Source of the DNA: Ignavibacteria bacterium
Lineage (GTDB): Bacteria; Bacteroidota; Ignavibacteria; Kapaibacteriales; UBA4661
Assembly (NCBI GenBank): GCA_013298775.1
Contig: JAAFIV010000006.1
Location: 62,001-126,000 of the forward strand
Length of the DNA: 64,000 bases
Direction of reading: 5' to 3'
The translations under genes and the position numbers were made by a program. The notes under the pieces were generated by a model. It was not told where the DNA came from. It worked only from the letters and a program-made list of their open reading frames with translations, and did not search any database. Positions 1 through 64,000 of the stretch are shown piece by piece (position 1 is the stretch's first letter; each line of letters starts with the position of its first letter).

Positions 1-1275
1 CCTTTTGGCGGAATGCAGCAAATGTACGAGGACGGACGCTTGGCACTGATTCAAGGCGTGGGCTACGAAAACCCGAATTTATCCCATTTCCGCTCGACTG
101 ATATTTGGCTCTCTGGCATCAATTCTTCGCTTCCGACGACACAATTTACCGACGGCTGGATGGGACGCTCGATTGCACGGTTGCATGCTCCACAAGGCTC
201 GCAAATCCCTGATTATCCGCTCTCGGTGCAGATTGGCGGAACGCTTTCCATGCTACTGAAAGACGACCGACGCGGCGATATGGGCATCGCACTCGCCGAC
301 CCCGAACAATTTTTCCGTTTGGGGCAAGGCTTGTCGCCCGACGACGAGGCTCTCACCGACGCTTCCACCTTTGCGAGCGAATACAACTACGTCCGCACGA
401 TTGCTCAGAAGTCCGATGCGTACTCGCAGCTTGTCAAACAAGCCTTCGACAAAGGACGCAATACGCTGGACTACGCAGCAGGCTTTGCGCAGCAACTCCG
501 CATGGTTGCTCGCCTCATCTCTGGCGGTTTGCGCTCGAAAGTGTATCTCGTGTATTTGGGCGGCTTCGACACGCACGTTTTACAGCAACAGCCCGATGGA
601 AGCGGCGTACATCCTGCGTTGTTACGTGCTTTAGCAACAGGAATCGCGCAATTTCAAACCGATGCTCTCCAGCAAGGTTTTGCCGACCGCGTCATCGGCA
701 TGACGCTGTCCGAATTTGGCAGAAGACCGCAGGAAAACGGCTCGCTTGGCACCGACCACGGCGCGGCATCGGTGCAATTTGTTTTTGGCACAAATGTAAA
801 CGGCAATACCTTTGGCAATGTGCCAGACTTGCAAAATCTCACCCGCAACGGCGACCAGCAATATCAATACGACTATCGCCGCATCTACACCAACGTCCTG
901 CAAGCCTGGTTTGGTGCGACGGAAGCAGACACGACCGCGATTCTGGGCGAGCGTCTTGCGCCGCTTGGTGTGGTAAAATCGCGCACAACCAGCGTCCAAT
1001 CCGACCTCGCTTTCCTCAGCAACACGGAAGCATTTTCGATATATCCTAATCCTTCGACGGGCGCATCAACACTGCGTTTCACGCTGCGCAAAGCGGCTGA
1101 AGCAGACATTACGCTTTTCAGCACCGTAGGGCGCGTGGTGCAGAATGTGTGGAGCGGGCAGTTACAAGCAGGTGAGCATGCTCTTCCTGTGAATATCGCA
1201 CAAACAGGCGTTTTCCTGTGTACCGTGCGCATAAATGGCAAAAGCTATACACTGCCATTAACCGTTGTGCGATGA
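1..1275 (+). CDS. DUF1501 family secreted protein with T9SS sorting domain (5' end missing)
   Basis: The reading frame is open from the first base of the window, so the N-terminus (expected Tat-type signal and the first part of the domain) lies upstream. The visible part starts inside the DUF1501 domain (VQGVGYxNPNxSHFRSxDIW-like segment near residues 18-38) and keeps the conserved SEFGRRPQENGSLGTDHGAA stretch near residues 237-256. DUF1501 proteins are secreted, sulfatase-like-fold proteins of unknown reaction. The last 80 residues begin with YPNPS and form a Por/T9SS type A sorting domain, so the protein should be exported through the outer membrane and anchored or released there. It ends in TGA. 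Family assignment is strong; function is unknown. Confidence 0.9.
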   Translation, partial: PFGGMQQMYEDGRLALIQGVGYENPNLSHFRSTDIWLSGINSSLPTTQFTDGWMGRSIARLHAPQGSQIPDYPLSVQIGGTLSMLLKDDRRGDMGIALADPEQFFRLGQGLSPDDEALTDASTFASEYNYVRTIAQKSDAYSQLVKQAFDKGRNTLDYAAGFAQQLRMVARLISGGLRSKVYLVYLGGFDTHVLQQQPDGSGVHPALLRALATGIAQFQTDALQQGFADRVIGMTLSEFGRRPQENGSLGTDHGAASVQFVFGTNVNGNTFGNVPDLQNLTRNGDQQYQYDYRRIYTNVLQAWFGATEADTTAILGERLAPLGVVKSRTTSVQSDLAFLSNTEAFSIYPNPSTGASTLRFTLRKAAEADITLFSTVGRVVQNVWSGQLQAGEHALPVNIAQTGVFLCTVRINGKSYTLPLTVVR

Positions 1276-1485
1276 GAGATTGCAGAAAAAATCACTGACC
1301 TTGAAGAGATAAACGCTCAAGCATCAGACTATACCTTGCTTGTAGCAGATACGTCTTCAAAATGCGAAATCTAAAAAAACAACCTCAAGGCTTGATGGAA
1401 ACTTGTGTATAGGCATGTTAAAAAGGATTGCCATACTCATCTGCACTTCCTTTTGCTTTGATAAAGCGTTCCTAAAGACGTTCCT

Positions 1486-2319
1486 ATGCGCACCGATACT
1501 ATTTTGCATCAAATTTTTGTTCAATTGCCATCGCTCTTGTTCGTGCTTATCGGACGCGATGCAAAGGAAAGTGCAGACTACGAGTTTTCCTCGCCAGAAG
1601 TGAAAGAAACTGCATTTCGGCTGGATGGCGTATTTATTCCTAAAGCTCCGCAAGGAACGCTTTTTTTCGTTGAATTGCAGTTCCAGCACGACCCACGCTT
1701 CTATTCACGCCTCTTTGCAGAAATCTTCGTATATTTACGCCGTAATGCAAGCGATTACGATTGGCAAGCGGTGGTTGTCTTTGCGGAGAAACAGCTTGAT
1801 ACAGGTATTCCGCAGCAATATCGCGCTTTGGAAGGGCAGGTGCATCGTGTATATTTGGATAATTTGTCCGAAGAACAAAAGCATCAGCATCCGATTGATA
1901 TTGTGGAATTACTTGTCTTGCCAGAAAACACTGAACTAGTGGCAGGAAAGGCGCGAGCAGCATTGGCAAGGTCTGCGCAGGTACAAGACACATATAAACA
2001 GGATGAAATCTTCAAATTGGTTACGCAAATTTTAACACAAAAATTTTCCACTCTCAGCTACGAGGAGGCGCAAATGCTTCTAAATTTGAATCTTCCGGCA
2101 TTTGAAGAAACGCAATTTTACAAAGATATTATGCAGCGCGGTTTCAACCAGGGGCTGCAACAAGGCATGCAACTTGGTGTTCAGCGTGAAAAAAAAGAAA
2201 GCACTCTTTTTACTGCAGAACGCTTGCTTCGTGAGGGATGCTCCGATGATATGATTTATCGCGTTACGGAAATTTTGCCCGAAGAATTAGCCGAACTCAA
2301 GAAAAAAATTCTCTTGTAA
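1486..2319 (+). CDS. Rpn-family / DUF2887 PD-(D/E)XK nuclease-like protein
   Basis: This 277-residue protein matches the Rpn (recombination-promoting nuclease, formerly putative transposase) group with a DUF2887-type core. A PD-(D/E)XK-like site is visible: D47 in LDGVF followed by E63-x-Q65 in VELQ. The core is followed by a charged helical tail with a GLQQGMQLGVQ run near residues 220-230, as is common in this group. Family members are RecA-independent DNA nucleases that are abundant and variable in cyanobacteria and some Bacteroidota. The ATG at 1486 has no evident ribosome binding site, which is usual in this window. The next gene starts 22 bases after the stop. Cellular role not determined. 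Confidence 0.8.
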   Translation: MRTDTILHQIFVQLPSLLFVLIGRDAKESADYEFSSPEVKETAFRLDGVFIPKAPQGTLFFVELQFQHDPRFYSRLFAEIFVYLRRNASDYDWQAVVVFAEKQLDTGIPQQYRALEGQVHRVYLDNLSEEQKHQHPIDIVELLVLPENTELVAGKARAALARSAQVQDTYKQDEIFKLVTQILTQKFSTLSYEEAQMLLNLNLPAFEETQFYKDIMQRGFNQGLQQGMQLGVQREKKESTLFTAERLLREGCSDDMIYRVTEILPEELAELKKKILL

Positions 2320-2341
2320 TTTGCCCTCTTTTTACGCCGCT

Positions 2342-3232
2342 ATGACTAATGGAACACTGATAGATTCTCGTCCCGTCGCGATTCCCGATAATATCCTTTC
2401 CATGTCGCGGCGGTCAATGACGAGCGACGATTTTGCTTCCTTTTCTGCCATACAACTGCACGAACTCACGTATTGGAGTGAAGGACTGCGTATTAAGGCA
2501 TATTTGGGATTGCCGCAAGCAACGGCGGCAAAAATGCCGGCACTCGTCTTCAATGCTGGTGGAACGGGCGAAAAAGGCGCACTCTCTAGCATGACCGCAG
2601 CTGCAACCGTTGGCTTGTACGCAAGCTGGGGGTATGTGGTCATTGCGAGCCAATATCGCGGACGCGGCGGCTCGGAAGGCACGGAAGAATGGGGCGCAGG
2701 CGATGTGGAGGACGCTCTGAACGCACTCACATTGCTACAAGGCTTGGAGTATGTTGATACCGAGCGCATTGGCATTATCGGCGGTTCGCGTGGAGGCATG
2801 ATGGCATTGCAAATGCTGGCTCGCACCAATGCCTTCAAAGCAGCCATTACCTTTGGCGCACCCACGTATTTTGTGGGCTTGCCGAAAGACGCATACATTA
2901 TGAGCCTCGCCGAGAAATTCTTGCCAGAGCCATTTTCAGAAGAGGAATTACGCAAACGCTCGGTGGCATTTTTTACGGAAAAATTCTGTAAAACAACACC
3001 ACTCCTTGTTCTGCACGGAAGCGGCGACCGTCGCGTGGAGGCAGACCACGCCTACCGTTTGGGCGAAGGGCTACAAAAATCCTTGCATCCGTACAAGCTC
3101 ATTATCTACGACAACGCCGACCACGTTCTTGCTGGACGACGCGAAGAAAGCAATGCCGACATGCGTGCGTGGACAAACCTGTACGTGCGTGACCGTGCGC
3201 CCTTGCCGCGTGTGGGTCCGCACGGAGCGTGA
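2342..3232 (+). CDS. Alpha/beta hydrolase, S9 peptidase-like
   Basis: A 296-residue cytoplasmic protein with a prolyl-oligopeptidase/dienelactone-hydrolase-like fold. The nucleophile elbow GGSRGG places the catalytic serine at about S149; an oxyanion-side segment with YRGRGGSEG precedes it; the acid is expected in LHGSGDRR and the histidine in YDNADHV near the C-terminus. I chose ATG 2342 rather than a TTG 21 bases upstream because the latter follows the preceding stop by one base and adds no conserved residues. It may be co-transcribed with the upstream nuclease gene. The substrate cannot be read from sequence; peptidase or esterase are equally possible. Confidence 0.8.
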   Translation: MTNGTLIDSRPVAIPDNILSMSRRSMTSDDFASFSAIQLHELTYWSEGLRIKAYLGLPQATAAKMPALVFNAGGTGEKGALSSMTAAATVGLYASWGYVVIASQYRGRGGSEGTEEWGAGDVEDALNALTLLQGLEYVDTERIGIIGGSRGGMMALQMLARTNAFKAAITFGAPTYFVGLPKDAYIMSLAEKFLPEPFSEEELRKRSVAFFTEKFCKTTPLLVLHGSGDRRVEADHAYRLGEGLQKSLHPYKLIIYDNADHVLAGRREESNADMRAWTNLYVRDRAPLPRVGPHGA

Positions 3233-3339
3233 GAGGAAAGTAGGAAGGATGAAGGATGAAATCTGAAGTATGAGGCGTGAAAGCCGCATGGGTACATGCT
3301 TTGAGCGGCAAACGCACTCCCGCATTTACTGGGATTTTT

Positions 3340-3488
3340 CTCTGTACACGACATTTTTTTTCATAGTGGCACAGACATTCTTGTCTGTGAGTATTGGTGC
3401 GAGGTTCGGGCTACAAACACAGACAAGAATGTCTGTGCCACTGAATCCCGATTCTACCAGCTTCTCAGAGGTTTTGTCGTGTACAAAG
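3340..3488. repeat. MITE family 1, copy A
   Basis: A 149-bp non-coding element. Ends are CTCTGTACACGACA (left) and the reverse complement of CTTTGTACACGAC (right). The inner arms TGGCACAGACATTCTTGTCTG and its inverse form a long hairpin. The flanks gggattttt and ggaatttta look like a 9-bp target duplication that has diverged (7 of 9 identical). The element ends 7 bp from the stop codon of the minus-strand S41 peptidase gene, so its hairpin may also serve as a transcription end. Confidence 0.8.
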
Positions 3489-3494
3489 GGAATT

Positions 3495-5300
3495 TTAATT
3501 TTTCACAAGACGATGAAGTTCGCGTTTATCCTGCGTTTGGATTGTTACCACGTACACCCCGCGAGCAAGATTTGGTGCGCGTAGCACAATGATATGCTCT
3601 CCTTTGGATAAAGTCTCATTAAACGAAGTAAGCTCCTGTCCCAGTACAGATGACAACCGTATTTGTACAGCTTCGCTTTCACGGGCAATGCTAAAGCGTA
3701 CCGATACTTCTTCCACAAATGGATTCGGATACACACGCGATGAAATCACGCTTGCAAGTGCATTCTTATTTTTTGTGCCAATCCATCGCAGTGCCGCTTC
3801 CACAACATCATCGTTCCCCATCACAACATTTTTCTGCGTGAGCCACACTTCCTCATCAATGGGATAATTCCTGCCTCCGAGCCAGTTTCCCGTGCGTACA
3901 TCGTAGAAATTGACATTCGGCATGGTAAAGTTGATATTCACCGTGTCGCGGCTAATCCGCCATGGCAAACGCGACCCAAACGCGCCGTTGGAAGGCTTGC
4001 CGAAAATACGTACTTGCGGATGATAGCGCATTGCATGAACAAATAAATCTCCCGCACTGACCGAACCTGGTCCCGAAAGCACCGCAATAGGCTTATCATA
4101 CAATTTTGGTTGATAGCGATACCACGTCAAAGAACGTTCTGGAGACGTTGTGAGGGATTGTTCGTAGATGGGTTCAGCACTGGGTAGGCGCAACATTGCC
4201 GTTCGGTCATTTGGTTTAGCAGTATCGCGAAAGGCAACCGAAAGCCAGCGTACGGATTGATTATACAACTGCGACCAACCAGGACTAAAGGCAAAAATTC
4301 CGCCACCGTCATTGCGGCGAAGGTCGAGAATAAGCGCGTCGGAGGGATTGTCTTGTGTTAATTCTTTCACAGCATTGTAGAACTGCCGCCCTAAGCTGTC
4401 CGTGCAACGATGCGCATAGATGTAGCCGATATTTGTTCCCGCAACCTTACCCCAAATCGCCTCATTACGCTGCTGATAAAAACTCGTCCACGACATTCTT
4501 GGAACGCCCGCAACCGGTAATCCATCGCGGCAGAAGGTTTGCCGCCCGTACCAGCCCACCATCAAGGATGTGGAAAGTGTTGTCATCATGCGCCCGTCTG
4601 CCCGAAGAATCTGGATATTATCAAACAAGTGCCAATTTGAGAGAACCGATGCCAAAAGGATATTGCGCTGATGCTCGGCAGTAGAGCCAGCCGAACTAAG
4701 AATCGGCAAATCAGAATTGAGCAGTATCGGAATATACTCGCGCCAAGGTCTGCCATTGTACCCCAAAATAATATCACCTGTCCGCAGTTTAAGCGGATTT
4801 GTGCTATCTGCTTCATAGACCATTGCCGAGCCATCAGGAAGCGTCGTGAGGCATATTCCCAACGTTTCCGATGGGCTGACAACAAATATTGGTACACGAT
4901 TCAGATAGATACTCCCAACATTCGCATTATTGATAAACAATCGGTCGGTAAAGCCAACATGAATATCATTCAAATGATAGACGAGGCGCGACATATACGC
5001 CATAAATCTGCCTTGGCTCACACCTCGCGCAATCTCAGGACGGAAGCGGTCGCGCAGGGAATCCCAGTTTATGGGCGGCTTCGTTGTAAAGTAGGGAAAA
5101 GAGCGGTTGGCAATATTCCAGACGCTATCAAACAGAGCAAGTTTTTCGGCAGTTGGTCGCCCTTCGCCCCAGGTTTTATCAACTGATTCCGTCCAGAGGG
5201 AAGGATTATACACTTGTTGGGCAGTGGCTTGACCACGAACACTGAAGCACACAAGAATACAGGTGCAAACAGAAGCAAGAAAACGTAGAGAACGATTCAT
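3495..5300 (-). CDS. Secreted S41-family peptidase with T9SS sorting domain
   Basis: A 601-residue protein with an N-terminal signal peptide (about residues 1-27), an S41 (tail-specific protease/IRBP-like) catalytic domain and a C-terminal T9SS sorting domain beginning at VYPNPF. The catalytic core shows the LILDLRRNDGGG strand and the serine in LSGPGSVSAGDLF. The lysine found in CtpA-type enzymes (SFGKG) is not present at the matching place (GKPSNGAFGS), which suggests the tricorn/IRBP-like subgroup of S41, where the active site differs. Expected location is outside the cell or on the outer membrane through T9SS. ATG 5300 is followed directly by the signal peptide. The 3' end is bordered by a MITE. 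Confidence 0.88.
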   Translation of the reverse strand: MNRSLRFLASVCTCILVCFSVRGQATAQQVYNPSLWTESVDKTWGEGRPTAEKLALFDSVWNIANRSFPYFTTKPPINWDSLRDRFRPEIARGVSQGRFMAYMSRLVYHLNDIHVGFTDRLFINNANVGSIYLNRVPIFVVSPSETLGICLTTLPDGSAMVYEADSTNPLKLRTGDIILGYNGRPWREYIPILLNSDLPILSSAGSTAEHQRNILLASVLSNWHLFDNIQILRADGRMMTTLSTSLMVGWYGRQTFCRDGLPVAGVPRMSWTSFYQQRNEAIWGKVAGTNIGYIYAHRCTDSLGRQFYNAVKELTQDNPSDALILDLRRNDGGGIFAFSPGWSQLYNQSVRWLSVAFRDTAKPNDRTAMLRLPSAEPIYEQSLTTSPERSLTWYRYQPKLYDKPIAVLSGPGSVSAGDLFVHAMRYHPQVRIFGKPSNGAFGSRLPWRISRDTVNINFTMPNVNFYDVRTGNWLGGRNYPIDEEVWLTQKNVVMGNDDVVEAALRWIGTKNKNALASVISSRVYPNPFVEEVSVRFSIARESEAVQIRLSSVLGQELTSFNETLSKGEHIIVLRAPNLARGVYVVTIQTQDKRELHRLVKN

Positions 5301-5340
5301 AAATGCACAATAAAAAAGTGAAAAATACTATTGCAAGACC

Positions 5341-5497
5341 ATGATTCTTGAATTATGCAACGATTACTTGGAACGCGGATGAAGCCCAGACTATCAGGAT
5401 GTTGAGGACTTTTTCCCATCCTCAACATCTTCTGAAGTCCTCAAATCCGCGTTCTTTGTTCGCATTTTTCATTATTGCTACTTCATTCAAGAATGAT
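5341..5497 (-). repeat. Repeat family 4, copy A (157 bp)
   Basis: Dispersed repeat in the gap between the S41 peptidase and the TPR gene, in the opposite orientation to the other copies. It is bounded by ATGATTCTTGAAT and ATTCAAGAATGAT, an inverted terminal pair. Inside are CGCGGATGAAGCCCAGACTA and a second inverted block GAAGTCCTCAAATCCGCG. Exactly 157 bp, the same length as the copy at 33144-33300. No target duplication is clear. Confidence 0.75.
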
Positions 5498-5591
5498 GTA
5501 CGAAGGACGTGTTTCCAAAGAAAACACTTACAGGAAGAGTGTTTTACGCAAGAAAAGTTACATGTGTTCAGGAAAAGTAATTGTTGTACAA

Positions 5592-7142
5592 CTACTTTCC
5601 AAGCCGCGCCATTTCACGTTGCGCCTGACGGCGAATCGTATCTTCATCGTCGTAATCTTTATAGGCAAGTGCGTATTCGAGGTTTTGCTTGGCTTCCGCT
5701 TTCTTTCCTGATTTTGCTTGCACCTGCGCTAAACGCAGATGAACACTAGGTGTAATCCATTTTTCTTCTTGGGGTTTTGCTTGAAGAGCTTGCAAGAAGC
5801 GTTGTTCGGCTTCGGCGAGTTTGCCCAATTCCACAAGCGCACGACCACAGAGATAGAGCGTTTGTCCACGCACGTCGTCGGTGAGTTGCTTTTTGAGTAA
5901 TTCATCGGTAAGGCGCACCGTTTCTGCGTATTCTGCTCCGCGAAACGATATCGAAACACGGCGCGATGCCGCCTGTTCGGGTGAAAGTGGCTTCTGCACA
6001 AGGTCGGCGGCGGCTTTGAAGGGTAAGGCTTTTTGGTAAAATTGCATTGCTTGTGCATGATTCCCGTCCATATCCTGCATCAAACCTTGCAAGTAGAGCG
6101 CATTACGCATATTGCTAGAATCGGCGGCAAGTGCGAGACATTTTTGTAAATACTGGCTTGATTCTGCAAACTTCAAGCGATACATCATGCACGCGCCCAA
6201 GAGCAGGTTTCCACGCGATTGTGCGACTTTATCGGGCATCTGCACAAGGGCTTGAAAATATGGAGCGGCTTCGTCAGGCTTGCGCAGCACATTCATCAAA
6301 ATCTGCCCCGAAACGAGCTTGTAAAAATAGTTTTGCGGGTATTGCGTGGAAAGATTTTTCAAATGATACAGCGCACGCGGCGCGGTTTCTTCCATTTCCT
6401 GATAAAACGTTGAAAGCCAATACTGCGCCTCAGCACGAGTATATACGCCATTCACCGCAGCATTTTCTAATTGTTTTAATCCTAAATTGCGGTCGGTAGT
6501 GAATCCAGCGAGCTTTATTGCGGGTTTGATAATAGCAGGAGCTTGGGCAACAAGGCAATTAAACAGCCCAAAACCCATTTGCGCATCAGCATTGTTCGGG
6601 TCGGCTTTTACGGCATCGTTCAAATAATCGTAGCCTTTTTTGCCATCCCAGAGCGATTGTGTGATAGTTTTCATGCGCTCTTCAGGATTAAAAAAGCGAC
6701 AAATACCACGATAGCCATACGAGCCACCCAAGTAAAATAAGGCTCTGGAATCGTTGGGTGTTGATTTTAAGATATTCTCACAGACCGAAATCGTATTCTG
6801 CTGCAATTGCATAAAGCGGTTGTAATCGCTCTTGTTTTGCTGCAAACGGTATTTGTAAAAGTAGGTCATACCTTTCACAAAATGCCCACGCGGGTCGGCT
6901 GGAGCCATTGTAATGACTTCATTGCAACGCTGTTCAGCTTCTTGATAGCGTAAATTATACAAACTATTGATTGCGTCCATCGTCGTTGTATGAACCTTGT
7001 TCCAATCAACGTTTGGCGGATTTGTTTGCGCCCGCACCGATGTGATAGCCACACCGAAAACCATACAGACAAATACCGTAAAAGCAAGAAATAATGAGGC
7101 ATTGAGAGTACGACGGCGAAGAAAGAGAGTGGTACGTTGCAT
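5592..7142 (-). CDS. Secreted TPR-repeat protein
   Basis: A 516-residue protein with an N-terminal hydrophobic signal segment (residues about 15-37, ending near VRAQ) and then tetratricopeptide-like helical pairs through to the end, for example AEQRCNEVITMAPADPRGHF near residues 70-90 and AEAEQRFLQALQAKPQEE near residue 455. Tandem TPRs build protein-binding scaffolds; the signal peptide places it in the periplasm or outer membrane. ATG 7142 was chosen over a TTG 12 bases upstream because it directly precedes the basic MQRTTLFLRRR stretch typical of a signal peptide. No catalytic domain is visible. Partner unknown. Confidence 0.8.
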   Translation of the reverse strand: MQRTTLFLRRRTLNASLFLAFTVFVCMVFGVAITSVRAQTNPPNVDWNKVHTTTMDAINSLYNLRYQEAEQRCNEVITMAPADPRGHFVKGMTYFYKYRLQQNKSDYNRFMQLQQNTISVCENILKSTPNDSRALFYLGGSYGYRGICRFFNPEERMKTITQSLWDGKKGYDYLNDAVKADPNNADAQMGFGLFNCLVAQAPAIIKPAIKLAGFTTDRNLGLKQLENAAVNGVYTRAEAQYWLSTFYQEMEETAPRALYHLKNLSTQYPQNYFYKLVSGQILMNVLRKPDEAAPYFQALVQMPDKVAQSRGNLLLGACMMYRLKFAESSQYLQKCLALAADSSNMRNALYLQGLMQDMDGNHAQAMQFYQKALPFKAAADLVQKPLSPEQAASRRVSISFRGAEYAETVRLTDELLKKQLTDDVRGQTLYLCGRALVELGKLAEAEQRFLQALQAKPQEEKWITPSVHLRLAQVQAKSGKKAEAKQNLEYALAYKDYDDEDTIRRQAQREMARLGK

Positions 7143-7386
7143 AATACAAATCAAAGAAGGAAGTGTGAAGAATCAAGCAATTATCAGCACGTGCGCGGTG
7201 TGGATAGAGAAAAAACAGAACGAGTGAAATGGAAATCATTGTATCCATTTCACACCTCCGCACGAGGCTCGTTCTTGTAAAAGAGCCTTTATTCGGGAAA
7301 ACGTTACAAAGAATGGAGCAAGAGCATTTGAGAAGAAAATGTTTCTTCTACGAGAACTTCTACGAGAACTTCTCTGTAATCAGTTC
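7143..7386. other. Intergenic stretch upstream of the TPR gene
   Basis: I see no gene here. It contains the presumed promoter region of the TPR gene and, at about 7349-7372, a short direct repeat (CGAGAACTTCTA twice). It ends in the left 8-bp target duplication ATCAGTTC (7379-7386) of the adjacent MITE. Confidence 0.5.
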
Positions 7387-7530
7387 GTAACTGGTCAGGT
7401 GTCTTCTCGTCAGGCGGCTGTTATCACGAGAGCAGTAGCCGTCCGGCGGGTGTTGTGCAAGCGACGTACCCGCCGGATGGCAGCGTTTCTGCACTCCTCA
7501 GCCGCCCGACGGGATGACCTGACCGGTTAC
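7387..7530. mobile_element. MITE family 2, copy A, with 8-bp target duplication
   Basis: A 144-bp element with inverted ends GTAACTGGTCAGGT and, read inward from the right, GTAACCGGTCAGGT. It is flanked on both sides by ATCAGTTC (7379-7386 and 7531-7538), a perfect 8-bp direct duplication. The interior is itself palindromic: GGCGGCTG pairs with CAGCCGCC, and GTCCGGCGGGT with ACCCGCCGGAT. It encodes no protein. A second copy lies at 23268-23410 and a fragment at about 22134-22190. Confidence 0.88.
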
Positions 7531-7565
7531 ATCAGTTCTATACGAAGAAGCACAGCAATCTCTTG

Positions 7566-7595
7566 TCATAGCAATCATTGTCATAGCAATCATTG
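7566..7595. repeat. 15-bp tandem repeat
   Basis: Two tandem copies of CATAGCAATCATTGT, followed by a partial third unit that reaches the stop codon of the small minus-strand gene. Confidence 0.7.
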
Positions 7596-7838
7596 TCATG
7601 ACAACATGCTTTCGCGTTGCGCGGCTACGGAACTTGCTTCTTCGGCAGCCTCAAAGACGCGAGAAGCAGCTCGCCAATTCGCATAGTACGCAAGAAGTTG
7701 GCGCACGAGCTGGAGCGATTGGAGCATATTACCTGCAAATGAGGCATAGAGCGCGGTATGCGCGAGAGTGGTACGCAAGGAGTCGTTTGCTTGGCTTGCG
7801 GCGGAATTTGTCGTGGTGGTGGTCATATTCAAACTCAT
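7596..7838 (-). CDS. Small hypothetical protein
   Basis: A possible 80-residue protein starting MSLNMTTTTTNSAASQ and rich in Ala, Leu and Ser, predicted to be helical (SFAGNMLQSLQLVRQLLAYY then EAAEEASSVAAQRES). No domain is recognised. Upstream in-frame ATGs exist (up to 7949), but that extension is AT-rich and unlike coding sequence, so I start at 7838; M42 (7826) is also possible. Its base composition fits coding sequence in this window, but there is no other support. Its 3' end lies in a tandem repeat. Confidence 0.4.
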   Translation of the reverse strand: MSLNMTTTTTNSAASQANDSLRTTLAHTALYASFAGNMLQSLQLVRQLLAYYANWRAASRVFEAAEEASSVAAQRESMLS

Positions 7839-8126
7839 TTCAAAAAAATCGTAGAACAGCACTAAAAATATCTTCTCATTTTCAAACCGAACTTTTTTCC
7901 TACGAATCATGTATCTTAGACGTTGTATCTTAGATTTCATATCGTACATTTCAGTATCTTACGCTTTGTCTCTTGTGTTTCGCGCGGTATTTTTACATGT
8001 CTTGTGGTAATGCAATGCAAGTCGAAAACAGACAATAGAACAAGATAAAATACAAACAATTCCGCGAACATCAAAATTCAAGCGAGAAATTTTATTTCCC
8101 CAAACCCCGCATTATTCCTTTTGTCT

Positions 8127-8444
8127 ATGGCAGCAGTGTATTTTGTGTATATCACCGCATCTTCAAAACAAGAAGCGGAAACAATTGGCAGAACGCTTGT
8201 CGAGGAGCGGCTTGCAGCGTGTGTGAACATTCTTGATGGGATGAAATCCATGTATTGGTGGGAAGGCGAGCTACAAAGCTCCGACGAAGCGGTTCTCATT
8301 GCAAAAACCAATAAAGAACGGCTTTCCGCCTTGACCGAACGCGCTGCCGAACTCCACAGCTACGACTATCCGTGCATTGTCGCGCTCCCCATTGAACACG
8401 GTTACGACCCATTTTTAGTGTGGATTCACAATTCTGTGCGGTAA
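8127..8444 (+). CDS. cutA: CutA-like divalent-cation tolerance protein
   Basis: A 105-residue protein of the usual CutA1 length. Conserved family features are present: the N-terminal VYFVYITASSKQEAETIGR strand-helix, the segment AACVNI, the central MYWWEGE motif, and the late HSYDYPCIVALPI stretch. CutA proteins are small trimers with a ferredoxin-like fold, linked to divalent metal tolerance in E. coli, although their exact role is unsettled. ATG 8127 is preferred over a TTG at 8121. The gene stands alone ahead of the large vWA protein gene. Confidence 0.93.
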   Translation: MAAVYFVYITASSKQEAETIGRTLVEERLAACVNILDGMKSMYWWEGELQSSDEAVLIAKTNKERLSALTERAAELHSYDYPCIVALPIEHGYDPFLVWIHNSVR

Positions 8445-8603
8445 GTTGGGAGCATTTTTTTGATGCAATTCCCCCGCTCCGAGCAGAAATGTTCACCATT
8501 TTTCCTGATTTTTTTCTTACTTTTCGTTCCTCAAGCAGATAGAAACGCCAATAGCCTTTACTTGTTTCTCTACGAACATTTTCCCTTCACGAACTCTGGT
8601 TCT

Positions 8604-11600
8604 ATGCGCCGTTCTTCTTTTGTCTTGTGCTTGTACTGCACACTTCTCGCGTTCCTGTTTTCGCCGCACATTTCCCTTTTGGCGCAAACAGCCGCCCTCT
8701 TTAATATCAATACAAACGAGTTCCCAAGCCGTGTTGGGGGGAATTTCTTTGTGATTGACAGTGCCGGACGCAGTGTGCGTACCTTTTCCCCCGCCAATGT
8801 GCGCATTGCCGAAGAAGGCGCGGAACGGCGTGTTATCTCGGTTTCTTGCCCCGATGTGCTGCCACCACGCGCATTATCGGTCGTGCTGACGATAGATGTT
8901 TCTGGTTCGATGTCGTTACAATTGCCAAATTCCATGCTCACAAATATGCAAATCGCCAAGCAAGCGGCGGTGCAGTTTGTGAATGCCATTCAACTTGGCA
9001 CATCGGCAACGCAATCGGAAATGGCACTCACCAGTTTCGACGATAAAAATTACCTCAATCAAGACTGGACAACCGATAAAACCAAGCTCCTGAGCGCAAT
9101 CCAAAAACTCCAACCTCAGGGCGGCACGAACTACGATGCAGGTTTTCTCAAGCCGCCATCGCCCGCCGCCGATGTTGCCAGCACGGGCAAAAACAAACGT
9201 ATTGTTATTTTTCTCACCGATGGCTTTGGCTTTGGCTCGGAAGACAACATCGTGGAAGCGGCGGTGAAAAACGACATCACGATTTACACGATAACGCTTG
9301 GCGTTCAGGCGTTACCTGTCATTCGCAATATTGCCCAGCGTACGGGCGGCTTGTGCTTTGAAAATGTGCGATCCGCCGATGAGACCACGACTGCATTTCT
9401 GAACATTTTGCAAACAGCACTCGGTACGCCACCTTGCCTTGTAACGTGGGAAAGCGCGACCGGCTGCGCTGTTCCTCGCAGACCAGTAACAATGAGCTTC
9501 CCAGCGATTTCAGTGCGCCCCAATACCAGCACAGGAACGGTGGGTGGCGGGATGAATGGTGGGATGAATACGATTCTACGTGCAGAATCTGGCTACGAGC
9601 CGCCACCCGCATCACAAGTGGCATTGCGCGTGAGTCCTTCGCAAATTCAATTTCCCGACTCCGCTTCCACGTTGCCGCAAGAGCGCGTCGTTACAGTAAC
9701 GGCATCGAACGCAAATTTTACCGTGCGTGATATTGTCCTGAGCGGCGACAGTGCATTTTCCATTTCGCCGCGCAATTTCACGCTCCGAGCAGGTGAATCG
9801 CGCACGCTCACTGTGCGCATTACGGCGCGTCCAGCTATTGGCGGGTACGCGCTTGGCGAGTTTGTGTTTCTTACCGATACCTGCCCTGCACCGCGCTTGT
9901 TTGCTTCGGTATATTCTACCACACCGCCGAGTTCTCCAACGATACGACTTATTTTTCCAAATGGCAGCGAGGAGTTTCTTGCTGGAACCGACAGCCTGAT
10001 TCGCTGGACAGGCGTGTCGCCGCTTGATACGGTGCGTCTGGAATTTAGCATTGATAGCGGCAGAACGTGGCAAACGATTACTAATGAAGCAACGGGCTTG
10101 GTGTATAAATGGGAGCAGATTCCGAATTTGCCCAGCAACCGTTGTTTGATGCGGGTTACGCAGCTTGTCGCCTCGCCGCAGCCAGATGTGATTCGTCAAA
10201 TTCCAACCGATGTAACGCTTGCGCGGTTGGATGTGTCTGGCAATACCATCGTTTCCACGCGCGGACCGCAAACCCTGTTTTGGAGCTTGCCCAATATTCA
10301 GTTTGTTGCAGGAGCGCAACGCCATCAAAACACCATCACAGATATTGCTTTCAGCCCAGATTCTACGAGCCTTGCAACGACCGACGAGTCCAATGCACTT
10401 GTTACGTGGAATGCTCGGACGGGGCAGTTCACAGGCGGGATTGTGGGTAATATCGGGCGCGTGGTAACGTACAGCCCTGACGGGCGCATTCTTGCTGTTG
10501 CGGGCGCGGATGCGATTCGTTTCTACGAAGCGGGGACGAATCAATTGGCGCATATTATCATAATAGCACAAGGCGGAGCTGCAAGTATGGTTGCGCCGCG
10601 CCGCCTCACCTTTTCTCCCGATGGCGAAACACTTGGTTTGGTGCGGGCAAATGGCACAATGCTTTTTTGGCGTGTGCGCGTAGCAAGCTCTGGGAGCAGC
10701 ATGGGAACTGGCTTGGGAACAATTACCACAAGCGGTATCAATGCTCCTTGGGGGACGGCTGCTCGCAGCATTCGCGATGGCGTGTTTCAACAGGAATCAG
10801 GCGGGCGGCGCGGGAATTTGCTTGCAATTGCGGTGGTGAATAATGCACGCTCGTCGGTCGAAGTGTGGAATCGCCAAACACAAGCATTAGTGCGGACGTT
10901 GGTAGAATTTCCTGCCGCGCTCAATATCGCAAGTGTGAATTTTAGCCGTGACGGAAGCCGCATCATTACTGGATATGCCAATGGTGTGAGCTTGTGGAAT
11001 CTTTCCTCTGGCGGCACCTCGCCACAGCAGCGTGTACGTTTCCGCGCTCCCGTGAGCTTTGCAGAATTTCACCCCGACGGACGACGCTTTCTCGCGGTCT
11101 CTGGCGATGTTGGTATTTTCTATACCTTTTCCGACCCGTTTCCATTGCAAAGCGATAGCTCCGACCGCGTGTGGTCTATCGTCGCGCCAGATGCCGTTGC
11201 GGATTCGGTGAATATGGGCGCGGTAACAGTTGGCGAAGCAAAGGATTCTGTTGTGCGTGTCTTTGTGCGAAATACAGGTACATATCCTGTGCGCGTGGAT
11301 TCGCTCTTTTTTACGGGCGCACATGCCAATGAATTCGAGGTAGTATCGGGCGTTCCCGCAAGTATTCCCGTTGGAGCAGGGCAATATGTAGAATTTCGTT
11401 TTCGCCCCAGCGTACCAGGCGAGCGGCGAGCAGTTATCAATATCGCATTGCAGCATACGGTGTTGCAATACAGCATTGTCGGCGTTGGCGTGGTTGGCGG
11501 CTTGCAGATTTCGCCGCGCATTATTGACTTCCGTGCTGTCCTTGTCGGAACACGGCGAGACTCTACCGTGCGAGCAGTGGTGCGGAATACAGGCAATTCT

Positions 11601-12515
11601 CCTGTTACTATTACGAGCATCGCGCTTGGCGGACCAGATGGCGTGCAGTTTTTCCTGCTGTCTGGCACATCAGGTTTCACACTGGCTGCGGGCGAAACGC
11701 GCTCAGTGCAGGTACGCTTTTCTCCCGCAGAAATTGGACGCACAAGCGGTTCGTTATTGTTTTACGTTGGCAGTGGAAACCCCGTTGTGGTGCAGCTTTT
11801 CGGGCAGGGTGTGGCATCATTGCCGCCACCACCTTGTACACTGCGCCTTTTGGACACATCCGCGCGACCCAACGACCGTATTTGCTTGTCGCTAATACAA
11901 TCTTGCTCCGCGCCATCGGAAATTTCCACGAGTGTAACAGTGCTGGTGAGCTTCAACGCAAGCCTTCTCGCGCCGCAGGGCATGACTCCGCAAGGCGTGG
12001 TGGCAAACGGCATTCGCTACGTACCGATAACGCTGAATCTATTTCCCGTTTCGTCGAATGCTTCCATAAGCCGCTTAGATACTCGTCCCTTGCAAAATTT
12101 ATGCTTCGATGTTGCATTGGGAAATACCACCGCAACGCGCCTGAACGTAGAAGTCATAGACCCGCCCGGAGCCAGTATAAATGCGACCAGCGCAACCTTT
12201 CGGCTTATTACCTCGCTTGCTGGCGGAACGCATTTGTACTTCGCACCACCAAGCCGCCTCACGATAACGAGCATCGCACCAAATCCCGTGAACGACCAGT
12301 TTACAATACGTTTCAACAATGTTTTTGTAGAAAGTCTCACCCTAACGATTGTTGATATTTACGGGCGCGTCGTGCAAACACAAACCGTGATGGCAACAGC
12401 GCAAACAGGCAATGAAGCCAGTGTGAACGTGCGCGACTTGCCGCCTGGCGTGTATGTTGTGCGCGTGCGGTCTCCCCGCGAAACGGCTTCGCAGCGTATT
12501 GCGATTGTGCGGTAG
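8604..12515 (+). CDS. Giant secreted vWA / WD40-like / ASH-domain T9SS protein
   Basis: A 1303-residue protein. From ATG 8604 it begins with a clear signal peptide (MRRSSFVLCLYCTLLAFLF, cleavage near LLAQ). A von Willebrand A domain follows, with the metal-site motif DVSGSMS near residue 97 and the later TNYD and FLTDGFGFG segments (residues about 90-265). Residues about 565-840 hold degenerate WD40-type repeats (DIAFSPDSTSLAT, VVTYSPDGRIL, LTFSPDGETLG). Residues about 860-1070 carry two ASH/choice-of-anchor-D-like beta domains (VRVFVRNTGTYPV, VRAVVRNTGNSPV). The last 80 residues form a T9SS sorting domain (SIAPNPVNDQFTIRFNN). Likely a large surface adhesin or scaffold. An ATG at 8463 exists but gives no signal peptide. 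Confidence 0.88.
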   Translation: MRRSSFVLCLYCTLLAFLFSPHISLLAQTAALFNINTNEFPSRVGGNFFVIDSAGRSVRTFSPANVRIAEEGAERRVISVSCPDVLPPRALSVVLTIDVSGSMSLQLPNSMLTNMQIAKQAAVQFVNAIQLGTSATQSEMALTSFDDKNYLNQDWTTDKTKLLSAIQKLQPQGGTNYDAGFLKPPSPAADVASTGKNKRIVIFLTDGFGFGSEDNIVEAAVKNDITIYTITLGVQALPVIRNIAQRTGGLCFENVRSADETTTAFLNILQTALGTPPCLVTWESATGCAVPRRPVTMSFPAISVRPNTSTGTVGGGMNGGMNTILRAESGYEPPPASQVALRVSPSQIQFPDSASTLPQERVVTVTASNANFTVRDIVLSGDSAFSISPRNFTLRAGESRTLTVRITARPAIGGYALGEFVFLTDTCPAPRLFASVYSTTPPSSPTIRLIFPNGSEEFLAGTDSLIRWTGVSPLDTVRLEFSIDSGRTWQTITNEATGLVYKWEQIPNLPSNRCLMRVTQLVASPQPDVIRQIPTDVTLARLDVSGNTIVSTRGPQTLFWSLPNIQFVAGAQRHQNTITDIAFSPDSTSLATTDESNALVTWNARTGQFTGGIVGNIGRVVTYSPDGRILAVAGADAIRFYEAGTNQLAHIIIIAQGGAASMVAPRRLTFSPDGETLGLVRANGTMLFWRVRVASSGSSMGTGLGTITTSGINAPWGTAARSIRDGVFQQESGGRRGNLLAIAVVNNARSSVEVWNRQTQALVRTLVEFPAALNIASVNFSRDGSRIITGYANGVSLWNLSSGGTSPQQRVRFRAPVSFAEFHPDGRRFLAVSGDVGIFYTFSDPFPLQSDSSDRVWSIVAPDAVADSVNMGAVTVGEAKDSVVRVFVRNTGTYPVRVDSLFFTGAHANEFEVVSGVPASIPVGAGQYVEFRFRPSVPGERRAVINIALQHTVLQYSIVGVGVVGGLQISPRIIDFRAVLVGTRRDSTVRAVVRNTGNSPVTITSIALGGPDGVQFFLLSGTSGFTLAAGETRSVQVRFSPAEIGRTSGSLLFYVGSGNPVVVQLFGQGVASLPPPPCTLRLLDTSARPNDRICLSLIQSCSAPSEISTSVTVLVSFNASLLAPQGMTPQGVVANGIRYVPITLNLFPVSSNASISRLDTRPLQNLCFDVALGNTTATRLNVEVIDPPGASINATSATFRLITSLAGGTHLYFAPPSRLTITSIAPNPVNDQFTIRFNNVFVESLTLTIVDIYGRVVQTQTVMATAQTGNEASVNVRDLPPGVYVVRVRSPRETASQRIAIVR

Positions 12516-12556
12516 AAAATCCCACTTTTTAGGATTTTCGCAGAGGGCATTTTTTT

Positions 12557-12800
12557 GAGCAGACAAGAAGCGTCTGCTCTCTTTGTACACGACAAAACCT
12601 CTGAAAAGCTCGTACATCAGGCTTTAGTGGCTTGAGACTTTCTGTCTGTGTTTCTCACCTAAAACCCGCGCCAACGCTCACAGACAAGAATGTCTGTGCC
12701 ACTGCTGAAGAAGTTTTGTCGTGTACAAAGGTCTGCTCTACCAAAGCCCCGCAATAATTGAGGCTGATGGTAGCGCAGACGCTCCTGTCCGCGCCATTTG
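12557..12800. repeat. Palindromic repeat family 3, interrupted by a MITE
   Basis: Remains of a family 3 hairpin repeat: left half GAGCAGACAAGAAGCGTCTG and right part ACCAAAGCCCC...GGTAGCGCAGACGCTCCTG. When the inserted 150-bp MITE and one 9-bp duplication are removed, the order matches the intact copy at 63775-63844. It therefore predates the insertion. The trailing GCGAACGTCCTACTTTTGTTGAGTA (12798-12822) resembles sequence at 22182-22202. Confidence 0.75.
12581..12730. mobile_element. MITE family 1, copy B, with perfect 9-bp target duplication
   Basis: A 150-bp non-coding element with 17-bp perfect inverted ends CTTTGTACACGACAAAA / TTTTGTCGTGTACAAAG. Both sides carry the 9-bp duplication GTCTGCTCT (12572-12580 and 12731-12739). 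The target was the stem of an older family 3 palindrome. The interior contains the shared CACAGACAAGAATGTCTGTG block. No coding capacity, so it must be moved in trans by a transposase not present in this window. Confidence 0.92.
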
Positions 12801-12827
12801 CGAACGTCCTACTTTTGTTGAGTAATT

Positions 12828-13967
12828 ATGAACATCCTCGTTTTGAATTGGCAAGATATTCGCAATCCCCTCGCAGGCGGTGCGGAAACACACCTGCACG
12901 AGATTTTCCGTCGTGTGGCAGCAGCAGGACACGCTGTAACGCTGTATTGCTCGCATTTTGAGGGCGCGAAAGAACGCGAAATGCTTGATGGAATCACGGT
13001 TCTGCGCGAGGGCGCACGCAATACCTTCAATGCCTACGTTCCCAAACGCTATCTGCGCCAATTCCAGCATGAACAGTACGATGTGGTGATTGACGACATC
13101 AATAAAATCCCCTTTTTTACGCCTTTCTACGTCCGCAAGCCACTTCTGGCGATTGCACATCATTTCTTTGGCAAAAGCATTTTTACGGAGGCTGGCGTGC
13201 TGGCAGGAAGCTACGTCTATGCCGCAGAGCAAGCCATGTTCCGCGCATACAAACATACGCCGTTTGCGGTGGTCTCCGAAAGTACACGCGAGGAATTGCT
13301 TGCGCATGGCTTTCCATCGCAGAATGTGACCATTATTCCCAATTGTATTGCTCACGAACAATTCCCATTTGCCGTGCAGGAAAAGCCCGCGCATCCCGTT
13401 ATTACGTACTTTGGGCGGTTGAAGCGGTACAAAAGTCCGCATCATTTGCTCGAAGCGTATGCACTTTTGAAGCATGAATTTCCGAAAGCGGAATTGCGCA
13501 TTATTGGCAAAGGCGATGCAGAGCAGGATGTGCGCGCTCTGGCGGCACGTTTAGATATTGCAGAGAATGTGCGGTTCTATGGTTTTATTGCCGAAGAGGA
13601 AAAGGCGGGATTGCTTGGCTCGTCGCATTGTGTGGTGAATCCGTCCATGAAAGAAGGTTGGGGAATTATCAATATCGAAGCAAATGCCTGTGGAACGCCC
13701 GTCATTGCGGCAAATGTGCCAGGTCTGCGCGACGCGGTGCAGCACGACGTAAGCGGTTTGCTCTACGACTACGGCGATATTCCCGCGCTTGCCGAACTTC
13801 TCCGCCGCGTCCTGACCGATTCTGCGCTGCAAACACGCCTCGCACACGGCGCAATCGGCTTTGCACGGCAATTTAATTGGGATGATTCTGCCCTAAAAAT
13901 AATAAAGCGCGTGGAGGAACTGGTAATGCTCCCTGCCCACGCGCCTTTTCCGCGAACGGATAGGTAG
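12828..13967 (+). CDS. Glycosyltransferase family 4
   Basis: A 379-residue GT-B fold glycosyltransferase. The N-terminal acceptor half has the glycine-rich loop NPLAGGAETHLHEIFRR. The C-terminal donor half shows YFGRLKRYKSPHHLLEA, the LRIIGKGDAE strand, and the E-x7-E-like region KEGWGIINIEANACGTPVI typical of GT4 retaining enzymes that use nucleotide sugars. Probable role in surface polysaccharide assembly, in keeping with a GDP-fucose synthase and an RfbB-like gene elsewhere in the window. ATG 12828. It ends 3 bp from the convergent 1087-codon gene, so the two genes must share or lack a terminator. Sugar specificity cannot be told. Confidence 0.9.
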   Translation: MNILVLNWQDIRNPLAGGAETHLHEIFRRVAAAGHAVTLYCSHFEGAKEREMLDGITVLREGARNTFNAYVPKRYLRQFQHEQYDVVIDDINKIPFFTPFYVRKPLLAIAHHFFGKSIFTEAGVLAGSYVYAAEQAMFRAYKHTPFAVVSESTREELLAHGFPSQNVTIIPNCIAHEQFPFAVQEKPAHPVITYFGRLKRYKSPHHLLEAYALLKHEFPKAELRIIGKGDAEQDVRALAARLDIAENVRFYGFIAEEEKAGLLGSSHCVVNPSMKEGWGIINIEANACGTPVIAANVPGLRDAVQHDVSGLLYDYGDIPALAELLRRVLTDSALQTRLAHGAIGFARQFNWDDSALKIIKRVEELVMLPAHAPFPRTDR

Positions 13968-13970
13968 GTT

Positions 13971-16900
13971 TTAACGAATCACGGAAATTCTCAGCGTTGA
14001 GGTCTCCTGCGAAGCCGCTCCTTCGCGGCGAATACGGCAGAGATACATTCCAGTTGGCACGTCGTCGAGATTTACCTCAACACGCTGTTCTCCTGCATAT
14101 TGAACTCCTTCAAAAATCTGCATCACTTTTTGTCCTAAGCTATTCCACAATTCAACCGTAACGCGCCCACCCGATGTAAGCGTGTAGGTAAGTCGTGCGC
14201 GGCTGTTTGCGGGGTTTGGCTGAATACTGGACTGGAGCGCGTCGTATTTTGTAGAATTTTGTACGCTCACCACCGAAGTAAATGCCGCAACACACGGGTC
14301 TATCTTCAAATCAGCAATGCTTAAAATGCCTTGGTCAATGGGCCAAAGCGGAACGGTTGAGCCACCACCACCCAAGAGAACAAAGCCAATCCCGCGCCGC
14401 GACTTGCGTTCAATGTTGTCAATGAAGCGAATATCGAGCGGTTCATTGTGGCGCATCCCCGGAATACCATTTTCCTTATTTTCCGCCCAGACAGGCAAGA
14501 CGGCATCCGAGCCAGTCCAGACCACCGAACCAACGCATTCGCAATCAGTATTGAACGCGCCAACTTCACCATTGAAGCTATTGGCAAGACTGTGGTCTTT
14601 GCCACCGAAATCACTGGAAGGGCTTGCTGTTGCTTGCGCAAGGAGGTTCATAAAGGTTTGTGCTTGAATCACCAACGCAGCGTTGTAGTTCGTGTTTACA
14701 TTGCCCTTGGAGCGCGTGAAAATCGTTGGCGATACCACAGGGCTGTTCACCGTTACGCGGAAGGAAGTCGTCGTCGCGCCACCGCGATTATCATTGGCAA
14801 TAAGCGTAATCATGGTATTGCCTTCGGTCAGCGCATCAATGAGCAAGAAGCCATCAATGATGCGGGTGCGGAGGATGGTTGGGTCTTCCACGAAGCTCGT
14901 AAAGGTAATCGGGTCGCCGTTGGGGTCAATAAACAGCGATGAAATAGGAACACGTGTTGTGGAAGCCGCAATCACGGGAATATCATTCGGGCGCGAAACC
15001 AGCACTGGTGAGCGGTTTGGACCTGTGCCATAAAATTGTGCTGCAAAGTTTTGATTGCGCGGACGCGTGCCGCCAATCAAGTTTACATTCAAACTCGATG
15101 GGATAAATCCATAGCCTTCCAGCGATGCCGTAAGCGTGTATCGTCCGTTGGGAACATTTTCCAAGACGTAATTTCCGTCTGCATCGGTCTTCGTTGTGCG
15201 TGTTCCATCGCTAATGGTAACGCCTGGTACAGCGCGTTCTTGGCTGTCGGCGCGAACCGTGATGCGCCCCGAAATTGTGGAAAGCGGCAAGGTTGCAATG
15301 GTGGTCGTAGCGCGGAAATCCATGCTGGAAAGCGCGGGTGTTGCTGGGTTTGCCACCACAAGGCGCGAGGGCGGGAAAAATGTTGTTGCTGTTGTGACAG
15401 GCGTAATGAAAAAGCGTCCGTCTGGCACTTGTTCGCGTGCAACAAGGCGATACCGCCCATTTTCATCGGTGATAGTGCTGTTATCGTCTTGGACAATTGA
15501 AAGACTGACACGAGTACCTGCTAGCGGCGTTCCGACGATAGTTTGTACGACCCCCGTAAGCGTGATGGGTTCAAGCACCGCTTGGAAATTTTGCGTGGCA
15601 TTTTCAGTCTCGCGTGGCACATCAAAGCGGCGCAGCATGGGCTGAATAATATGCCTGTCCGCAAAGAACCGTATCCGATAACTACCGCTTGTGAGGCTGA
15701 GCGTGTACGTGCCATCATTGCTGAGGACAACGCGCCGACGCTCGGTTATGAGAAACCCAGGACTTGTTTCATTTACAATTTCAATGGTCAAAGGTTCGCG
15801 CACGGGCTGACTGAGCAAACTCGAACCGCGATACGTTACGCGCCCCGTAACCGTGTATTCGCGCGGCGGTGCGGGCGTTGCAATGATGTCATTCAAGGTA
15901 ATATTTTGCCTAATTTCACCAATATCTACAAATGCCACTATTTGCGCTTGCGTGGGCGAAAGGCGCGGGAGAATATTTTCACTTGTCGGCACCGCAGCAC
16001 CATTGTAGGTGAACGTAAATTCGCTTGGTCCAGGCAATAGCACATACAAGGGTAAGGTGCTGCGAATTGCTTGCAAACGGAGGGTAAATGCGCCATTCGT
16101 ATCAGTTTTTACGCTATCGTACAGAACATTCGTATTGAATTGCGACAAACGCAACAGCGCATTCGACACTGGCAAGCGCATATTCCCGACAATGCGAACA
16201 ATACGACCGCGAACTTGGATAATACGCGGTTCGTAGAGGAAATTGAGCCTCGTCGTATCGGCAGTGCGCACATTGATAGTGTGCTGCGTCGGTACACTTG
16301 TGTACTGTGGTGCGCTTCCCGTCGTCAGTTCAGATGTAATGCGGTAGGTACCGTTTGTTACTTGAAAAACATAGAGGTCATTACCATCAACCCGAACGAG
16401 CTTTCGTAGCCGCTCGCCAATAACTGCGCCTGTTTGCGGGGAAATCGTTTCGATACTGACAATCGCCGCACTGGGTTCGTAGTCGAATCGCACGCTGCCA
16501 CTCACGCGGTAGGTGGGCGTAGTTGCGGTGAAGGTTATCGGATTATTCGTTGTTTCACCGTTTAATGCAACAAAAACGGTGGTCGAAACATTCGTGGTAT
16601 TGGTAATTCCTGCCGGAGTAATCACCACGCCTTCACGTAAACGCGAGGCTTCTGGTTCAATACTGTACGTTCCTGCTGTTGAAACAATTGCGCTAAATCT
16701 ACCAAGGCTGTCCACACGCGGACGCAGCACGAAACCACCACCGCGAATGGTGATATTTGCAAAGGGAAAAGGAATGGAATAATCATGCAGCATAACGACG
16801 CGCCCAGAAATGACGGGCAGTTCGGGCTGCATAAGAACATCGGGAAAACGTACAGGATTGGTAGAATTTGTTGAAATCTCAATCGTGGCGGACGTTGGGA

Positions 16901-17234
16901 AAAATGTTGCCGATACGCCACCACTAACACGGCGCGGAATCACGGTAAATACGCCTGTTGTTACATTCGAGAATAAATACGCTCCGCTTGAGCCAAGGCT
17001 GACAACATCCACCGTCGCACCAGAACTGCTCACAAGGCGCAATTCTACGCCATTCAGCGTACCAATGAGTGTGGAAGCCGTTGCGGGCAGAACGACATTT
17101 CCCGTGAGGCTAAACCGCCCACGCTCTTGTGAATAAGCGTCGTTGTGCGAAATGCACAGCGCAATGCCGACAAGCAGCGTCATTACAAGAGCTGCGAGGC
17201 GTTTATGAGAAGAAATATTGAATTGAGAAGACAT
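13971..17234 (-). CDS. Large secreted protein with repeated carboxypeptidase-regulatory-like domains and T9SS sorting domain
   Basis: A 1087-residue protein with a signal peptide (residues about 1-35, ending near AYSQ), then several tandem beta-sandwich modules of the carboxypeptidase-regulatory / prealbumin-like type (patterns such as SGRVVMLHDYSIP, VRGRIVRIVGN, VTGRVTYRGSS and the most canonical one near residue 650, SGRITVRADSQERAVPGVTI...DADGNYVLENVP). A cadherin-like module follows near residues 740-830 (LFIDPNGDPITFTSF, LIANDNRGGATTTSF). The C-terminus is a T9SS sorting domain (IQPNPANSRARLTYTL). It is likely a fibre-like surface protein. No catalytic motif is visible. ATG 17234. Confidence 0.85.
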   Translation of the reverse strand: MSSQFNISSHKRLAALVMTLLVGIALCISHNDAYSQERGRFSLTGNVVLPATASTLIGTLNGVELRLVSSSGATVDVVSLGSSGAYLFSNVTTGVFTVIPRRVSGGVSATFFPTSATIEISTNSTNPVRFPDVLMQPELPVISGRVVMLHDYSIPFPFANITIRGGGFVLRPRVDSLGRFSAIVSTAGTYSIEPEASRLREGVVITPAGITNTTNVSTTVFVALNGETTNNPITFTATTPTYRVSGSVRFDYEPSAAIVSIETISPQTGAVIGERLRKLVRVDGNDLYVFQVTNGTYRITSELTTGSAPQYTSVPTQHTINVRTADTTRLNFLYEPRIIQVRGRIVRIVGNMRLPVSNALLRLSQFNTNVLYDSVKTDTNGAFTLRLQAIRSTLPLYVLLPGPSEFTFTYNGAAVPTSENILPRLSPTQAQIVAFVDIGEIRQNITLNDIIATPAPPREYTVTGRVTYRGSSLLSQPVREPLTIEIVNETSPGFLITERRRVVLSNDGTYTLSLTSGSYRIRFFADRHIIQPMLRRFDVPRETENATQNFQAVLEPITLTGVVQTIVGTPLAGTRVSLSIVQDDNSTITDENGRYRLVAREQVPDGRFFITPVTTATTFFPPSRLVVANPATPALSSMDFRATTTIATLPLSTISGRITVRADSQERAVPGVTISDGTRTTKTDADGNYVLENVPNGRYTLTASLEGYGFIPSSLNVNLIGGTRPRNQNFAAQFYGTGPNRSPVLVSRPNDIPVIAASTTRVPISSLFIDPNGDPITFTSFVEDPTILRTRIIDGFLLIDALTEGNTMITLIANDNRGGATTTSFRVTVNSPVVSPTIFTRSKGNVNTNYNAALVIQAQTFMNLLAQATASPSSDFGGKDHSLANSFNGEVGAFNTDCECVGSVVWTGSDAVLPVWAENKENGIPGMRHNEPLDIRFIDNIERKSRRGIGFVLLGGGGSTVPLWPIDQGILSIADLKIDPCVAAFTSVVSVQNSTKYDALQSSIQPNPANSRARLTYTLTSGGRVTVELWNSLGQKVMQIFEGVQYAGEQRVEVNLDDVPTGMYLCRIRREGAASQETSTLRISVIR

Positions 17235-17595
17235 GATAAATTTTCCTTTCCGAAAGCATCCGTTGTTTGAGACAATCTTAACATCTCAAGAGGAGAACAT
17301 CTCAAGAAGACCGTACCAAGAAATGCAGTTCGGGTGCTGTGAAGCGACAAATAAATGCTGGCAATGGAGAATAATTGCAACAAGCAAATTTCGTCAATTT
17401 TTATGAACTGGGAAAGTGCCAAAAAGTACATTTCTCACATGACTAAAAGTCATAGCGGTCGTGTGCATCATTGCAGTTCAAAGCGCATTGGAGAACAATT
17501 CTTTTCTCATCATTGCGTCCTTCTTGACGATACCGCCAGTGCGCTTGTTCTATAAAATTTAACCACCATTCTACCACCACATCAAAGGTAAAAAT
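17235..17595. other. Intergenic region between divergent genes
   Basis: A divergent promoter region for the 1087-residue protein and the SGNH hydrolase. Visible is a short direct repeat ACATCTCAAGA(A/G)GA near 17280 and 17299. A 66-codon open frame at 17355-17555 has no recognisable features and I do not regard it as a gene. No MITE is found here. Confidence 0.4.
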
Positions 17596-18324
17596 ATGAG
17601 AAGCATCGTTTTTTGGAGCTTATTTCCCTTCACGCTCCCTCAAGCCTATAAAGTTCGTAAAAATGCTCCGCGTTTTCCTGCTGCGAGCGGCATTCCAGCA
17701 GGAAGCATTGGTGAGGGAACATCGCTCCGTTTTCTTGCTATCGGCGATTCCATCATCGCTGGAGTAGGAGCCAGTACACTTCAGAATGCGCTAGTTGGGC
17801 AGACCGCATTAGGACTAGCAGAAAAGCTCTCTTGCCGCATCGAATGGGGTGCAATAGGGAAAATTGGAGCAACGACCAAAAAAGTGGAAGAAGCACTATT
17901 ACCACAGCTACCGAACTACGAAGCTGATTTTATCGCTCTTTCGGTTGGTGTGAATGACGTTACGTCATTGCTCACCTTACCCAAATATGAAAAGAACCTG
18001 CACCGAATTCTCACGGCACTGGAACAACATTCGCCCAAGGCTGTTATTGGCGTGGCGGGCATACCGCCTTTGCGTGGATTTCCACTTCTGCCAACGCCCT
18101 TACGCAGCCTTATTGGATTGCGCGGAGATTCCTTCGATGAAGTCATTGAACGTGTTATCAAAAAGCATCCGCGTACTGTCCGCGTGCCACTTGATTTTGA
18201 ACCTGCACCGCATAAATTCTCGCCCGACGGCTATCATCCTTCGGAAGAAAGTTATCAAGAATTTGGCGCACTGTTCTCTTCCGAATTAGTACGCCATCAA
18301 CGTTTTCTCCAAAAAGTATCGTGA
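17596..18324 (+). CDS. SGNH/GDSL-type hydrolase
   Basis: A 242-residue SGNH hydrolase. Block I is FLAIGDSIIAGVGAS (catalytic Ser in GDS, near residue 52), block II is the glycine in GAIGKIGATT, block III is SVGVNDVTS with the oxyanion-hole Asn, and block V is PDGYHPSEESY with the catalytic Asp and His. Such enzymes are esterases, lipases or acetylhydrolases acting on lipids or sugars. The first 20 residues are moderately hydrophobic but do not make a convincing signal peptide. ATG 17596. The substrate is unknown. Confidence 0.88.
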   Translation: MRSIVFWSLFPFTLPQAYKVRKNAPRFPAASGIPAGSIGEGTSLRFLAIGDSIIAGVGASTLQNALVGQTALGLAEKLSCRIEWGAIGKIGATTKKVEEALLPQLPNYEADFIALSVGVNDVTSLLTLPKYEKNLHRILTALEQHSPKAVIGVAGIPPLRGFPLLPTPLRSLIGLRGDSFDEVIERVIKKHPRTVRVPLDFEPAPHKFSPDGYHPSEESYQEFGALFSSELVRHQRFLQKVS

Positions 18325-18526
18325 GTTGCCATTAAAAACTGGCTTGTCAATGATTTCAAGCAGAAGCATAGAGTTGTAGCTTTGCTGCGGTGTTTCTGCT
18401 TGATTTCGGCAGCAAAAAAACGTAGATTTGTAGCCCCATAAATCTGGGTACAACCGTGCTACATGAGGTCATCACACGCTTCCACGCAATTTAGCACTCA
18501 AAACTCACCATTCAACACTTTTTACG

Positions 18527-18835
18527 ATGATAGAAGTTCTTATTTTTCATGTGCATATCGTTGGCGCATTGTACGCTTTTACGCTGCGTTGGCAAGAAGA
18601 CAGCCTTAAAGAGGGCTTACTTGCTGTTGGTTTGATTGGGCTGATTTTTATGATTGGCTGGGCAATTACTGGTGGTGTGGCTCGCATTATTACGCCCACA
18701 GGCGGCTTTACGCCTTGGCTCACGGCAGATACGATGTCGCTCGTGTTGCTCATTATTCCCGAAATATTTGTCTTTCGGATGCTCTTTTTTAAGCGTTCTG
18801 CTTCCGCGCCAAGTGCTGCTCCTCACGCCAAGTGA
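18527..18835 (+). CDS. Small membrane protein, hypothetical
   Basis: A 102-residue protein with about three predicted membrane segments: residues 3-20, 31-52 (LLAVGLIGLIFMIGWAITGG) and 68-87 (MSLVLLIIPEIFVFRMLFF), and a short basic, Ala/Ser-rich tail. No family recognised. It starts at ATG 18527 and lies 45 bp upstream of the methyltransferase/MTHFR fusion gene in the same direction, so co-transcription is possible. Confidence 0.65.
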   Translation: MIEVLIFHVHIVGALYAFTLRWQEDSLKEGLLAVGLIGLIFMIGWAITGGVARIITPTGGFTPWLTADTMSLVLLIIPEIFVFRMLFFKRSASAPSAAPHAK

Positions 18836-18880
18836 CCTCACACAACCAACAACTACAAATTAACGACCAAAAATCACACT

Positions 18881-20725
18881 ATGACGCGCACAAGTTCTGA
18901 TAAAATCTCGTTCCTTGAACGCCTTGCCCACAAAACACCATTTATCACCGATGGCTCAATTGCTGCCGAGCTTTCAGAGCGCGGATTTAATGAATTTCCG
19001 CCCTGCGTGTACAATGCAAAGAATCCTGTTTTGATTGAAGAAATCCACCGCGCGTTTATTGATGCTGGTGCAATGCTCGTCCAGACCAATACCGAACACG
19101 CAAACCGTCTGACCTTGGAGCGATATGGTATTGCCGAAAAAGTGTATGAATTGAACCGCAAAGGCGTGTGGACGGCGCGGTGTGCTGCCTTACACAGGGC
19201 GTATGTGGCGGGTGTTGTCGGACCAGTGGGAAAATTCCTCACACCGCTTGGAAACTTGCGCCGCGAGGATGTGCGCCAAGCATTTATTGACCAAATTATC
19301 GCGCTCGTTGATGGCGGTGCGGATGTGCTGATGCTGAAATCGTTTATTGATGTGGAAGAGCTTGAAATTGCGATAGATGCAGCCCAGTTTGTTGCTTCGG
19401 ACGTGCCAATTATTGCCCAAAAAACTTTCCCCGAAGATGGCGCGGTGTTAGCGACTTCCTATCCGTCGGATATTGTCCAAAAGCTCATCAGCAAAGGCGT
19501 TGCGGCGATTGGAACCAATGGTACGGTTGGTCCGCAGCGCATGTTGGATATTTTGAAAAATTTTATGACCGACGCGCTTCCCGTCTGCTCGCAGCCAGAC
19601 GTGGGCATTCCTACGCTTGTGGATGGAAAATCTATCTACAACGCCGACCCCGCCTATGTTGCCCGCTCGGTGCGGCGTTTGGTGGAAGCGGGCGCACAGA
19701 TTGTCGGCTGCGAAGGCGGCGGCACTGTGGCGCACGTGCGAGCAATTGCGGCGGCGGTAAAGGACGCAGAGATAGGAAGTAAGCGGGTTCAAGCGAAAGT
19801 AAGTGCGCACGCAGAGCCGGAAATTCCTGTCGAAGCCCCAACGCAATTTTTCCAAAACTTAGGCAAAAAATTTCTTTCCACCGTTGAATTGGATGTGCCG
19901 CGCGGCTTGGATTTATCAAGCATTTTGGAAGGCGCAGAGTATCTGAAAAAGGAAGGCATTGATGCGGTTAATATTTCCGATGGAGCGCGTGCGCGTTTGC
20001 GTCTCAGCCCAATTGCCATTTCTCATGCCGTGCAAACCCGCATCGGGATTGAATGCCACGCGCATTTTGCTTGCCGCGACCGCAATATGATTGGCTTGCA
20101 GTCCGAGCTTTTGGGCGCACATACGCTGGGCGTGAAAAATATCCTCGCCGTTACGGGCGACCCCGCACAAATTGGCGACTACCCTTATGCAACATCGGTC
20201 TATGACGTAGATTCTATCGGGCTTATTCGCGCAATGGGGCAGATGAATCAGGGAAAAGACCTGATGCAAAATCCGATTGGTGGGCGCACACAATTTTGCA
20301 TCGGTTCGGCGAGTAATCCCGCCGCGTACGACCTCGACCGCGAAATACGCCGCTTGGAAGAAAAAACGGCTCAGGGAGCGCATGTTACCTTCACGCAGCC
20401 CGTTTTCGACGAAGAAACACTGACGCGCTTTTTGGAGCGCACAAAGCACATCAACATACACGTTATGCTCGGCGTGATTCCCCTGCGCTCGGCTCGCCAT
20501 GCGGACTTCCTGCATCACGAAGTGCCAGGAATGTACATCCCCGATTGGGTGCGCAAAAGTATTCATTCCGCCAACGACACAGGAGGCGTAGAAGCCGCAA
20601 CACAAGAAGGTATCAGGCTTACAGTAGATTTTTTACGTAAAGCAAAAACAATGGTCGCTGGAGCGTATCTTATGCCACCCTTCAAAAAGTATTCGATGGC
20701 GGTAGAAATTTTGCAGCAGATGTGA
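18881..20725 (+). CDS. Homocysteine S-methyltransferase-like / methylenetetrahydrofolate reductase fusion protein
   Basis: A 614-residue two-domain protein with the layout of the Bacillus YitJ type. Residues 1-290 are a homocysteine S-methyltransferase barrel; residues about 320-614 are a MetF-like flavoprotein domain (ECHAHFACRDRN, ILAVTGDPAQIGDYP, VTFTQPVFDEETL). The methyltransferase domain is odd: the first zinc cysteine motif (GxNC) reads GTNG at residues 211-214, and the paired-cysteine motif (GGCCGT) reads GCEGGGT at 276-282, so none of the three usual zinc ligands is in place. The MTHFR half should reduce methylene-THF to methyl-THF. The first half may be inactive or may have a changed role. 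ATG 18881. Confidence 0.88.
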   Translation: MTRTSSDKISFLERLAHKTPFITDGSIAAELSERGFNEFPPCVYNAKNPVLIEEIHRAFIDAGAMLVQTNTEHANRLTLERYGIAEKVYELNRKGVWTARCAALHRAYVAGVVGPVGKFLTPLGNLRREDVRQAFIDQIIALVDGGADVLMLKSFIDVEELEIAIDAAQFVASDVPIIAQKTFPEDGAVLATSYPSDIVQKLISKGVAAIGTNGTVGPQRMLDILKNFMTDALPVCSQPDVGIPTLVDGKSIYNADPAYVARSVRRLVEAGAQIVGCEGGGTVAHVRAIAAAVKDAEIGSKRVQAKVSAHAEPEIPVEAPTQFFQNLGKKFLSTVELDVPRGLDLSSILEGAEYLKKEGIDAVNISDGARARLRLSPIAISHAVQTRIGIECHAHFACRDRNMIGLQSELLGAHTLGVKNILAVTGDPAQIGDYPYATSVYDVDSIGLIRAMGQMNQGKDLMQNPIGGRTQFCIGSASNPAAYDLDREIRRLEEKTAQGAHVTFTQPVFDEETLTRFLERTKHINIHVMLGVIPLRSARHADFLHHEVPGMYIPDWVRKSIHSANDTGGVEAATQEGIRLTVDFLRKAKTMVAGAYLMPPFKKYSMAVEILQQM

Positions 20726-20826
20726 TTACTCCTTGTTTCTAACCCTTTCGCAATAGCACAAGCATTTTTCAACAAGAGTAAAAAAACAATACAGCACTCT
20801 GTACGTAGATTTTATGCGTAATTCTT

Positions 20827-21996
20827 ATGCGTAGTTTTTGGGAATACGATGCCCTCACCCGCGCTGATGTTATCATCATTGGCGCAGGAATTATGGGCGT
20901 ATCAACGGCAATTTCCGTGAAGGAACGCTTGCCGAAGGCACGGGTACTCGTTTTGGAGCGCGGCATACTCCCAAGCGGCGCAAGTACCCGCAATGCAGGT
21001 TTTGCGTGCTTTGGCAGCCTTACGGAGATTTTGTCGGATATACAAAAAAATGGCGAAGCAGCAACGGTGCGCCTTGTAGAGCAGCGTTGGCGAGGCTTAC
21101 AGATGCTTCGTCAGCGTGTAGGCGATACCGCAATTGGCTTTGAACAGCATGGCGGCTACGAAACATTATTTGCCGAGCAGTTACCAGCGATAGATTCTCT
21201 GGAGCGCGTAAATACTGCTTTGCGTGACATTTTTGCTTCTGAAAATACTGCCGCGCAGAATGTATTTTCCGTGCAAAATGGACGCATTGCAGAGTTTGGA
21301 TTTAATCAAAACCGCGTAAAAGCTCTCTTGTACAGTCCGTTTGAGGGGCAAATTCACTCGGGACGCATGATGCAAGCACTCACGGAACTCGCTGTGCAGC
21401 GTGGTGTACGCATTCTCACGGGCGCAGATGTGCTTGCCGTATATGAAGAACCAACCCAGATACGTTGCGTGGTGCGGCATTTGGGCAATACGACATCAAG
21501 CAGCACGGTTGATTTTGTGAGCGACCAATGCGTCGTCGCGACCAATGCGTTTACTCAAGAATTATTACCTGAAAGCCGCATAAAACCAGCTCGCGGTCAG
21601 ATTCTGGTTACTACGCCAATCCACAACTTACCTTTTCGTGGTGTTTTTCACTACGACGAAGGTTTTTACTATTTTCGGAATCTCGCCACGCCTGAAGGGC
21701 AGCGTATTCTCTTGGGCGGCGGACGAAATCTCGCGTTTGAGGAAGAAACATCAAGCGAGCTTTCGCTCAATCCCCGCATACAAGCGGCATTGGAAGAGCT
21801 TTTGCGGACAACGATTGCGCCAAACTTGCAGTACGACATTGAACACCAGTGGTCAGGAATTATGGGCTTTCGCGAGGATAAATTACCCGAAGTGCGCAGA
21901 ATATCGGCACGGAGCAGTATTGCTTTTGGTTGCAATGGCATGGGCGTTGCGCTGGCAAGCGTTCTTGGCGAGGAAGCCGCATCGTTGCTTGTGTAA
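20827..21996 (+). CDS. FAD-dependent oxidoreductase, DAO (D-amino-acid oxidase) family
   Basis: A 389-residue flavoprotein. The dinucleotide-binding motif GAGIMGVSTA lies near residues 19-28 after a short N-terminal segment, with the acidic end of the second strand at VLVLERG. ASTRNAGFACFGS is the typical DAO-family FAD contact. A C-terminal HQWSGIMGFREDKLPEV segment followed by FGCNGMGVALASVLGEEAA closes the FAD domain. Members oxidise amines or amino acids (for example glycine, sarcosine, D-amino acids). ATG 20827 is preceded by a 7-codon upstream frame starting at 20814 that shares the repeated ATGCGTA sequence; its meaning is unclear. Substrate not inferable. Confidence 0.85.
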   Translation: MRSFWEYDALTRADVIIIGAGIMGVSTAISVKERLPKARVLVLERGILPSGASTRNAGFACFGSLTEILSDIQKNGEAATVRLVEQRWRGLQMLRQRVGDTAIGFEQHGGYETLFAEQLPAIDSLERVNTALRDIFASENTAAQNVFSVQNGRIAEFGFNQNRVKALLYSPFEGQIHSGRMMQALTELAVQRGVRILTGADVLAVYEEPTQIRCVVRHLGNTTSSSTVDFVSDQCVVATNAFTQELLPESRIKPARGQILVTTPIHNLPFRGVFHYDEGFYYFRNLATPEGQRILLGGGRNLAFEEETSSELSLNPRIQAALEELLRTTIAPNLQYDIEHQWSGIMGFREDKLPEVRRISARSSIAFGCNGMGVALASVLGEEAASLLV

Positions 21997-22030
21997 AAGT
22001 GTTTTTTGGGGTTCAATTATCATTATCTCA

Positions 22031-22282
22031 ATACTGTACAACATGCTTCCAATAGTGGTACAGACATTCTTGTCTGTGAAAGTAGTGTAGAACTCAGCTG
22101 TACTGAAAATGGGTAAAAATCGCATGCGTTTAACTCGCCCGACGGCAGCGTTCTCGCACTCCTCAGCCGCCGGACGAGAAGAGCGTCCTACCCTTGTTGA
22201 GTATAATAAAAACACAGACAAGAATGTCTGTGCCACCGAAGCCTGATTCTATCTGTTATTTAGAAATTTATCGTGCGTTACA
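22031..22282. repeat. Composite repeat: decayed MITE family 1 copy holding a family 2 fragment
   Basis: The outer parts match family 1: ACTGTACAACA, then AGTGGTACAGACATTCTTGT on the left; CACAGACAAGAATGTCTGTG, then ATTTATCGTGCGTTACA on the right. The usual short loop is replaced by about 110 bp that includes a family 2 piece (CGCCCGACGGCAGCGTTCTC and CACTCCTCAGCCGCCGGACG, about 22136-22176). This indicates insertion of, or recombination with, a family 2 sequence after the family 1 copy had landed. There is no coding sequence in this 321-bp gap. Confidence 0.65.
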
Positions 22283-22317
22283 TGTAACCACAACATTTCA
22301 TCAATCGAAATTTACCA

Positions 22318-23247
22318 ATGGAACTTCAAAGTAAAATCTACGTCGCAGGGCATCGTGGCTTGGTTGGCTCGGCAATTGTGCATCGTTTACGCGAGCAAGG
22401 CTACACGAACATTATCACGCGAACCTCGCAAGAACTCGACCTTCGGCGACAATCGGACGTTGAACACTTCTTTGCCAGCGAGCAGCCCGAATACATCTTC
22501 GATGCAGCCGCAAAAGTGGGTGGAATCTATGCAAACAACACGTACCGCGCTGATTTTCTCTATGAAAATTTGGCAATTCAAAACAATGTGATTTATTCTG
22601 CCTATCGCAATGGCGCGAAAAAACTGCTTTTTCTCGGAAGTTCCTGTATTTATCCGAAGTTCGCGCCGCAGCCGCTTCGTGAAGACAGTCTGCTGACGGG
22701 ACTTCTTGAGCCAACAAACGAGCCGTATGCAATTGCGAAGATAGCAGGAATAAAGCTCTGCGAGGCGTTGTACGACCAATACCAATTCCGCGCTATTTCT
22801 TGTATGCCGACAAATTTGTATGGTCCAAACGACAACTTCGATTTGCAAAATTCTCACGTTATGCCCGCGCTCATCCGCAAATTCCTTGAAGCCAAAGAAC
22901 AAGGTGCGGCGAGCGTTACAGCCTGGGGAACGGGTGCGCCGCTCCGCGAATTTCTCCATTCCCACGATGCCGCCGATGCGATGATTTTCCTCATGAAAAA
23001 CTATGAGGGACGCGATTTTCTGAACATCGGTACGGGCAAGGACATCAGCATTAAAGCTCTCACAGAGCTTGTTGCGGAGATTGTCGGCTACACTGGGCGC
23101 ATAGAGTGGGACACCAGTAAACCCGACGGCACACCGCGTAAACTCATGGATGTAGAACGTTTGCACGCACTCGGTTGGCGGCACGCAATCGGCTTGCGCG
23201 AAGGGATTCAGCAGGTTGTGGAATGGTATATGGCGCAGAAAAGCTAA
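22318..23247 (+). CDS. fcl: GDP-L-fucose synthase
   Basis: A 309-residue short-chain dehydrogenase/reductase of the extended type. The NADP-binding GHRGLVGSAI motif is near residues 11-20; the catalytic serine is in FLGSSCIYPK and the YxxxK pair in EPYAIAKIAGIKLCE. Family-specific stretches such as AAKVGGIYANN and NLYGPNDNFD are present. The enzyme (WcaG) epimerises and reduces GDP-4-keto-6-deoxy-mannose to GDP-L-fucose for surface glycans. A gmd gene is not in the window. ATG 22318. It is followed by a MITE and lipB. High certainty. Confidence 0.95.
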   Translation: MELQSKIYVAGHRGLVGSAIVHRLREQGYTNIITRTSQELDLRRQSDVEHFFASEQPEYIFDAAAKVGGIYANNTYRADFLYENLAIQNNVIYSAYRNGAKKLLFLGSSCIYPKFAPQPLREDSLLTGLLEPTNEPYAIAKIAGIKLCEALYDQYQFRAISCMPTNLYGPNDNFDLQNSHVMPALIRKFLEAKEQGAASVTAWGTGAPLREFLHSHDAADAMIFLMKNYEGRDFLNIGTGKDISIKALTELVAEIVGYTGRIEWDTSKPDGTPRKLMDVERLHALGWRHAIGLREGIQQVVEWYMAQKS

Positions 23248-23267
23248 ATCTTCTTCATTCGAGTTCC

Positions 23268-23410
23268 GTAACTGGTCAGGTCTCCTCGTCGGGCGGCTGT
23301 TGTCACAAGCACGGTAGCCGTCCGGCAGGTTACCTCTCACAGAGTACCCGCCGGACGGCAGCGTTTCTGCACTCCTCAGCCGCCCGACGAGGGAACACCT
23401 GACCAGTTGC
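23268..23410. repeat. MITE family 2, copy B
   Basis: A 143-bp element ending in GTAACTGGTCAGGT on the left and ACCTGACCAGTTGC on the right, with the same internal palindromes as the copy at 7387-7530 (TCGTCGGGCGGCTG / CAGCCGCCCGACGA; GTCCGGCAGGT / ACCCGCCGGAC). The flanks no longer show a clear 8-bp duplication, so it is probably older. It sits between fcl and lipB. Confidence 0.85.
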
Positions 23411-23480
23411 AAGTTTTTTTCATTCAGTTTTCTTCATTCAGTTTCCCCACATTATTCACCACCAAACCGCATAAACACTC

Positions 23481-24143
23481 ATGCTGCACATAGAAGATTG
23501 GGGAATGATAGAATACCGCGCCGCATGGGAACGCCAAAAAACGCTCCAAACCTTGATACAATCAGGCGAGCGAGATAGTACGCTGGTGTTTTGCCAGCAT
23601 CCTAGCGTGATAACCATTGGCAAGGCAGGAAGCCGCGAAAATGTGGTTGCAGATGAAGAAAGCCTGTCGCGAAGCGGTATTCAGGTGGTGGATATTAATC
23701 GCGGAGGCGATGTCACCTTGCACAACGCTGGGCAGCTCGTCGGTTACACGTTATTTCGCTTGACAGACTACAAGCCCGATTTACACTGGTTTCTTCGCGA
23801 AATTGAAGAATGTATTATTGAAACGATTGCAGCATTTGGTCTGCAAGGCGGGCGCGTAGCGGGTTTGACGGGAATTTGGTTGGAAGATGCACGCAAAATA
23901 TGCGCTATTGGGCTTCATTGCTCGCGTTGGGTGACGGCACATGGTTTTGCGCTTAATGTTTGTAACGACATAGGCGAATTCTCTCACATTATTCCATGTG
24001 GTATTCAGGACAAAGCCGTAACATCGTTGCACAATGAAGCAAAAAAAAATACACTTTTTTTACCGGATTTTTCTGATGTACAACTCCTTTGCCAACAACG
24101 ATTTGAGGCACATTTCTCACAAAGCGAAGCAAAAATATTTTGA
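23481..24143 (+). CDS. lipB: Lipoyl(octanoyl) transferase LipB
   Basis: A 220-residue LipB of normal length. It moves octanoate from acyl carrier protein to lipoyl domains of 2-oxoacid dehydrogenase complexes. Visible motifs: VITIGKAG, the substrate-binding INRGGDVTLHNAGQLV, the catalytic lysine in ARKICAIGLHCSRWVTAHGF, and the catalytic cysteine in IIPCGI. Lipoamide dehydrogenase, which works with the same complexes, is at 49171-50574; LipA is not in this window. ATG 23481; no Shine-Dalgarno sequence. Confidence 0.95.
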   Translation: MLHIEDWGMIEYRAAWERQKTLQTLIQSGERDSTLVFCQHPSVITIGKAGSRENVVADEESLSRSGIQVVDINRGGDVTLHNAGQLVGYTLFRLTDYKPDLHWFLREIEECIIETIAAFGLQGGRVAGLTGIWLEDARKICAIGLHCSRWVTAHGFALNVCNDIGEFSHIIPCGIQDKAVTSLHNEAKKNTLFLPDFSDVQLLCQQRFEAHFSQSEAKIF

Positions 24144-24160
24144 GTAAATTGTAAAAAAGA

Positions 24161-24192
24161 TTTGCATAGTGTTGTCAAAGTCCGTATTTTTG
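24161..24192 (+). promoter_or_regulatory. Bacteroidota-type promoter for tRNA-Gly
   Basis: TTTG at 24161-24164, then 20 bases, then TATTTTTG at 24185-24192, fitting the Bacteroidota -33/-7 consensus (TTTG, about 19 bases, TAnnTTTG). It would start transcription near 24199, about 80 bases before the tRNA. It lies just past the stop of lipB. Confidence 0.6.
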
Positions 24193-24280
24193 TGTCGCTT
24201 CTTTAACAAATGCCCCACGCATGATACTATAATCATTGCAAGAATAGCGGAAATTAAAGAGTAAGTAGTTGAAAAATCAA

Positions 24281-24353
<73 letters not shown>

Positions 24354-24389
24354 CTTCGGTTTTGACACCGAAATCCTCTTTATGCTGCA

Positions 24390-24433
24390 TGCCTAGCTAT
24401 CAAATCCCCCCGATAGTTGGGCATTTTTGTTTG
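24390..24433 (+). terminator. Rho-independent terminator after tRNA-Gly
   Basis: TGCCTAGCTATC (24390-24401) pairs over all 12 positions, including two G-T pairs, with GATAGTTGGGCA (24412-24423), followed by TTTTTGTTTG. A smaller hairpin TTCGGT/ACCGAA lies just before, at 24355-24372. Confidence 0.75.
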
Positions 24434-24519
24434 TAGTCCTTTCGATGCGACCATTTGCTTGCTTGAATGCACTACTTGTTTGAATGCACTACAATAACCT
24501 CGCACATTTCCTAAAACCC

Positions 24520-25635
24520 ATGCACCCACAAACACACGCCATACACGCTGGACGGCGGATAGACCCCACAACAAAAGCCGTCGCGCCGCCAATAGTCCTT
24601 TCGACAACCTTTGAACACGCTCCCGACAGCACCTACGAGCAGTTCTTGTATTCGCGCTACGACAACCCGAACCGTGCTGCATTGGAAGAATGCGTGGCGG
24701 GCATGGAAAACGGAGCAGCGGGAATTGCCTTTGCAAGCGGCATGGCGGCTATTATGGCAGTGATTCACGGCTTGAAGTCTGGCGACCACGTGCTTGCGCC
24801 CGCCGATTGCTATTTTGCGGTGCGCCGGCAATTAACCGAACTCTACGCTGGATGGGGCTTGCAAGCGAGCTTTGTGGATATGAGCAATCTTGATGCTGTC
24901 CGCGCCGCCATACAGCCCAATACCCGCCTTGTCTGGACGGAAACACCCTCAAATCCGGGCGTATTTCTCACCGATATTGCTGCCGTTGCGGAAATTGCCC
25001 ACAAAGCAGGTGCAATCTGCGTTTGCGACAATACATGGGCAACACCGCTCTTGCAAAAGCCGCTTGATTTGGGCTGCGATATTGTCATGCACTCCACCAC
25101 AAAATATCTCGCCGGACACAGCGATGTGCTTGGTGGAATCTTGGTTCTGAAAGAGCGCGGTGCAATTTTTGAACGCTTGAAAGTATATCAAAAAGTGGCA
25201 GGAGCCGTACCGTCACCCTTCGATTGCTGGCTCGTGCTGCGCAGTATTTCTACCTTGCCGCAGCGCATGGCGGCGCATTGCGACAACGCAGAGAAAATTG
25301 CACACTTTCTTGCAGCGCATCCAAAAATTGAGAAGGTTCATTATCCGGGCTTGGCGGAAAATCGCTTTCACGAGCTTGCAAAACGCCAAATGGCACGCTT
25401 CGGTGGCATGCTCTCGGTGGAAGTTGCGGGCGGATGGGATGCAGCGATTGCGGTGTGTGGCAAGGTAAAACTCTTCACCTGCGCAACCAGTCTTGGTGCG
25501 GTGGAAAGCCTCCTGGAACACCGTGCATCGGTGGAAGGACCAGAATCGCCCACGCCGCGAGGATTATTGCGCCTTTCGGTGGGGTTAGAACATTACGAAG
25601 ATTTAATTGCCGACCTCGCACAAGCGTTGGAGTAG
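24520..25635 (+). CDS. Cystathionine gamma-synthase-like PLP enzyme (Cys/Met metabolism family)
   Basis: A 371-residue fold-type I PLP enzyme. The cofactor lysine is in MHSTTKYLAGHSDVLGG; other signatures are YSRYDNPNR near residues 45-55, ASGMAAI, and WTETPSNPG. The family covers cystathionine gamma-synthase, cystathionine gamma-lyase, O-acetylhomoserine sulfhydrylase and methionine gamma-lyase, and sequence alone does not separate these safely. The overall look (THAIHAGRRIDPTTKAVAPPI start, 371 residues) suits gamma-synthase or gamma-lyase. ATG 24520 gives the standard N-terminus; an ATG 36 bases upstream adds atypical residues. A role in methionine/cysteine supply would match the homocysteine/MTHFR protein 4 kb upstream. 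Confidence 0.88.
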   Translation: MHPQTHAIHAGRRIDPTTKAVAPPIVLSTTFEHAPDSTYEQFLYSRYDNPNRAALEECVAGMENGAAGIAFASGMAAIMAVIHGLKSGDHVLAPADCYFAVRRQLTELYAGWGLQASFVDMSNLDAVRAAIQPNTRLVWTETPSNPGVFLTDIAAVAEIAHKAGAICVCDNTWATPLLQKPLDLGCDIVMHSTTKYLAGHSDVLGGILVLKERGAIFERLKVYQKVAGAVPSPFDCWLVLRSISTLPQRMAAHCDNAEKIAHFLAAHPKIEKVHYPGLAENRFHELAKRQMARFGGMLSVEVAGGWDAAIAVCGKVKLFTCATSLGAVESLLEHRASVEGPESPTPRGLLRLSVGLEHYEDLIADLAQALE

Positions 25636-25679
25636 CATATCTGCTTGAAGGTGTGCTTGTAAAATCCGCCGACCTTGCA

Positions 25680-25718
25680 AAAGCACGAATATAAAGCACG
25701 AATATAAAGCACGAATAT
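25680..25718. repeat. 13-bp tandem repeat (three units)
   Basis: Three perfect tandem units of AAAGCACGAATAT, directly before the terminator hairpin. Confidence 0.8.
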
Positions 25719-25723
25719 ATTTT

Positions 25724-25772
25724 CGCCCAATGGTAACGCAACACCCGTAAACGCTGACCATTGGGCGTTTTT
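25724..25772 (+). terminator. Strong rho-independent terminator
   Basis: CGCCCAATGGT (25724-25734) pairs perfectly with ACCATTGGGCG (25757-25767), followed by TTTTTATT. It ends the upstream PLP-enzyme gene. Confidence 0.85.
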
Positions 25773-25935
25773 ATTACCAGTTATATTTGCGTTGTTCGCG
25801 GTATGTTTCCTAAGAATTCTCCACGTTCAGCTCTCACCGCAAACTTCGGTATGATTTTTGCAAAATAAGCTCAATGCGCCCTTCAAGCGTTCTTTTCACA
25901 CACCATTGTTTCACCTTGAATCATTTCAACATCGC

Positions 25936-26619
25936 ATGAAAGCAACATTGTCTCAATTTTTAGCTGCTAGCATTATCGCCTTTTTTGGTATTGCCGTTTC
26001 TCTTCGGGCGCAAGATTGTCAATCACAATTAAATCGCATGAGCGAACTTGCCACAAAATGCGCGAAGGAATTGGATGCGTACAAAAAAGAAAATAGCGAC
26101 CAAGACCGCAGCATCAAAAAACTCAAAACAACAGTAAACGACCGTGAAAAGCAGGTAGATTCTCTCTCGACTGACCTTGTTGCTCGCAAAACCGATATTG
26201 TCAATTTGAACACCACCGTAAACACGCTCCAAGCCACGCTCGTAACGCGCCGCATGGAAATTGCCCAACGCGATAGCGCACTGGCGATGCGGAAAAGCGA
26301 AGTGTCCTCGCTCACACAAATGCTACAAGACCGCAACGACACCATTGCCGCACTCCGCCTTGCCTTGGAGGCTTCGCGCAACGACCTTAGCACAAAAAAT
26401 GAGTATCTGTCGAGCCTCAAAACTGACGTGGAAGCAAAACGAAAAGAAATTGCCACGCAAAGCGAGCTTCTCAGCAACATCAGCAAAGAAGCTGTGCAGA
26501 CGCTTCGCCGTGAACTGGACGCACTCAAAAAACAAGTAACTGCTCTGCAAAACGACAACGCGCCAAAAACGCCCGCACCAGCGAATCTTCAGCCGAAAGC
26601 TGGGGAATCCAAGAAATAA
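25936..26619 (+). CDS. Secreted coiled-coil protein
   Basis: A 227-residue protein with a signal peptide (MKATLSQFLAASIIAFFGIA, cleavage near LRAQ) and then one long coiled coil from about residue 30 to 205, with strong heptads (KENSDQDRSIKKLKTTVNDRE, LVARKTDIVNLNTTV). It ends in a flexible Pro/Ala/Lys tail (APKTPAPANLQPKAGESKK). Likely periplasmic and structural. ATG 25936 directly precedes the signal peptide; a TTG 78 bases upstream is disfavoured. No family name can be given. Confidence 0.78.
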   Translation: MKATLSQFLAASIIAFFGIAVSLRAQDCQSQLNRMSELATKCAKELDAYKKENSDQDRSIKKLKTTVNDREKQVDSLSTDLVARKTDIVNLNTTVNTLQATLVTRRMEIAQRDSALAMRKSEVSSLTQMLQDRNDTIAALRLALEASRNDLSTKNEYLSSLKTDVEAKRKEIATQSELLSNISKEAVQTLRRELDALKKQVTALQNDNAPKTPAPANLQPKAGESKK

Positions 26620-26633
26620 ATACCTGATTCTTA

Positions 26634-26780
26634 CATTATGCAGTGATAATGAATGTTATGAGTAAGGAACGCGGATTTGAGGACGAAAAGGATTTGGAGG
26701 ACGGAGAAAAGTCCTGAACATCCTGATAGTCTGGGACCTCATCCGCGTTCCAAGAATCGTTGCTTATTTCAAGAATCCTG
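26634..26780 (+). repeat. Repeat family 4, copy B
   Basis: About 147 bp, from CTGATTCTTACAT to ATTTCAAGAATCCTG, with inner blocks GAACGCGGATTTGAGGACGA and CTCATCCGCGTTCC as an inverted pair. It is slightly diverged from the 157-bp copies. The rest of this gap (26781-27029) holds a 78-codon open frame without recognisable features, which I do not call. Confidence 0.7.
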
Positions 26781-27029
26781 TGATAAATGCCCCGAGAGAA
26801 TTGGATAATCTTTGTTGCTCAGATGCTGAAAATGTATCATTTTGAACAAGAGGTGATAGTTTGTGTGATTGCCCAAACAACACCTATGACCGCGAGCAAG
26901 CTGATAAAACCTACCTTTTTGCCAATGGAGGCTCTTCTCAAGATTGCTGGCACGTTTTTTGAAAAGAATCTGTACGGAAACACATCGCAACATCATCGTA
27001 CTTTATTTTTCAACATTTTCTGAATATCT

Positions 27030-28424
27030 ATGCTTCGCTGTTGGAATCAAACCCCCAATACATTCTCCACTGTTGTTCGCACGTTTGCTTTCTGCTGTCT
27101 TCTTGGAAGCGGCATCATTGCTCGCACGGAAAGCGTACAAGCACAAAGTTCTTTGCCATCGGCAAAGTCCAGCACCGCACCAACGGAGTTTCGTTCTCTT
27201 GAGCGTGCATTGCTTACGCCAGAAAAGGTTGTGCGCTTGAATTTAAGCGGCTTGATGCTTACCGAATTGCCGACGAGCATCAGTAAATTGAAAAATCTTC
27301 AGCATCTCGACCTCAGCTTCAACCAGCTTGATTCCTTGCCGCCAGAGATTTGCGGCTTGACAAATTTGGAAAGTATCACCTTGCTTTTCAATCAAATCAA
27401 GAAACTGCCCGATAGCCTGAGCAATTTGAAAAAACTTCGCTTGCTGAATATTGCCAGCAATAAACTCGGCGAATTTCCAATGGTCATCACACAGTTAAAA
27501 ACATTGCAAGTGCTGGATATTGCTGGGAATGGCTTTACTACTATTCCCGGAGAGCTTTTTGGCTTGACTGAATTGCAGGATTTGAGCCTCAGCAGCAATA
27601 AATTCACACAGCTTCCAGCGAGTGTCAAGAATTTGCAGAATCTTCTCACGCTCGACCTCAGTAGCAATCAGCTCTACACGCTTCCAGCAGAAATTGGTTC
27701 GCTCCCGAAACTCCAACAGCTCGAACTCGGCTCGAACCAGCTTCAAACCTTGCCAGACGATATTTGCAAATTGTCGAAGCTCCAAACGCTTGTCGTGCGC
27801 AACAACAAGCTCACCGCGCTCCCCGCAATGATTGGCAATCTCAGCAAACTTCGCACACTCAGCGCGAGCAAAAACCGCATCAAATCTCTGCCCGACAGCT
27901 TACAAGGATTTCTACTCTTGCGCGACTTGGATGTGAGTAAAAATCGTCTTTCGGAGCTTCCCGCTAGTATTGGTGAGCTTTCCAGCTTGGAAAATCTCGA
28001 CGCAAGCAGCAATTTCTTAAAACTCTTGCCACAGAAATTCGCCCAGCTCATTGCCCTTAAAAATCTTACGTTAGTCAGCAATGAATTTGATACGTTTCCG
28101 CAGTCTATCACCAAGCTCGGAGCCTTGGAAATGCTGGACTTTGGAAATAATTTCATGAGCAAAATTCCGAATGAAATCAGCGAAAATGCGAACTTGCAGG
28201 TGCTGATATTGCGTGGAAACCGCTTACTTGCTATCCCGATGGAGATTGGCTTTTGTCAAAATCTTGTCGCTATCAATGTTGCGTACAACGAACTTATTAC
28301 GTTGCCCTCGGAGATTGCCAAACTCAGCAAACTACAACAGCTCAGTATCGGGAAGAATCCGATGCAAACGCTTGAAATTGAGCGCATACGCGGTCTTGTG
28401 CCGCAAGCACGCATTGGGTTTTAA
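27030..28424 (+). CDS. Secreted leucine-rich-repeat protein
   Basis: A 464-residue protein with an N-terminal hydrophobic export signal (about residues 14-40, ending near VQAQ). From about residue 65 to 450 it carries around 16 tandem 23-residue leucine-rich repeats of the bacterial/plant type (pattern LxxLxLSxNxLxxLPxxIxxL), such as LQHLDLSFNQLDSLPPEI and LRDLDVSKNRLSELPASIG. LRR solenoids bind proteins. No other domain is present. ATG 27030. The gene ends before a strong two-way terminator shared with rpsU. Confidence 0.88.
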   Translation: MLRCWNQTPNTFSTVVRTFAFCCLLGSGIIARTESVQAQSSLPSAKSSTAPTEFRSLERALLTPEKVVRLNLSGLMLTELPTSISKLKNLQHLDLSFNQLDSLPPEICGLTNLESITLLFNQIKKLPDSLSNLKKLRLLNIASNKLGEFPMVITQLKTLQVLDIAGNGFTTIPGELFGLTELQDLSLSSNKFTQLPASVKNLQNLLTLDLSSNQLYTLPAEIGSLPKLQQLELGSNQLQTLPDDICKLSKLQTLVVRNNKLTALPAMIGNLSKLRTLSASKNRIKSLPDSLQGFLLLRDLDVSKNRLSELPASIGELSSLENLDASSNFLKLLPQKFAQLIALKNLTLVSNEFDTFPQSITKLGALEMLDFGNNFMSKIPNEISENANLQVLILRGNRLLAIPMEIGFCQNLVAINVAYNELITLPSEIAKLSKLQQLSIGKNPMQTLEIERIRGLVPQARIGF

Positions 28425-28440
28425 CAAAGACATGGATAGA

Positions 28441-28481
28441 AACAACAAAGGCGACTACACATTGTAGTCGCCTTTGTTGTT
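28441..28481. terminator. Bidirectional terminator between LRR gene and rpsU
   Basis: AACAACAAAGGCGACTACA (28441-28459) pairs perfectly with TGTAGTCGCCTTTGTTGTT (28463-28481), with A/T tracts on both outer sides. Convergent genes flank it. Confidence 0.88.
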
Positions 28482-28516
28482 TATTGGTCTTTAGGTCGCA
28501 AATGCGTTGCCTATGC

Positions 28517-28711
28517 TTATTCTTGTTCCATAGTGATGCGCATTTGGCGGCGCACAGCTTTCATTTTCGACAAGCGTTTTTGGATAGAAGGCTTGGTAAA
28601 AAATGCACGCTTTTTGAACTCTTTCAAAACACCACTGCGCTCGTATTTTTTCTTAAAACGGCGGAGTGCTTTGTCGATAGATTCGCTGGTTTGAATTGTT
28701 ACACCAATCAC
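28517..28711 (-). CDS. rpsU: 30S ribosomal protein bS21
   Basis: A 64-residue basic protein matching bS21: it starts MIGVTIQTSESIDKALRRFK and continues with KYERSGVLKEFKKRAFFTKP. bS21 joins the small subunit near the anti-Shine-Dalgarno region during initiation. The start codon is GTG (28709-28711), with AGGA 10 bases upstream, which is notable because few genes here have a Shine-Dalgarno-like sequence. Single gene on the minus strand. Confidence 0.95.
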   Translation of the reverse strand: MIGVTIQTSESIDKALRRFKKKYERSGVLKEFKKRAFFTKPSIQKRLSKMKAVRRQMRITMEQE

Positions 28712-28799
28712 GATGCAAAGTCCTTGAATAATTAAAACAAAAAAATGTGATTTACGCTGGAAAAGTTATATTCTCGTGGAGAAACCGCTCGGTACATAG

Positions 28800-28895
28800 T
28801 AAATAGTACACTGAGTAGATAGTACACTGAGTAGATAGTACACTGAGTAGATAGTACACTGAGTAGATAGTACACTGAGTAGATAGTACACTGAA
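28800..28895. repeat. 16-bp tandem repeat array (six units)
   Basis: Six tandem units of TAGATAGTACACTGAG, the first and last slightly varied, ending 1 bp before the stop codon of the next minus-strand gene. An array of this kind is likely to vary in copy number between strains. Confidence 0.9.
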
Positions 28896-28896
28896 G

Positions 28897-29322
28897 TTAC
28901 ACGCTTAATTTTTCAATAAGGCGTTTCTCGGTTTTATCCTCGAATTGTACCACAATCGCGTGGCTGCCATTACTGGTGATTTCCTTACGGATAACGCGAC
29001 CAAGCACGTTCCACACCTCGTGAGAAATCGTATCGCCAATGCCGTACTCGTGGCGCGGATTATACGAAACAGCATTCTCGCGAGAGATAACAAAATCGTC
29101 GTCTTTACTGTTCGCTTTTGCCTCTAATTCGTCTAAATCTACCAACTGCGAATGATGCGTGCGTGTGCAACGCGCCCATTGCTGCCGACGACCATTATTT
29201 TCTATTGGATCACCTATCAACTCATGCTTTGTTTCCTTCATCAGGAAGGGCGAATGGAGCGTAATATACTTATTTTTCCGACTGCGACGTTTGCGAGGTG
29301 TAGCCGTAGCTGTTGCTGCCAT
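28897..29322 (-). CDS. Small basic protein with C-terminal tudor-like (UvrD/PcrA C-terminal type) fold
   Basis: A 141-residue protein. It has a basic Ala/Thr/Lys N-terminal stretch (MAATATATPRKRRSRKNKY), then a segment with WARCTRTHHSQLVDLDELE, and a C-terminal module YNPRHEYGIGDTISHEVWNVLGRVIRK...VVQFEDKTEKRLI, which looks like the small barrel at the C-terminus of UvrD/PcrA and in many short DNA/RNA-binding proteins. I start at ATG 29322; a frame extends 30 codons further but those residues look non-coding. Function unknown; a nucleic-acid-associated role is an inference. The tandem array sits at its 3' end. Confidence 0.7.
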   Translation of the reverse strand: MAATATATPRKRRSRKNKYITLHSPFLMKETKHELIGDPIENNGRRQQWARCTRTHHSQLVDLDELEAKANSKDDDFVISRENAVSYNPRHEYGIGDTISHEVWNVLGRVIRKEITSNGSHAIVVQFEDKTEKRLIEKLSV

Positions 29323-29709
29323 AGACGAGTTGCTCCGCGATTGAGTATGAAAATGTATGTTATTGGCGAGGATATGCCTATCTTCGCAATACATACGGAA
29401 TGAAACAGCCACAAATATACGATTTTTTTAGCCTTTGCGCAAGTTTCTTGGGTGTTTCTCTATGATATTTCCAAAGAATTTTAGTTTTTTTGAATTTTGG
29501 TAGCACAATGCTCTCTCTGCAAACAAAGAATATTCTTGCCTAGAGAGCATCTTTGTTGAAGGGAATCACTATCGCTATTCTGCTGAGGCAAACACATTTT
29601 ACCGAAAAAGCACGTTTTGTAGCACATTTTTCCGAAAAAGATTTGTAGCCTCTTCCGATTTTATGTAGCTTCGTGCGTCGTGATTTTTTCTATTGTTTGA
29701 GTAATTTCT
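29323..29709. other. Intergenic region between divergent genes
   Basis: No gene visible. It holds an imperfect hairpin, ATGCTCTCT (29508-29516) and AGAGAGCAT (29542-29550), and a nearby direct repeat with CATTTT(A/T)CCGAAAAAG (about 29595 and 29622). It should contain promoters for both flanking genes. Confidence 0.4.
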
Positions 29710-30831
29710 ATGAATCGCAACAGCATTCTCATTATTGATGACAACAAGCATATTCGCACACAGATAAATCTTGTGCTGAAGCTCGAGGGCTACCAAACCT
29801 TCATGGCTTCCAATGGCACCGAAGGCGTACAAACCGCACGAGAAGTAATGCCAAACCTGATTATCTGCGATATTATGATGCCTGAATTGGATGGCTACGG
29901 CGTACTCGGTATGCTACGCGGCAATGCAATGACGGCAGATATTCCCTTCCTCTTTCTCTCTGCAAAGGCGGAAAAGCAGGACATTCGGCAGGGGATGAAT
30001 CTTGGTGCGGATGACTATTTGTGGAAACCCTTTAGCACGGAAGACCTCTTAAAAGCTATTGAGGCGCGGCTCGACCGCTACGAAACCACCAAGCGCATTC
30101 TGTCGGGCAAAATTTCGGCTCTGGCAAGCGTTTCCCTGACGCGGGATAAATTCTTGTCGCTGATGACGCACGACCTCAAAAGTGCATTTACGGGCATCTT
30201 GGGACTGGCGGAATTGCTCAGTGCGAAGCATCACGGCATGGCGCAAGAGGAATTCAACGAAACGATTACCTTGATGAATGAAACCGCCCAATCCACCTAC
30301 GGTTTGCTGGATTCCTTCTTAGAATGGTCGCGCTTGCAAATTGGCGGTATGAATGCCACGCCGAGCAAATTCGATATTCACCTCATTGGACAGCGCACCT
30401 TGTCCTTGCTCGCGGCAAATGCAAAGCATAAAAATATCGCAGTCGTCAATGCTATTCCCGAAGAAATGTTTGTATGGGCAGATACTCGCATGGTCGAGGC
30501 AATTTTACGCAATCTCCTCTACAACGCACTTAAATTCACGAATCGTGGCGGTTCTATTACTATTTCTGCTGCCAACGATGAGGACGAAGACGATAAAGTC
30601 CGTATTGCAGTACACGATACGGGCATTGGCATCAGCGAGGACGATATTGTGCGGCTTTTGCAGCCAGAAAGCGAATTCACCACGCTTGGCACGTTTGGTG
30701 AAAAAGGTACAGGACTTGGCGTTCTTTTCTGCCGCGAACTTGCTGAAAGAAATAACGGCATGCTCTCTATCCACAGCGAAAAGGGCGCAGGTTCGACGTT
30801 TTCCTTTACTCTTCCCAAAGCAAGGAAATAA
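29710..30831 (+). CDS. Response-regulator receiver / histidine kinase protein
   Basis: A 373-residue soluble protein with an N-terminal receiver domain (acidic pair D10/D11, phosphoacceptor D54 in ICDIMMPELDG, conserved K106 in YLWKPF), followed directly by a histidine kinase core. The H box is LMTHDLKSAFTGILG with the phosphorylated H154; the N box is NLLYNALKFTNRGG, and the G boxes are HDTGIGI and GEKGTGLGV. The order REC-HisKA-HATPase without a membrane segment indicates a phosphorelay member driven by an upstream kinase. No partner kinase or output regulator is adjacent. ATG 29710. Confidence 0.92.
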   Translation: MNRNSILIIDDNKHIRTQINLVLKLEGYQTFMASNGTEGVQTAREVMPNLIICDIMMPELDGYGVLGMLRGNAMTADIPFLFLSAKAEKQDIRQGMNLGADDYLWKPFSTEDLLKAIEARLDRYETTKRILSGKISALASVSLTRDKFLSLMTHDLKSAFTGILGLAELLSAKHHGMAQEEFNETITLMNETAQSTYGLLDSFLEWSRLQIGGMNATPSKFDIHLIGQRTLSLLAANAKHKNIAVVNAIPEEMFVWADTRMVEAILRNLLYNALKFTNRGGSITISAANDEDEDDKVRIAVHDTGIGISEDDIVRLLQPESEFTTLGTFGEKGTGLGVLFCRELAERNNGMLSIHSEKGAGSTFSFTLPKARK

Positions 30832-30915
30832 GCCAAGACAGCAAGTTAAAGATGCACAACAACGATATTGCTATCCTTTTCAACACACCTGTACACAAGA
30901 TTATTCCTGAGCTTT

Positions 30916-31012
30916 GAGCCTGTTTTTGCAATTCTGCCCATTCCAACACAATCCCCTACAAGCTCGCTATAATCAGCACTTCAAGCATTTTTATCATCAA
31001 GGTCGGTGATTC
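30916..31012 (+). repeat. Repeat family 6, copy A
   Basis: About 97 bp that align almost without gaps to 50782-50878. Shared blocks are GCCTGTTTTTG, CTACAAGCTCG, AAGCATTTTT and AGGTCGGTGA. Outer sequences ACAAGAT (left) and ATCTTGTATTCAAG (right) may be inverted ends. Non-coding. Confidence 0.55.
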
Positions 31013-31055
31013 GTTGCAAATATCTTGTATTCAAGCATCTTGAAGTCAAGCACTA

Positions 31056-31245
31056 ATGCGAATTATAAAGATAGTTTTGACACTGATGAAAGTGATTGAA
31101 CTGATACATACTGATAACAGATTGAAAAAACAATGATGTGAAAAGATTCTTTTCTTACAGTCCATATCATGTATCTGTGAAAATCATTTCAATCAGTCAA
31201 ATCAGTGTAAAAAATCAACGAATTAACTTAACTTTTAATTGGCAT
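31056..31245. mobile_element. MITE family 5, copy A, with 5-bp target duplication
   Basis: A 190-bp non-coding element, from ATGCGAATTATAAAG to CTTTTAATTGGCAT, flanked by CACTA (31051-31055 and 31246-31250). Inner arms TTTTGACACTGAT and ATCAGTGTAAAAAA are inverted. The right duplication contains the TAG stop codon (CTA on this strand) of the adjacent minus-strand gene, so insertion happened exactly at the gene's end without changing the protein. Confidence 0.85.
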
Positions 31246-31247
31246 CA

Positions 31248-32897
31248 CTATTGCTTTTTTATCCACTCCGCAACGTCGCGTATTACTTCCTGCGGGATAT
31301 TCGCTGGACGCTCCACGATTTCTTTCTCCGGGGGCTGCGGCACGAGCAAATTCACCAGTTTCGGATACGATTTCCATTCCACATTCTTTTTTGCTGCAAA
31401 AATCTCTTTCCACTTTGGAAATTCATCGGCAAAACTCATGTAGCTGTCGCGCTCGCCATGAAGAATCAGCATCGGGAAAGGCGCATTCTGCAAGGCTTTG
31501 ATGTGATTATACGCACGTACATCCATCCAAAAACTTGCGGGTAAATTGAAGGGAAGTTTATTGAGTGGGGTTTTGCGTGAAAGTGTATCGCTTGTTGCGG
31601 TTTTGATTTCGCGCTCTAAGGTCGTCATCACGCGCTGTTCGTCGGCATTGATATTCCCATCCAGCATAAATGCTCGCTTGAAGCGTGTACGGATAGACTC
31701 CAACCACGATTGCGCATGCGGAGCAAGCAAAACACCAGCTTTTATGCGGGCTTGACGGGGATTTTTTTCAGCATCGCGGTCGTAAATACGTGGAAGCAGC
31801 GTCGCGGCAAGGTTCGGTGCAATGATACTGATATTTTTCTCATCAATATTGTATGACTGTCCAGCAAGCATTCGTGCGGCTTCTAGCGCGGCAACGGCAT
31901 CATCAATTACTTCTTCGCGCACGGTGAAAGTTGTCGCTTCTGCGCCTTGAAGTGCATAACGTTTGGTGCGTTTGTCGAAGCGAATACTCGCAATTCCGCG
32001 CATTGCCAAGCCCAAAGCGAGGTCTTTACTGGGCTTCAGAGGACCGCTCGTGCGGTCTTTGTCTTCTGCTCCTGCGCCATGCAGCAAGATAGCAATCGGC
32101 AGTGTGGCGGTTGTGCTGCGATTTTTGGGTAAGGTCAGCACACCATCAAGCGGATACGCGCTTCCTGCGCCAATAACAATAGAACGCTCTTCGATACTAT
32201 CCATACGGACATACTGCGGCATTTTATACTTCGCCGTGGCACCAGAAAAAGCAATGCCATTGAGCAAGTGTTTATCAGTGAAGGAAAATTTTATATCCAA
32301 TGGTAATAGCGCGAATTCTGTTTCAATCGTCACCAAATCGCCCGTCGCAAACTGCTCTGCGCTTGTGGAGAGAATTCTCTTGTACGCGCCCAGCGATTCC
32401 TCGCGTTTGCGCCATTCTTTCGCAAGTTGGAGAGGTGTGATTTTTACAATGCTTGTGTCAAATTCACGGGTAATTGTCTCGTATTCGGTTAAACGTAACA
32501 GCGTAAACATTGCTTGCGCCCGCTCCAAATGGTTCTCTTTGGGAATCTGTGCAAAGGCGGCATTTGCGGCTACCGCTTCGGTGCGAGCGTACAAAGGCGC
32601 GATATTGACGTTTTGTTGCCCCCCAACGCCTTGTGGTGCGTCGTTCTGGGCATTGGTCGCAATGACCCAATTCCGCACTGGCATTGTCGCGCCCGTAACG
32701 CCCTGCGCGGTGGCAATCGTAACGGTGAGCGTTGTGCGTTCTGGTGTGCGCGGTGGCACGCTTTGGGCAGGAGAAAGCGGACGCTGAGATTGCCCAAAAA
32801 GCTGCTGGCTAAAAAAGCATTCTGGGAAAATAGCGAGAAGCAAGAACGTAGCAATGATGCGGATGATACGCGTAATACGAGTGCGAGGGAATTTCAT
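31248..32897 (-). CDS. Secreted alpha/beta-hydrolase-fold protein lacking the catalytic serine
   Basis: A 549-residue protein with a signal segment (about residues 10-35). The C-terminal half closely follows the alpha/beta hydrolase/S9-type family: GVLTLPKN, ILLHGAGAEDKDRTSGPLKP, IRFDKRTKRY, REEVIDDAVAALEAARML. Where the family has the nucleophile elbow (LGHSLGG), this protein reads IIAPNLAATLLP, so the serine is replaced by N362 and the flanking glycines by alanine. The usual histidine (LNHLF) reads LVNLLVP. The acid region LHGERD remains. A non-enzymatic role is therefore likely. ATG 32897 is used because it starts the signal peptide. Confidence 0.8.
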   Translation of the reverse strand: MKFPRTRITRIIRIIATFLLLAIFPECFFSQQLFGQSQRPLSPAQSVPPRTPERTTLTVTIATAQGVTGATMPVRNWVIATNAQNDAPQGVGGQQNVNIAPLYARTEAVAANAAFAQIPKENHLERAQAMFTLLRLTEYETITREFDTSIVKITPLQLAKEWRKREESLGAYKRILSTSAEQFATGDLVTIETEFALLPLDIKFSFTDKHLLNGIAFSGATAKYKMPQYVRMDSIEERSIVIGAGSAYPLDGVLTLPKNRSTTATLPIAILLHGAGAEDKDRTSGPLKPSKDLALGLAMRGIASIRFDKRTKRYALQGAEATTFTVREEVIDDAVAALEAARMLAGQSYNIDEKNISIIAPNLAATLLPRIYDRDAEKNPRQARIKAGVLLAPHAQSWLESIRTRFKRAFMLDGNINADEQRVMTTLEREIKTATSDTLSRKTPLNKLPFNLPASFWMDVRAYNHIKALQNAPFPMLILHGERDSYMSFADEFPKWKEIFAAKKNVEWKSYPKLVNLLVPQPPEKEIVERPANIPQEVIRDVAEWIKKQ

Positions 32898-32962
32898 GGA
32901 ATAGGTAAAAATGGAAAAAGACGATAGGCGGCAAAAATAATCATAAATTGACAGAGTATCAA

Positions 32963-33113
32963 ACCTGTACAATAGATATTATTTACGTTCTTCTCAGTAG
33001 CACAGACATTCTTGTCTGTGAGTCTTTATGCGGGTTTGAAGAATCGCAGACAAGAATGTCTGTGCCACGAGAGGCAGATTTTACGCGCTTTCAGCGTAAT
33101 CTCGTTTGTAATT
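32963..33113. repeat. MITE family 1, copy D (decayed)
   Basis: About 151 bp. The inner arms GCACAGACATTCTTGTCTGTG and CGCAGACAAGAATGTCTGTG are well kept, and the outer ends (CCTGTACAATAG; AATCTCGTTTGTAA) are eroded versions of the family 1 termini. No target duplication can be read. Confidence 0.6.
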
Positions 33114-33143
33114 TGCCTGACATGGATAAACTCTAGTAAATAC

Positions 33144-33300
33144 ATGATTCTTGCATGACGGAGTGATAATGAACGAGGCGAGAAAGGAATGCGGATGTGA
33201 GGACGGAAGAGGATATTGAGAACGGAAAAAAGTCCTCAACATCCTGAAAGTCTGGGCTTCATCCGCGTTCCAAACAATCGTTGCTTCATTCAAGAATCAT
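33144..33300 (+). repeat. Repeat family 4, copy C (157 bp)
   Basis: From ATGATTCTTGCATGAC to ATTCAAGAATCAT, exactly 157 bp. Inner sequence GGAATGCGGATGTGAGGACG is matched by CTTCATCCGCGTTCC in inverse. It lies between the amidohydrolase 3' end and copy D of family 1. Confidence 0.78.
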
Positions 33301-33324
33301 GAACGAAACACTGCTTGGAGCAAC

Positions 33325-34977
33325 TCAGTTTTTCCGCCCACGCTCAAACACAACACGCCCGCCAGAGAGCGTTTGCAGAACCTTCACCGAACGTAACTTG
33401 TTCGCAGGAAGCGTCATAATATCACCATCCAAGATGACCATATCAGCGATTTTCCCAACTTCCAAGCTCCCTTTCAACTGCTCTTCAAAACCAGCAATTG
33501 CGGCATAAATTGTCATGCCGCGCAAGGCAGTTTCGCGTGGAAGGGCTTGGTCTGCTTGGAAGCCGCCATCGGGCTTGTTTGCTGCATCTTGACGGGCAAC
33601 GGCAGCGTGAAAGCCATACAATGGGTTAATATCTTCAACAGGAAAATCACTGCCAAGTGCGATAATTCCTCGCTGTTCATATAATTCTTTGAATGCGTAT
33701 GCAGTTTTTACGCGCTCTTTGCCCAAGCGTTCTCCTGCCCAGGGCATATCGCTCGTGCAATGCGTTGGCTGCACCGAAGGAATGATGCCGTATTCACGGA
33801 ATTTTCCTATATCTGCTTTACTCACCACCTGTGCGTGTTCTACGCGCCAACGCTTGGTTTTACCGTAAATGTCGAGATATTTCCCATAGACATCAAGAAC
33901 GAAGCGGTTTGCAGAGTCTCCAATGCAATGCGTATTTATCTGAAAAGGAGTTTTACTCACCCGTGCCGCAAACTTCTCCATCCATGCAGAATCAATCGTC
34001 AGAAAGCCACGTGTAGAAGGTTTGTCGCTGTACGGAGTAAGCAAACACGCGCCCCGTGAGCCAAGTGCGCCATCTGCCATCACTTTGAAGGAGCGCACGG
34101 TGAGATAGTCCGTTTGATACACACCCGCTTTCAAATACCGCTCTACGTTTTCATCTGTTGGCGTGAGCATCGCATATACTCTCATGTTCAGGCGTTTTTC
34201 TGCATACATTTTTTTGTAGGTTTCGCACAACTCATGCGAAATTCCTGCTTCGGCAACGCTCGTCAATCCAACGGCGAAACAACGCTTTTCTGCGGCGAGA
34301 ATAGCCGCTTCTACCTCTTGTTGCGTTGGTGTGGGAATGCGCAAATACACTTTATCCATCGCATTATCCAGCACAATTCCCGTCAGTTTCCCTTGCACTT
34401 TTTCCACCAAGCCGCCTTCTACGCGGGTTTCCTCTGTAATTCCCGCAAGCGCGAGTGCTTTGGAATTTGCCACAAGCGCGTGTCCATCTATGCGCGTCAA
34501 GCACACGGGAACGTCTCGGAACAAGGAATCAAGCGGTTCTTTGGTGGGAAAGGTTGTATTTGTCCAATCGTTTTGGTCCCAGCCGCGTCCCACAATCCAT
34601 CGTGCATTCGGGTTTGTTTTGCGCCATGCCACAAGCCGCTCCAATACTTGCTTGTAGGAGGTTGTTCCTTGCAAATCCGCATATTGCAACATTTGCCCGT
34701 AATTATACAAATGCGCATGAGCATCGTAAAAACCCGGATATACGAACTTCCCTTTTGCATCCAGTGTTTTTGCGGCTTTCCAGCTTTTTGTGATGTCGCG
34801 GGTTGTTCCCAAGGCTGCTATTCGCCCGCCTTTTATTGCGACGGCTTCCTGCACGGAAAAACGCCCATCCACCGTGTAAATACGGGCGTTGGTGATGAGA
34901 ACGTCTGCGCTGTCTTGTGCGGAAATGTTTGAGACGAGAAAAAATATTGCTAGAGAAAGAATAAGTCTGTAAAGCAT
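33325..34977 (-). CDS. Secreted amidohydrolase (amidohydrolase_3 / YtcJ-like)
   Basis: A 550-residue metal-dependent hydrolase with a signal peptide (MLYRLILSLAIFFLVSNISA). The metal-binding start motif is FYDAHAHLY near residue 87; WIVGRGWDQNDW is a family hallmark; INTHCIGDSANRF, VEHAQVV and LGSDFPVEDINPLYG supply further metal ligands and the catalytic aspartate. It ends with the small beta domain (GKIADMVILDGDIM). YtcJ-like enzymes hydrolyse N-substituted amides or related bonds, but natural substrates are mostly unknown. ATG 34977. It is probably periplasmic or lipid-exposed. Confidence 0.9.
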   Translation of the reverse strand: MLYRLILSLAIFFLVSNISAQDSADVLITNARIYTVDGRFSVQEAVAIKGGRIAALGTTRDITKSWKAAKTLDAKGKFVYPGFYDAHAHLYNYGQMLQYADLQGTTSYKQVLERLVAWRKTNPNARWIVGRGWDQNDWTNTTFPTKEPLDSLFRDVPVCLTRIDGHALVANSKALALAGITEETRVEGGLVEKVQGKLTGIVLDNAMDKVYLRIPTPTQQEVEAAILAAEKRCFAVGLTSVAEAGISHELCETYKKMYAEKRLNMRVYAMLTPTDENVERYLKAGVYQTDYLTVRSFKVMADGALGSRGACLLTPYSDKPSTRGFLTIDSAWMEKFAARVSKTPFQINTHCIGDSANRFVLDVYGKYLDIYGKTKRWRVEHAQVVSKADIGKFREYGIIPSVQPTHCTSDMPWAGERLGKERVKTAYAFKELYEQRGIIALGSDFPVEDINPLYGFHAAVARQDAANKPDGGFQADQALPRETALRGMTIYAAIAGFEEQLKGSLEVGKIADMVILDGDIMTLPANKLRSVKVLQTLSGGRVVFERGRKN

Positions 34978-34984
34978 GGTTTTA

Positions 34985-35122
34985 TGCGGTGTTGGTGGTG
35001 TGAAGTTGGTTGAATGCTTGAGTAAGTTGAATTGAGTGAGTTGAATGCTTGAGTTGAATGCTTGAGTAAGTTGAATTGGGTGAGTTGAGTGAGACCCTCA
35101 CTAGGAAGTGAGAGCCTCACAT
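34985..35122. repeat. Tandem GTTGAATGCTTGA array and family 7 hairpin
   Basis: Degenerate tandem units of GTTGAATGCTTGAGTAA and GTTGAATTGGGTGA (about 35006-35090), ending in a hairpin GTGAGACCCTCACTAGG / AAGTGAGAGCCTCAC (35089-35120). The hairpin motif recurs twice at 37721-37836. Confidence 0.7.
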
Positions 35123-35163
35123 GGTATCGGTTCTCTGTCTGCTTTGCGTATCGCTCGCCTTTC

Positions 35164-36303
35164 CTAAAACGTCCACACCGCCTCTTCGCCATCAAGCATG
35201 AGTGTAGAATTTTCGCCAAAGGTGGTGATATGATGCGGCACAGAGCGGTGAAGTTTCATGCGAAGCTCGATAATTCCCTGACGGGATGCCGTTGCGGGAA
35301 CAATGCGTATTTGAAAAGGCTCACCCATGCTGGTTTGCAAGGTCGCTTTGATTTCGCGCTTACCTTCTTGCAGTGTATAAGAACTCGCTTTCAAAAGCCG
35401 CACCAAACCTTGTGTTTCGAGAGAATCCAATGCAACGCAAACAAACGTGATATTTTGCAAGAGCTTTTGAGGTGCGTAGTCGCGGGCAAGATGCTGCCTA
35501 CGCATGATTCCATCTTCTTCGGGCGGGCAGTTCGGGTTTGCAGCGCGTTGGTAGAGAGGATGATATTCTACCGCAAAAGCTCTGAAACGTCGTTCAGCCT
35601 GCTGTTCATGACGTATGGTGGTGAAGTATTGCCAAGGGCTTGCGGGAGTTGAGTATAATTGCTCAAGCGATTGAATCTTTGTTGCCGCAAGACCAATGCG
35701 GCGCGGTAAAAGGAAACTTGCGGTGCTGGAAGCGTAGGTTTTATCGGTGCTTTGGAGGGCGTACAGCAATGCCGCCGAGCCGCCTTCTTGCTCAATGCCA
35801 AAAACGATATGACTGCGCTCAGGAAATATCTGCGAAAAAGGCTTTGCTTCTGGAAATGATATTGCCTGCGAAGCGCGTGAATCCTTGCCGCGTGGCGGTG
35901 CGGGTGGTGCATATAGAGCATCGCGGTTGTGCAGTTGTAGATAGGTATCTTGCCCGAAAACCTTGAAGGAAAGCCATTCAAAGGCTTGTGGCGCGAACTG
36001 AGGCGTGGTGCGCTCTTCGGCGGTTGCGAAGGTTGTTGTAGGATTTGCACCAAATTCTGTACGCCAGAAGTCTGATTGCTTTACGGCATTGTACGTGGCG
36101 GAATCCAGCATGATTTCTACGTGATGCAGGAAAAGTGGCGGTACAGGCGCGTTTTTCGGGGCAAGAAAGGTAATGGTATATTCTTGTTCTGCGAACGGCT
36201 TATTTGCTTGCATTTGGGCAAACACGATGCAATTCGACGCGATGGACACAAACGCAAGGAGCAGCACATGAACGACTGTAAAGCGAGAGGGAATCGTGGT
36301 CAT
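35164..36303 (-). CDS. Secreted protein, DUF5829-like
   Basis: A 379-residue protein with a signal peptide (VVHVLLLAFVSIASNCIVFA). Residues about 55-110 (LFLHHVEIMLDSATYNAVKQ then TFATAEERTT, FKVFGQDTYLQLH) resemble DUF5829, a family related to glyoxalase/VOC-like folds; the match is from memory and moderate. No catalytic residues can be assigned. A good Shine-Dalgarno sequence, AAGGAG, lies 6 bases before ATG 36303, but it sits together with the start codon inside an 18-bp perfect inverted repeat (36254-36317). Confidence 0.65.
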   Translation of the reverse strand: MTTIPSRFTVVHVLLLAFVSIASNCIVFAQMQANKPFAEQEYTITFLAPKNAPVPPLFLHHVEIMLDSATYNAVKQSDFWRTEFGANPTTTFATAEERTTPQFAPQAFEWLSFKVFGQDTYLQLHNRDALYAPPAPPRGKDSRASQAISFPEAKPFSQIFPERSHIVFGIEQEGGSAALLYALQSTDKTYASSTASFLLPRRIGLAATKIQSLEQLYSTPASPWQYFTTIRHEQQAERRFRAFAVEYHPLYQRAANPNCPPEEDGIMRRQHLARDYAPQKLLQNITFVCVALDSLETQGLVRLLKASSYTLQEGKREIKATLQTSMGEPFQIRIVPATASRQGIIELRMKLHRSVPHHITTFGENSTLMLDGEEAVWTF

Positions 36304-36317
36304 GTGCTGCTCCTTGC
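36254..36317 (-). promoter_or_regulatory. Hairpin covering the ribosome binding site and start codon
   Basis: GCAAGGAGCAGCACATGA (36317-36300, minus strand) and its exact reverse complement TCATGTGCTGCTCCTTGC (36271-36254) form an 18-bp perfect stem with a 28-base loop in the mRNA. The 5' arm contains the Shine-Dalgarno AAGGAG and the ATG; the 3' arm encodes HVLLLA of the signal peptide. This could block initiation until melted or bound. Confidence 0.7.
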
Positions 36318-36353
36318 GAGGGATTTTTTTTGAATGATTTGGTGATGGAAAAA

Positions 36354-37667
36354 TTACCGCATCGTTTCTCGAATCCGCTCAATAAGTCGCTTTATTGAGC
36401 TTTCGTGAATTTCCAACACGTCGGACGCAAGCAGCACCACCGCAAGCATCAAGCCCGTTTGGAAGCTGTAATTGATGAGGTAAAAAGCGTACATCGCGCC
36501 GAGTGTAATCAAGCCAGATTGAATCAACTGAATGATTTTCATTTCACCGCCGGCGAAGCTCGGAAAGCGCACGGTTATCCAGTGGAAGAGTGCCATGTTG
36601 AAATAGCAAATAATCACCGCAATCAGAAATTCCATCCATTCCGGCATTTTCTCAATCATTTGGTCGTGGATGAACATGGAAATCGTATTTGCTTGAATAA
36701 CGCCTGTGTACATATCTGGCGGACTTTTGCCGATAAACTTGGTGGCTGCTGGGGTGTAGAGTTTTCCGCGAATGTCGCTGGGATTGTCGAAGGGCTGCCC
36801 CATGTAGGTAAGAATCACGATTTTATCCCGCACGAGACTTGCATACATCGCAACAGCAGAATCTATCGGCATTCCAGGTTCGATGTCGAGCATCACGAAC
36901 TTGTTGTAATTGCCCTTGAAATTGATAATCTCTGTGCCGTTATTCCGATATTTGATACGCTTGGCAATGCCTGGCTGATACCGCTCGGCAACCTCCAACG
37001 CGAAGGAATTGATGGTCGTGTCTTTGTACGGAACGCTTGGCTCAACAAGGCGAATCGTCTGAAGGTCTCGGTTATCCTCGTCGGGAATGAAAATATCATG
37101 TCCGAAAGAAACATTCGGCAAGCGGAATTTTTCATGCGGCATCCGAAGCTGAGTGTATTGCGGCTTGGACGTGTCTTTCACAAAGCCACTTATTTTCGAG
37201 GTGAGAACCACATTTTTTGATGCTGCAAGTGCCTCCATGAGCGGTATGTCCATATCTGCCTCTTTTTCAGAAGCGAACAGCACATCCACCGCCATCACTT
37301 TCGGCTGCATTGCTGATAAAACCTTGATTTGATAGGCAATTTCCGCCCTATTCCGCCCGATATTCACCAGTGCAATATCTTGGTCCACAGGAAAGTCTTC
37401 GCTGTAATCGCCAAACTGTATATCCTTGAACTCAAAATCACTCAGCGCGTACTTGATAGGGTCAAAAATTTCAAAGTTTCCAGGCGAAAAAACTATCAAC
37501 GCAATCAATCCAAAAATGGACAGCGTTGAAAAGAAATTTTGCGAATTGATGACGTAATCCCGCAGAAAGCCGCGTCGAGGCTTCGGCGGCGGCGGTACGT
37601 GAATCAGACGAACCGTCTTGGCAACTTCGCGCATTGCTTCGCGGCGCATTTTCCATGTTAAAGCCAT
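36354..37667 (-). CDS. CHASE2-domain membrane protein
   Basis: A 437-residue protein. A first membrane segment lies near residues 46-65 (FFSTLSIFGLIALIVF), followed by an extracytoplasmic CHASE2 sensor domain (DIALVNIGRNRAEIAYQIKVL, PKVMAVDVLFASEK, LTSKISGF, VRDKIVILTYMGQPFDN) and two or three C-terminal membrane segments (WMEFLIAVIICYFNMALFHW; SGLITLGAMYAFYLI). There is no kinase, cyclase or GGDEF output domain, so signalling would need a partner. ATG 37667 is used; a TTG 18 bases upstream is possible. The short tail (SSIKRLIERIRETMR) is cytoplasmic. Confidence 0.85.
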   Translation of the reverse strand: MALTWKMRREAMREVAKTVRLIHVPPPPKPRRGFLRDYVINSQNFFSTLSIFGLIALIVFSPGNFEIFDPIKYALSDFEFKDIQFGDYSEDFPVDQDIALVNIGRNRAEIAYQIKVLSAMQPKVMAVDVLFASEKEADMDIPLMEALAASKNVVLTSKISGFVKDTSKPQYTQLRMPHEKFRLPNVSFGHDIFIPDEDNRDLQTIRLVEPSVPYKDTTINSFALEVAERYQPGIAKRIKYRNNGTEIINFKGNYNKFVMLDIEPGMPIDSAVAMYASLVRDKIVILTYMGQPFDNPSDIRGKLYTPAATKFIGKSPPDMYTGVIQANTISMFIHDQMIEKMPEWMEFLIAVIICYFNMALFHWITVRFPSFAGGEMKIIQLIQSGLITLGAMYAFYLINYSFQTGLMLAVVLLASDVLEIHESSIKRLIERIRETMR

Positions 37668-37720
37668 ACAACTTTTCTCCCTCAAGTGGACATGATTAGA
37701 TTTGGCATGAGAGCTTACAG

Positions 37721-37836
37721 CGTGAGGGTCTCAATTCTTATTGAGGCTCTCACTTTTGCGTCTAAAGTCTAAAGTAAAGCGGCGGTAAAGCGAGACCCTC
37801 ACTGACGGCTTTGCGTCAAGAAGTGAGAGCCTCGCA
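37721..37836. repeat. Repeat family 7: double inverted hairpins between pyk and the CHASE2 gene
   Basis: CGTGAGGGTCTCAATTC...TTGAGGCTCTCACTT (37721-37755) and GCGAGACCCTCACT...AAGTGAGAGCCTCGC (37790-37835) are two hairpins that are also inverse copies of each other. They may end transcription of pyk. The same motif occurs at 35089-35120. Confidence 0.65.
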
Positions 37837-37858
37837 TTGGGGCGATTTTTCAGAATAA

Positions 37859-39523
37859 TTACAACTTTTCAATACACAACATATTCGTTTTTGAGCGCAA
37901 TTTGAGCGGACGACCAATCGAAATAACGACCGTCGCGCCTGCGGGCAAAAACTTACGTTTTACGAGCGTTTCTTTTACTTCTTCAATCATATCGTCGGTT
38001 GATTCCGAGTCGTGTATCTGCACGGCTTTCACGCCCCAGAGCAAGCTCACTTTGCGTGAAACTTTGTCGTTTTGCGTGAAGGCGAAAATTGGCAAGGCGA
38101 ACTTCCGCGAAGCCATGTACCGCGCAATTTTCCCCGTCGAAGTAACCGCCGCAATCGCATCCACTTTCATTTCCCGAATAACCGTGCCGACCGCGCCAGA
38201 AATAGCATCCGCAAGCGCGTCGGGGAGATTGATGTCCAGAGCAGCTTCAGCGCGTTTTTTCGTGATTTCCTGCGTGCGGAAGGTTTCGGCTTCGGCAGCT
38301 TCGCAAATCATGCGCATATACGCAACGGTTTCCACCGGAAACGCACCAACACTGGTTTCGGCGGAAAGCATCACGGCATCCGTACCGTCGAACACGGCAT
38401 TGGAAACGTCGCTGGCTTCGGCGCGGGTTGGGCGCGGGTTTTGAATCATGGACTCAAGCATTTGCGTTGCTGTAATAACGGGCTTTGCTTGGTGATTGCA
38501 GAGCGTAATAATGCGCTTTTGCTCAATCGGCACTTGGGAGGCGGGAATTTCCACGCCCATGTCGCCACGCGCCACCATGATGCCCTCCGAAACTTCGAGA
38601 ATACTTTCGATATTTTTCAAGGCTTCGGGCTTTTCGATTTTGGAAATAATCCACTGGTCGCCGCCATTTTTCTTGATGTACTCTTTCGCGCCCGTAACAT
38701 CAGCCGCCGTGCGCACGAAGGAAAGCGCGATGTAATCCGCTTTATTTTCAATCGCAAAAATGATGTCTTTCTTGTCTTTCTCGGTCATAGCGGGCTGGCT
38801 CACATGAACGTCGGGCATATTGATGCCTTTGCGCGATTTCAACAAACCACCATTTTCCACGATTGCCCGCACAACTTGTCCATCGCTGCTGCGTACTTTT
38901 ACTTTCAACAAACCGTCGTCGAACAGCACCGTTGAGCCAACTTTCACATCGGTTGCGAAAGTAGCGTAGCGCACAGGAATAATATCTTTCGGCTGTCCGC
39001 GCTTGTTCCAGACCGCTTCATCGGCAAGGAAAATATCGGTGCCGTTTACAATGCTGACCGCGCCGTCGGTCAAATCGCCCACACGCAGCTTCGGACCTTG
39101 CATGTCCGCCAAAATCGGGATGTGAATGCCCAGCTCTTTTTCCACTTGGCGAATGATTTTGATAGATTCCAAATGTACTTCGTGCGAGCCATGCGACATA
39201 TTCAAACGAAATGCCGTCGCGCCAGCAGCAATCAGGTCGCGCACCTTTTCGACGGAGGCAATCGCGGGACCAAACGTACACAAAATTTTCGTGCGGTGAA
39301 TCACCTGCTCTTGCGGAGTTGCCGCTTTTTTTACGGGAAATCCCATTTTTTCTGCTACCGATGCGACCGACGGAGCTTTGCTTGATGCGGCTTTGGAAGC
39401 AGTTTTGGCACTTGCTTTTACCGCTTTTTTCGAGGGAGCTTTCGCTTTTACCGCTTTCTCTTTTTTAGAAGCAGCCTTAGAAGCCGCTTTGGAACTTGCT
39501 TTCGACGCAGATGCTTTTGCCAT
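37859..39523 (-). CDS. pyk: Pyruvate kinase with basic Lys/Ala/Ser N-terminal tail
   Basis: A 554-residue protein. Residues 1 to about 73 are a low-complexity tail of Ala, Ser and Lys with repeated SKAASKAAS and KAPSKKAVKAS patterns, resembling a histone H1 C-terminal domain. A complete pyruvate kinase follows: RTKILCTFGPA, FRLNMSHGSHE, the ISKIEKPEAL lysine, MVARGDMGVEI, ITATQMLESMI, GTDAVMLSAETSVGAFP. It makes pyruvate and ATP from PEP and ADP. The C-terminal regulatory domain is present. ATG 39523 is used because the sequence before it looks non-coding; an internal start near the catalytic core is not available without losing conserved sequence, apart from M108-type codons. Confidence 0.93.
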   Translation of the reverse strand: MAKASASKASSKAASKAASKKEKAVKAKAPSKKAVKASAKTASKAASSKAPSVASVAEKMGFPVKKAATPQEQVIHRTKILCTFGPAIASVEKVRDLIAAGATAFRLNMSHGSHEVHLESIKIIRQVEKELGIHIPILADMQGPKLRVGDLTDGAVSIVNGTDIFLADEAVWNKRGQPKDIIPVRYATFATDVKVGSTVLFDDGLLKVKVRSSDGQVVRAIVENGGLLKSRKGINMPDVHVSQPAMTEKDKKDIIFAIENKADYIALSFVRTAADVTGAKEYIKKNGGDQWIISKIEKPEALKNIESILEVSEGIMVARGDMGVEIPASQVPIEQKRIITLCNHQAKPVITATQMLESMIQNPRPTRAEASDVSNAVFDGTDAVMLSAETSVGAFPVETVAYMRMICEAAEAETFRTQEITKKRAEAALDINLPDALADAISGAVGTVIREMKVDAIAAVTSTGKIARYMASRKFALPIFAFTQNDKVSRKVSLLWGVKAVQIHDSESTDDMIEEVKETLVKRKFLPAGATVVISIGRPLKLRSKTNMLCIEKL

Positions 39524-39811
39524 AATTGGAAATAAAAAGTGGACAATATGAAAAATAATGGTCGCTTGGGAAGGAGAAATAGGGACATACTGCGCAAAGT
39601 CCGCATGAAACCGTGCTTGTGACGGTATGCTTTGTCTCAATGTGCCTCTCTGAACGTTTAGCAAATGTATTCGGACTTTCTCTCAAACTTTGCACGTTCC
39701 CGTAATTTACAAGATTTTTCGATTTAGTACGAAAAACTTTTGCAAGCGGGGAAAAATCAATCTTTTCGTAGGAAATAACTCTATCGTATATTGCGGTTTG
39801 TTCGTAAAAAC

Positions 39812-39963
39812 CTCAGTACACAACAAAATTTCATCAGTAGTGGCACAGACATTCTTGTCTGTGAGTGTTAGTGCGGGTTGCAGATGGGAAAACACAGACA
39901 AGAATGTCTGTGCCACTGAAGCCTGATTGTATCTATTCTTCAAAGATTTTGTCGTGTACAGAG
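39812..39963. mobile_element. MITE family 1, copy C, with near-perfect 9-bp target duplication
   Basis: A 152-bp element with ends CTCAGTACACAACAAAA and, inverse on the right, CTCTGTACACGACAAAA. It is flanked by CGTAAAAAC (39803-39811) and CGTGAAAAC (39964-39972), a 9-bp duplication with one change. Inner arms TGGCACAGACATTCTTGTCTG and their inverse form the hairpin. It ends 22 bp before the nth start codon. The rest of this 462-bp gap (39524-39811) is the pyk upstream region without a visible gene. Confidence 0.88.
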
Positions 39964-39985
39964 CGTGAAAACATAAGAAAAATGT

Positions 39986-40651
39986 ATGCCCAAACCTCCT
40001 TCGCTCACGCAAGCAAAAAAGCGGCTTGGCGAGATTTTAACTCGCTTAAAAACGGAATATCCGAATCCTCACATCGCGCTTGATTACACGTCGCCTTTTG
40101 AATTGCTCATTGCCACGATGCTTTCTGCGCAATGCACCGACGAGCGTGTGAATAAGGTAACAGCAAAGCTGTTTGTGAAATATCGCTCGGCACAGGATTA
40201 CTTGAACGTGCCGCAAGAAGAGCTTGAGCAGGATATTTTCTCGACAGGATTTTACAAAGCAAAAGCGAAAAATATCCAAGCGTGCTGCGCGAAATTGCTC
40301 GCAGATTTTCACGGCGAAGTACCGCAAACACTGGACGAATTAACCTCGCTCGCGGGCGTGGGACGCAAAACGGCAAACGTTGTCCTTTCGCACTGTTTCG
40401 ATACGCCTGGCGTGGTTGTGGATACGCACGTTACGCGGCTTGTGAACCGCTTAGGGCTGTGCGATGGCACGGACGCGGTGCAGCTTGAATTTGAGTTAAT
40501 GAAACTCATGCCCAGCACCGAATGGCGCGATTTCACGCATTTGATGATTTCGCACGGACGCGCTATCTGCACAGCACGAACACGCCCCTTTTGCGATAAA
40601 TGCTCGCTTGAAGACCTTTGTGTGAAGAATTTTTCGAGCGCGAAGAAGTAA
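39986..40651 (+). CDS. nth: Endonuclease III
   Basis: A 221-residue base-excision repair DNA glycosylase/AP lyase for oxidised pyrimidines. The helix-hairpin-helix with catalytic lysine is LTSLAGVGRKTANVVLS; the catalytic aspartate is in VVVDTHVTRL; the [4Fe-4S] cluster ligands follow the C-x6-C-x2-C-x5-C spacing in CTARTRPFCDKCSLEDLC. Length and order are typical. ATG 39986 lies just downstream of a MITE, so the gene's promoter must lie within or very near the element. Confidence 0.95.
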   Translation: MPKPPSLTQAKKRLGEILTRLKTEYPNPHIALDYTSPFELLIATMLSAQCTDERVNKVTAKLFVKYRSAQDYLNVPQEELEQDIFSTGFYKAKAKNIQACCAKLLADFHGEVPQTLDELTSLAGVGRKTANVVLSHCFDTPGVVVDTHVTRLVNRLGLCDGTDAVQLEFELMKLMPSTEWRDFTHLMISHGRAICTARTRPFCDKCSLEDLCVKNFSSAKK

Positions 40652-40664
40652 GATTTATTCCCTC

Positions 40665-40765
40665 ATCCCAACCCTTCTCACAGAGAGGGAGAAGGGCAAG
40701 ATGCAGAGCCGTTCTCAACCCTCTACCTCTGGGAGAGGGTCGCTCGCAGAGCGGGGTGAGGGCAG
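40665..40765. repeat. Hairpin-rich intergenic repeat (CTCTCCC/GGGAGAGGG type)
   Basis: A stretch with GAGAGGGAGAAGGGC and CTCTACCTCTGGGAGAGGG, and CGCTCGCAGAGCGGGGTGAG, of the kind often seen as dispersed palindromic sequence between bacterial genes. No other copy in this window. Confidence 0.45.
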
Positions 40766-40823
40766 TCTGCCGCTTGTTTTCTACATTGACACATTCAAAT
40801 TTCCCCAACTTTTCATTTTCATC

Positions 40824-41669
40824 ATGGCTTGGTTTTTTCGTCCCAAAACAGCACTCTCGGAGCGTTCGCAAGTAAGTACCAATATGCCCGACGGCTTATG
40901 GACAAAATGCGATAAATGCGGAGAGATTATTTACAAAAAGCAGTTGGAAGAAATGCTCTACACCTGCCCAAAATGCTCGAATCATTTCCGTATTTCCACA
41001 CAAGAATACATCGGTATTATTTTCGATGAGCATAGTTTTGTGGAAACCCACCAAAACGTGCGCTCTGCCGACCCGCTAGAGTTTGTTGATACGAAGCCCT
41101 ACACCAAGCGTTTGCAAGAAGCGTACGCGAAATCGCCCTTTGCCGACGCTCTCACCACAGGCTACGGTACGCTCGAAGGTCGTAAAATCTCGTTTTCCAG
41201 CATGAACTTTGGTTTTGTGGGTGGAAGCATGGGTTCGGTGGTGGGTGAAAAATTCGCCCGCGCAGCAAACCTTTCGCTGCAAGAACGCATCCCATTTATC
41301 AACATCTCCGCTTCGGGTGGTGCGCGAATGCAGGAAGCCGCTCTCTCGCTGATGCAAATGGCAAAAACAAGCGCGAAACTTGCACAACTCTCCGAAGCAG
41401 GAATCCCGTACATTTCCATTCTCACCGACCCGACCACTGGCGGCGTGAGTGCGTCCTTCGCAATGCTAGGCGATTTGAACATTGCCGAACCAGGCGCACT
41501 GATTGGCTTTGCTGGTCCGCGCGTGATTGAGCAAACGATTCGTAAAAAACTCCCCGAAGGCTTCCAAAGTTCGGAGTTTGTGCTTGAACACGGTTTCTTG
41601 GATTTAATTGTTCATCGTAAGGAGATGAAGCAAACATTGGCGCGGGTTCTGGGTTTGTTGTGTGATTAA
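40824..41669 (+). CDS. accD: Acetyl-CoA carboxylase, carboxyltransferase beta subunit
   Basis: A 281-residue AccD. The N-terminal four-cysteine zinc ribbon (CDKCGEIIYKK...YTCPKC) lies at about residues 27-49, and the crotonase-like core shows FGFVGGSMGSVVGEK, NISASGGARMQE, and TDPTTGGVSASFAMLGD, which form the acyl-CoA and carboxybiotin sites. It works with AccA, which is not in this window, to make malonyl-CoA for fatty acid synthesis. ATG 40824 matches the family N-terminus (MAWFFRPK); the frame is open 41 codons further upstream, but that part lies in repeat sequence. Confidence 0.95.
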   Translation: MAWFFRPKTALSERSQVSTNMPDGLWTKCDKCGEIIYKKQLEEMLYTCPKCSNHFRISTQEYIGIIFDEHSFVETHQNVRSADPLEFVDTKPYTKRLQEAYAKSPFADALTTGYGTLEGRKISFSSMNFGFVGGSMGSVVGEKFARAANLSLQERIPFINISASGGARMQEAALSLMQMAKTSAKLAQLSEAGIPYISILTDPTTGGVSASFAMLGDLNIAEPGALIGFAGPRVIEQTIRKKLPEGFQSSEFVLEHGFLDLIVHRKEMKQTLARVLGLLCD

Positions 41670-41732
41670 AATTGTGTCGTAGGTTATCTTCATTTTTCTA
41701 TCCTATCTATCCTATAAATACCACGAGCAACA

Positions 41733-42116
41733 ATGACAAACGAGTTTTGGAATAGAGCGCAAGAAAATGTGAAAGCGGCAGAACTTCTTTTTGAAGCAGC
41801 ATTGTACAAAGCATCGGCGAACAGGTCGTACTACGCCGCGTACCATGCAGCAGCAGCAGTAATTGAAGCAAAGGGATTTGAATACAATAGCGACCATAAA
41901 AAGGTGCAAGCAGTCTTCAACGGTGAGGTTTTACGACGTTCCAAGAATCTTTCGGGTGAACTCCGTTCATATCTCTCGACACTGCACGATGTTCGCGCCA
42001 TTGCTGATTACACAAAAAAAGAAGTCTCGCAAAAAATGGCAAAAGAACAGGTACGAAAAGCAAAATATTTTCTTTCATGTATAGAAAAATGTATAGAAAA
42101 GGAATTCATACCATGA
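41733..42116 (+). CDS. HEPN-domain protein (possible toxin/RNase of a two-gene module)
   Basis: A 127-residue helical protein of the HEPN group. The hallmark helix RSYYAAYHAAAAVIEAKG carries R31 and H38, separated by six residues, in agreement with the R-x4-6-H pattern of HEPN RNases; the GELRSYLSTLHDVRAIADY segment is the next conserved region. HEPN proteins usually pair with a nucleotidyltransferase-fold (MNT) antitoxin. Here the stop overlaps the start of the next gene by ATGA, showing tight coupling, but that partner is not a normal MNT protein. ATG 41733. Confidence 0.8.
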   Translation: MTNEFWNRAQENVKAAELLFEAALYKASANRSYYAAYHAAAAVIEAKGFEYNSDHKKVQAVFNGEVLRRSKNLSGELRSYLSTLHDVRAIADYTKKEVSQKMAKEQVRKAKYFLSCIEKCIEKEFIP

Positions 42117-42385
42117 AGACACCAGACGTGAACCATAAACAAAAGGAGTTGATACATCAACTCTTCCAACAAGCACAGAAGCGTTTTCCCTCTATTACTC
42201 GGCAGGGAATTGGCGTAAATCCTGATGATAAAGAGCATTTGTGGGTGTACATTGATGCTCCTCTCGGCGATGATGAGGAGGTTGAATTGATGAATTATGC
42301 GGGTGAATTAACGGCAGATATTCTGCTGGATACAGGCTATTGGATTTCGCTTATACCTGCCCCTACGCTCCAAGAAGTTGAATGA
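42113..42385 (+). CDS. Small partner protein of the HEPN gene
   Basis: A 90-residue acidic protein (MKTPDVNHKQKELIHQL start; LWVYIDAPLGDDEEVELMNY and ELTADILLDTGYWISLIPAP later). It lacks the GSxxxG...DxD motif of MNT nucleotidyltransferases, so it cannot be a standard MntA antitoxin. It begins inside the HEPN stop codon (ATGA overlap) and should be translationally coupled to it. It resembles small proteins that I recall next to HEPN genes in cyanobacteria, but I cannot name a family. Antitoxin function is an inference from position and size. Confidence 0.6.
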   Translation: MKTPDVNHKQKELIHQLFQQAQKRFPSITRQGIGVNPDDKEHLWVYIDAPLGDDEEVELMNYAGELTADILLDTGYWISLIPAPTLQEVE

Positions 42386-42531
42386 TTGACAAAAAAACAG
42401 ACAGCAAGATTCATGCAGACAACAGTGTTCTCAAGATGGAACAATACAGTAATAGTGCTGCATAGAGAAGAATCACCATTCTTCAACTACATTTCTCAAT
42501 GAACTGTTCTCAAAATACACATCCATCGTAA

Positions 42532-43140
42532 ATGCACCTCAAAAGCCTTTTCAATACTTGCGCTTGCTTCTTTTGTGCTATGCTCTTTTGCACAACAATT
42601 CTCACCGCACAAAAGGCAGCAGTGAACGACAGCCCTGAAACGAAGCCGTCCAGAGCAAAAAAAACATCGCCAGCAAAAACAACAGCACCAACAAAAAACG
42701 CCATAAAGTACGCACCCTACGAAGGCAAATGGTTTGGCGTGGAATATCCCGAAGGCTGGACAGTGCGTCCAGGCTTGAAAAATCCAACATCTGAAGCAGA
42801 CGACAGCGTGTTTTTTATTGCACCCGACAGCTTGGCAGAATTTTACGTCTATTGCCCGCGCTACACGGGCAAGCCGACGGATATTGAGATTGACCGCGCA
42901 AAAGAGAATCAAACGGGTCAAACGATTGAAGAAGAGCGCGGTGTGCGTGTTCGCACGGTGCGGATTTGGGCAAAAGATAGCAGTTACGTCCGCGTGATTG
43001 AAGATACGGAGGCATTTATGGCGCGTCGCCGCTTGGTTTTTGCTGTTCTTTTTCGCGGCAATGGCGGACGCATGGGCGCACAAAAATACAACAATGCGTA
43101 TATGTACTTTAAGCAATCATTCCGCAAGTTTTCGGATTAG
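42532..43140 (+). CDS. Secreted protein, possibly PsbP-like fold
   Basis: A 202-residue protein with a signal peptide (MHLKSLFNTCACFFCAMLF, cleavage near LTAQ), a Lys/Ala/Thr-rich linker (PSRAKKTSPAKTTAPTKNA), and a globular part (residues about 62-200) with YEGKWFGVEYPEGWTVRPG and SVFFIAPDSLAEFYVYCP that looks like the PsbP/MOG1 or DUF-type fold found in many lipoproteins. The fold call is weak. No catalytic motif. ATG 42532. Confidence 0.6.
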   Translation: MHLKSLFNTCACFFCAMLFCTTILTAQKAAVNDSPETKPSRAKKTSPAKTTAPTKNAIKYAPYEGKWFGVEYPEGWTVRPGLKNPTSEADDSVFFIAPDSLAEFYVYCPRYTGKPTDIEIDRAKENQTGQTIEEERGVRVRTVRIWAKDSSYVRVIEDTEAFMARRRLVFAVLFRGNGGRMGAQKYNNAYMYFKQSFRKFSD

Positions 43141-43214
43141 CACGCGCTTCGGGAAGCCTGATAGATACGTGCTTGGAGAAGAAAATTTTTTATATGTTTG
43201 ACGAATATTATGTT

Positions 43215-43252
43215 GAGCGCAGATGCACCACATTTCATCTGCGCTTTTTTTA
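43215..43252 (+). terminator. Rho-independent terminator
   Basis: AGCGCAGATG (43216-43225) pairs with CATCTGCGCT (43236-43245), then TTTTTTTATT. It ends the upstream secreted-protein gene. Confidence 0.85.
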
Positions 43253-43283
43253 TTGGTTTTATTCAAAAAAGCTCGTAATTTAG

Positions 43284-43305
43284 AACAGTTGATATATCAA
43301 CTGTT
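43284..43305. promoter_or_regulatory. 22-bp perfect palindrome, candidate operator
   Basis: AACAGTTGATATATCAACTG and two further bases TT make a perfect 22-bp palindrome 68 bp before the start of the DoxX/MauE-like gene. It has no U-tract after it, so a dimeric repressor site is more likely than a terminator. No regulator gene is adjacent. Confidence 0.55.
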
Positions 43306-43373
43306 GAGTTGTCTTTTGTACACCACACAAACATTACTATTGTCATTACTACCACTATTGATGAGGTTTTTCC

Positions 43374-43865
43374 ATGAGTGCATTACTGTTTCATCCCGTT
43401 ATTATCTTGGCAGCGCGACTTGTTTTGGGTTCGGTATTTGTCATTGCTGGCGTTGAAAAAATTGCCAATCCCGATGCTTTTGCCAAAGCTATTAACAACT
43501 ACCAACTTTTACCCTACAACGCCCTCAACATCATGGCTCTTGTGCTACCATGGTTGGAAGTATTAGCGGGTGCATTGCTTATTTTTGGCGTACGTTTGCG
43601 GGCAAGTTCCGCGCTAACGGCTGTTATGCTGATAGTCTTCATTGCTGCAATTGCCTCAGCAATGATGCGGGGTTTATCAATTGACTGTGGTTGCTTTTCA
43701 CAAGGGAGCGCAGCAAGCGAACCAGTTGGTTGGAAAAAAGTTGCCGAAGATATTGGCTTGCTCGCCTTGTCGCTTCAAATTTTTGCCGCGTCATGGAAAA
43801 GCGAAATTCTTCCATTTTCTTTTGAAGCAATGCGCACACCGCTTGCCGCTCAAGAAGCGCAATAA
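43374..43865 (+). CDS. DoxX/MauE-family membrane protein
   Basis: A 163-residue protein with four predicted membrane helices (residues about 9-28, 49-73, 80-98 and 122-140). The first helix carries RLVLGSVFVIAGVEKI, typical of DoxX-like proteins, and a CGCF motif follows helix 3 (MRGLSIDCGCFSQG), which is characteristic of MauE-type methylamine-utilisation proteins and relatives. MauE is thought to take part in disulfide or quinone-linked redox chemistry in the membrane. No thioredoxin-like partner is next to it. ATG 43374. Confidence 0.85.
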   Translation: MSALLFHPVIILAARLVLGSVFVIAGVEKIANPDAFAKAINNYQLLPYNALNIMALVLPWLEVLAGALLIFGVRLRASSALTAVMLIVFIAAIASAMMRGLSIDCGCFSQGSAASEPVGWKKVAEDIGLLALSLQIFAASWKSEILPFSFEAMRTPLAAQEAQ

Positions 43866-44034
43866 ATCACAGGTTGCGCCTTATGTTGTTTGAGATTGTG
43901 ATTGTTGGAATTAAACTATTGTGTATGGTTTTGTCCTCAAAGAAGAAGTATTCTCACTCGTTGATGCGTAAGCATCCATGGGTAACAGGAGATAATTCTT
44001 TTTTCAATTCCAATACTTTCCAATGGAGAATCTC

Positions 44035-44400
44035 ATGACAAACCGCACAGTATCTCGCTTTTTCGCAGGTGCTTTTGTAAGCATGTGCTGTCTTACTGCT
44101 TCCAATAATGCTTTTGCTCAAGAATCAGGCAAAATCACGGTTCAACAACTTCCACAGAGTGCCGCACAAACCTTTGTTTCCAGCAAAACCGCTTTGGAAG
44201 CTGGCTTGACGGTAACATCGCAGAAAAAACAAGTCAGCTTGGAAACCGAAATCCAGTATTTGAAAGAGCATCCCGAAGCCGCATTCATACTACCCGCCGA
44301 TACGCAAGAGCGTATGAAACAAGGATTGCCCGTACAAAATATCAAAATTTCGGTTGCAGACTTGGAGCAACAAGCAAAAGCACAAAAAGCTCGTAAATAA
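44035..44400 (+). CDS. Small secreted protein, hypothetical
   Basis: A 121-residue protein with a signal peptide (MTNRTVSRFFAGAFVSMCC, cleavage near NAFAQ). The mature part is short, with KITVQQLPQSAAQTFVSS and ETEIQYLKEHPEAAFIL, and a basic end. I place the start at ATG 44035 because a GGAGA sequence lies 7 bases upstream; the ATG at 44023 is the alternative. No family recognised. It lies between the DoxX and HD genes. Confidence 0.6.
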   Translation: MTNRTVSRFFAGAFVSMCCLTASNNAFAQESGKITVQQLPQSAAQTFVSSKTALEAGLTVTSQKKQVSLETEIQYLKEHPEAAFILPADTQERMKQGLPVQNIKISVADLEQQAKAQKARK

Positions 44401-44469
44401 GCCCCGTCCATACGTATTCATACGGCTTTCAAACTTCCGCCTTCAGTCCTCATACTTCATCCTTTCTTT

Positions 44470-44910
44470 ATGTCCACTCTCGCCCATGCAATTGCCCTTG
44501 CGGCAGAAGCACATAAGCACCAGAAAGACCGCGCCGGAGCCGCATATATTCTGCATCCGCTCCGCCTCATGTTCAAAATGAATGATGAAAGTGCGATGAT
44601 AGCTGCTGTGCTGCATGATGTCGTCGAAGATACCGAGTGGACGCTGGATGACTTACGCGCAGAAGGTTTTTCCGATGATGTGCTACACGCGGTGGACTGC
44701 CTCACACAGCGCAAAGGTGAGCCGTACAACGCGCTCATTCAACGCGCAAAGCAACATCCGATAGCAGCACGGGTAAAAATTGCCGACCTTGAAGACAACA
44801 TGGATATAAAACGGCTGAATACCATGAATGCGTATGATGCCGACCGCTTGGAGAAATACCACGCTGCATGGCGCGAACTAACGGCATTTGTACGGAAATC
44901 TTCTTTGTAG
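44470..44910 (+). CDS. HD-domain phosphohydrolase, Mesh1/SpoT-hydrolase-like
   Basis: A 146-residue single-domain protein. The metal-binding HD signature is AAVLHDVVEDTEWT, with a preceding histidine in EAHKHQKDRAG...ILHPLR and a later VKIADLEDNMD, matching the order in the hydrolase domain of RelA/SpoT and the small Mesh1-type alarmone hydrolases. It has no synthetase domain. It may hydrolyse ppGpp, or NADPH as reported for animal Mesh1, but substrate is an inference. ATG 44470. A two-way terminator follows. Confidence 0.82.
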   Translation: MSTLAHAIALAAEAHKHQKDRAGAAYILHPLRLMFKMNDESAMIAAVLHDVVEDTEWTLDDLRAEGFSDDVLHAVDCLTQRKGEPYNALIQRAKQHPIAARVKIADLEDNMDIKRLNTMNAYDADRLEKYHAAWRELTAFVRKSSL

Positions 44911-44934
44911 AAGAGCGTGTTGTTACAAAAAGAA

Positions 44935-44983
44935 AAAGCCCAAAAGCCTTATTGAATCAGGCTTTTGAGCTTTTTTTCTTTTG
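44935..44983. terminator. Terminator between convergent genes
   Basis: AAGCCCAAAAGCCT (about 44936-44949) pairs with AGGCTTTTGAGCTT (about 44961-44974), followed by a run of T; it lies between the HD gene and the convergent cyclophilin gene. Confidence 0.75.
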
Positions 44984-45018
44984 CAGATGCGTCCTTCTTG
45001 GAAACGCACTGTGTTCGC

Positions 45019-45714
45019 TTATTTTTTTACAATCGTCATTTCAACTTTTTCTACTGGGCTAGACATTGCGCCGTCGCCGCCTTGTTCGCACTGAACGCGG
45101 GCAACTTGGTCCACAATCTCCATACCGCTAATCACACGACCAAAAATGGAATATTGTCCGTCCAAACTCGGTGCTGCTGCGTGGCAGACGAAGAATTGCG
45201 ATGTCGCGCTATTTGGGTCGGAAGTACGCGCAGCAGAAAGGATGCCGGGTTCGTGGCGCAAGGTTGTGCTAAATTCTGCGGGGACTTTTGCCTGTCCTGG
45301 TTCGCCAGTTCCCCAGAACATCTTGGGTTTGCCGCTTGTGGGACGTGAATTCGGGTCGCCGCCTTGAATCATGAAGCCTGGAATAACGCGGTGGAACGCG
45401 GTTCCATCATAGAATTTAATGCTGACAAGACTGTCAAAGTTCGCAGCATGTTTCGGTGCGAGGTCTTTGTAAATTTCGATAGTAACATTGCCGAGCGGTT
45501 TGCCACCGTGAGTAATGCTCATCAGATATTGCGGGCGATTGGGGTTGGGTGCTTCCATTTTTGTTGTTTCTTTTTTGGATTTTGAAGATTTATTCGACTT
45601 CGATTTGGATGATTGTGCAAAAAGCTCCGTACCGAATAATGCCAGAGACAAAGCGAGAGCAACCATTGGCAAGAAGCCCGTTGCAATACGCATAAATACT
45701 CGTGGTGTGTGCAT
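45019..45714 (-). CDS. Secreted cyclophilin-type peptidyl-prolyl isomerase
   Basis: A 231-residue protein: signal peptide (residues about 1-34, ending near LFAQ), a Ser/Lys-rich linker (SSKSKSNKSSKSKKETTK) and a cyclophilin domain. The domain has FHRVIPGFMIQGGDP, with the catalytic arginine, SQFFVCHAAAPSLDGQYSIFG and VAEF-type substrate contacts. Likely a periplasmic folding helper. ATG 45714; an internal ATG at 45693 would also leave a signal peptide. Good certainty on family; substrate proteins unknown. Confidence 0.9.
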   Translation of the reverse strand: MHTPRVFMRIATGFLPMVALALSLALFGTELFAQSSKSKSNKSSKSKKETTKMEAPNPNRPQYLMSITHGGKPLGNVTIEIYKDLAPKHAANFDSLVSIKFYDGTAFHRVIPGFMIQGGDPNSRPTSGKPKMFWGTGEPGQAKVPAEFSTTLRHEPGILSAARTSDPNSATSQFFVCHAAAPSLDGQYSIFGRVISGMEIVDQVARVQCEQGGDGAMSSPVEKVEMTIVKK

Positions 45715-45795
45715 GAAGTGTCCTTTCGGAAAGTGAAAAAATAGGGAAAATAAGCATAGAAAAGCAAGTAGTGCTTATCGCTTGGATGTACGTCG

Positions 45796-46482
45796 TTAAA
45801 AGTTATCAATCAAATCAATCGGCGGGCGCGGCGGCTCGTCGTCTGGTGGATGCTGCTGCAATTGTGCGAGAAATTCTTCATCAACCTTACGTGGTTCGTT
45901 GGGGTCGTAGAGCATACCCGTACAAAGGCACATTTTACGCTGTGTACGCGAGAGAATGTCGTAGTTCGGACAGGAAGAGCAACCGTTCCAAAACGTATCG
46001 TCGTCGGTGATTTCGGAGAATGGAACAGGCACATAGCCGAGTTCGGTATTGATTTTCATTACCGCGTGGCTCGTTGTGATACCGAAAATTTTCGCTTCGG
46101 GAAAAAGCTCGCGAGAAAGCTCGAACACCCGACGTTTGAGGCGTGTTGCCAAGCCGTATTTACGGAAATCTGGTGCGACAATCAAACCAGAATTGGCAAC
46201 AAATTTTTTGCCGCTCCATGTTTCGATGTAGCAAAATCCTGCAAAGCGTCCATCGGTGGTGAGGGCGATAACTGCTTTGCCGTCGCGCATTTTCTGCTCA
46301 ATATATTCTGGCTTCCGCTTGGCAATACCCGTACCGCGTACTTTTGCGGAAGATTCCATTTCAGCACAAATTTCTGCTGCATAGCTGCAATGCTCTTCGC
46401 GGGCTACCTCAATCACAAACTCAGGCTGTGCTGCTTCGACAATCGGTAGATTCGGCAGATTTGGTAATTCCACTATTCCCAT
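45796..46482 (-). CDS. GNAT-family N-acetyltransferase
   Basis: A 228-residue GNAT protein. The acetyl-CoA pyrophosphate loop corresponds to VAPDFRKYGLATRLKRRVFEL, with VIALTTDGRFAGFCYIE before it. After the GNAT core it has a cysteine-rich segment CSSCPNYDILSR...MCLCTGMLYDP, which I have seen in a Bacteroidota subgroup often linked to arginine synthesis (a candidate N-acetylglutamate synthase). This functional guess is an inference; argG is 16 kb away in the window. The C-terminus is acidic and proline-rich. ATG 46482. Confidence 0.8.
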   Translation of the reverse strand: MGIVELPNLPNLPIVEAAQPEFVIEVAREEHCSYAAEICAEMESSAKVRGTGIAKRKPEYIEQKMRDGKAVIALTTDGRFAGFCYIETWSGKKFVANSGLIVAPDFRKYGLATRLKRRVFELSRELFPEAKIFGITTSHAVMKINTELGYVPVPFSEITDDDTFWNGCSSCPNYDILSRTQRKMCLCTGMLYDPNEPRKVDEEFLAQLQQHPPDDEPPRPPIDLIDNF

Positions 46483-46592
46483 TTCGTACTAAAAAATTCA
46501 ACAAAAAGATTGCTCTGTACCTCACATCTTAGAAACTTTGGAACAGAGCAAGGTTTAATGCGGTCTTTCTTCTTCAAACTTTTGCAAACGAC

Positions 46593-46668
46593 GCAGATAA
46601 GAGTATCTGCGCTACCATCTGAGCTAGGTTTCATGCGCCTTCGGTAGCACAGACACTCTTGTCCGTGC
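46593..46668. repeat. Palindromic repeat family 3, copy
   Basis: GCAGATAAGAGTATCTGCGC (46593-46612) and GGTAGCACAGACACTCTTGT (46643-46662), each a small palindrome, arranged in inverse order as in the copies at 60325-60405 and 63775-63844. Confidence 0.65.
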
Positions 46669-46691
46669 ATTCCCATATACTTTTTAACGGA

Positions 46692-47048
46692 CTACTTTGT
46701 TTCTTCAATGCGAATCTCCAGTTCCCAGAGCCGCGCCAGCCAATCCATAAATTCCGTGTTTTCGCCCACGAGCGCGTTGATAGAACTAGCTTCCAGTACC
46801 GTTCCGTACATCACCTCGCGTGTTTCGGTATCGGTAATGCTTTCCAGCAATGAGCGTAAATCCTCATCGCCGTATTGCCCATCGAACTCGTCGAGCGCAT
46901 CAATATAACGTTCTTCGCCGACTGATTCCATCAGCCAGCGCACAAATTCTTCTTCCTGCTCGTTTAAGAGCTTATCTGCCATCACGACACGTTCCATAAT
47001 GCCAACAAGTGCGATAAGGTCGGAATGTTGTAGCTCTTTTAATTCCAT
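46692..47048 (-). CDS. Small acidic helical protein, TerB-like
   Basis: A 118-residue acidic, helical protein (MELKELQHSDLIALVGIMER; DKLLNEQEEEFVRWLMESVG; ITDTETREVMYGTVLEAS). The alternation of short acidic helices and the D-x3-E-like pattern resemble the TerB tellurite-resistance fold (DjlA/TerB). The match is not strong enough to assign function. ATG 47048. Confidence 0.6.
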   Translation of the reverse strand: MELKELQHSDLIALVGIMERVVMADKLLNEQEEEFVRWLMESVGEERYIDALDEFDGQYGDEDLRSLLESITDTETREVMYGTVLEASSINALVGENTEFMDWLARLWELEIRIEETK

Positions 47049-47145
47049 AGAGTTCGCGTTCTAAAATTTTCAAAAAAGATTTCCGAAAATAAATATGCCG
47101 ACCAAGATACAACTCGTTTCCCTTTAGCGCAACAATGTTTTTTGC

Positions 47146-47215
47146 GGAATGTTTTTGTGGAATGTTTTTGTGGAATTCCTACAACGCACCGATTGTACCA
47201 CATTGTATCACATTG
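47146..47215. repeat. Short tandem repeats
   Basis: GGAATGTTTTTGT in about three tandem units (47146-47181) and CATTGTATCA twice (about 47199-47218), in the 3' flank of the S41 protease gene. Confidence 0.6.
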
Positions 47216-47236
47216 TATCACAACATTACCCAAAAA

Positions 47237-48865
47237 TTACTTCGCGCGAGCAATCTTCATTGCTTCAGGGAAAAGCTGGATTGCCTTTTCCAATTCCTTC
47301 TGCACCACGAAGGATTCAACAAATTCTGGGCTGGTATTCCAAATGTACGTCGTTGTCAGTGCTTTCACGTAACGGTCAATAATTGTCGTGTTTTTGAGAT
47401 ATTCTTCATCTGCCCACGTGAGTTTGCGCTCACCTGCAATGCGCTTCAGTTCTTGCACGGCAGCATCATTCAGCGTGTATTTGTGGAGGAATTGGTTAAT
47501 ATCTTTCGCATATTTTGTGCGGATTGCATTGCCCTCGCGCAAAATCAAATTATCCACAAACTCAGAAACTACGCCCTTTGCAATGAGATTGCGGAAGAAT
47601 GTGGTGAGCGTGTCATTTTTCACAACATAATCGGGAACAATACCGCCACCGCCATACACGGTGCGCCCTGCAAGCGTTTTGAACTTCGGTCGCGGCGTGG
47701 TGTCGTTGTCGTTTTTGTGGTCGAGATTCGCGCCTTCTTCCACGTCTTGCCGACCTTCGAGCGCGTAGTATTTGCTGCGGTCGCCAGACTTGTAATCACG
47801 CTGGATACAGCGTCCAGAGGGCGTGTAATATCGCGCAATGGTGAGGCGCAATTCCGAGCCATCAGGAAGCTGATACGGCACTTGCACCAAGCCCTTGCCA
47901 AAGCTCGTTTCGCCAACAACCAAGCCTCTATCAAGGTCTTGAATCGCACCAGAAACAATCTCGCTCGCCGATGCAGAACCAGAATTCACCAGAACGATAA
48001 GCGGGATGTTTTCGAGATTGCCAGCGCGTGTGGAGTAATATCGCTCGCTGAGTGCGTCGTTACGGGCTTTCGTATAGACAATTACTTTGCCAAATGGCAC
48101 AAACTCATCTACCAAGCCGAATGCTTGTTGCAAGTAGCCGCCGCCATTGTTGCGAAGGTCGAGAATGAGTTTCTTCATTCCTTGCGCTTTGAGGCTTTGT
48201 GCGGCTTTCTCGATTTCGTTCACCGTTGTTGCAGCAAATTTATTCAGGTAAATGTAGCCAATATCTGTGCCGTCAATCATCCACGAAGCATCCACGGTGC
48301 GAATGGGAACGGCATCGCGCACTATCGTGAGCGGAATGAGATTTGGCGAGCCTTCGCGCTTAATCTGAACCGTTACGCGCGTTCCTTGCGGACCTTTGAG
48401 CTTTTTTGGAACATCGTCGGTGGATAGCCCGACGGCACTTGCGCCGTCAATTTTCACAATTTTATCATTGCACATCACACCCAGTTTCTCGCTCGGACCG
48501 CCAATAAGCGGCGTAAGTACGGTAATGGTATCTTTTACGATGCGAAAGAGTACGCCAATGCCAAAGTAATTTCCTTGGAATTTTTCCTGCTCATCGTCCC
48601 GTACTTTTGGCGGCAGATAATTCGAGTGCGGGTCGAGCTTTTGGAGCATTCCGCGAATCGCATTTTCGGTTAATTGGTTCAACTGCACTGTATCAACGTA
48701 GTTCTGGTTGATGAGATTCATCACTTCGTTGAATTTGCGCATTTGTTGGTAGATGTTCCCGCCATTTACTTCCTGTTGCGCACGGGCAATGTGCCAATCC
48801 GCGCAAAGCAAATAACTTACACAGGCAAGGCACACACACAAGGACGACAGATTGCGGTACAGCAT
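47237..48865 (-). CDS. CtpA-type carboxyl-terminal processing protease (S41)
   Basis: A 542-residue protease with a signal peptide (MLYRNLSSLCVCLACVSYLL). Features in order: the N-terminal helical segment ending LDPHSNYLPP, a PDZ domain (FGIGVLFRIVKDTITVLTPL to IPLTIVRD), and the S41 core with LILDLRNNGGG, the catalytic serine in VNSGSASASEIVSGA and the catalytic lysine in TSFGKGLVQ. C-terminal helices follow. It cleaves C-terminal residues of periplasmic proteins. ATG 48865 was chosen because the signal peptide starts there; an upstream start at 48925 adds hydrophobic but unusual residues. Confidence 0.92.
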   Translation of the reverse strand: MLYRNLSSLCVCLACVSYLLCADWHIARAQQEVNGGNIYQQMRKFNEVMNLINQNYVDTVQLNQLTENAIRGMLQKLDPHSNYLPPKVRDDEQEKFQGNYFGIGVLFRIVKDTITVLTPLIGGPSEKLGVMCNDKIVKIDGASAVGLSTDDVPKKLKGPQGTRVTVQIKREGSPNLIPLTIVRDAVPIRTVDASWMIDGTDIGYIYLNKFAATTVNEIEKAAQSLKAQGMKKLILDLRNNGGGYLQQAFGLVDEFVPFGKVIVYTKARNDALSERYYSTRAGNLENIPLIVLVNSGSASASEIVSGAIQDLDRGLVVGETSFGKGLVQVPYQLPDGSELRLTIARYYTPSGRCIQRDYKSGDRSKYYALEGRQDVEEGANLDHKNDNDTTPRPKFKTLAGRTVYGGGGIVPDYVVKNDTLTTFFRNLIAKGVVSEFVDNLILREGNAIRTKYAKDINQFLHKYTLNDAAVQELKRIAGERKLTWADEEYLKNTTIIDRYVKALTTTYIWNTSPEFVESFVVQKELEKAIQLFPEAMKIARAK

Positions 48866-49080
48866 AACAAGTAAAAATGAGGGGTGAAAGAGGTGTAGAT
48901 TCAAGATAGGAATCAAAGGGTACAATGCCGAAATACTTTTGGAAATGAACGTAAACGGTGAACGTAAACAAGGTTCAAGTGTACATCCAATTTCTCAAGC
49001 AAATTTACACAAAAATCCGTGCTTCCCTTTGCTAATCTGCATTGGGGCATAAAATTTACGCAATAGCGAAATACAAAGAA

Positions 49081-49120
49081 GCCGCTTGAAGAATATATTT
49101 CCTCCAAGCGGCATCAATAC
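49081..49120 (-). terminator. Terminator-like hairpin after lpdA
   Basis: GCCGCTTG (49081-49088) pairs with CAAGCGGC (49105-49112). On the minus strand it is followed by TTCTTTG. It sits between the end of lpdA and the ctpA-like gene. Confidence 0.6.
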
Positions 49121-49170
49121 TAACGTTTCAAGGGCTTTTCATACTTCATCCCTCATATTTCATCCTTGCC

Positions 49171-50574
49171 TTAGAAGTTCACTGCTTCGCCATATGCGTT
49201 GGCAGCCGCTTCCATGACAGCTTCACTCAAGGTTGGGTGTGCGTGCATGGTCTTGAAAATTGCTGGACCCGTTGCTTCGAGCGACCGCGCCAAGCCCATT
49301 TCCGCAATCATTTCGGTCACGTCGGGACCAATCATATGTGCGCCGAGTAGCTCACCATATTTTGCACCAAAAATGAGCTTCACAAAGCCCTTTGCTTCGC
49401 CGATTGCGTGTGCTTTTCCGGCAGCAGTGAAGGGAAATTTTCCGACTTTAATTTCATGCCCTGCTGCTTTCGCTTTTTCCTCTGTAAGCCCGATAGATGC
49501 TACTTGCGGATTGCAATAGGTACAGCCAGGAATGTTGTTGTAATCAACGCCGTCGGTGTGGTGTCCGGCGATATGTTCCGCAACCGTGATGCCTTCAGCC
49601 GAAGCCTTGTGTGCAAGCCAGGGTGCGCCTGCTACGTCACCAATCGCATAAATACCTGCTACGTTGGTACGCAAAAATTTATCCGCTTTGATAAATCCAC
49701 GCTCAGTCGCTACACCAGCCGCTTCCAAGCCAATATTTTCAATGTTTGCTTGAATACCAATCGCATTCAGCGCGAGGTCGGCTTTGAGTGTTTCTTCCGA
49801 GCCATCTTTTTTCTGGATTTTCACTTCCACGCCTTTACCGACGGTCTTTGCAGACAATACGCGGGTTTCGGTAAGCATCTCCACGCCGTATTTTTTGTAA
49901 TGTTTTTCCAGTTCTTTGGAAACCTCTACGTCTTCGATTGGCAGAATATTTTTCTGCATTTCGATAATCGTTACTTTCGTGCCGTAGGCATTGTAGAAGT
50001 ACGCAAATTCCACGCCGATAGCACCTGCGCCCATAACAATCATGGATTTCGGAATTTCCTTCTGCACCATTGCCTCATGGCTTGTAATGACGCGCTCTCT
50101 ATCAACATCAATGCCCGGAAACATACGTGGACGTGCGCCCGTTGCGACGATGATATGCTTGCAAGAAATCGTGTCGGTGACTGCGCCAGATTTATCTTTC
50201 ACTTCCACATTTCCAACCGATTTAATCACGCCAAAGCCTGTTACCGACTGGACTTTGTACTTTTTGAATAAAAATGCAATGCCTTTCGACATCTGGTCGG
50301 CAACGCCGCGAGAACGCCCGACAACCTTGCTGAAATCAATATCCACGCCTTTGATTGTGAATCCAAAATCTTCTGCATGGTTCAGAAAGTGCATATATTC
50401 TGCATTCTTGATGAGTGCTTTGGTTGGAATACAGCCCCAATTCAAGCAAATACCGCCGAGGTGTTCTGCCTCAACGCAAATTGCCTTCAAACCAAGCTGT
50501 GATGCGCGAATTGCAGCTACATAGCCGCCCGGTCCCGCGCCGATAACAACGACATCGCATTGATGTTGAGCCAT
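49171..50574 (-). CDS. lpdA: Dihydrolipoyl dehydrogenase
   Basis: A 467-residue flavoprotein disulfide reductase. It has the FAD motif VIGAGPGGYVAAI, the redox-active disulfide in GGICLNWGCIPTKAL, the NAD motif VMGAGAIGVEFAY, the second FAD stretch YAIGDVAGAPWLAHKA, and the C-terminal active-site His/Glu region HAHPTLSEAVMEAA. It reoxidises lipoamide in 2-oxoacid dehydrogenase complexes and the glycine cleavage system. It stands alone, not beside E1/E2 genes. ATG 50574. Confidence 0.96.
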   Translation of the reverse strand: MAQHQCDVVVIGAGPGGYVAAIRASQLGLKAICVEAEHLGGICLNWGCIPTKALIKNAEYMHFLNHAEDFGFTIKGVDIDFSKVVGRSRGVADQMSKGIAFLFKKYKVQSVTGFGVIKSVGNVEVKDKSGAVTDTISCKHIIVATGARPRMFPGIDVDRERVITSHEAMVQKEIPKSMIVMGAGAIGVEFAYFYNAYGTKVTIIEMQKNILPIEDVEVSKELEKHYKKYGVEMLTETRVLSAKTVGKGVEVKIQKKDGSEETLKADLALNAIGIQANIENIGLEAAGVATERGFIKADKFLRTNVAGIYAIGDVAGAPWLAHKASAEGITVAEHIAGHHTDGVDYNNIPGCTYCNPQVASIGLTEEKAKAAGHEIKVGKFPFTAAGKAHAIGEAKGFVKLIFGAKYGELLGAHMIGPDVTEMIAEMGLARSLEATGPAIFKTMHAHPTLSEAVMEAAANAYGEAVNF

Positions 50575-50781
50575 TGGAATTGTCCTTCAAAAAAGTAAAA
50601 AGAGTGGGATTTTCGTTGTGATGGTGTGCCTCAAAGCACAATTACCGTTCAATAAACAGCCTCAAATATACGGTTTGCAACGGACTTTCGCACAGAAAAA
50701 TTCTTGAGTAAACCGCCAAGCAAACTATTGTGCATATTTGCGCCTCTTTGAAGTCCTTCAATACAAGATGCCGTCAAGTCT

Positions 50782-50878
50782 TGAAGCCTGTTTTTGTACA
50801 TCTGCACTTTGCACCTGATTCTGCTACAAGCTCGGTATTGCCTTGCATTGAAGCATTTTTTCTTTACAGGTCGGTGAA
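50782..50878 (+). repeat. Repeat family 6, copy B
   Basis: About 97 bp aligning to 30916-31012, sharing GCCTGTTTTTG, CTACAAGCTCG, AAGCATTTTT and AGGTCGGTGA. It lies in the 325-bp gap between lpdA and mnmA, which has no visible gene. Confidence 0.55.
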
Positions 50879-50899
50879 CTTTATTGCGATTGAAGACTT

Positions 50900-52006
50900 C
50901 TATCGCAAAGCCTTATCAATAATCGCACCGCCAATCACATCATCGCCATCATAGATAACAATGGATTGTCCGGGCGTAATGGCGCGTTGCGCTTCGTGGA
51001 AACGAACAGTAATGGTGCCGTCTGCGTGGGTTTGCACGAAGGCTGGTGAACCTTTGTCTTTGTAGCGAATTTTCACAATGCAGTCGCGTCCGTCATCCAA
51101 ACTTTCAAATTTCATCATGTTCGCTGAATGAGCAATTAAGCCATCTTCAAGCAAATCCGCATCGCGCCCAACTACGACCGTGTTCGTATCGGCAAGAACG
51201 TTCAGAACAAAAAGCGGCTCTGCATGCGACACACCAAGCCCTTTGCGCTGCCCGACCGTATAGTGCGCAAAACCTTGATGCTCACCAATCACTTCGCCAT
51301 CGAGAACAAGTTTTCCGCCCGACATTTTATTGTCAAAATCTTTGACGTTATCACGCAAGAAGCGTTTGTAATTGTTATCAGCAACGAAGCAAATTTCGTA
51401 AGATTCCGCTTTTGCAGCAATCGGCAAACCGAAACGCTCCGCCGTTGCGCGAGATTCCTCTTTCGTGAAGCCCGCAAGCGGAAACAGCGTCCGCGATAAG
51501 GATTCTTGCGTCAGTCCCCAGAGCGCGTAGGATTGGTCTTTGCGCTGGTCGGTGCCACGAGAAATATAGTACCGCTCGGTGTCTGAATCCTTACGAACAT
51601 AGGCATAATGCCCCATTGCGACGTATTCCGCGCCAAGCGAATCCGCCTTGCGCAGCATTTCTTGCCACTTGATAAGACGATTGCACTTCACGCACGGATT
51701 CGGCGTGTCGCCCGACATGTAGCTATCAACGAAGTAATCAATGATATTTTTTTTGAAAACATCGGTGAAATCAACGGTGTAATGCGGGATGCCGAGCTTT
51801 AATGCGACGCGCCGTGCATCATTGATACCATCAAGCGAGCAGCAACTTGAATCATTGCCGACATTGCCGCCAACATCTTCGTATTTATAGGTTTTTATCG
51901 TGATGCCAATAACATCGTAGCCCTGCTCAACAAGCAATGCTGCGGCAACGGAGGAATCTACGCCGCCCGACATTCCGACAAGAACACGTTTTGGATTGCG
52001 TTTCAT
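50900..52006 (-). CDS. mnmA: tRNA-specific 2-thiouridylase MnmA
   Basis: A 368-residue enzyme that places sulfur at U34 of tRNA-Lys, Glu and Gln. The ATP-binding PP-loop is GMSGGVDSSVA near residues 12-22; the two catalytic cysteines are in NPCVKCNRLIKW and SYEICFV; YTVGQRKGLGV marks the C-terminal domains. It matches the expected length. ATG 52006. Confidence 0.96.
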   Translation of the reverse strand: MKRNPKRVLVGMSGGVDSSVAAALLVEQGYDVIGITIKTYKYEDVGGNVGNDSSCCSLDGINDARRVALKLGIPHYTVDFTDVFKKNIIDYFVDSYMSGDTPNPCVKCNRLIKWQEMLRKADSLGAEYVAMGHYAYVRKDSDTERYYISRGTDQRKDQSYALWGLTQESLSRTLFPLAGFTKEESRATAERFGLPIAAKAESYEICFVADNNYKRFLRDNVKDFDNKMSGGKLVLDGEVIGEHQGFAHYTVGQRKGLGVSHAEPLFVLNVLADTNTVVVGRDADLLEDGLIAHSANMMKFESLDDGRDCIVKIRYKDKGSPAFVQTHADGTITVRFHEAQRAITPGQSIVIYDGDDVIGGAIIDKALR

Positions 52007-52153
52007 TGGAAGAAAAAAAAGATGGAAATCTTGTATTCAAGCTATGGTCTGAGGCTCGGCATTGTGCAAAAAATTTTCGGCAGCGCAGACAAACTGAGAG
52101 CTTCACTCGGCTTGTTGGCAAGTTTTCATGCGGTATTGAGAAAGTTGCATGGT

Positions 52154-52190
52154 TTCATACTTCATACTTCATACTTCATACTTCATACTT
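52154..52190. repeat. 7-bp tandem repeat
   Basis: Five tandem units of TTCATAC between folD and mnmA. Related low-complexity TTCATAC/TTCATCC runs precede other genes in the window (near 44450 and 49140). Confidence 0.75.
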
Positions 52191-52193
52191 TCC

Positions 52194-53075
52194 TCAATAC
52201 ACCTCGCCCGCAGCCGAGCGATACGTGTTCTGCATGAGCATTGCAATTGTCATCGGTCCAACGCCGCCCGGAACAGGCGTAATTGCTGATGCTCGCTCGG
52301 ACGCGCTGGCAAAATGCACATCACCCACAAGGCGCGTCCCTTTTGGTGCGGTGGGGTCAGCAATGCGATTGATACCGACATCAATCACCACAACACCGTC
52401 TTTCATGTCTGCACCTTTCAACGCCTCTGGTACACCAACGGCTGCAACGAGGATGTCTGCTTGCTTTGTGAATACTGTCAAATCTGGTGCGGCGGTGTGG
52501 CAGATGGTAACAATCGCATTAGCGTTGGGAGCTTTTTGATACAATAAATTTGCCATTGGCTTGCCGACAATGTTACTCCGTCCGACCACAACAGCGTGTT
52601 TGCCTTTCGTTTCGATGTTGTAGCGAGAGAGAATTTCCATCACACCGGCAGGTGTACAGGGCGCGAAACAGGGCAACCCAGCAACCAATCGCCCGACGTT
52701 TTCAGGATGAAATCCATCAACATCTTTTTGTGGCGCGACAGCAAGCAAAACCTTATGTTCGTCAATGTGTTTGGGTAAGGGTAATTGTACAAGAATCCCG
52801 TGAATACGAGGGTCGGCGTTCCATTCCTGCACTTGACGCAAGACCGCACCCTCGCTTGTGTCGGCGGGTTGTCGGATAATCACGGAGTAGAAACCGAGTT
52901 CCTCACAGGCTTTTGCTTTCGAGGAAACGTACACCTGCGATGCGGGATTGTCGCCGACAAGCAGCAAGCCTAGCCCTGGTTGAATACCGCGTGTTTGCTT
53001 CAGGTGTGCTGTTTTTTCACCAATTTCATTGCGCAATGTTTGCGAAAGTGCCTTACCATCAAGTATTTGAGCCAT
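52194..53075 (-). CDS. folD: Methylenetetrahydrofolate dehydrogenase/cyclohydrolase FolD
   Basis: A 293-residue bifunctional enzyme converting 5,10-methylene-THF to 10-formyl-THF. Signatures: the catalytic Lys region VYVSSKAKACEELG, GILVQLPLP, the DVDGFHPENVGRL segment, the NADP-binding VVGRSNIVGKPMANLL, and the final PVPGGVGPMTIAMLMQNT. Its substrate is shared with the MTHFR domain encoded at 18881-20725. ATG 53075. Confidence 0.96.
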   Translation of the reverse strand: MAQILDGKALSQTLRNEIGEKTAHLKQTRGIQPGLGLLLVGDNPASQVYVSSKAKACEELGFYSVIIRQPADTSEGAVLRQVQEWNADPRIHGILVQLPLPKHIDEHKVLLAVAPQKDVDGFHPENVGRLVAGLPCFAPCTPAGVMEILSRYNIETKGKHAVVVGRSNIVGKPMANLLYQKAPNANAIVTICHTAAPDLTVFTKQADILVAAVGVPEALKGADMKDGVVVIDVGINRIADPTAPKGTRLVGDVHFASASERASAITPVPGGVGPMTIAMLMQNTYRSAAGEVY

Positions 53076-53151
53076 TGTTGTAGAGGTGATGAGTGTGAGG
53101 TGCTTGGGTTTGGAAGTGAGAATGAATCAACGCGAATGGCAAGCAAAGTGT

Positions 53152-53496
53152 ATCATTCTTGAAATACGCATTGAGAATGAAAAATGTCAGTCAAGAACGC
53201 GGATGAGAGGATCTTGAGGATGAAAACGAGGACGGAGAGAAGTCCTCACCATCCTGACAGTCTAGGTTTCATCAGCGTTTCAATCATCATTAATGCGGAT
53301 TAAAAGATAGTTTTTGACGCTGATTGGACTGATTTCACTGATAAACGCTGATATACAAATATGTTAGGCAAAATCAAAACAGTGCTGTATTCTCAAAAAA
53401 TCTGTGTTCTTCAGTGAAATCAGTCCAATCAGTGTCAAAAAAATCAATAACTTAGCTTAATTTTTAATTCGCATCATTACTCTATTCAAGAATCAT
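53152..53496 (+). repeat. Repeat family 4, copy D, split by a family 5 MITE
   Basis: Ends ATCATTCTTGAAAT and ATTCAAGAATCAT. Removing the nested 182-bp element and one 5-bp duplication leaves 158 bp, almost equal to the intact 157-bp copies. The interior has GAACGCGGATGAGAGGATC and TTTCATCAGCGTTTC as the inverted pair. Confidence 0.8.
53293..53474. mobile_element. MITE family 5, copy B, with 5-bp target duplication
   Basis: A 182-bp element from ATGCGGATTAAAAG to TTTTTAATTCGCAT, flanked by CATTA (53288-53292 and 53475-53479). Inner arms GATTGGACTGATTTCACTGA and TCAGTGAAATCAGTCCAATC form a perfect 20-bp inverted repeat. It lies inside a family 4 repeat and is therefore younger. Confidence 0.88.
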
Positions 53497-53519
53497 ACGT
53501 TTACATAAGGTACAAATGC

Positions 53520-54233
53520 TTACGCAATGTGCTTATGGAGCCGTTTAATTGCCAGAAACTCGCGTAGAATCTGGAAGGAATGCCAAAAACTGACTGTTGT
53601 GCGCTCGTCGTTGAACCATTCTACGGGAAGCTCGACAATCCGAAAACCGAGCTTTGATGCGATGTACAGAGCTTCTAAATCGAACATCCAGCCATTCAAT
53701 TGTGCGCGAGAAAAAACCGCCTGCGCCGCCTCGCGCCGAAAACCCTTGAACCCGCATTGCGTATCGGTAATTCCCGCAATAAAAAAGCTCTGAACAATCA
53801 TATTGACGACCTTTCCAAGCATTTCGCGGTATTTCGGCTGATGCTTCTTCACAAGGCTGGTATCAATACCTCTGGAGCCAATACACACATCCGCGCCCAT
53901 CTGTAACTGCTCCAGAACCCGCGCCGTTTCTTGCACGGGCGTTGAGAAGTCGGCATCGGAAAAAATGCAATACTCGCCACGTGCTTCGAGCATTCCACGC
54001 CGCACTGCCGCGCCTTTGCCAGCGTTTTGGGGCTGCTCCACTAAACGCACTGCCGACCATTGCTGTTCCCACGTGCGTACAATCTCGCTTGTTCTGTCCT
54101 TTGAACCGTCATTGACCACCAAAATCTCCACACTGTACCCCGCCATAGCGAAGTATTCATGTGCCTTTGCGAGCGACGCGCCTAAACGTGCCGCTTCATT
54201 GTACGCCGGTATGATAAAGGAAAGATGGAGCAT
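53520..54233 (-). CDS. Glycosyltransferase family 2, dolichyl-phosphate-glucose/mannose synthase-like
   Basis: A 237-residue GT-A enzyme. It has SFIIPAYNEAARLG at the start, the VVNDGSKDRT nucleotide-binding part, GKGAAVRRGM, the metal-binding DADFSTP (DxD-type) and FIAGITDTQCGFKGFRRE, which is typical of polyprenyl-phosphate sugar synthases. It would load a sugar onto a lipid carrier for glycan or protein glycosylation. ATG 54233. There is no C-terminal membrane domain, so it is a soluble or peripheral type. Confidence 0.9.
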   Translation of the reverse strand: MLHLSFIIPAYNEAARLGASLAKAHEYFAMAGYSVEILVVNDGSKDRTSEIVRTWEQQWSAVRLVEQPQNAGKGAAVRRGMLEARGEYCIFSDADFSTPVQETARVLEQLQMGADVCIGSRGIDTSLVKKHQPKYREMLGKVVNMIVQSFFIAGITDTQCGFKGFRREAAQAVFSRAQLNGWMFDLEALYIASKLGFRIVELPVEWFNDERTTVSFWHSFQILREFLAIKRLHKHIA

Positions 54234-54251
54234 TTGGTCATTCGTTCTGTG

Positions 54252-54698
54252 TCATCGTTGAGCGTGTATTTTTTCGAGGAAATCTTCTGGAATCGGCATA
54301 GAACGCTTCGTTGCGGGGTCAATGCACACAATAGTCCCTGTACCGTCGGCGGTGAGCGTGGTAGAATCTTTCAGGAACATTCCGCAGTGCATCACGTAGG
54401 ACGAATTGCCAATTTCCGCAATGCGCGTACCAATCTCCAACGTAGCAGGAAAGCGGACTTCACGGCGAAAATTCATAGCGCAATTCACAATCACTTGCAG
54501 CGATTTTTTACCATTGAAAAAATCATGCAAGCCTAAATCGGTCATAAATTTTGTTCGCGAAAACTCGAAATAGGTGAAGTAAACAACGTTGTTTACGTGT
54601 CCGTAGGCATCCAATTCACCCCAGCGTACTTCGACGGTTGTCCAGTGGCGGAATTGCTCGCGGGTGTAGTTTTCAAGCTGCATAGAGGTACTCTTCAT
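54252..54698 (-). CDS. Acyl-CoA thioesterase, 4HBT hotdog family
   Basis: A 148-residue hotdog-fold thioesterase. The family signature RWGELDAYGHVNNVVYFTYFE includes the catalytic Asp and the HVNN motif, followed by VIVNCAMNFRREVRFP. It hydrolyses acyl-CoA thioesters; chain length cannot be told. It starts at ATG 54698, with another ATG 15 bases later, and ends 18 bases before the GT2 gene in the same direction, so it could be co-transcribed with it. Confidence 0.88.
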   Translation of the reverse strand: MKSTSMQLENYTREQFRHWTTVEVRWGELDAYGHVNNVVYFTYFEFSRTKFMTDLGLHDFFNGKKSLQVIVNCAMNFRREVRFPATLEIGTRIAEIGNSSYVMHCGMFLKDSTTLTADGTGTIVCIDPATKRSMPIPEDFLEKIHAQR

Positions 54699-54717
54699 TG
54701 AGTAAAGTCAAGCTAAA

Positions 54718-55272
54718 TTAAATTAACCGCGTTTTTTGCGTGATGCGATACACAACCGATGTTTCATCTTTGCGTGGATGCGCGTCCACAGGCTGTCCGC
54801 CAATCTTTTCGACTGCACGCTGCGAGCGGATATTATTGATACCAATGGCAAAAATAACATTCTCAACAAATTGAAATGCGTGGTCGAGCAGCATCCGCTT
54901 CATTTCGTGGTTGTAGGTGCTACCCCAATGCGAGCGCGTAAGAAATGTCCAGCCAATTTCAATTTCACTTGCCGCTTCATTGTAGCCGTAATAGCGCGTC
55001 GAGCCAATAACTGCGCCTGTTGCAATGTCCGTTATCAAAAACGCGCCGCCAGATTCAATCGCTGTGTTGAAGTAATTTTCCTCAAACACTTCGCGCTTGT
55101 AGCGGTTGGAAATAGGATGCTGTTCCCAAATGAGTGGGTCGGCAGCAGCATCATACAATACCTCGAAATCGCTGGTTTGAAGCGGCTTCAAGGCAAGAAG
55201 ATTGCCAGTGAGTGTGGGTTGAAGTTGAAAAGGCATATCGCTAAACTTGGTAGAACAATGGGCATCTTTCAT
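54718..55272 (-). CDS. GNAT acetyltransferase, RimJ/RimL-like
   Basis: A 184-residue GNAT protein of the RimJ/RimL type: GNLLALKPLQTSDFEVLYDA at the N-terminal side, AFLITDIATGAVIGSTRYYG, then the acetyl-CoA region IEIGWTFLTRSHWGSTYNHEMKR and the helix NNIRSQRAVEKIGG. Such enzymes acetylate protein N-termini or small amines. ATG 55272 is used; ATG 55236 is a good alternative because the family similarity begins there. Confidence 0.85.
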   Translation of the reverse strand: MKDAHCSTKFSDMPFQLQPTLTGNLLALKPLQTSDFEVLYDAAADPLIWEQHPISNRYKREVFEENYFNTAIESGGAFLITDIATGAVIGSTRYYGYNEAASEIEIGWTFLTRSHWGSTYNHEMKRMLLDHAFQFVENVIFAIGINNIRSQRAVEKIGGQPVDAHPRKDETSVVYRITQKTRLI

Positions 55273-55499
55273 GCGCAAATGCACAATAGAACAGCAATTT
55301 AATGAATTTTTTTATGAATGTTGCGCAAGATTTACACGCGGCAAGAAACCACGCAACAATGAAACTTTTTGCGTATCTTTGCGTATCAAAGAGAAGGAAG
55401 CACACAATTTGTGAAGTTTTTTGGAAATACTATCGAAATTCTCCGCATAATTGTCGCTACAAACCGCACCATTCCTTCTTCCATTTCATTTTTACCGCC

Positions 55500-56297
55500 A
55501 TGTTTCGCTCATCCGCTTCTCGCCCCGTTTTTGCGTTAGCTTTTATGCTTGCTTTTTTAGGAGCAGGAATACAACTCTTTGCCGCACAAGCCGCATATAG
55601 TCTTGATGGCGCGATTGCTCTCCTTCCGACAAAACTTGTCTCACCCGTCAATCACTTGGCAAGCCGCGACATTAATGCAAAAACCATTTCGCGGGTTGTG
55701 TTGGACGATGGCGATGTCATTGAAACCCGCTCTGTTGCTGGTGCGCAGACGATTACCTCGATTGATGTTTCTGGCGGCGGAATTGTTGTGGAAGTAACCT
55801 GCCAGCAAGAATCGGGCGTACAAGTCATTGGCGACCCAGAAGCTGTGCGCTCCATCGAAACCGAAATTGACGACGGACAATTGCAAATTAGCGGCTCGTC
55901 TTGGCGGTCTGGCAAGCGTGGTGTCGTTGTAAAAGTAGGCGTTGCGACGCTGGAAGATATTCAAATCTCTGGCGCGAATAGCATGAAAGTGGCACGCTTA
56001 CAAGCAAATCAGCTTGATATTGAAATGTCGGGTGCGTGCATGCTGGATATTTCTGGCAAAGTAAAAAAGCTCACCATTGAAGCCTCTGGCGCGTGTATTG
56101 TGAATGCAAAAGATTTACTTGCAGAGAAAATTGTGGTGGAAGCCGATGGCGCGTCGAAAATTATCGTCAATGCTGAAAAGAACCTTTGTGCCTCCGTTTC
56201 GGGTGTCTCGAAAGTGGTCTATTATGGCGAACCAAAGAATGTAAGCAAGGATGTATGCGGCATGGGGCGCGTTGTGCAGCAAGCAGCCAATAAATAA
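55500..56297 (+). CDS. Secreted DUF2807 (GIN-domain) adhesin-like protein
   Basis: A 265-residue protein with a signal peptide (SRPVFALAFMLAFLGAGIQL) and a DUF2807 right-handed beta-helix domain. The typical repeating pattern is visible: ITSIDVSGGGIVVEV, LEDIQISGANSMKV, NQLDIEMSGACMLDISGK, VKKLTIEASGACIVNA and EADGASKIIVNAE, ending VSGVSKVVYYGEP. Family members are secreted or lipoprotein-like beta-helix proteins of unknown function, common in Bacteroidota. The first ATG in frame is further upstream (55302) but lies in AT-rich non-coding-like sequence, so I chose 55500. Confidence 0.85.
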   Translation: MFRSSASRPVFALAFMLAFLGAGIQLFAAQAAYSLDGAIALLPTKLVSPVNHLASRDINAKTISRVVLDDGDVIETRSVAGAQTITSIDVSGGGIVVEVTCQQESGVQVIGDPEAVRSIETEIDDGQLQISGSSWRSGKRGVVVKVGVATLEDIQISGANSMKVARLQANQLDIEMSGACMLDISGKVKKLTIEASGACIVNAKDLLAEKIVVEADGASKIIVNAEKNLCASVSGVSKVVYYGEPKNVSKDVCGMGRVVQQAANK

Positions 56298-56329
56298 TCA
56301 GCGTAGTGCTGTTTGGAGCAATGTAACTC

Positions 56330-59300
56330 ATGAAAGCACGATTTTACGACAGATTCAAGCAGAACTTCAAGCAGTTTTTCGCTTTGCAGCGTGAAGGAAC
56401 ATTTTCCTTTACGCTGTTTTCGTTATATTCCCTCGCCCTGCATATCGCGTTAATACTCGCATTCGGTCAATTTTCCTGTGTTCAACTTTCTGCTCAACAA
56501 TCTTCTCAGCCATCTTCTCTGCAAACAGCTTCTGGCTTTACAAAAAACTTTTCTTCCGCTTTTTCTCTTGTTCCCTCGCAGCAGCTATACTTTGAGCGTG
56601 TTTCCTATGAGCAAGGCTTGTCGGAATCGAATGTGAGCGCGATTGTGCAAGACCGCGCGGGCTTTCTGTGGATTGGCACCACCAATGGCTTAAATCGCTA
56701 CGATGGCTACAAATTCACCATTTTTCGCCACAATCCCGCCGATTCTTCCTCGCTTGTCAGCAACGCCATTACTGCATTGTACGAGGATAAAGCCGGAATG
56801 CTGTGGATTGGCACGCAAAATGGCATGAGCCGCTACAACCCTCGCACTGGCTCGTTTACCAATTACCGCGCACCAGAACAGAACATGAGCGCAAATACGG
56901 CATTTCCCGCACCGACGGCAAGTCTGCCACCTGCGCCCAGCAATTATGCCTCTTCCGCGACTATTTTTAGCAATGTTATTCGCGCAATTACGTCGGACAG
57001 TGCAGGCAATATTTGGATTGGCACAAAACGCGGTTTGCATAGGTTTGATGCCGTTTCCAGGACGTTCAAACTCTTCAAAACTGACAAGAAGAAAACCGAT
57101 GTGCAATGGCGCGGCAAAGGTCCGACCGATAGCGACATTCTCGCATTGCAATTTCTCCCCGCCGAGCCGCATATTCTCTGGCTTGCGCCGCGCACGGGCG
57201 GTATCAACGCGCTTGATGTGCGGACAATGAAATTTGCTGCCTTTCCGATTGAAGACGAGGATGCGCCAAGCGTAGAAGAAGGTGAGGTTGTCGGAACAAC
57301 GAATGGTATTGCTGCTATGACCGCCGATGCGGAAGGAAATATCTGGATTGGTGCGCGTACCGACGGCAATGTTTTCAAATTCTCCCCCAAAACCCGCACC
57401 AGTGAACGCTTTAGCTACGGTTTGGATTTTCTCGCTGCTACTGGGAACAGCTCCAACGCCTCGCCAATGCTTGCTTCTGCAAATACCAACATCACCGACA
57501 ACAGAATGGGCGGGGGCGCAATTCATACGCTCTTGGTTGATAAACAAGGATTGCTCTGGGTTGGGACGCGCACAGGGCTGTGGATGTTCGACCAAGACCG
57601 TGCAGAATGGACGCTGCATACCAATTCCGCCACCGACCCAAATAGCATCAGCGATAACGACGTAAACACGGCGTTTCAAGACCAAACAGGCGTTCTCTGG
57701 TTTGGAACGCAAACAGGCGGCTTATCGAAATTTGTCCCGCAAAGCGCGTCGTTTCGTGTGTTTAAGTACGACCCAACTTCGTGGCGCAATGCTCTTGCAG
57801 GCAGCACCGTTACTGCGTTTGCAGAAAAGCGTGGAACAATGAGCCATCCCGTGCAACGCGGTGAACTTTGGGTTGCGACGCAGCAAGGGCTTTCGAGTAT
57901 GCTTTCTGACGGCACAATGCGCCGTGAAACGAGTTCCCAAGCTGCTCCCAAGCGGTCTGGCATGCCCAAATTAGCACAAATGCTTGCGGATAAGCCCATT
58001 CTCTCACTTCTGCACAGCCGCATGGGAGAAACGCTCTGGATTGGCACAGAGCGAGGATTGGTGAGGGTGGACGACCCTTACGGCGCACAGAAAACTGCAC
58101 TTTTTTCCATGCAAAGCGGCAGCGAAAACGGTGCGTACAGCCTCAGCGACGACATTGTAAGCGCACTCGCCGAAGATAGCGAAGGATTTATCTGGGCTGG
58201 AACGCAAGGCGGCGGCGTAAACCGCATCAATCCTCGCACCAACACAGTAGAAATGTTTCTTACCGACGCAGAAAATCCGCGCTCACTCAGCGACAATTTT
58301 GTCTTTTCCATTGTTGCTGATACCGCAAAAGCAAGCAATGGTGCGGTGTGGATTGGCACAAGTAATGGTTTATGCCGTTTCGATGCCGCAACGCAGGATT
58401 TTACCGTGTGGCAGCGCAAGGGAAATTCACAGAGAAAATCCTCTACAAGCAGCATTATTCCTGATGTTCCGATAGTGAGTTTGCTAAAAAGTGGTAACGA
58501 TTTGTGGCTCGGAACGCTCGGTGGCGGCTTATACCGTTTTGATGCTCAAAGCGGCACTGCTACACGCTTCGGGCGCGACGAAGGTTTGCCCAGTGAAACG
58601 ATTTACGGCATTTTGCAGGAAAATAGTAAACGCCTCTGGCTTGGCACCTCGCGCGGACTTGTGCGCATGGACATCCCCCCAAAAGAACGCAACAATTCCC
58701 GCAGCGATTCTCTCAAAACCTCACCAAATCTCACTGTTCGCGTGTACAATGCCTCCGACGGTTTGCACAGCAATACCTTCCATCAAGGCGCGTCGGTGCT
58801 TGCTTCCGACGGTTCGATGGCGTTTGGTGTTGGTATGGGGCTAGTGCATTTTGTACCAGAGCAGATTGCACCGAACATGCGTCCGCCGAAGTTGGGTTTT
58901 GTGCGCTTCAAAATCTTTGGAGACCGCGAAGTTGCTGAATCTTTGCGGCTTGGCGACACAATTACTCTTGAGTACAACGACAATTTTGAAATCGAATATG
59001 CCGCGCTTGATTTCACCAACACCGCGAAAAATGAGTATGCCTACAAGGTAGAAGGAATCACAGATGAATGGATGTATGTGGGCATGGGGCGCACTGTTAC
59101 GGGAACGAATTTCGACCCAAAAACATACGTTCTTCACATAAAAGCTGCCAATAGCGACGGCGTGTGGAATGAAGAGGGCGCGAAGCTCACGATTATCGTG
59201 ATGCCGCCGTGGTGGGAAACGTGGTGGTTTCGGAGTCTCGCATTTTTGCTGGGCGGAAGTGCAATTTTAGGCGGCTACAAACTGCGTGTGCGCTCCATCA

Positions 59301-60289
59301 ATCGGCAAAATGAGCGTTTGACAAAGCTCGTGGAACAGCGCACCTACACGCTGAAGGAGCAATCACGCCTCATGGAAGCGCAAGCGGCTGAAATTCAGCT
59401 TGCCAACGGCGCATTGCAGGAAAAAAATGGGGAATTGGCAACTATCCTGCACGAAAGCGAGGAAGCCCGCACCGAGCTACAACGCGCATACACGCTTCTG
59501 GATGCGGAAAATGCTCGCAAAACGCAGGAATTGGAGGAAGCTCGCACCTTCCAAGTTTCCATGTTGCCGAAGAAAATACCATCGCTACCGCACGTGGAAC
59601 TTGCCTTTGAAATGCGCACCGCTACTGAGGTTGGCGGCGATTACTACGATTATGTTCTCGCCGACGACGGTACGCTCACGCTTGCCATTGGCGATGCAAC
59701 GGGACACGGCGTGCGAGCAGGAATGCTGGTGTCGCTCGTGAAAAGCAGCTTCCACGCGCTCATTGCGGAAAACGATGTTGGGACAATCGTGACCAGCATT
59801 TCGCAGACGATTAAGCAGATGAATTTGCAACGAATGTTTATGTGTCTCACGCTCTTGCGCATTCGCAAACACATACAGGCAAACACCAGTAATAATGCGC
59901 TCTTTGTGGAATTTGCTGGCGCGGGAATGCCGCCAATGCTGCATTATTCGGCAAGCACAAAAACCGTTGCCGAGCATCGTCCGCAGGGAATCGCGCTTGG
60001 TGTGATGAATAACGCCCAATACCCCACACACGCATTCACGCTGGAGTGCGGCGATATGCTTTTGCTTTTGTCCGACGGTTTGGTAGAATTATTCAATGGC
60101 GAGATGGAAGAACTCGGCACAGAGCGGCTGCACAGCTTTTTTACGGAGGAATGCTCCTGCGAATCCTTGCAAAACGCCCCGAATCGCGCACAGCACCTCA
60201 TTTCTTCGCTGAATATTTTTGCTAACGAATGGCGCGGCGACACGCCGCAAGCGGATGATATTGCGCTTATGGTGGTGCGCTGTTTGTGA
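56330..60289 (+). CDS. Periplasmic two-component-type propeller sensor fused to SpoIIE/PP2C phosphatase
   Basis: A 1319-residue membrane protein. After a signal anchor (about residues 25-55) come about 12-14 ligand-binding beta-propeller repeats of the hybrid-sensor type (GFLWIGTTNGLNRYDGYKF; MLWIGTQNGMSRY; LLWVGTRTGLWMF). A Y_Y_Y domain follows (about residues 880-965, LEYNDNFEIEYAALDFTN to HIKAANSDGVWNEEG), then a membrane helix (WWFRSLAFLLGGSAILGGY, about 965-985), a coiled coil (to about 1070) and a SpoIIE-type PP2C phosphatase with EVGGDYYDY and GDATGHGVRAGML. This is the Bacteroidota hybrid-sensor layout, but the output is a phosphatase instead of a kinase. ATG 56330. Confidence 0.92.
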   Translation: MKARFYDRFKQNFKQFFALQREGTFSFTLFSLYSLALHIALILAFGQFSCVQLSAQQSSQPSSLQTASGFTKNFSSAFSLVPSQQLYFERVSYEQGLSESNVSAIVQDRAGFLWIGTTNGLNRYDGYKFTIFRHNPADSSSLVSNAITALYEDKAGMLWIGTQNGMSRYNPRTGSFTNYRAPEQNMSANTAFPAPTASLPPAPSNYASSATIFSNVIRAITSDSAGNIWIGTKRGLHRFDAVSRTFKLFKTDKKKTDVQWRGKGPTDSDILALQFLPAEPHILWLAPRTGGINALDVRTMKFAAFPIEDEDAPSVEEGEVVGTTNGIAAMTADAEGNIWIGARTDGNVFKFSPKTRTSERFSYGLDFLAATGNSSNASPMLASANTNITDNRMGGGAIHTLLVDKQGLLWVGTRTGLWMFDQDRAEWTLHTNSATDPNSISDNDVNTAFQDQTGVLWFGTQTGGLSKFVPQSASFRVFKYDPTSWRNALAGSTVTAFAEKRGTMSHPVQRGELWVATQQGLSSMLSDGTMRRETSSQAAPKRSGMPKLAQMLADKPILSLLHSRMGETLWIGTERGLVRVDDPYGAQKTALFSMQSGSENGAYSLSDDIVSALAEDSEGFIWAGTQGGGVNRINPRTNTVEMFLTDAENPRSLSDNFVFSIVADTAKASNGAVWIGTSNGLCRFDAATQDFTVWQRKGNSQRKSSTSSIIPDVPIVSLLKSGNDLWLGTLGGGLYRFDAQSGTATRFGRDEGLPSETIYGILQENSKRLWLGTSRGLVRMDIPPKERNNSRSDSLKTSPNLTVRVYNASDGLHSNTFHQGASVLASDGSMAFGVGMGLVHFVPEQIAPNMRPPKLGFVRFKIFGDREVAESLRLGDTITLEYNDNFEIEYAALDFTNTAKNEYAYKVEGITDEWMYVGMGRTVTGTNFDPKTYVLHIKAANSDGVWNEEGAKLTIIVMPPWWETWWFRSLAFLLGGSAILGGYKLRVRSINRQNERLTKLVEQRTYTLKEQSRLMEAQAAEIQLANGALQEKNGELATILHESEEARTELQRAYTLLDAENARKTQELEEARTFQVSMLPKKIPSLPHVELAFEMRTATEVGGDYYDYVLADDGTLTLAIGDATGHGVRAGMLVSLVKSSFHALIAENDVGTIVTSISQTIKQMNLQRMFMCLTLLRIRKHIQANTSNNALFVEFAGAGMPPMLHYSASTKTVAEHRPQGIALGVMNNAQYPTHAFTLECGDMLLLLSDGLVELFNGEMEELGTERLHSFFTEECSCESLQNAPNRAQHLISSLNIFANEWRGDTPQADDIALMVVRCL

Positions 60290-60324
60290 GGGAGCAAAAG
60301 CAATGCCGAGTAATTTCCTTCGGG

Positions 60325-60405
60325 GGAGTAGCGCGTAAAACTCTTGTCTGCGCCGTTTGACGCTTGAAATGGCACAGATAGGAGTGTCTGTGCTACCGAA
60401 GCCCT
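60325..60405. repeat. Palindromic repeat family 3, copy
   Basis: GGAGTAGCGCGTAAAACTCT and GGCACAGATAGGAGTGTCTG with GTGCTACCGAAGCCC: a decayed copy of the family 3 hairpin, between convergent genes (the phosphatase and nadE). Confidence 0.6.
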
Positions 60406-60421
60406 GAAAACCGCAACGCGC

Positions 60422-62488
60422 CTAATGCCCAATCTCCTGCCCAATTTCCTGCCCAATCGCATCGCATTCCGCAAGCCACAGCGCGGCGGAAGCATCGCTC
60501 GGCATACGCCAATCACCACGCGGGGAGAGAGCAACCGTGCCGACTTTGGGACCATCGGGCATAACAGAACGCTTGAATTGCTGCGTAAAAAAGCGACGGA
60601 AGAAGGTTTGAAGCCATGTTTGGAGGGTTTTGTCGTCATACTTGCCGCGAAAGGCGTGTTTGGCGAGAAACATGATTTTGCGCGGTGCGAACTGGTAGCG
60701 CAAAAAATAATACAGGAAAAAGTCGTGCAATTCATACGGACCAATCGTTTTCTCAGTTTCCTGCGCCTGCACCGCACCTGCTTGTAGCGGCAATAATTCT
60801 GGCGACACAGGCGTAGCACAGATGTCGTGCAGCACGGCGGCTTCATTACCTGAAAATCCCTCGCCCGAAAACTCGTGGTCGGCGCACCATTCCACGAGGT
60901 AGCGCACGAGCGTCTTCGGAATGCTCGCATTTACGCCGTACATGGACATTTGGTCGGCGTTGTAGGTACACCAGCCGAGCGCGAGTTCGGAAAGGTCGCC
61001 GGTGCCAATGACCAAGCCGTTTACTTGATTTGCCACGTCCATCAAAATCTGTGTGCGCTCGCGGGCTTGCGCATTTTCGTACGTGATGTCGTGCGTGTTT
61101 TCATCATGCCCAATGTCGCGGAAATGCTGGCGTACAGCGTCGTTGATGGAAATAATCCGCAAGGTCGTTCCCAAAAATTCCGCAAGTTTTTCAGCATTGC
61201 CTCGCGTGCGAGTGGTGGTGCCGAATCCAGGCATAGTAATCGAAATAATTCCTGTTCGCGCCAGCCCCAGCATATCGAATGCTTTTACGCACACAAGGAG
61301 CGCGAGCGTAGAATCTAAGCCGCCCGACACGCCAATCACCACGTTTTTCGTGTTCGTATGGCGGAGGCGTTTTGCAAGACCAGTGGTTTGAATCGCAAAA
61401 ATTTCTTCGCAATCGCGTGAACGCCGTGTAGAATCTCGCGGGACAAAGGGCATTTGCGAAAGCGGACGCAAGAGCGAGGTTGCAGCATTTACGCCATGAT
61501 GCGTGAGCGCACCTTCTGGATGCTCGGCGTATTCTTGTGCGAGCGCGTCCGCATCGGGTCGGGTGAAATCTTCAAAATCGAAGTTGATAAACCGCGCTGG
61601 ACGACGCGCCGCCGATAGCCCAAAGGTGCTGTTTTTACGCCGTTCCGCGCTGAGGCGTTCTACGTCAATATCACCCAAAACCATTTCGCTGGAAAAGCTA
61701 AACCGCTTCGTTTCGGCAAGCAAACGCCCATTTTCTGCGATGAGTGAATGCCCCGAAAACACAAGGTCGGTGCTGGATTCGCCCGCACCCGCCGCCGCAT
61801 AGCAATACGCCGCCAAACACCGCGCAGAATGGCTCTGCACAAGCATTTTGCGGTAATCGTATTTGCCAATAACTTCATTGCTCGCCGAAAGATTCACCAA
61901 CACCGTCGCACCGTTCAACGCCGCATCCGCACTGGGCGGAGCGACTGCCCACACGTCTTCGCAGAGTTCAATCGCAATCGCGCAATCGGGCATGGTTTCG
62001 GGACGGAAAATGAGGTCGGTTCCAAACGGTACATCGCGCCAGCCAAGCAGCACGGAATCTCGCTTGGTATCGAGCGCGGAGGAAAACCAACGTTCCTCGT
62101 AAAACTCTTGCGTTCCGGGCAAAAACGTTTTTGGGACAATTCCTTTTATCTGTCCGCGTGTTACGAAAGCGGCGCAGTTGAAATTTTTTCCATCGAAACT
62201 CATTGGCAAACCCAGCACGAATGCGGTGTCGAGCGATGCAGTGCGCTCGGCAAGTTCCACGAGCGCAGATTTTGCGGCATCCAAGAGCAATGGCTGATAG
62301 AGCAAATCGCCGCAGGAATAGCCCGTCAAGCAGAGTTCGGGGAAAACAACAAGGTCGGTTCCATGCGCTTCGGCGCGGAGCAAGGCTTCGTGAATGCGCT
62401 CGGCGTTGAAGCGCACATCGGCAACGCGCAATTCTGGCGAACAAACGGCAGTGCGGACAAAGCCAAAACGTTTAGCGGGGCTACTCAT
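60422..62488 (-). CDS. nadE: Glutamine-dependent NAD+ synthetase
   Basis: A 688-residue two-domain enzyme. The N-terminal nitrilase-type glutaminase has its triad in [14 protein letters not shown] (Glu), [10 protein letters not shown] (Lys) and [10 protein letters not shown] (Cys). The C-terminal synthetase has the PP-loop [16 protein letters not shown] and the NAD-binding [14 protein letters not shown]. It makes NAD+ from deamido-NAD with glutamine-derived ammonia. The length fits the long form. The last residues [11 protein letters not shown] come from a 12-bp tandem repeat at the 3' end and may vary. ATG 62488. Confidence 0.95.
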
Positions 62489-62548
62489 GGTGCGGGGAAA
62501 AGTGGACGAATGTTGGTATGAGAATGTATGTCATTGACAATTTTTTTG

Positions 62549-63730
62549 CTATTCCTGATTGACTGAACCGTGCATCATTGCTTGGTTCGAGACAATTTTT
62601 GCAAAGCCGCGTACATCCTGCCCCGACCACGCATTATTCATCTCGCCGTACTTGCCAAACTTTGCTTGCATGAGGTCGTGTGGGGATTCCACGCCCACAA
62701 CATGAAACCGATACGGCGCACAAAAAACCTTTACCGTACCAGTAACGCTTGTTTGCGTGCTTGCGAGCAGTGCCTCTGCATTGCGCATGGCGGGTTCGAG
62801 GAATTGTCCTTCGTGCAGAAGCGTTCCGTACATGGCGGCAACTTGTTCTTTCAAGGCGAGTTGCGCTTTGGTGAGCGTGTGTTTTTCCAAGGTATGGTGC
62901 GCTTTGATGATGATAAGCGGCGCGGCGGCTTCAAATCCCACGCGTCCTTTGATGCCGATAATCGTATCGCCAATGTGAATATCGCGCCCAATCGCAAAAG
63001 GTTGTGCAAGTTCGGCAAGATGCTGAATTGCTTGTACTGGTGCGAGGTTCGCGCCGTTGATGCCCGTTAATTCACCTTTTTGAAAATGTAGCGTAATTTC
63101 TTCGGGTGTGTGCTTGGTAAGCTGCGATGGAAATGCGCTTTCGGGCAAGTATTGGTCGGAGGTGAGCGTTTCCTTGCCGCCGATGGTTGTTCCCCACAAG
63201 CCTTTATTGATGGAGTACAGAGCCTTGCTCCAGTCTTGTTCTACGCCGTGTTGCTTCAAAAATTCAATCTCTTCTTCGCGGGAAAGTTTATTGTCGCGTA
63301 TTGGCGTGAGGATGGGAATGGTGGGAATAAGTACGTTGAATGCCGCATCAAATCTCACTTGGTCGTTACCCGCGCCTGTGGAGCCATGCGCAACAAAATC
63401 TGCATTGATGCTCTTTGCGTACCGCGCAATCGCCAACGACTGAAACACGCGCTCGGCACTAACCGAAAGCGGATAGGTGTTGTTTTTTAGCACATTGCCA
63501 AAAATCAGATAGCGAATGCACTCGGCATAGTATTTATCGGTTTCGTCGAGCGTAACGTGTTTGCTTACACCCAGCATCAATGCTCGCTCTTCGATGTGTT
63601 GTAATTCCGCCGATGTAAAGCCGCCCGTGTTTACAATCACCGAATGAATTGCGTAGCCTTGCGCTAAAAAATACTTCACGCAATACGAGGTATCTAATCC
63701 GCCAGAATATGCCAGAACAATAGTTTTCAT
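62549..63730 (-). CDS. argG: Argininosuccinate synthase
   Basis: A 393-residue enzyme joining citrulline and aspartate with ATP. The N-terminal P-loop is VLAYSGGLDTSYCVKYF; family segments GSTGAGNDQVRFD, INKGLWGTTIGG and LTGINGANLAP are present. ATG 63730. It is a single gene here, upstream of nadE on the same strand with a 60-bp gap, so they may be co-transcribed. Confidence 0.95.
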   Translation of the reverse strand: MKTIVLAYSGGLDTSYCVKYFLAQGYAIHSVIVNTGGFTSAELQHIEERALMLGVSKHVTLDETDKYYAECIRYLIFGNVLKNNTYPLSVSAERVFQSLAIARYAKSINADFVAHGSTGAGNDQVRFDAAFNVLIPTIPILTPIRDNKLSREEEIEFLKQHGVEQDWSKALYSINKGLWGTTIGGKETLTSDQYLPESAFPSQLTKHTPEEITLHFQKGELTGINGANLAPVQAIQHLAELAQPFAIGRDIHIGDTIIGIKGRVGFEAAAPLIIIKAHHTLEKHTLTKAQLALKEQVAAMYGTLLHEGQFLEPAMRNAEALLASTQTSVTGTVKVFCAPYRFHVVGVESPHDLMQAKFGKYGEMNNAWSGQDVRGFAKIVSNQAMMHGSVNQE

Positions 63731-63774
63731 CAGTGTTTGAGAGAAAATAATGGGAGAAATTTCTGTTATTCAAG

Positions 63775-63844
63775 GGAACAGACAAGAGTGTCTGTTCTAC
63801 CGAAGCCCGTGTTTTCTGGTAGCGCAGACACTCCTGTCTGCACC
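63775..63844. repeat. Palindromic repeat family 3, intact copy
   Basis: GGAACAGACAAGAGTGTCTG then TTCTACCGAAGCCC, a 9-base spacer and GGTAGCGCAGACACTCCTGT-CTGCACC. Each half is a hairpin and the halves are inverse of each other. This copy serves as the model for the interrupted one at 12557-12800. Confidence 0.75.
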
Positions 63845-63858
63845 AATAGATGCCAAGT

Positions 63859-64000
63859 TTACTTGCTTTCCGCGTACTGCTTTTCGTAATACGCCAAATA
63901 CGCTCCAGAGCGCACTCGTTCTAGCCATTCGGCATTATCTACGTACCATTGCACCGTTTTTTTGAGACCACTTTCAAAGGTTTCTTTCGGCTGCCAGCCC
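63859..64000 (-). CDS. rfbB: dTDP-glucose 4,6-dehydratase-like protein, C-terminal end only
   Basis: The last 47 codons of a minus-strand gene that continues past the window. Read from the right edge the protein ends [19 protein letters not shown], then [19 protein letters not shown] and EKQYAESK, followed by TAA. This matches the C-terminus of dTDP-glucose 4,6-dehydratase (RfbB), where GWxPxxxFxxGLxxTVxWY(L/V)xN is characteristic. RfbB starts dTDP-rhamnose synthesis for surface polysaccharide. Only this short end can be seen, so the catalytic residues are outside the window. Confidence 0.75.

Follow-up and report, generated by a model that had tools for sequence, protein, structure and literature searches.

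A probable IS4-derived MITE nested in an older MITE of another family, and the REP pairs inside both, in an Ignavibacteria bacterium

The window (the whole 64-kb stretch of DNA that was analysed) belongs to a Kapaibacteria-like metagenome-assembled genome of 5.19 Mb in 95 contigs, 99 % complete. It contains a nest of two MITEs, in which a short element of family 1 interrupts one of the REPs of an older element of family 3. The initial annotation had placed this nest at 12557-12800 and had described within it a 150-bp element at 12581-12730 with identical 9-bp flanks and 17-bp perfect inverted ends. Direct reading of the sequence confirmed the element, its flanks, the nesting and the perfect inversion of the ends; the ends are, however, 18 bp long, and the true host unit is slightly larger, at 12530-12811 (Table 1). 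No open reading frame of 120 or more amino acids overlaps the 150-bp element, which with its short length, non-coding sequence and 18-bp perfect terminal inverted repeats (TIRs) is a MITE by structure. Its interior consists of inverted REPs, GTGG-CACAGACATTCTTGTCTGTG and its inverse, one of which has decayed in the window copy. The interiors of both MITE and host have the features of REP and REPIN sequences, namely a GTAG/GTRG tag with a palindrome, inverted pairs and high copy number. All three family-1 copies in the window are intergenic.

Table 1 Coordinates of the nested elements and of the other family-1 copies in the window
Feature	Position	Strand	Remarks
Host, older family-3 MITE	12530..12811	.	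123 bp without the insert and one duplication; TIRs TAGGATTTTCGCAGA / TTTGCGAACGTCCTA; 76 % identical to L129
Left TIR, host family-3 MITE	12530..12544	+	
First host REP, split by the insertion	12557..12580	-	Rejoined sequence GAGCAGACAAGAAGCGTCTGCTCTACC
Target duplication, left copy	12572..12580	.	GTCTGCTCT, 9 bp; 9-bp duplications recur across family 1
Family-1 MITE	12581..12730	+	150 bp, non-coding, probably IS4-derived; direct sequence, BLAST copies, 53-copy alignment
Left TIR, family-1 MITE	12581..12598	+	CTTTGTACACGACAAAAC, 18 bp; matches the IS ends in L031
Decayed REP inside family-1 MITE	12627..12650	+	GTGGCTTGAGACTTTCTGTCTGTG, GTGG tag outward; intact in other family-1 copies
Intact REP inside family-1 MITE	12679..12702	-	CACAGACAAGAATGTCTGTGCCAC, inverted relative to the first REP; exact match to the genome-wide REP pattern
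Right TIR, family-1 MITE	12713..12730	-	Exact reverse complement of the left TIR
Target duplication, right copy	12731..12739	.	GTCTGCTCT, identical to the left copy over 9 bp
Second host REP	12770..12795	+	GTAGCGCAGACGCTCCTGTCCGCGCC; REP pattern match with 2 mismatches at 0-based 12769-12791
Right TIR, host family-3 MITE	12797..12811	-	
Further family-1 MITE copy	3340..3488	.	Intergenic
Further family-1 MITE copy	39812..39963	.	Intergenic (L078); 9-bp duplication with one mismatch, CGTAAAAAC/CGTGAAAAC

A genome search with the 17-bp end, which had been proposed as a check on the element, recovered many further copies. With up to 2 mismatches there were 124 matches in the genome against 3 for a reversed-pattern control, and with up to 3 mismatches there were 6 within the 64-kb window against 0.25 expected; a chance origin of the ends is excluded because these counts lie far above the controls. 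BLAST with the 150-bp element returned 40 near full-length copies in the genome. Alignment of 53 copies gave a consensus of 151 bp, to which individual copies are 73-95 % identical, and the family is thus represented by at least 53 elements of about 151 bp. Target duplications were scored in 54 elements (the 53 MITEs and the insertion sequence (IS) described below), using as control the left and right flanks of different elements mispaired. Duplications of 9 bp with at most one mismatch were present in 37 of the 54 true pairs, against 0.49 % of mispaired flanks, and were perfect in 23; the 17 elements without a clear 9-bp duplication are mostly copies that have diverged further. Around the duplicated 9 bp the target shows a weak palindromic preference, gT[G-N7-C]Ac. 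One family-1 copy lies inside a REP of another (L063/L197), and no element with both family-1 ends was found in viral contigs. A family-1 copy at L033:533-728 reaches 196 bp because a short tandem repeat (ACTACCCGCACCAAT, unit of about 15 bp) has expanded in the stretch separating the two REPs.

The initial annotation had also suggested looking for a complete IS that shares these ends and encodes a transposase. A search for DDE_Tnp_1 recovered one transposase that sits exactly between two family-1-type ends, in an IS of 1,179 bp (C14:80601-81779) flanked by the 9-bp duplication GGTACAGAC. The open reading frame is intact (351 aa, no stops), contains the Pfam DDE_Tnp_1 domain (PF01609) and scores 203 bits against the NCBIfam IS4-family model NF033591 (transpos_IS4_2), for which the cut-off is 152. 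The IS4 signature Y-(2)-R-(3)-E-(6)-K was identified by direct reading (YQQRWTIETLFASLK), together with LSLDRTEW and LVADREF. One end of this IS carries a mismatch (CTATG), and it is the sole intact IS found in the source genome; contig C45 holds a 123-aa transposase fragment with stops. A second IS of 1,196 bp was found in G009, a relative of another genus in the same family, with ends CTAAGTACACGACAAAA, its own duplication AAAATTTAT and a transposase 41 % identical to that on C14. A sequence search of solved structures gave one match, by chance only. The left arm of the MITE resembles the IS terminus that lies 3' of the transposase gene (24 of 30 bp identical) and the right arm matches the opposite IS end over 19 bp. 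Since the two arms match the two IS ends, the most suitable reading of the MITE is a derivative of this type of IS in which the interior has been replaced, and the resident IS4-type transposase would presumably move it in trans. The claim that a non-coding element had truly transposed is well supported by the copy number, the 9-bp duplications and the resident IS with its transposase.

The host is a member of a distinct family of MITEs, family 3, with ends TAGGACTTTCGCAAA and, in nearly all copies, two REPs with their GTAG tags inward; exact 5-bp flanking repeats were present in 6 of 12 sampled copies. After removal of the insert and one duplication, the reconstructed 123-bp host aligns end to end with intact family-3 copies of 123-125 bp, at a best identity of 76 %. 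It had been claimed that excision rebuilds a "family 3 palindrome" like that at 63775-63844. The host REP pair is indeed rebuilt and 63775-63844 is a REP pair like that of the host, but no family-3 ends were found around it. What had been named the "family 3 palindrome" is a pair of REPs within an older MITE, which has separate ends and duplicates 5 bp. Identity to the nearest copy is 76 % for the host, within the family-3 sample, and 98 % for the insert, which is consistent with the host being older. The proposed order, with family 3 preceding family 1, is upheld at this locus. Two or three more family-1 copies are inside family-3 units: two lie between paired family-3 ends (L001, L058) and one adjoins such an end (L060). 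Among the 53 family-1 copies, no length is seen that an insertion of family 3 would produce. The inserted MITE carries REPs too, so the REPs as such are not simply the older component. The target locus was compared with paralogous host-family copies only, which are 76 % alike. Of the paralogous empty sites, the clearest is that of the C14 IS, which is inserted in a REP of a MITE of family 2 (ends GGTRCTAAATGATTTCAGTTGGAAA, 182-184 bp, GTGG-outward REP pair; 5 of 8 copies sampled have exact flanking repeats of 8 bp); without the IS and one duplication, the host there is 183 bp long and 95 % identical to an intact copy.

Relatives were compared at the window locus and at other insertions. The two genes flanking the window locus lie on different contigs in G005, the closest relative compared, while G002, G004, G006 and G007 have other sequence upstream of the glycosyltransferase gene; none of the five yielded an orthologous empty site for the nest. 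G005 is about 86-90 % identical at flanking genes and has its own set of family-1-type elements. At one source-genome copy (C71:4701), the element is absent near the matching right flank in G005, where the left intergenic sequence has diverged. Among 16 G005 loci sampled, one insertion (L064/L144) is clearly common to the source genome, with the same duplication and both flanks, a second is possibly shared (L020/L153), and the rest have no orthologous match. Because few of the sampled G005 insertions are common to the source genome and the others lack an orthologous match, family 1 was probably active both before and after the split from G005. At the shared insertion (L064:623-773 / L144) the element is 99.3 % identical and its flanks are 87-94 % identical.

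A degenerate REP pattern gave 1,130 matches in the genome against 2 in the control, and some covariation was seen at the outer stem pairs of the REP, mostly A-T with G-C alternatives. No cognate RAYT was found in the source genome, where the two Y1_Tnp genes are flanked by other repeats. The sister species G005, G006 and G007 have a RAYT bounded by exactly the same REP in inverted orientation, and the REPs are accordingly genuine sequences of the RAYT kind. In these species (G005 L163:379-3195, G006 L159:16-2814, G007 L158:69-1559) recG is interrupted in frame by the RAYT and its flanking REPs, at a point after the segment for the DEAD domain and before that for the SATPIPRTL motif, with the REP read as VAQTFLSV. 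RecG models score above their cut-offs in G005 and G006 despite the RAYT, and recG of G007 is cut by the contig end. The recG gene of the source genome (L190 / L196, G000 C78:61396-63645) has no RAYT there and carries a different short in-frame inverted repeat, CCCAACCCTTCTCCCAGAGGGAGAAGGGC; since a different in-frame insert occupies the same spot, this linker seems to tolerate insertions. Elsewhere (L160, G001 C239:10947-11135), a RAYT domain and a putative restriction-modification methyltransferase share one uninterrupted open frame.

We put at roughly 93 % the probability that the 150-bp element is a MITE derived from the resident IS4-family IS and nested by insertion into an older MITE of another family. 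The MITE would be non-autonomous, with the two IS ends as its arms and an inverted REP pair as its middle, the pair having probably been captured when the MITE arose. An IS4-type DDE transposase acting in trans would most likely excise it and paste it into a target cut with a 9-bp stagger, generating the 9-bp duplication. Here the target lay in a REP stem within an older MITE of a different family, and the nest is the result. The ends, copy number, duplications, target preference, resident IS with its intact reading frame and nesting were observed directly, whereas movement in trans, cut-and-paste and capture of the REP pair are inferred. A repeat that had not been recognised is now read as an IS4-derived MITE whose autonomous partner resides in the genome too, and this in a phylum that has received little study.

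Other explanations share some of this evidence. The element contains a REP pair, the genome has about 1,130 REP copies and a cognate RAYT occurs in sister species, all of which would suit an element that is only a REP pair (REPIN or BIME) spread by a RAYT, with incidental inverted ends and direct repeats. Yet dozens of copies share these ends and duplications, which agree with those of the resident IS4 element, and REP pairs also occur without family-1 ends. Mobility of the RAYT type is not known to yield 9-bp duplications or DDE-type inverted ends, and this explanation, already disfavoured by the duplication statistics, is highly improbable. There is likewise very little chance that the element is a decayed REP-containing hairpin that is immobile and kept as a regulatory RNA structure. 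Although the consensus folds near full length at about -74 kcal/mol and the three window copies are intergenic, the element has target duplications and is nested, the flanks of its copies are unrelated, and insertion sites differ between lineages (1 clearly shared among 16 G005 loci), all of which speaks against it, and host use of mobile hairpins, while possible, leaves the origin of the copies unexplained.

It is possible, if doubtful, that the IS and MITE recognise REPs specifically and that the nest is a product of dedicated REP targeting. Ten of the 54 insertions lie in REPs, 8 of them at one offset (the window copy was assigned by eye, with one extra REP base), against 2.7 expected under a rough model (p about 3e-4), in which the target matrix was built from non-REP insertions only and REP sites made up 5 % of the intergenic weight of the window. 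There is also the precedent of ISRm22, a member of the IS4 family of which every copy lies in a REP (PMC1525189). The other 44 insertions are outside REPs, however, and the REP site GT-[AG..CAGAC]-A fits the target consensus derived from non-REP insertions. Part of the excess is therefore ordinary target choice, because REPs fit the consensus at that offset, and the excess that remains beyond it is only suggestive, since the background was a single 64-kb window with a crude gene map.

Whereas a nested insertion is in itself ordinary mobile-element biology, the presence of one REP family in unrelated MITE families is less ordinary. The reading of all REP pairs as decayed family-1 MITEs was dropped, since part of the pairs belong to MITEs of families 2 and 3, others lack recognised ends altogether, and G007 has many of these REPs but no family-1 ends. 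In G007, no family-1 ends were found at up to 1 mismatch, and 12 loci sampled by REP (L178-L189) mostly hold a single REP between MITE-like ends ATACCAATTT...AAATTGGTAT. A shallow search showed no partner of family 2 or family 3 among its listed end pairs. A limited literature search returned no report of one REP family recurring inside unrelated MITE families, which is not proof of novelty. REPs can ride in several unrelated DDE-type MITEs, a second route for REP spread that fits a genome in which about 1,130 REPs but no cognate RAYT were found. A more speculative extension, which we consider unlikely, is that in this genus unrelated DDE-type MITEs captured one REP family repeatedly and independently as a portable module that aids their spread. 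The end types concerned are those with 9-, 8- and 5-bp duplications in the source genome and another end type in the sister species. The REP hairpin might bring the MITE ends together, or a RAYT might make single-stranded intermediates; if this were true, small elements would be exploiting two unrelated transposition systems. Apart from these elements, a 72-bp repeat (TAAATACATGATTCTTGCAT...) is present in three copies in the window (26617-26688, 33137-33208, 53145-53216), one adjoining a REP pair, and also lies beside a REP pair at L115, and a tandem array with a 16-bp unit (AGTAGATAGTACACTG) occupies 28798-28877.

Nested MITEs and IS insertions into REPs are already known, and IS10 and IS50 likewise have 9-bp target duplications. 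The partner IS resembles the IS4 family (IS4, IS10, IS50) in its DDE transposase with Y-(2)-R-(3)-E-(6)-K, a single open reading frame in 1.2 kb, inverted ends, 9-bp duplications and non-autonomous derivatives with common ends; on the side of differences, its end sequence CTTTGTACACGACAAAA was assigned here to no named member, and the derivatives contain a REP pair. REPs are usually thought to spread via their own RAYT. The present REPs share with the REP/REPIN (BIME) and RAYT systems (Bertels and Rainey 2011, PMC3116915; Di Nocera et al. 2013, PMC3733652) the GTAG/GTGG-tagged palindromes, high copy number, frequent inverted pairs and, in sister species, a RAYT bounded by inverted REPs, but differ in that many pairs lie within MITEs with unrelated DDE-type ends and that no matching RAYT was found in the genome. 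Insertion of IS elements into REPs has been described in Pseudomonas and Sinorhizobium (Tobes and Pareja 2006, PMC1525189), notably for ISRm22, which belongs to the IS4 family. The present IS is likewise of that family, and it and its MITEs occur in REPs at a constant offset, flanked by direct repeats, although only about a fifth of the copies are in REPs here against all in ISRm22, and duplications measure 9 bp here as opposed to 6. The interior of the MITE, in which another repeat sequence is carried, is similar to that of the minisatellite MITE reported from Porphyromonas gingivalis (PMC4596501), from which it differs in that the insert is a REP pair common to several unrelated MITE families.

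Follow-up and report, generated by a model that had tools for sequence, protein, structure and literature searches.

A family 5 MITE with IS982-like ends nested in a family 4 MITE with IS630-like ends in an Ignavibacteria bacterium, and the likeness of both interiors to the arms of GxxExxY genes

The nested locus between folD and a glycosyltransferase gene

The window, that is, the whole stretch of 64,000 nucleotides analysed here (contig JAAFIV010000006.1, positions 62,001 to 126,000), comes from the genome of an Ignavibacteria bacterium (GCA_013298775.1), hereafter the study genome, which comprises 5.19 Mb in 95 contigs. The congener G007 agrees with the public record of Candidatus Kapaibacterium sp. 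Prado071 at 1200 of 1200 bases, and the study organism would accordingly be a relative of the Kapabacteria. Genomes, contigs and loci are designated below by the letters G, C and L. In the window, two repeat elements lie one inside the other between folD (52194..53075) and a family 2 glycosyltransferase gene (53520..54233). Both genes are on the minus strand; folD is downstream of the nested elements, and the glycosyltransferase gene is upstream, with its stop ~20 bp from the outer element.

The outer element is an interrupted MITE of family 4 with IS630-like terminal inverted repeats (TIRs). It occupies 53148..53500 on the plus strand (353 bp), and both ends are GTACATGATTCTTGAAT-like TIRs, aligned with other copies. 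Its inner palindromic module is at 53195..53281 (plus strand) and has the composition GAACGCGGATG..GAGGAT..GAGGAC / AGTCCTC..CATCCTGA..CAGCGTTTC. The inner element, at 53293..53474 on the plus strand, is a 182-bp MITE of family 5 with IS982-like TIRs. The left TIR, ATGCGGATTAAAAG (53293..53306, plus strand), is common to the IS at locus L168 described below, and the right TIR (53461..53474, minus strand) reads TTTTTAATTCGCAT on the plus strand. Inside the TIRs, a left phased arm, TTTTTGACGCTGATTGGACTGATTTCACTGATAAACGCTGAT (53311..53352), and a right phased arm (53400..53441), both annotated on the plus strand, constitute the inverted pair I1, which is 88% complementary. The right arm is the inverse of the left one and matches an arm of the GxxExxY cassette on contig C16. 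The list of open reading frames shows none of at least 60 aa inside the family 5 element. The target duplication CATTA is present on either side of it, at 53288..53292 and 53475..53479 (plus strand).

These positions confirm the preliminary description, in which a 182-bp element flanked by CATTA was placed inside a family 4 repeat. The same description held that removal of the element restores the exact repeat length, 158 bp against 157 bp. Those values rest on boundaries other than 53148 and 53500. Between the present boundaries, the family 4 copy minus the family 5 element and minus one CATTA is 166 bp long. This is within the natural spread of the family, whose commonest length is 164 bp and in which 36 of 40 copies fall within 151-177 bp; the length is restored, though not "exactly".

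The 40 copies are the distinct ones with both ends among 50 loci examined, 30 from BLAST and 20 from the TIR pattern. The other ten loci were not used: each lacked an end, had one that was too diverged, or duplicated another copy. The family 4 TIR pattern has 67 matches, against 0 for the reversed pattern. Once the flanks of the insertion are joined, the window copy can be aligned through the insertion site to the rest of the family, where CGTTG or a similar sequence is usual at this point. The site is free of family 5 in the 39 others with both ends, three of which are uninterrupted copies in the window itself (L039, 5337..5501; L048, 26620..26783; L130, 33140..33304; all plus strand).

Four of the 40 copies are longer, and they contain four different inserts: the family 5 element in the window, a third MITE in L040, an element with CAGACAAG palindromes in L059 and a longer chain in L037. 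A joint spread of families 4 and 5 as a single composite repeat would have their contiguity in the window in its favour. However, only one of the 40 family 4 copies contains family 5, and the other 22 distinct copies of family 5 mostly sit at different places, between 5-bp duplications of their own. The copy and duplication counts reject the composite unit, which is left with practically no probability, and a true nested insertion of one family in another, as first described, is supported.

The nesting provides a relative date: family 5 is younger than this family 4 copy. It was earlier regarded as proof that both families are mobile or once were. This applies to family 5, which moved; family 4 was merely the target, and nothing about its own mobility is implied. 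The window copy of family 4 has no recognisable duplication of its own (flanks AAA/TTA). No orthologous empty site upstream of folD was readable in seven congeners, where the neighbours differ and the region is not syntenic (L144 and L147 by BLAST only). Nesting is in itself ordinary, and here it leads to identifiable types of transposase.

Another possibility is that the palindromes are retained in the spacer between folD and the glycosyltransferase gene for a hairpin function in RNA or DNA (a terminator, an mRNA stabiliser or an insulator), and that their mobility is secondary. The folding z values are -12.5 and -9.2 for the two strands of family 5 and -5.3 for the family 4 copy L122. In 4 of 41 consensus pairs both sides changed with pairing kept, a modest covariation. 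Strong folding, however, follows from palindromy and is no proof of RNA function. There is no terminator-like or sigma-70-like match in 53060-53540 and no Rfam match, and the copies lie at unrelated sites. Retention as hairpins is rather improbable.

The ends of both families and transposase-bearing elements in the genus

BLAST gave 47 matches to family 5 in the study genome, many of which are the two arms of one palindrome. They correspond to 25 loci. The fragment L021 was left out, 24 loci have both ends, and L014 and L064 are the same place, leaving 23 distinct copies. Identical 5-bp flanks are observed in 20 of these 23 (21 of the 24 rows); two more match at four of five positions, and L070 shows no match. 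Permutation of the flanks over the 24 rows gave a mean of 1.0 and a maximum of 6 identical 5-mers, against 21 observed. Without mismatch, the TIR pattern has 31 matches in the study genome and its reversed control 0. Two subfamilies are distinguished. Nine copies are 90-100% identical to the window copy, and the rest are mostly near 70%; the second copy in the window, L022 (31056..31245, plus strand, duplication CACTA), belongs to the diverged subfamily. A search of 40 other genomes gave a partial match in one congener. The nine copies of at least 90% identity and the single partial match in 40 genomes indicate a recent, lineage-specific spread. In the copy at L064:380-633 (C63), ~64 bp within one arm region are duplicated in direct orientation.

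The TIR pattern ATGCSRATTAAAAG was searched in eight genomes of the genus. Two TIR pairs ~975 bp apart, in G005 and G002 (L168 and L169), delimit an IS of ~976 bp with family 5 ends, and each contains an ORF of 293 aa. The IS982 transposase model NF033520 is by far the best model for both proteins, with 128.5 and 119.0 bits (E-values 3e-37 and 3e-34). Because these scores are under its cut-off of 130, the term IS982-like is used. The Pfam model DDE_Tnp_1 gives 41.7 and 43.6 bits, above its cut-off of 23. The MITE and the IS have ~17-18 bases in common at each end. Family 5 is a genuine MITE: it is short and noncoding, and it has TIRs, a 5-bp duplication of fixed length and ends common with an IS.

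The two complete IS copies, L168 and L169, do not show the 5-bp duplication themselves. TCGTA forms the left flank of L169 and also a right flank on a second contig (L175), a pattern that fusion of two copies during assembly would produce. The duplication is recovered in G006, which has 83 exact TIRs. Every one of them begins within 44-54 bases of the end of a contig, indicating that the IS982-like element breaks the G006 assembly. Reading of all 83 boundaries gave 39 left and 44 right ends. An identical 5-bp duplication, the same length as in family 5, links 35 of the 39 left ends to a right end; the controls gave 0 for 6-bp pairing, 12 for same-sense pairing and at most 11 for shuffled flanks. 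About 40 IS982-like copies fragment this assembly (L200-L282), and its contig ends can be paired via the 5-bp duplications.

A search for an IS982-like transposase in the assembled study genome, run without a positive control, found none. An autonomous partner in this genome was rejected on this result and on the TIRs themselves: no pair is separated by more than 326 bp, and, unlike those of G006, they are not at contig ends.

MITEs derived from IS982 and from IS630 elements are already in print. In the consulted part of PMC9769881, MITECca01 of Cardinium is a gene-less element of ~240 bp whose parent is ISCca4 of the IS982 family; it is lineage-specific and also disrupts other mobile elements. 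Judged from that part, MITECca01 and family 5 are alike in being gene-less with the ends of an IS982-family IS. Family 5 differs in its GxxExxY-type palindromic interior, in having no parent copy found in the genome and in an IS982 score just under the cut-off.

Family 4 copies are flanked by identical 3-mers, mostly TTA or TAA, in 16 of 40 cases (permuted mean 8.7, p 0.0012). An inverted 3-mer match, as would result from a longer TIR, is found in only two of the 40. A TA target duplication is the hallmark of IS630 elements; the duplication of family 4 is instead 3 bp, TTA/TAA, with the two sides varying together. The TIRs and the 3-bp TWA duplication of family 4 are those expected of a MITE. 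At contig ends of congeners, an IS630-like gene is bordered at its C-terminus by the family 4 TIR; no complete element is assembled. The 86 aa available give 63.8 bits with the IS630 model NF033545, under its cut-off of 100, and 54.3 bits with Pfam DDE_3, over its cut-off of 28.6. The mobility of family 4, which the preliminary description had deduced from the nesting, is supported by dispersed copies with their own TIRs and TWA duplications and by the presence of the TIR beside the IS630-like gene in congeners. MITEs of IS630-family elements are described in prokaryotes (for example, under ISMma9 in a table of PMC3852290). To the extent that the available portion of this source shows, they and family 4 are alike in being short and gene-less with IS630-type ends, and the 3-bp TWA duplication distinguishes family 4.

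G007 has MITEs with the family 4 TIR but no inner module, and the four that were read all have the TWA duplication. This indicates that the transposon ends and the inner module are separable.

Family 5 has ends in common with a transposase-bearing element in the genus, and family 4 probably has as well. Family 5 was inserted into family 4 by transposition with a 5-bp duplication; this is shown by the TIRs and duplications, by other family 4 copies in which the site is intact, and by the IS982-like partner that is present at full length in congeners. Nested MITEs matched only tools, a virus and eukaryotes in the literature searched, which included few subscription papers.

The third MITE, at L040:1640-1790 (C5), has a TTA duplication and inner ATTCGTG words and interrupts a copy of family 4. 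In G002, a similar element was itself struck by the IS982-like IS (L169/L175).

Palindromic interiors and the arms of GxxExxY genes

The interiors of both MITEs consist of inverted arms of short words ~9-10 bp apart. In the study genome, PF13366 (PDDEXK_3) has just two matches, on C16 and C89, and both are GxxExxY proteins of TIGR04256 (PD-(D/E)XK-like). The C16 gene is flanked by family 5-like arms and the C89 gene by family 4-like arms. The score of family 5 to the C16 arms is 55 (at most 29 in 200 shuffles), and that of family 4 to the C89 arms is 58 (at most 28). The latter comparison was made with copy L122, and the module type at 53195..53281 is the arm type of the C89 cassette. Words as short and simple as these could resemble each other by chance or through shared low complexity. 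With both scores far from the shuffle maxima and both crosses (family 5 to C89, family 4 to C16) at 16, such an origin of the likeness is very improbable. In this protein family, two genes have arms matching MITE interiors, and the MITEs themselves are gene-less.

It is very likely that family 5, as the MITE of an IS982-like element, was moved in trans into a pre-existing copy of family 4, a MITE of an IS630-like element, with duplication of CATTA, and that both are composites around GxxExxY-type palindromes which were captured between transposon ends and then spread. Because no IS982-like copy is found in the assembled genome, the transposase would have been supplied in trans from a copy once present in this lineage. 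In both MITEs, transposon ends enclose a palindromic module whose short words are ~9-10 bp apart. Gene-less GxxExxY-type palindromes would have been captured between the ends, an order of events that we infer, and the transposases would then have spread them. Against this reading stand the IS982 scores just below the cut-off, the autonomous partner not found in the study genome, the window family 4 copy without its own duplication, the lack of synteny upstream of folD in congeners, the duplication absent on L168 and L169, and the indirect derivation of the capture order.

A gene between inverted phased arms is called here a GxxExxY cassette, an unpublished definition of our own. The GxxExxY family is present in 150 of 296 genomes of a sample of the phylum, and some of these, such as G092 and G262, have 8-12 GxxExxY genes. 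Thirty-eight loci were scored: the 30 best-scoring from the 296-genome search, which are not a random set, two from the study genome, four named records and two from congeners. The two 300-base flanks of each locus were compared in inverted orientation, and at 29 of the 38 loci the match scores higher than in any of 100 shuffles of these flanks; nine have no significant arms. In control windows 1000 bases further out, 35 of which were measurable, the score never exceeds 27. A cross-locus null is useless, as the arms of related genomes are alike, and shuffles and distant windows were used instead. Self-similarity of the arms is highest at lags of 9 (0.31) and 10 (0.34), close to one helical turn; in shuffles it is 0.28.

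The G, E and Y of GxxExxY, one D and the E-x-K are invariant in all 38 proteins. For the putative PD-(D/E)XK fold, AlphaFold2 predictions for three sequences have a low pLDDT (43.6), and no sequence match was found in the PDB. Arm similarity tracks protein similarity (rho 0.44, p 0.0005, 29 loci with arms), which shared ancestry could also yield.

Beside the C89 gene, at L062:1905-2290, three gene-less palindromes of ~110 bp lie in tandem with TGAATATTGT-like spacers. They are of the same type as the C89 arms.

Between conserved flanks at hlyD and ftsX (L148, L149, L150, L152, L153), four genomes have different GxxExxY cassettes and a fifth has none. The gene is there in the study genome, G005, G007 and G001. 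G006 has a spacer of ~30 bases and no GxxExxY gene, and the G002 stretch ends in the spacer. Between the study genome and G005, DNA identity is 92.8% in the hlyD stretch and 88.4% in the ftsX piece against 70.7% in the GxxExxY gene, and the upstream arms score 19, the noise level. Conserved flanks thus enclose a gene and arms that are dissimilar together, which is compatible with replacement as well as with fast joint divergence.

In REPIN/RAYT systems, as far as the accessible text of PMC3116915 goes, inverted palindromic pairs accompany a gene, a tyrosine transposase, and pairs without the gene are scattered through the genome. The GxxExxY system is similar to that account in that inverted palindromes of the type belonging to the gene also occur without it, in the interiors of families 4 and 5 and in the C89 tandem. 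It differs in that the gene is TIGR04256 / PDDEXK_3, PD-(D/E)XK-like and not a tyrosine transposase, and in that the mobility of the module is putative. By analogy, the nucleases themselves might spread or maintain the phased palindromes, and the modules might have entered the MITEs in that way and not by passive capture. The arms at 29 of 38 loci, their match by type to the resident cassettes, the different or absent cassettes at one locus among congeners, the tandem palindromes, the invariant D and E-x-K and the arm-protein correlation are in favour of this. On the other hand, neither boundaries nor a duplication of a mobile module are established outside TIRs, the correlation may equal shared ancestry, nine loci are without significant arms, and the nuclease is predicted from sequence. 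We regard active spread by the nucleases as possible but doubtful.

With slightly more reserve still, a broader proposal can be made. GxxExxY genes and their inverted, helically phased arms may represent a new, very widespread selfish or self-maintaining system, in which a PD-(D/E)XK nuclease would recognise the words of its own arms, move or swap the cassette at sites such as hlyD-ftsX and seed gene-less palindromes, which would now be cargo of IS982- and IS630-type MITEs in the genus. The literature searched, which included few subscription papers, contained no description of arms around GxxExxY genes and no function for the family. The likeness to the MITE interiors is a handle on a protein family of this distribution and makes its role testable: whether the nuclease binds the arms, and whether gene-less modules follow the gene.

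Other repeats and cassettes were also observed. A palindrome family with CAGACAAGAATGTCTG is found at L063:350-482 (C56), in L059 (C30) and in the window at 3365, 22055, 32997, 39839 and 63779; it is present as an insert in one family 5 copy and one family 4 copy. The window also has a 16-bp tandem repeat, AGTAGATAGTACACTG, at 28782-28909, in about six overlapping registers. At L071 (C4:95200-95800), a palindrome with CATGATT words and without known TIRs is interrupted by another repeat element. Three Prevotella records (L087-L089) have GxxExxY cassettes with GACATAGAGA/GACAAAGAGA arms between similar neighbour sequences.
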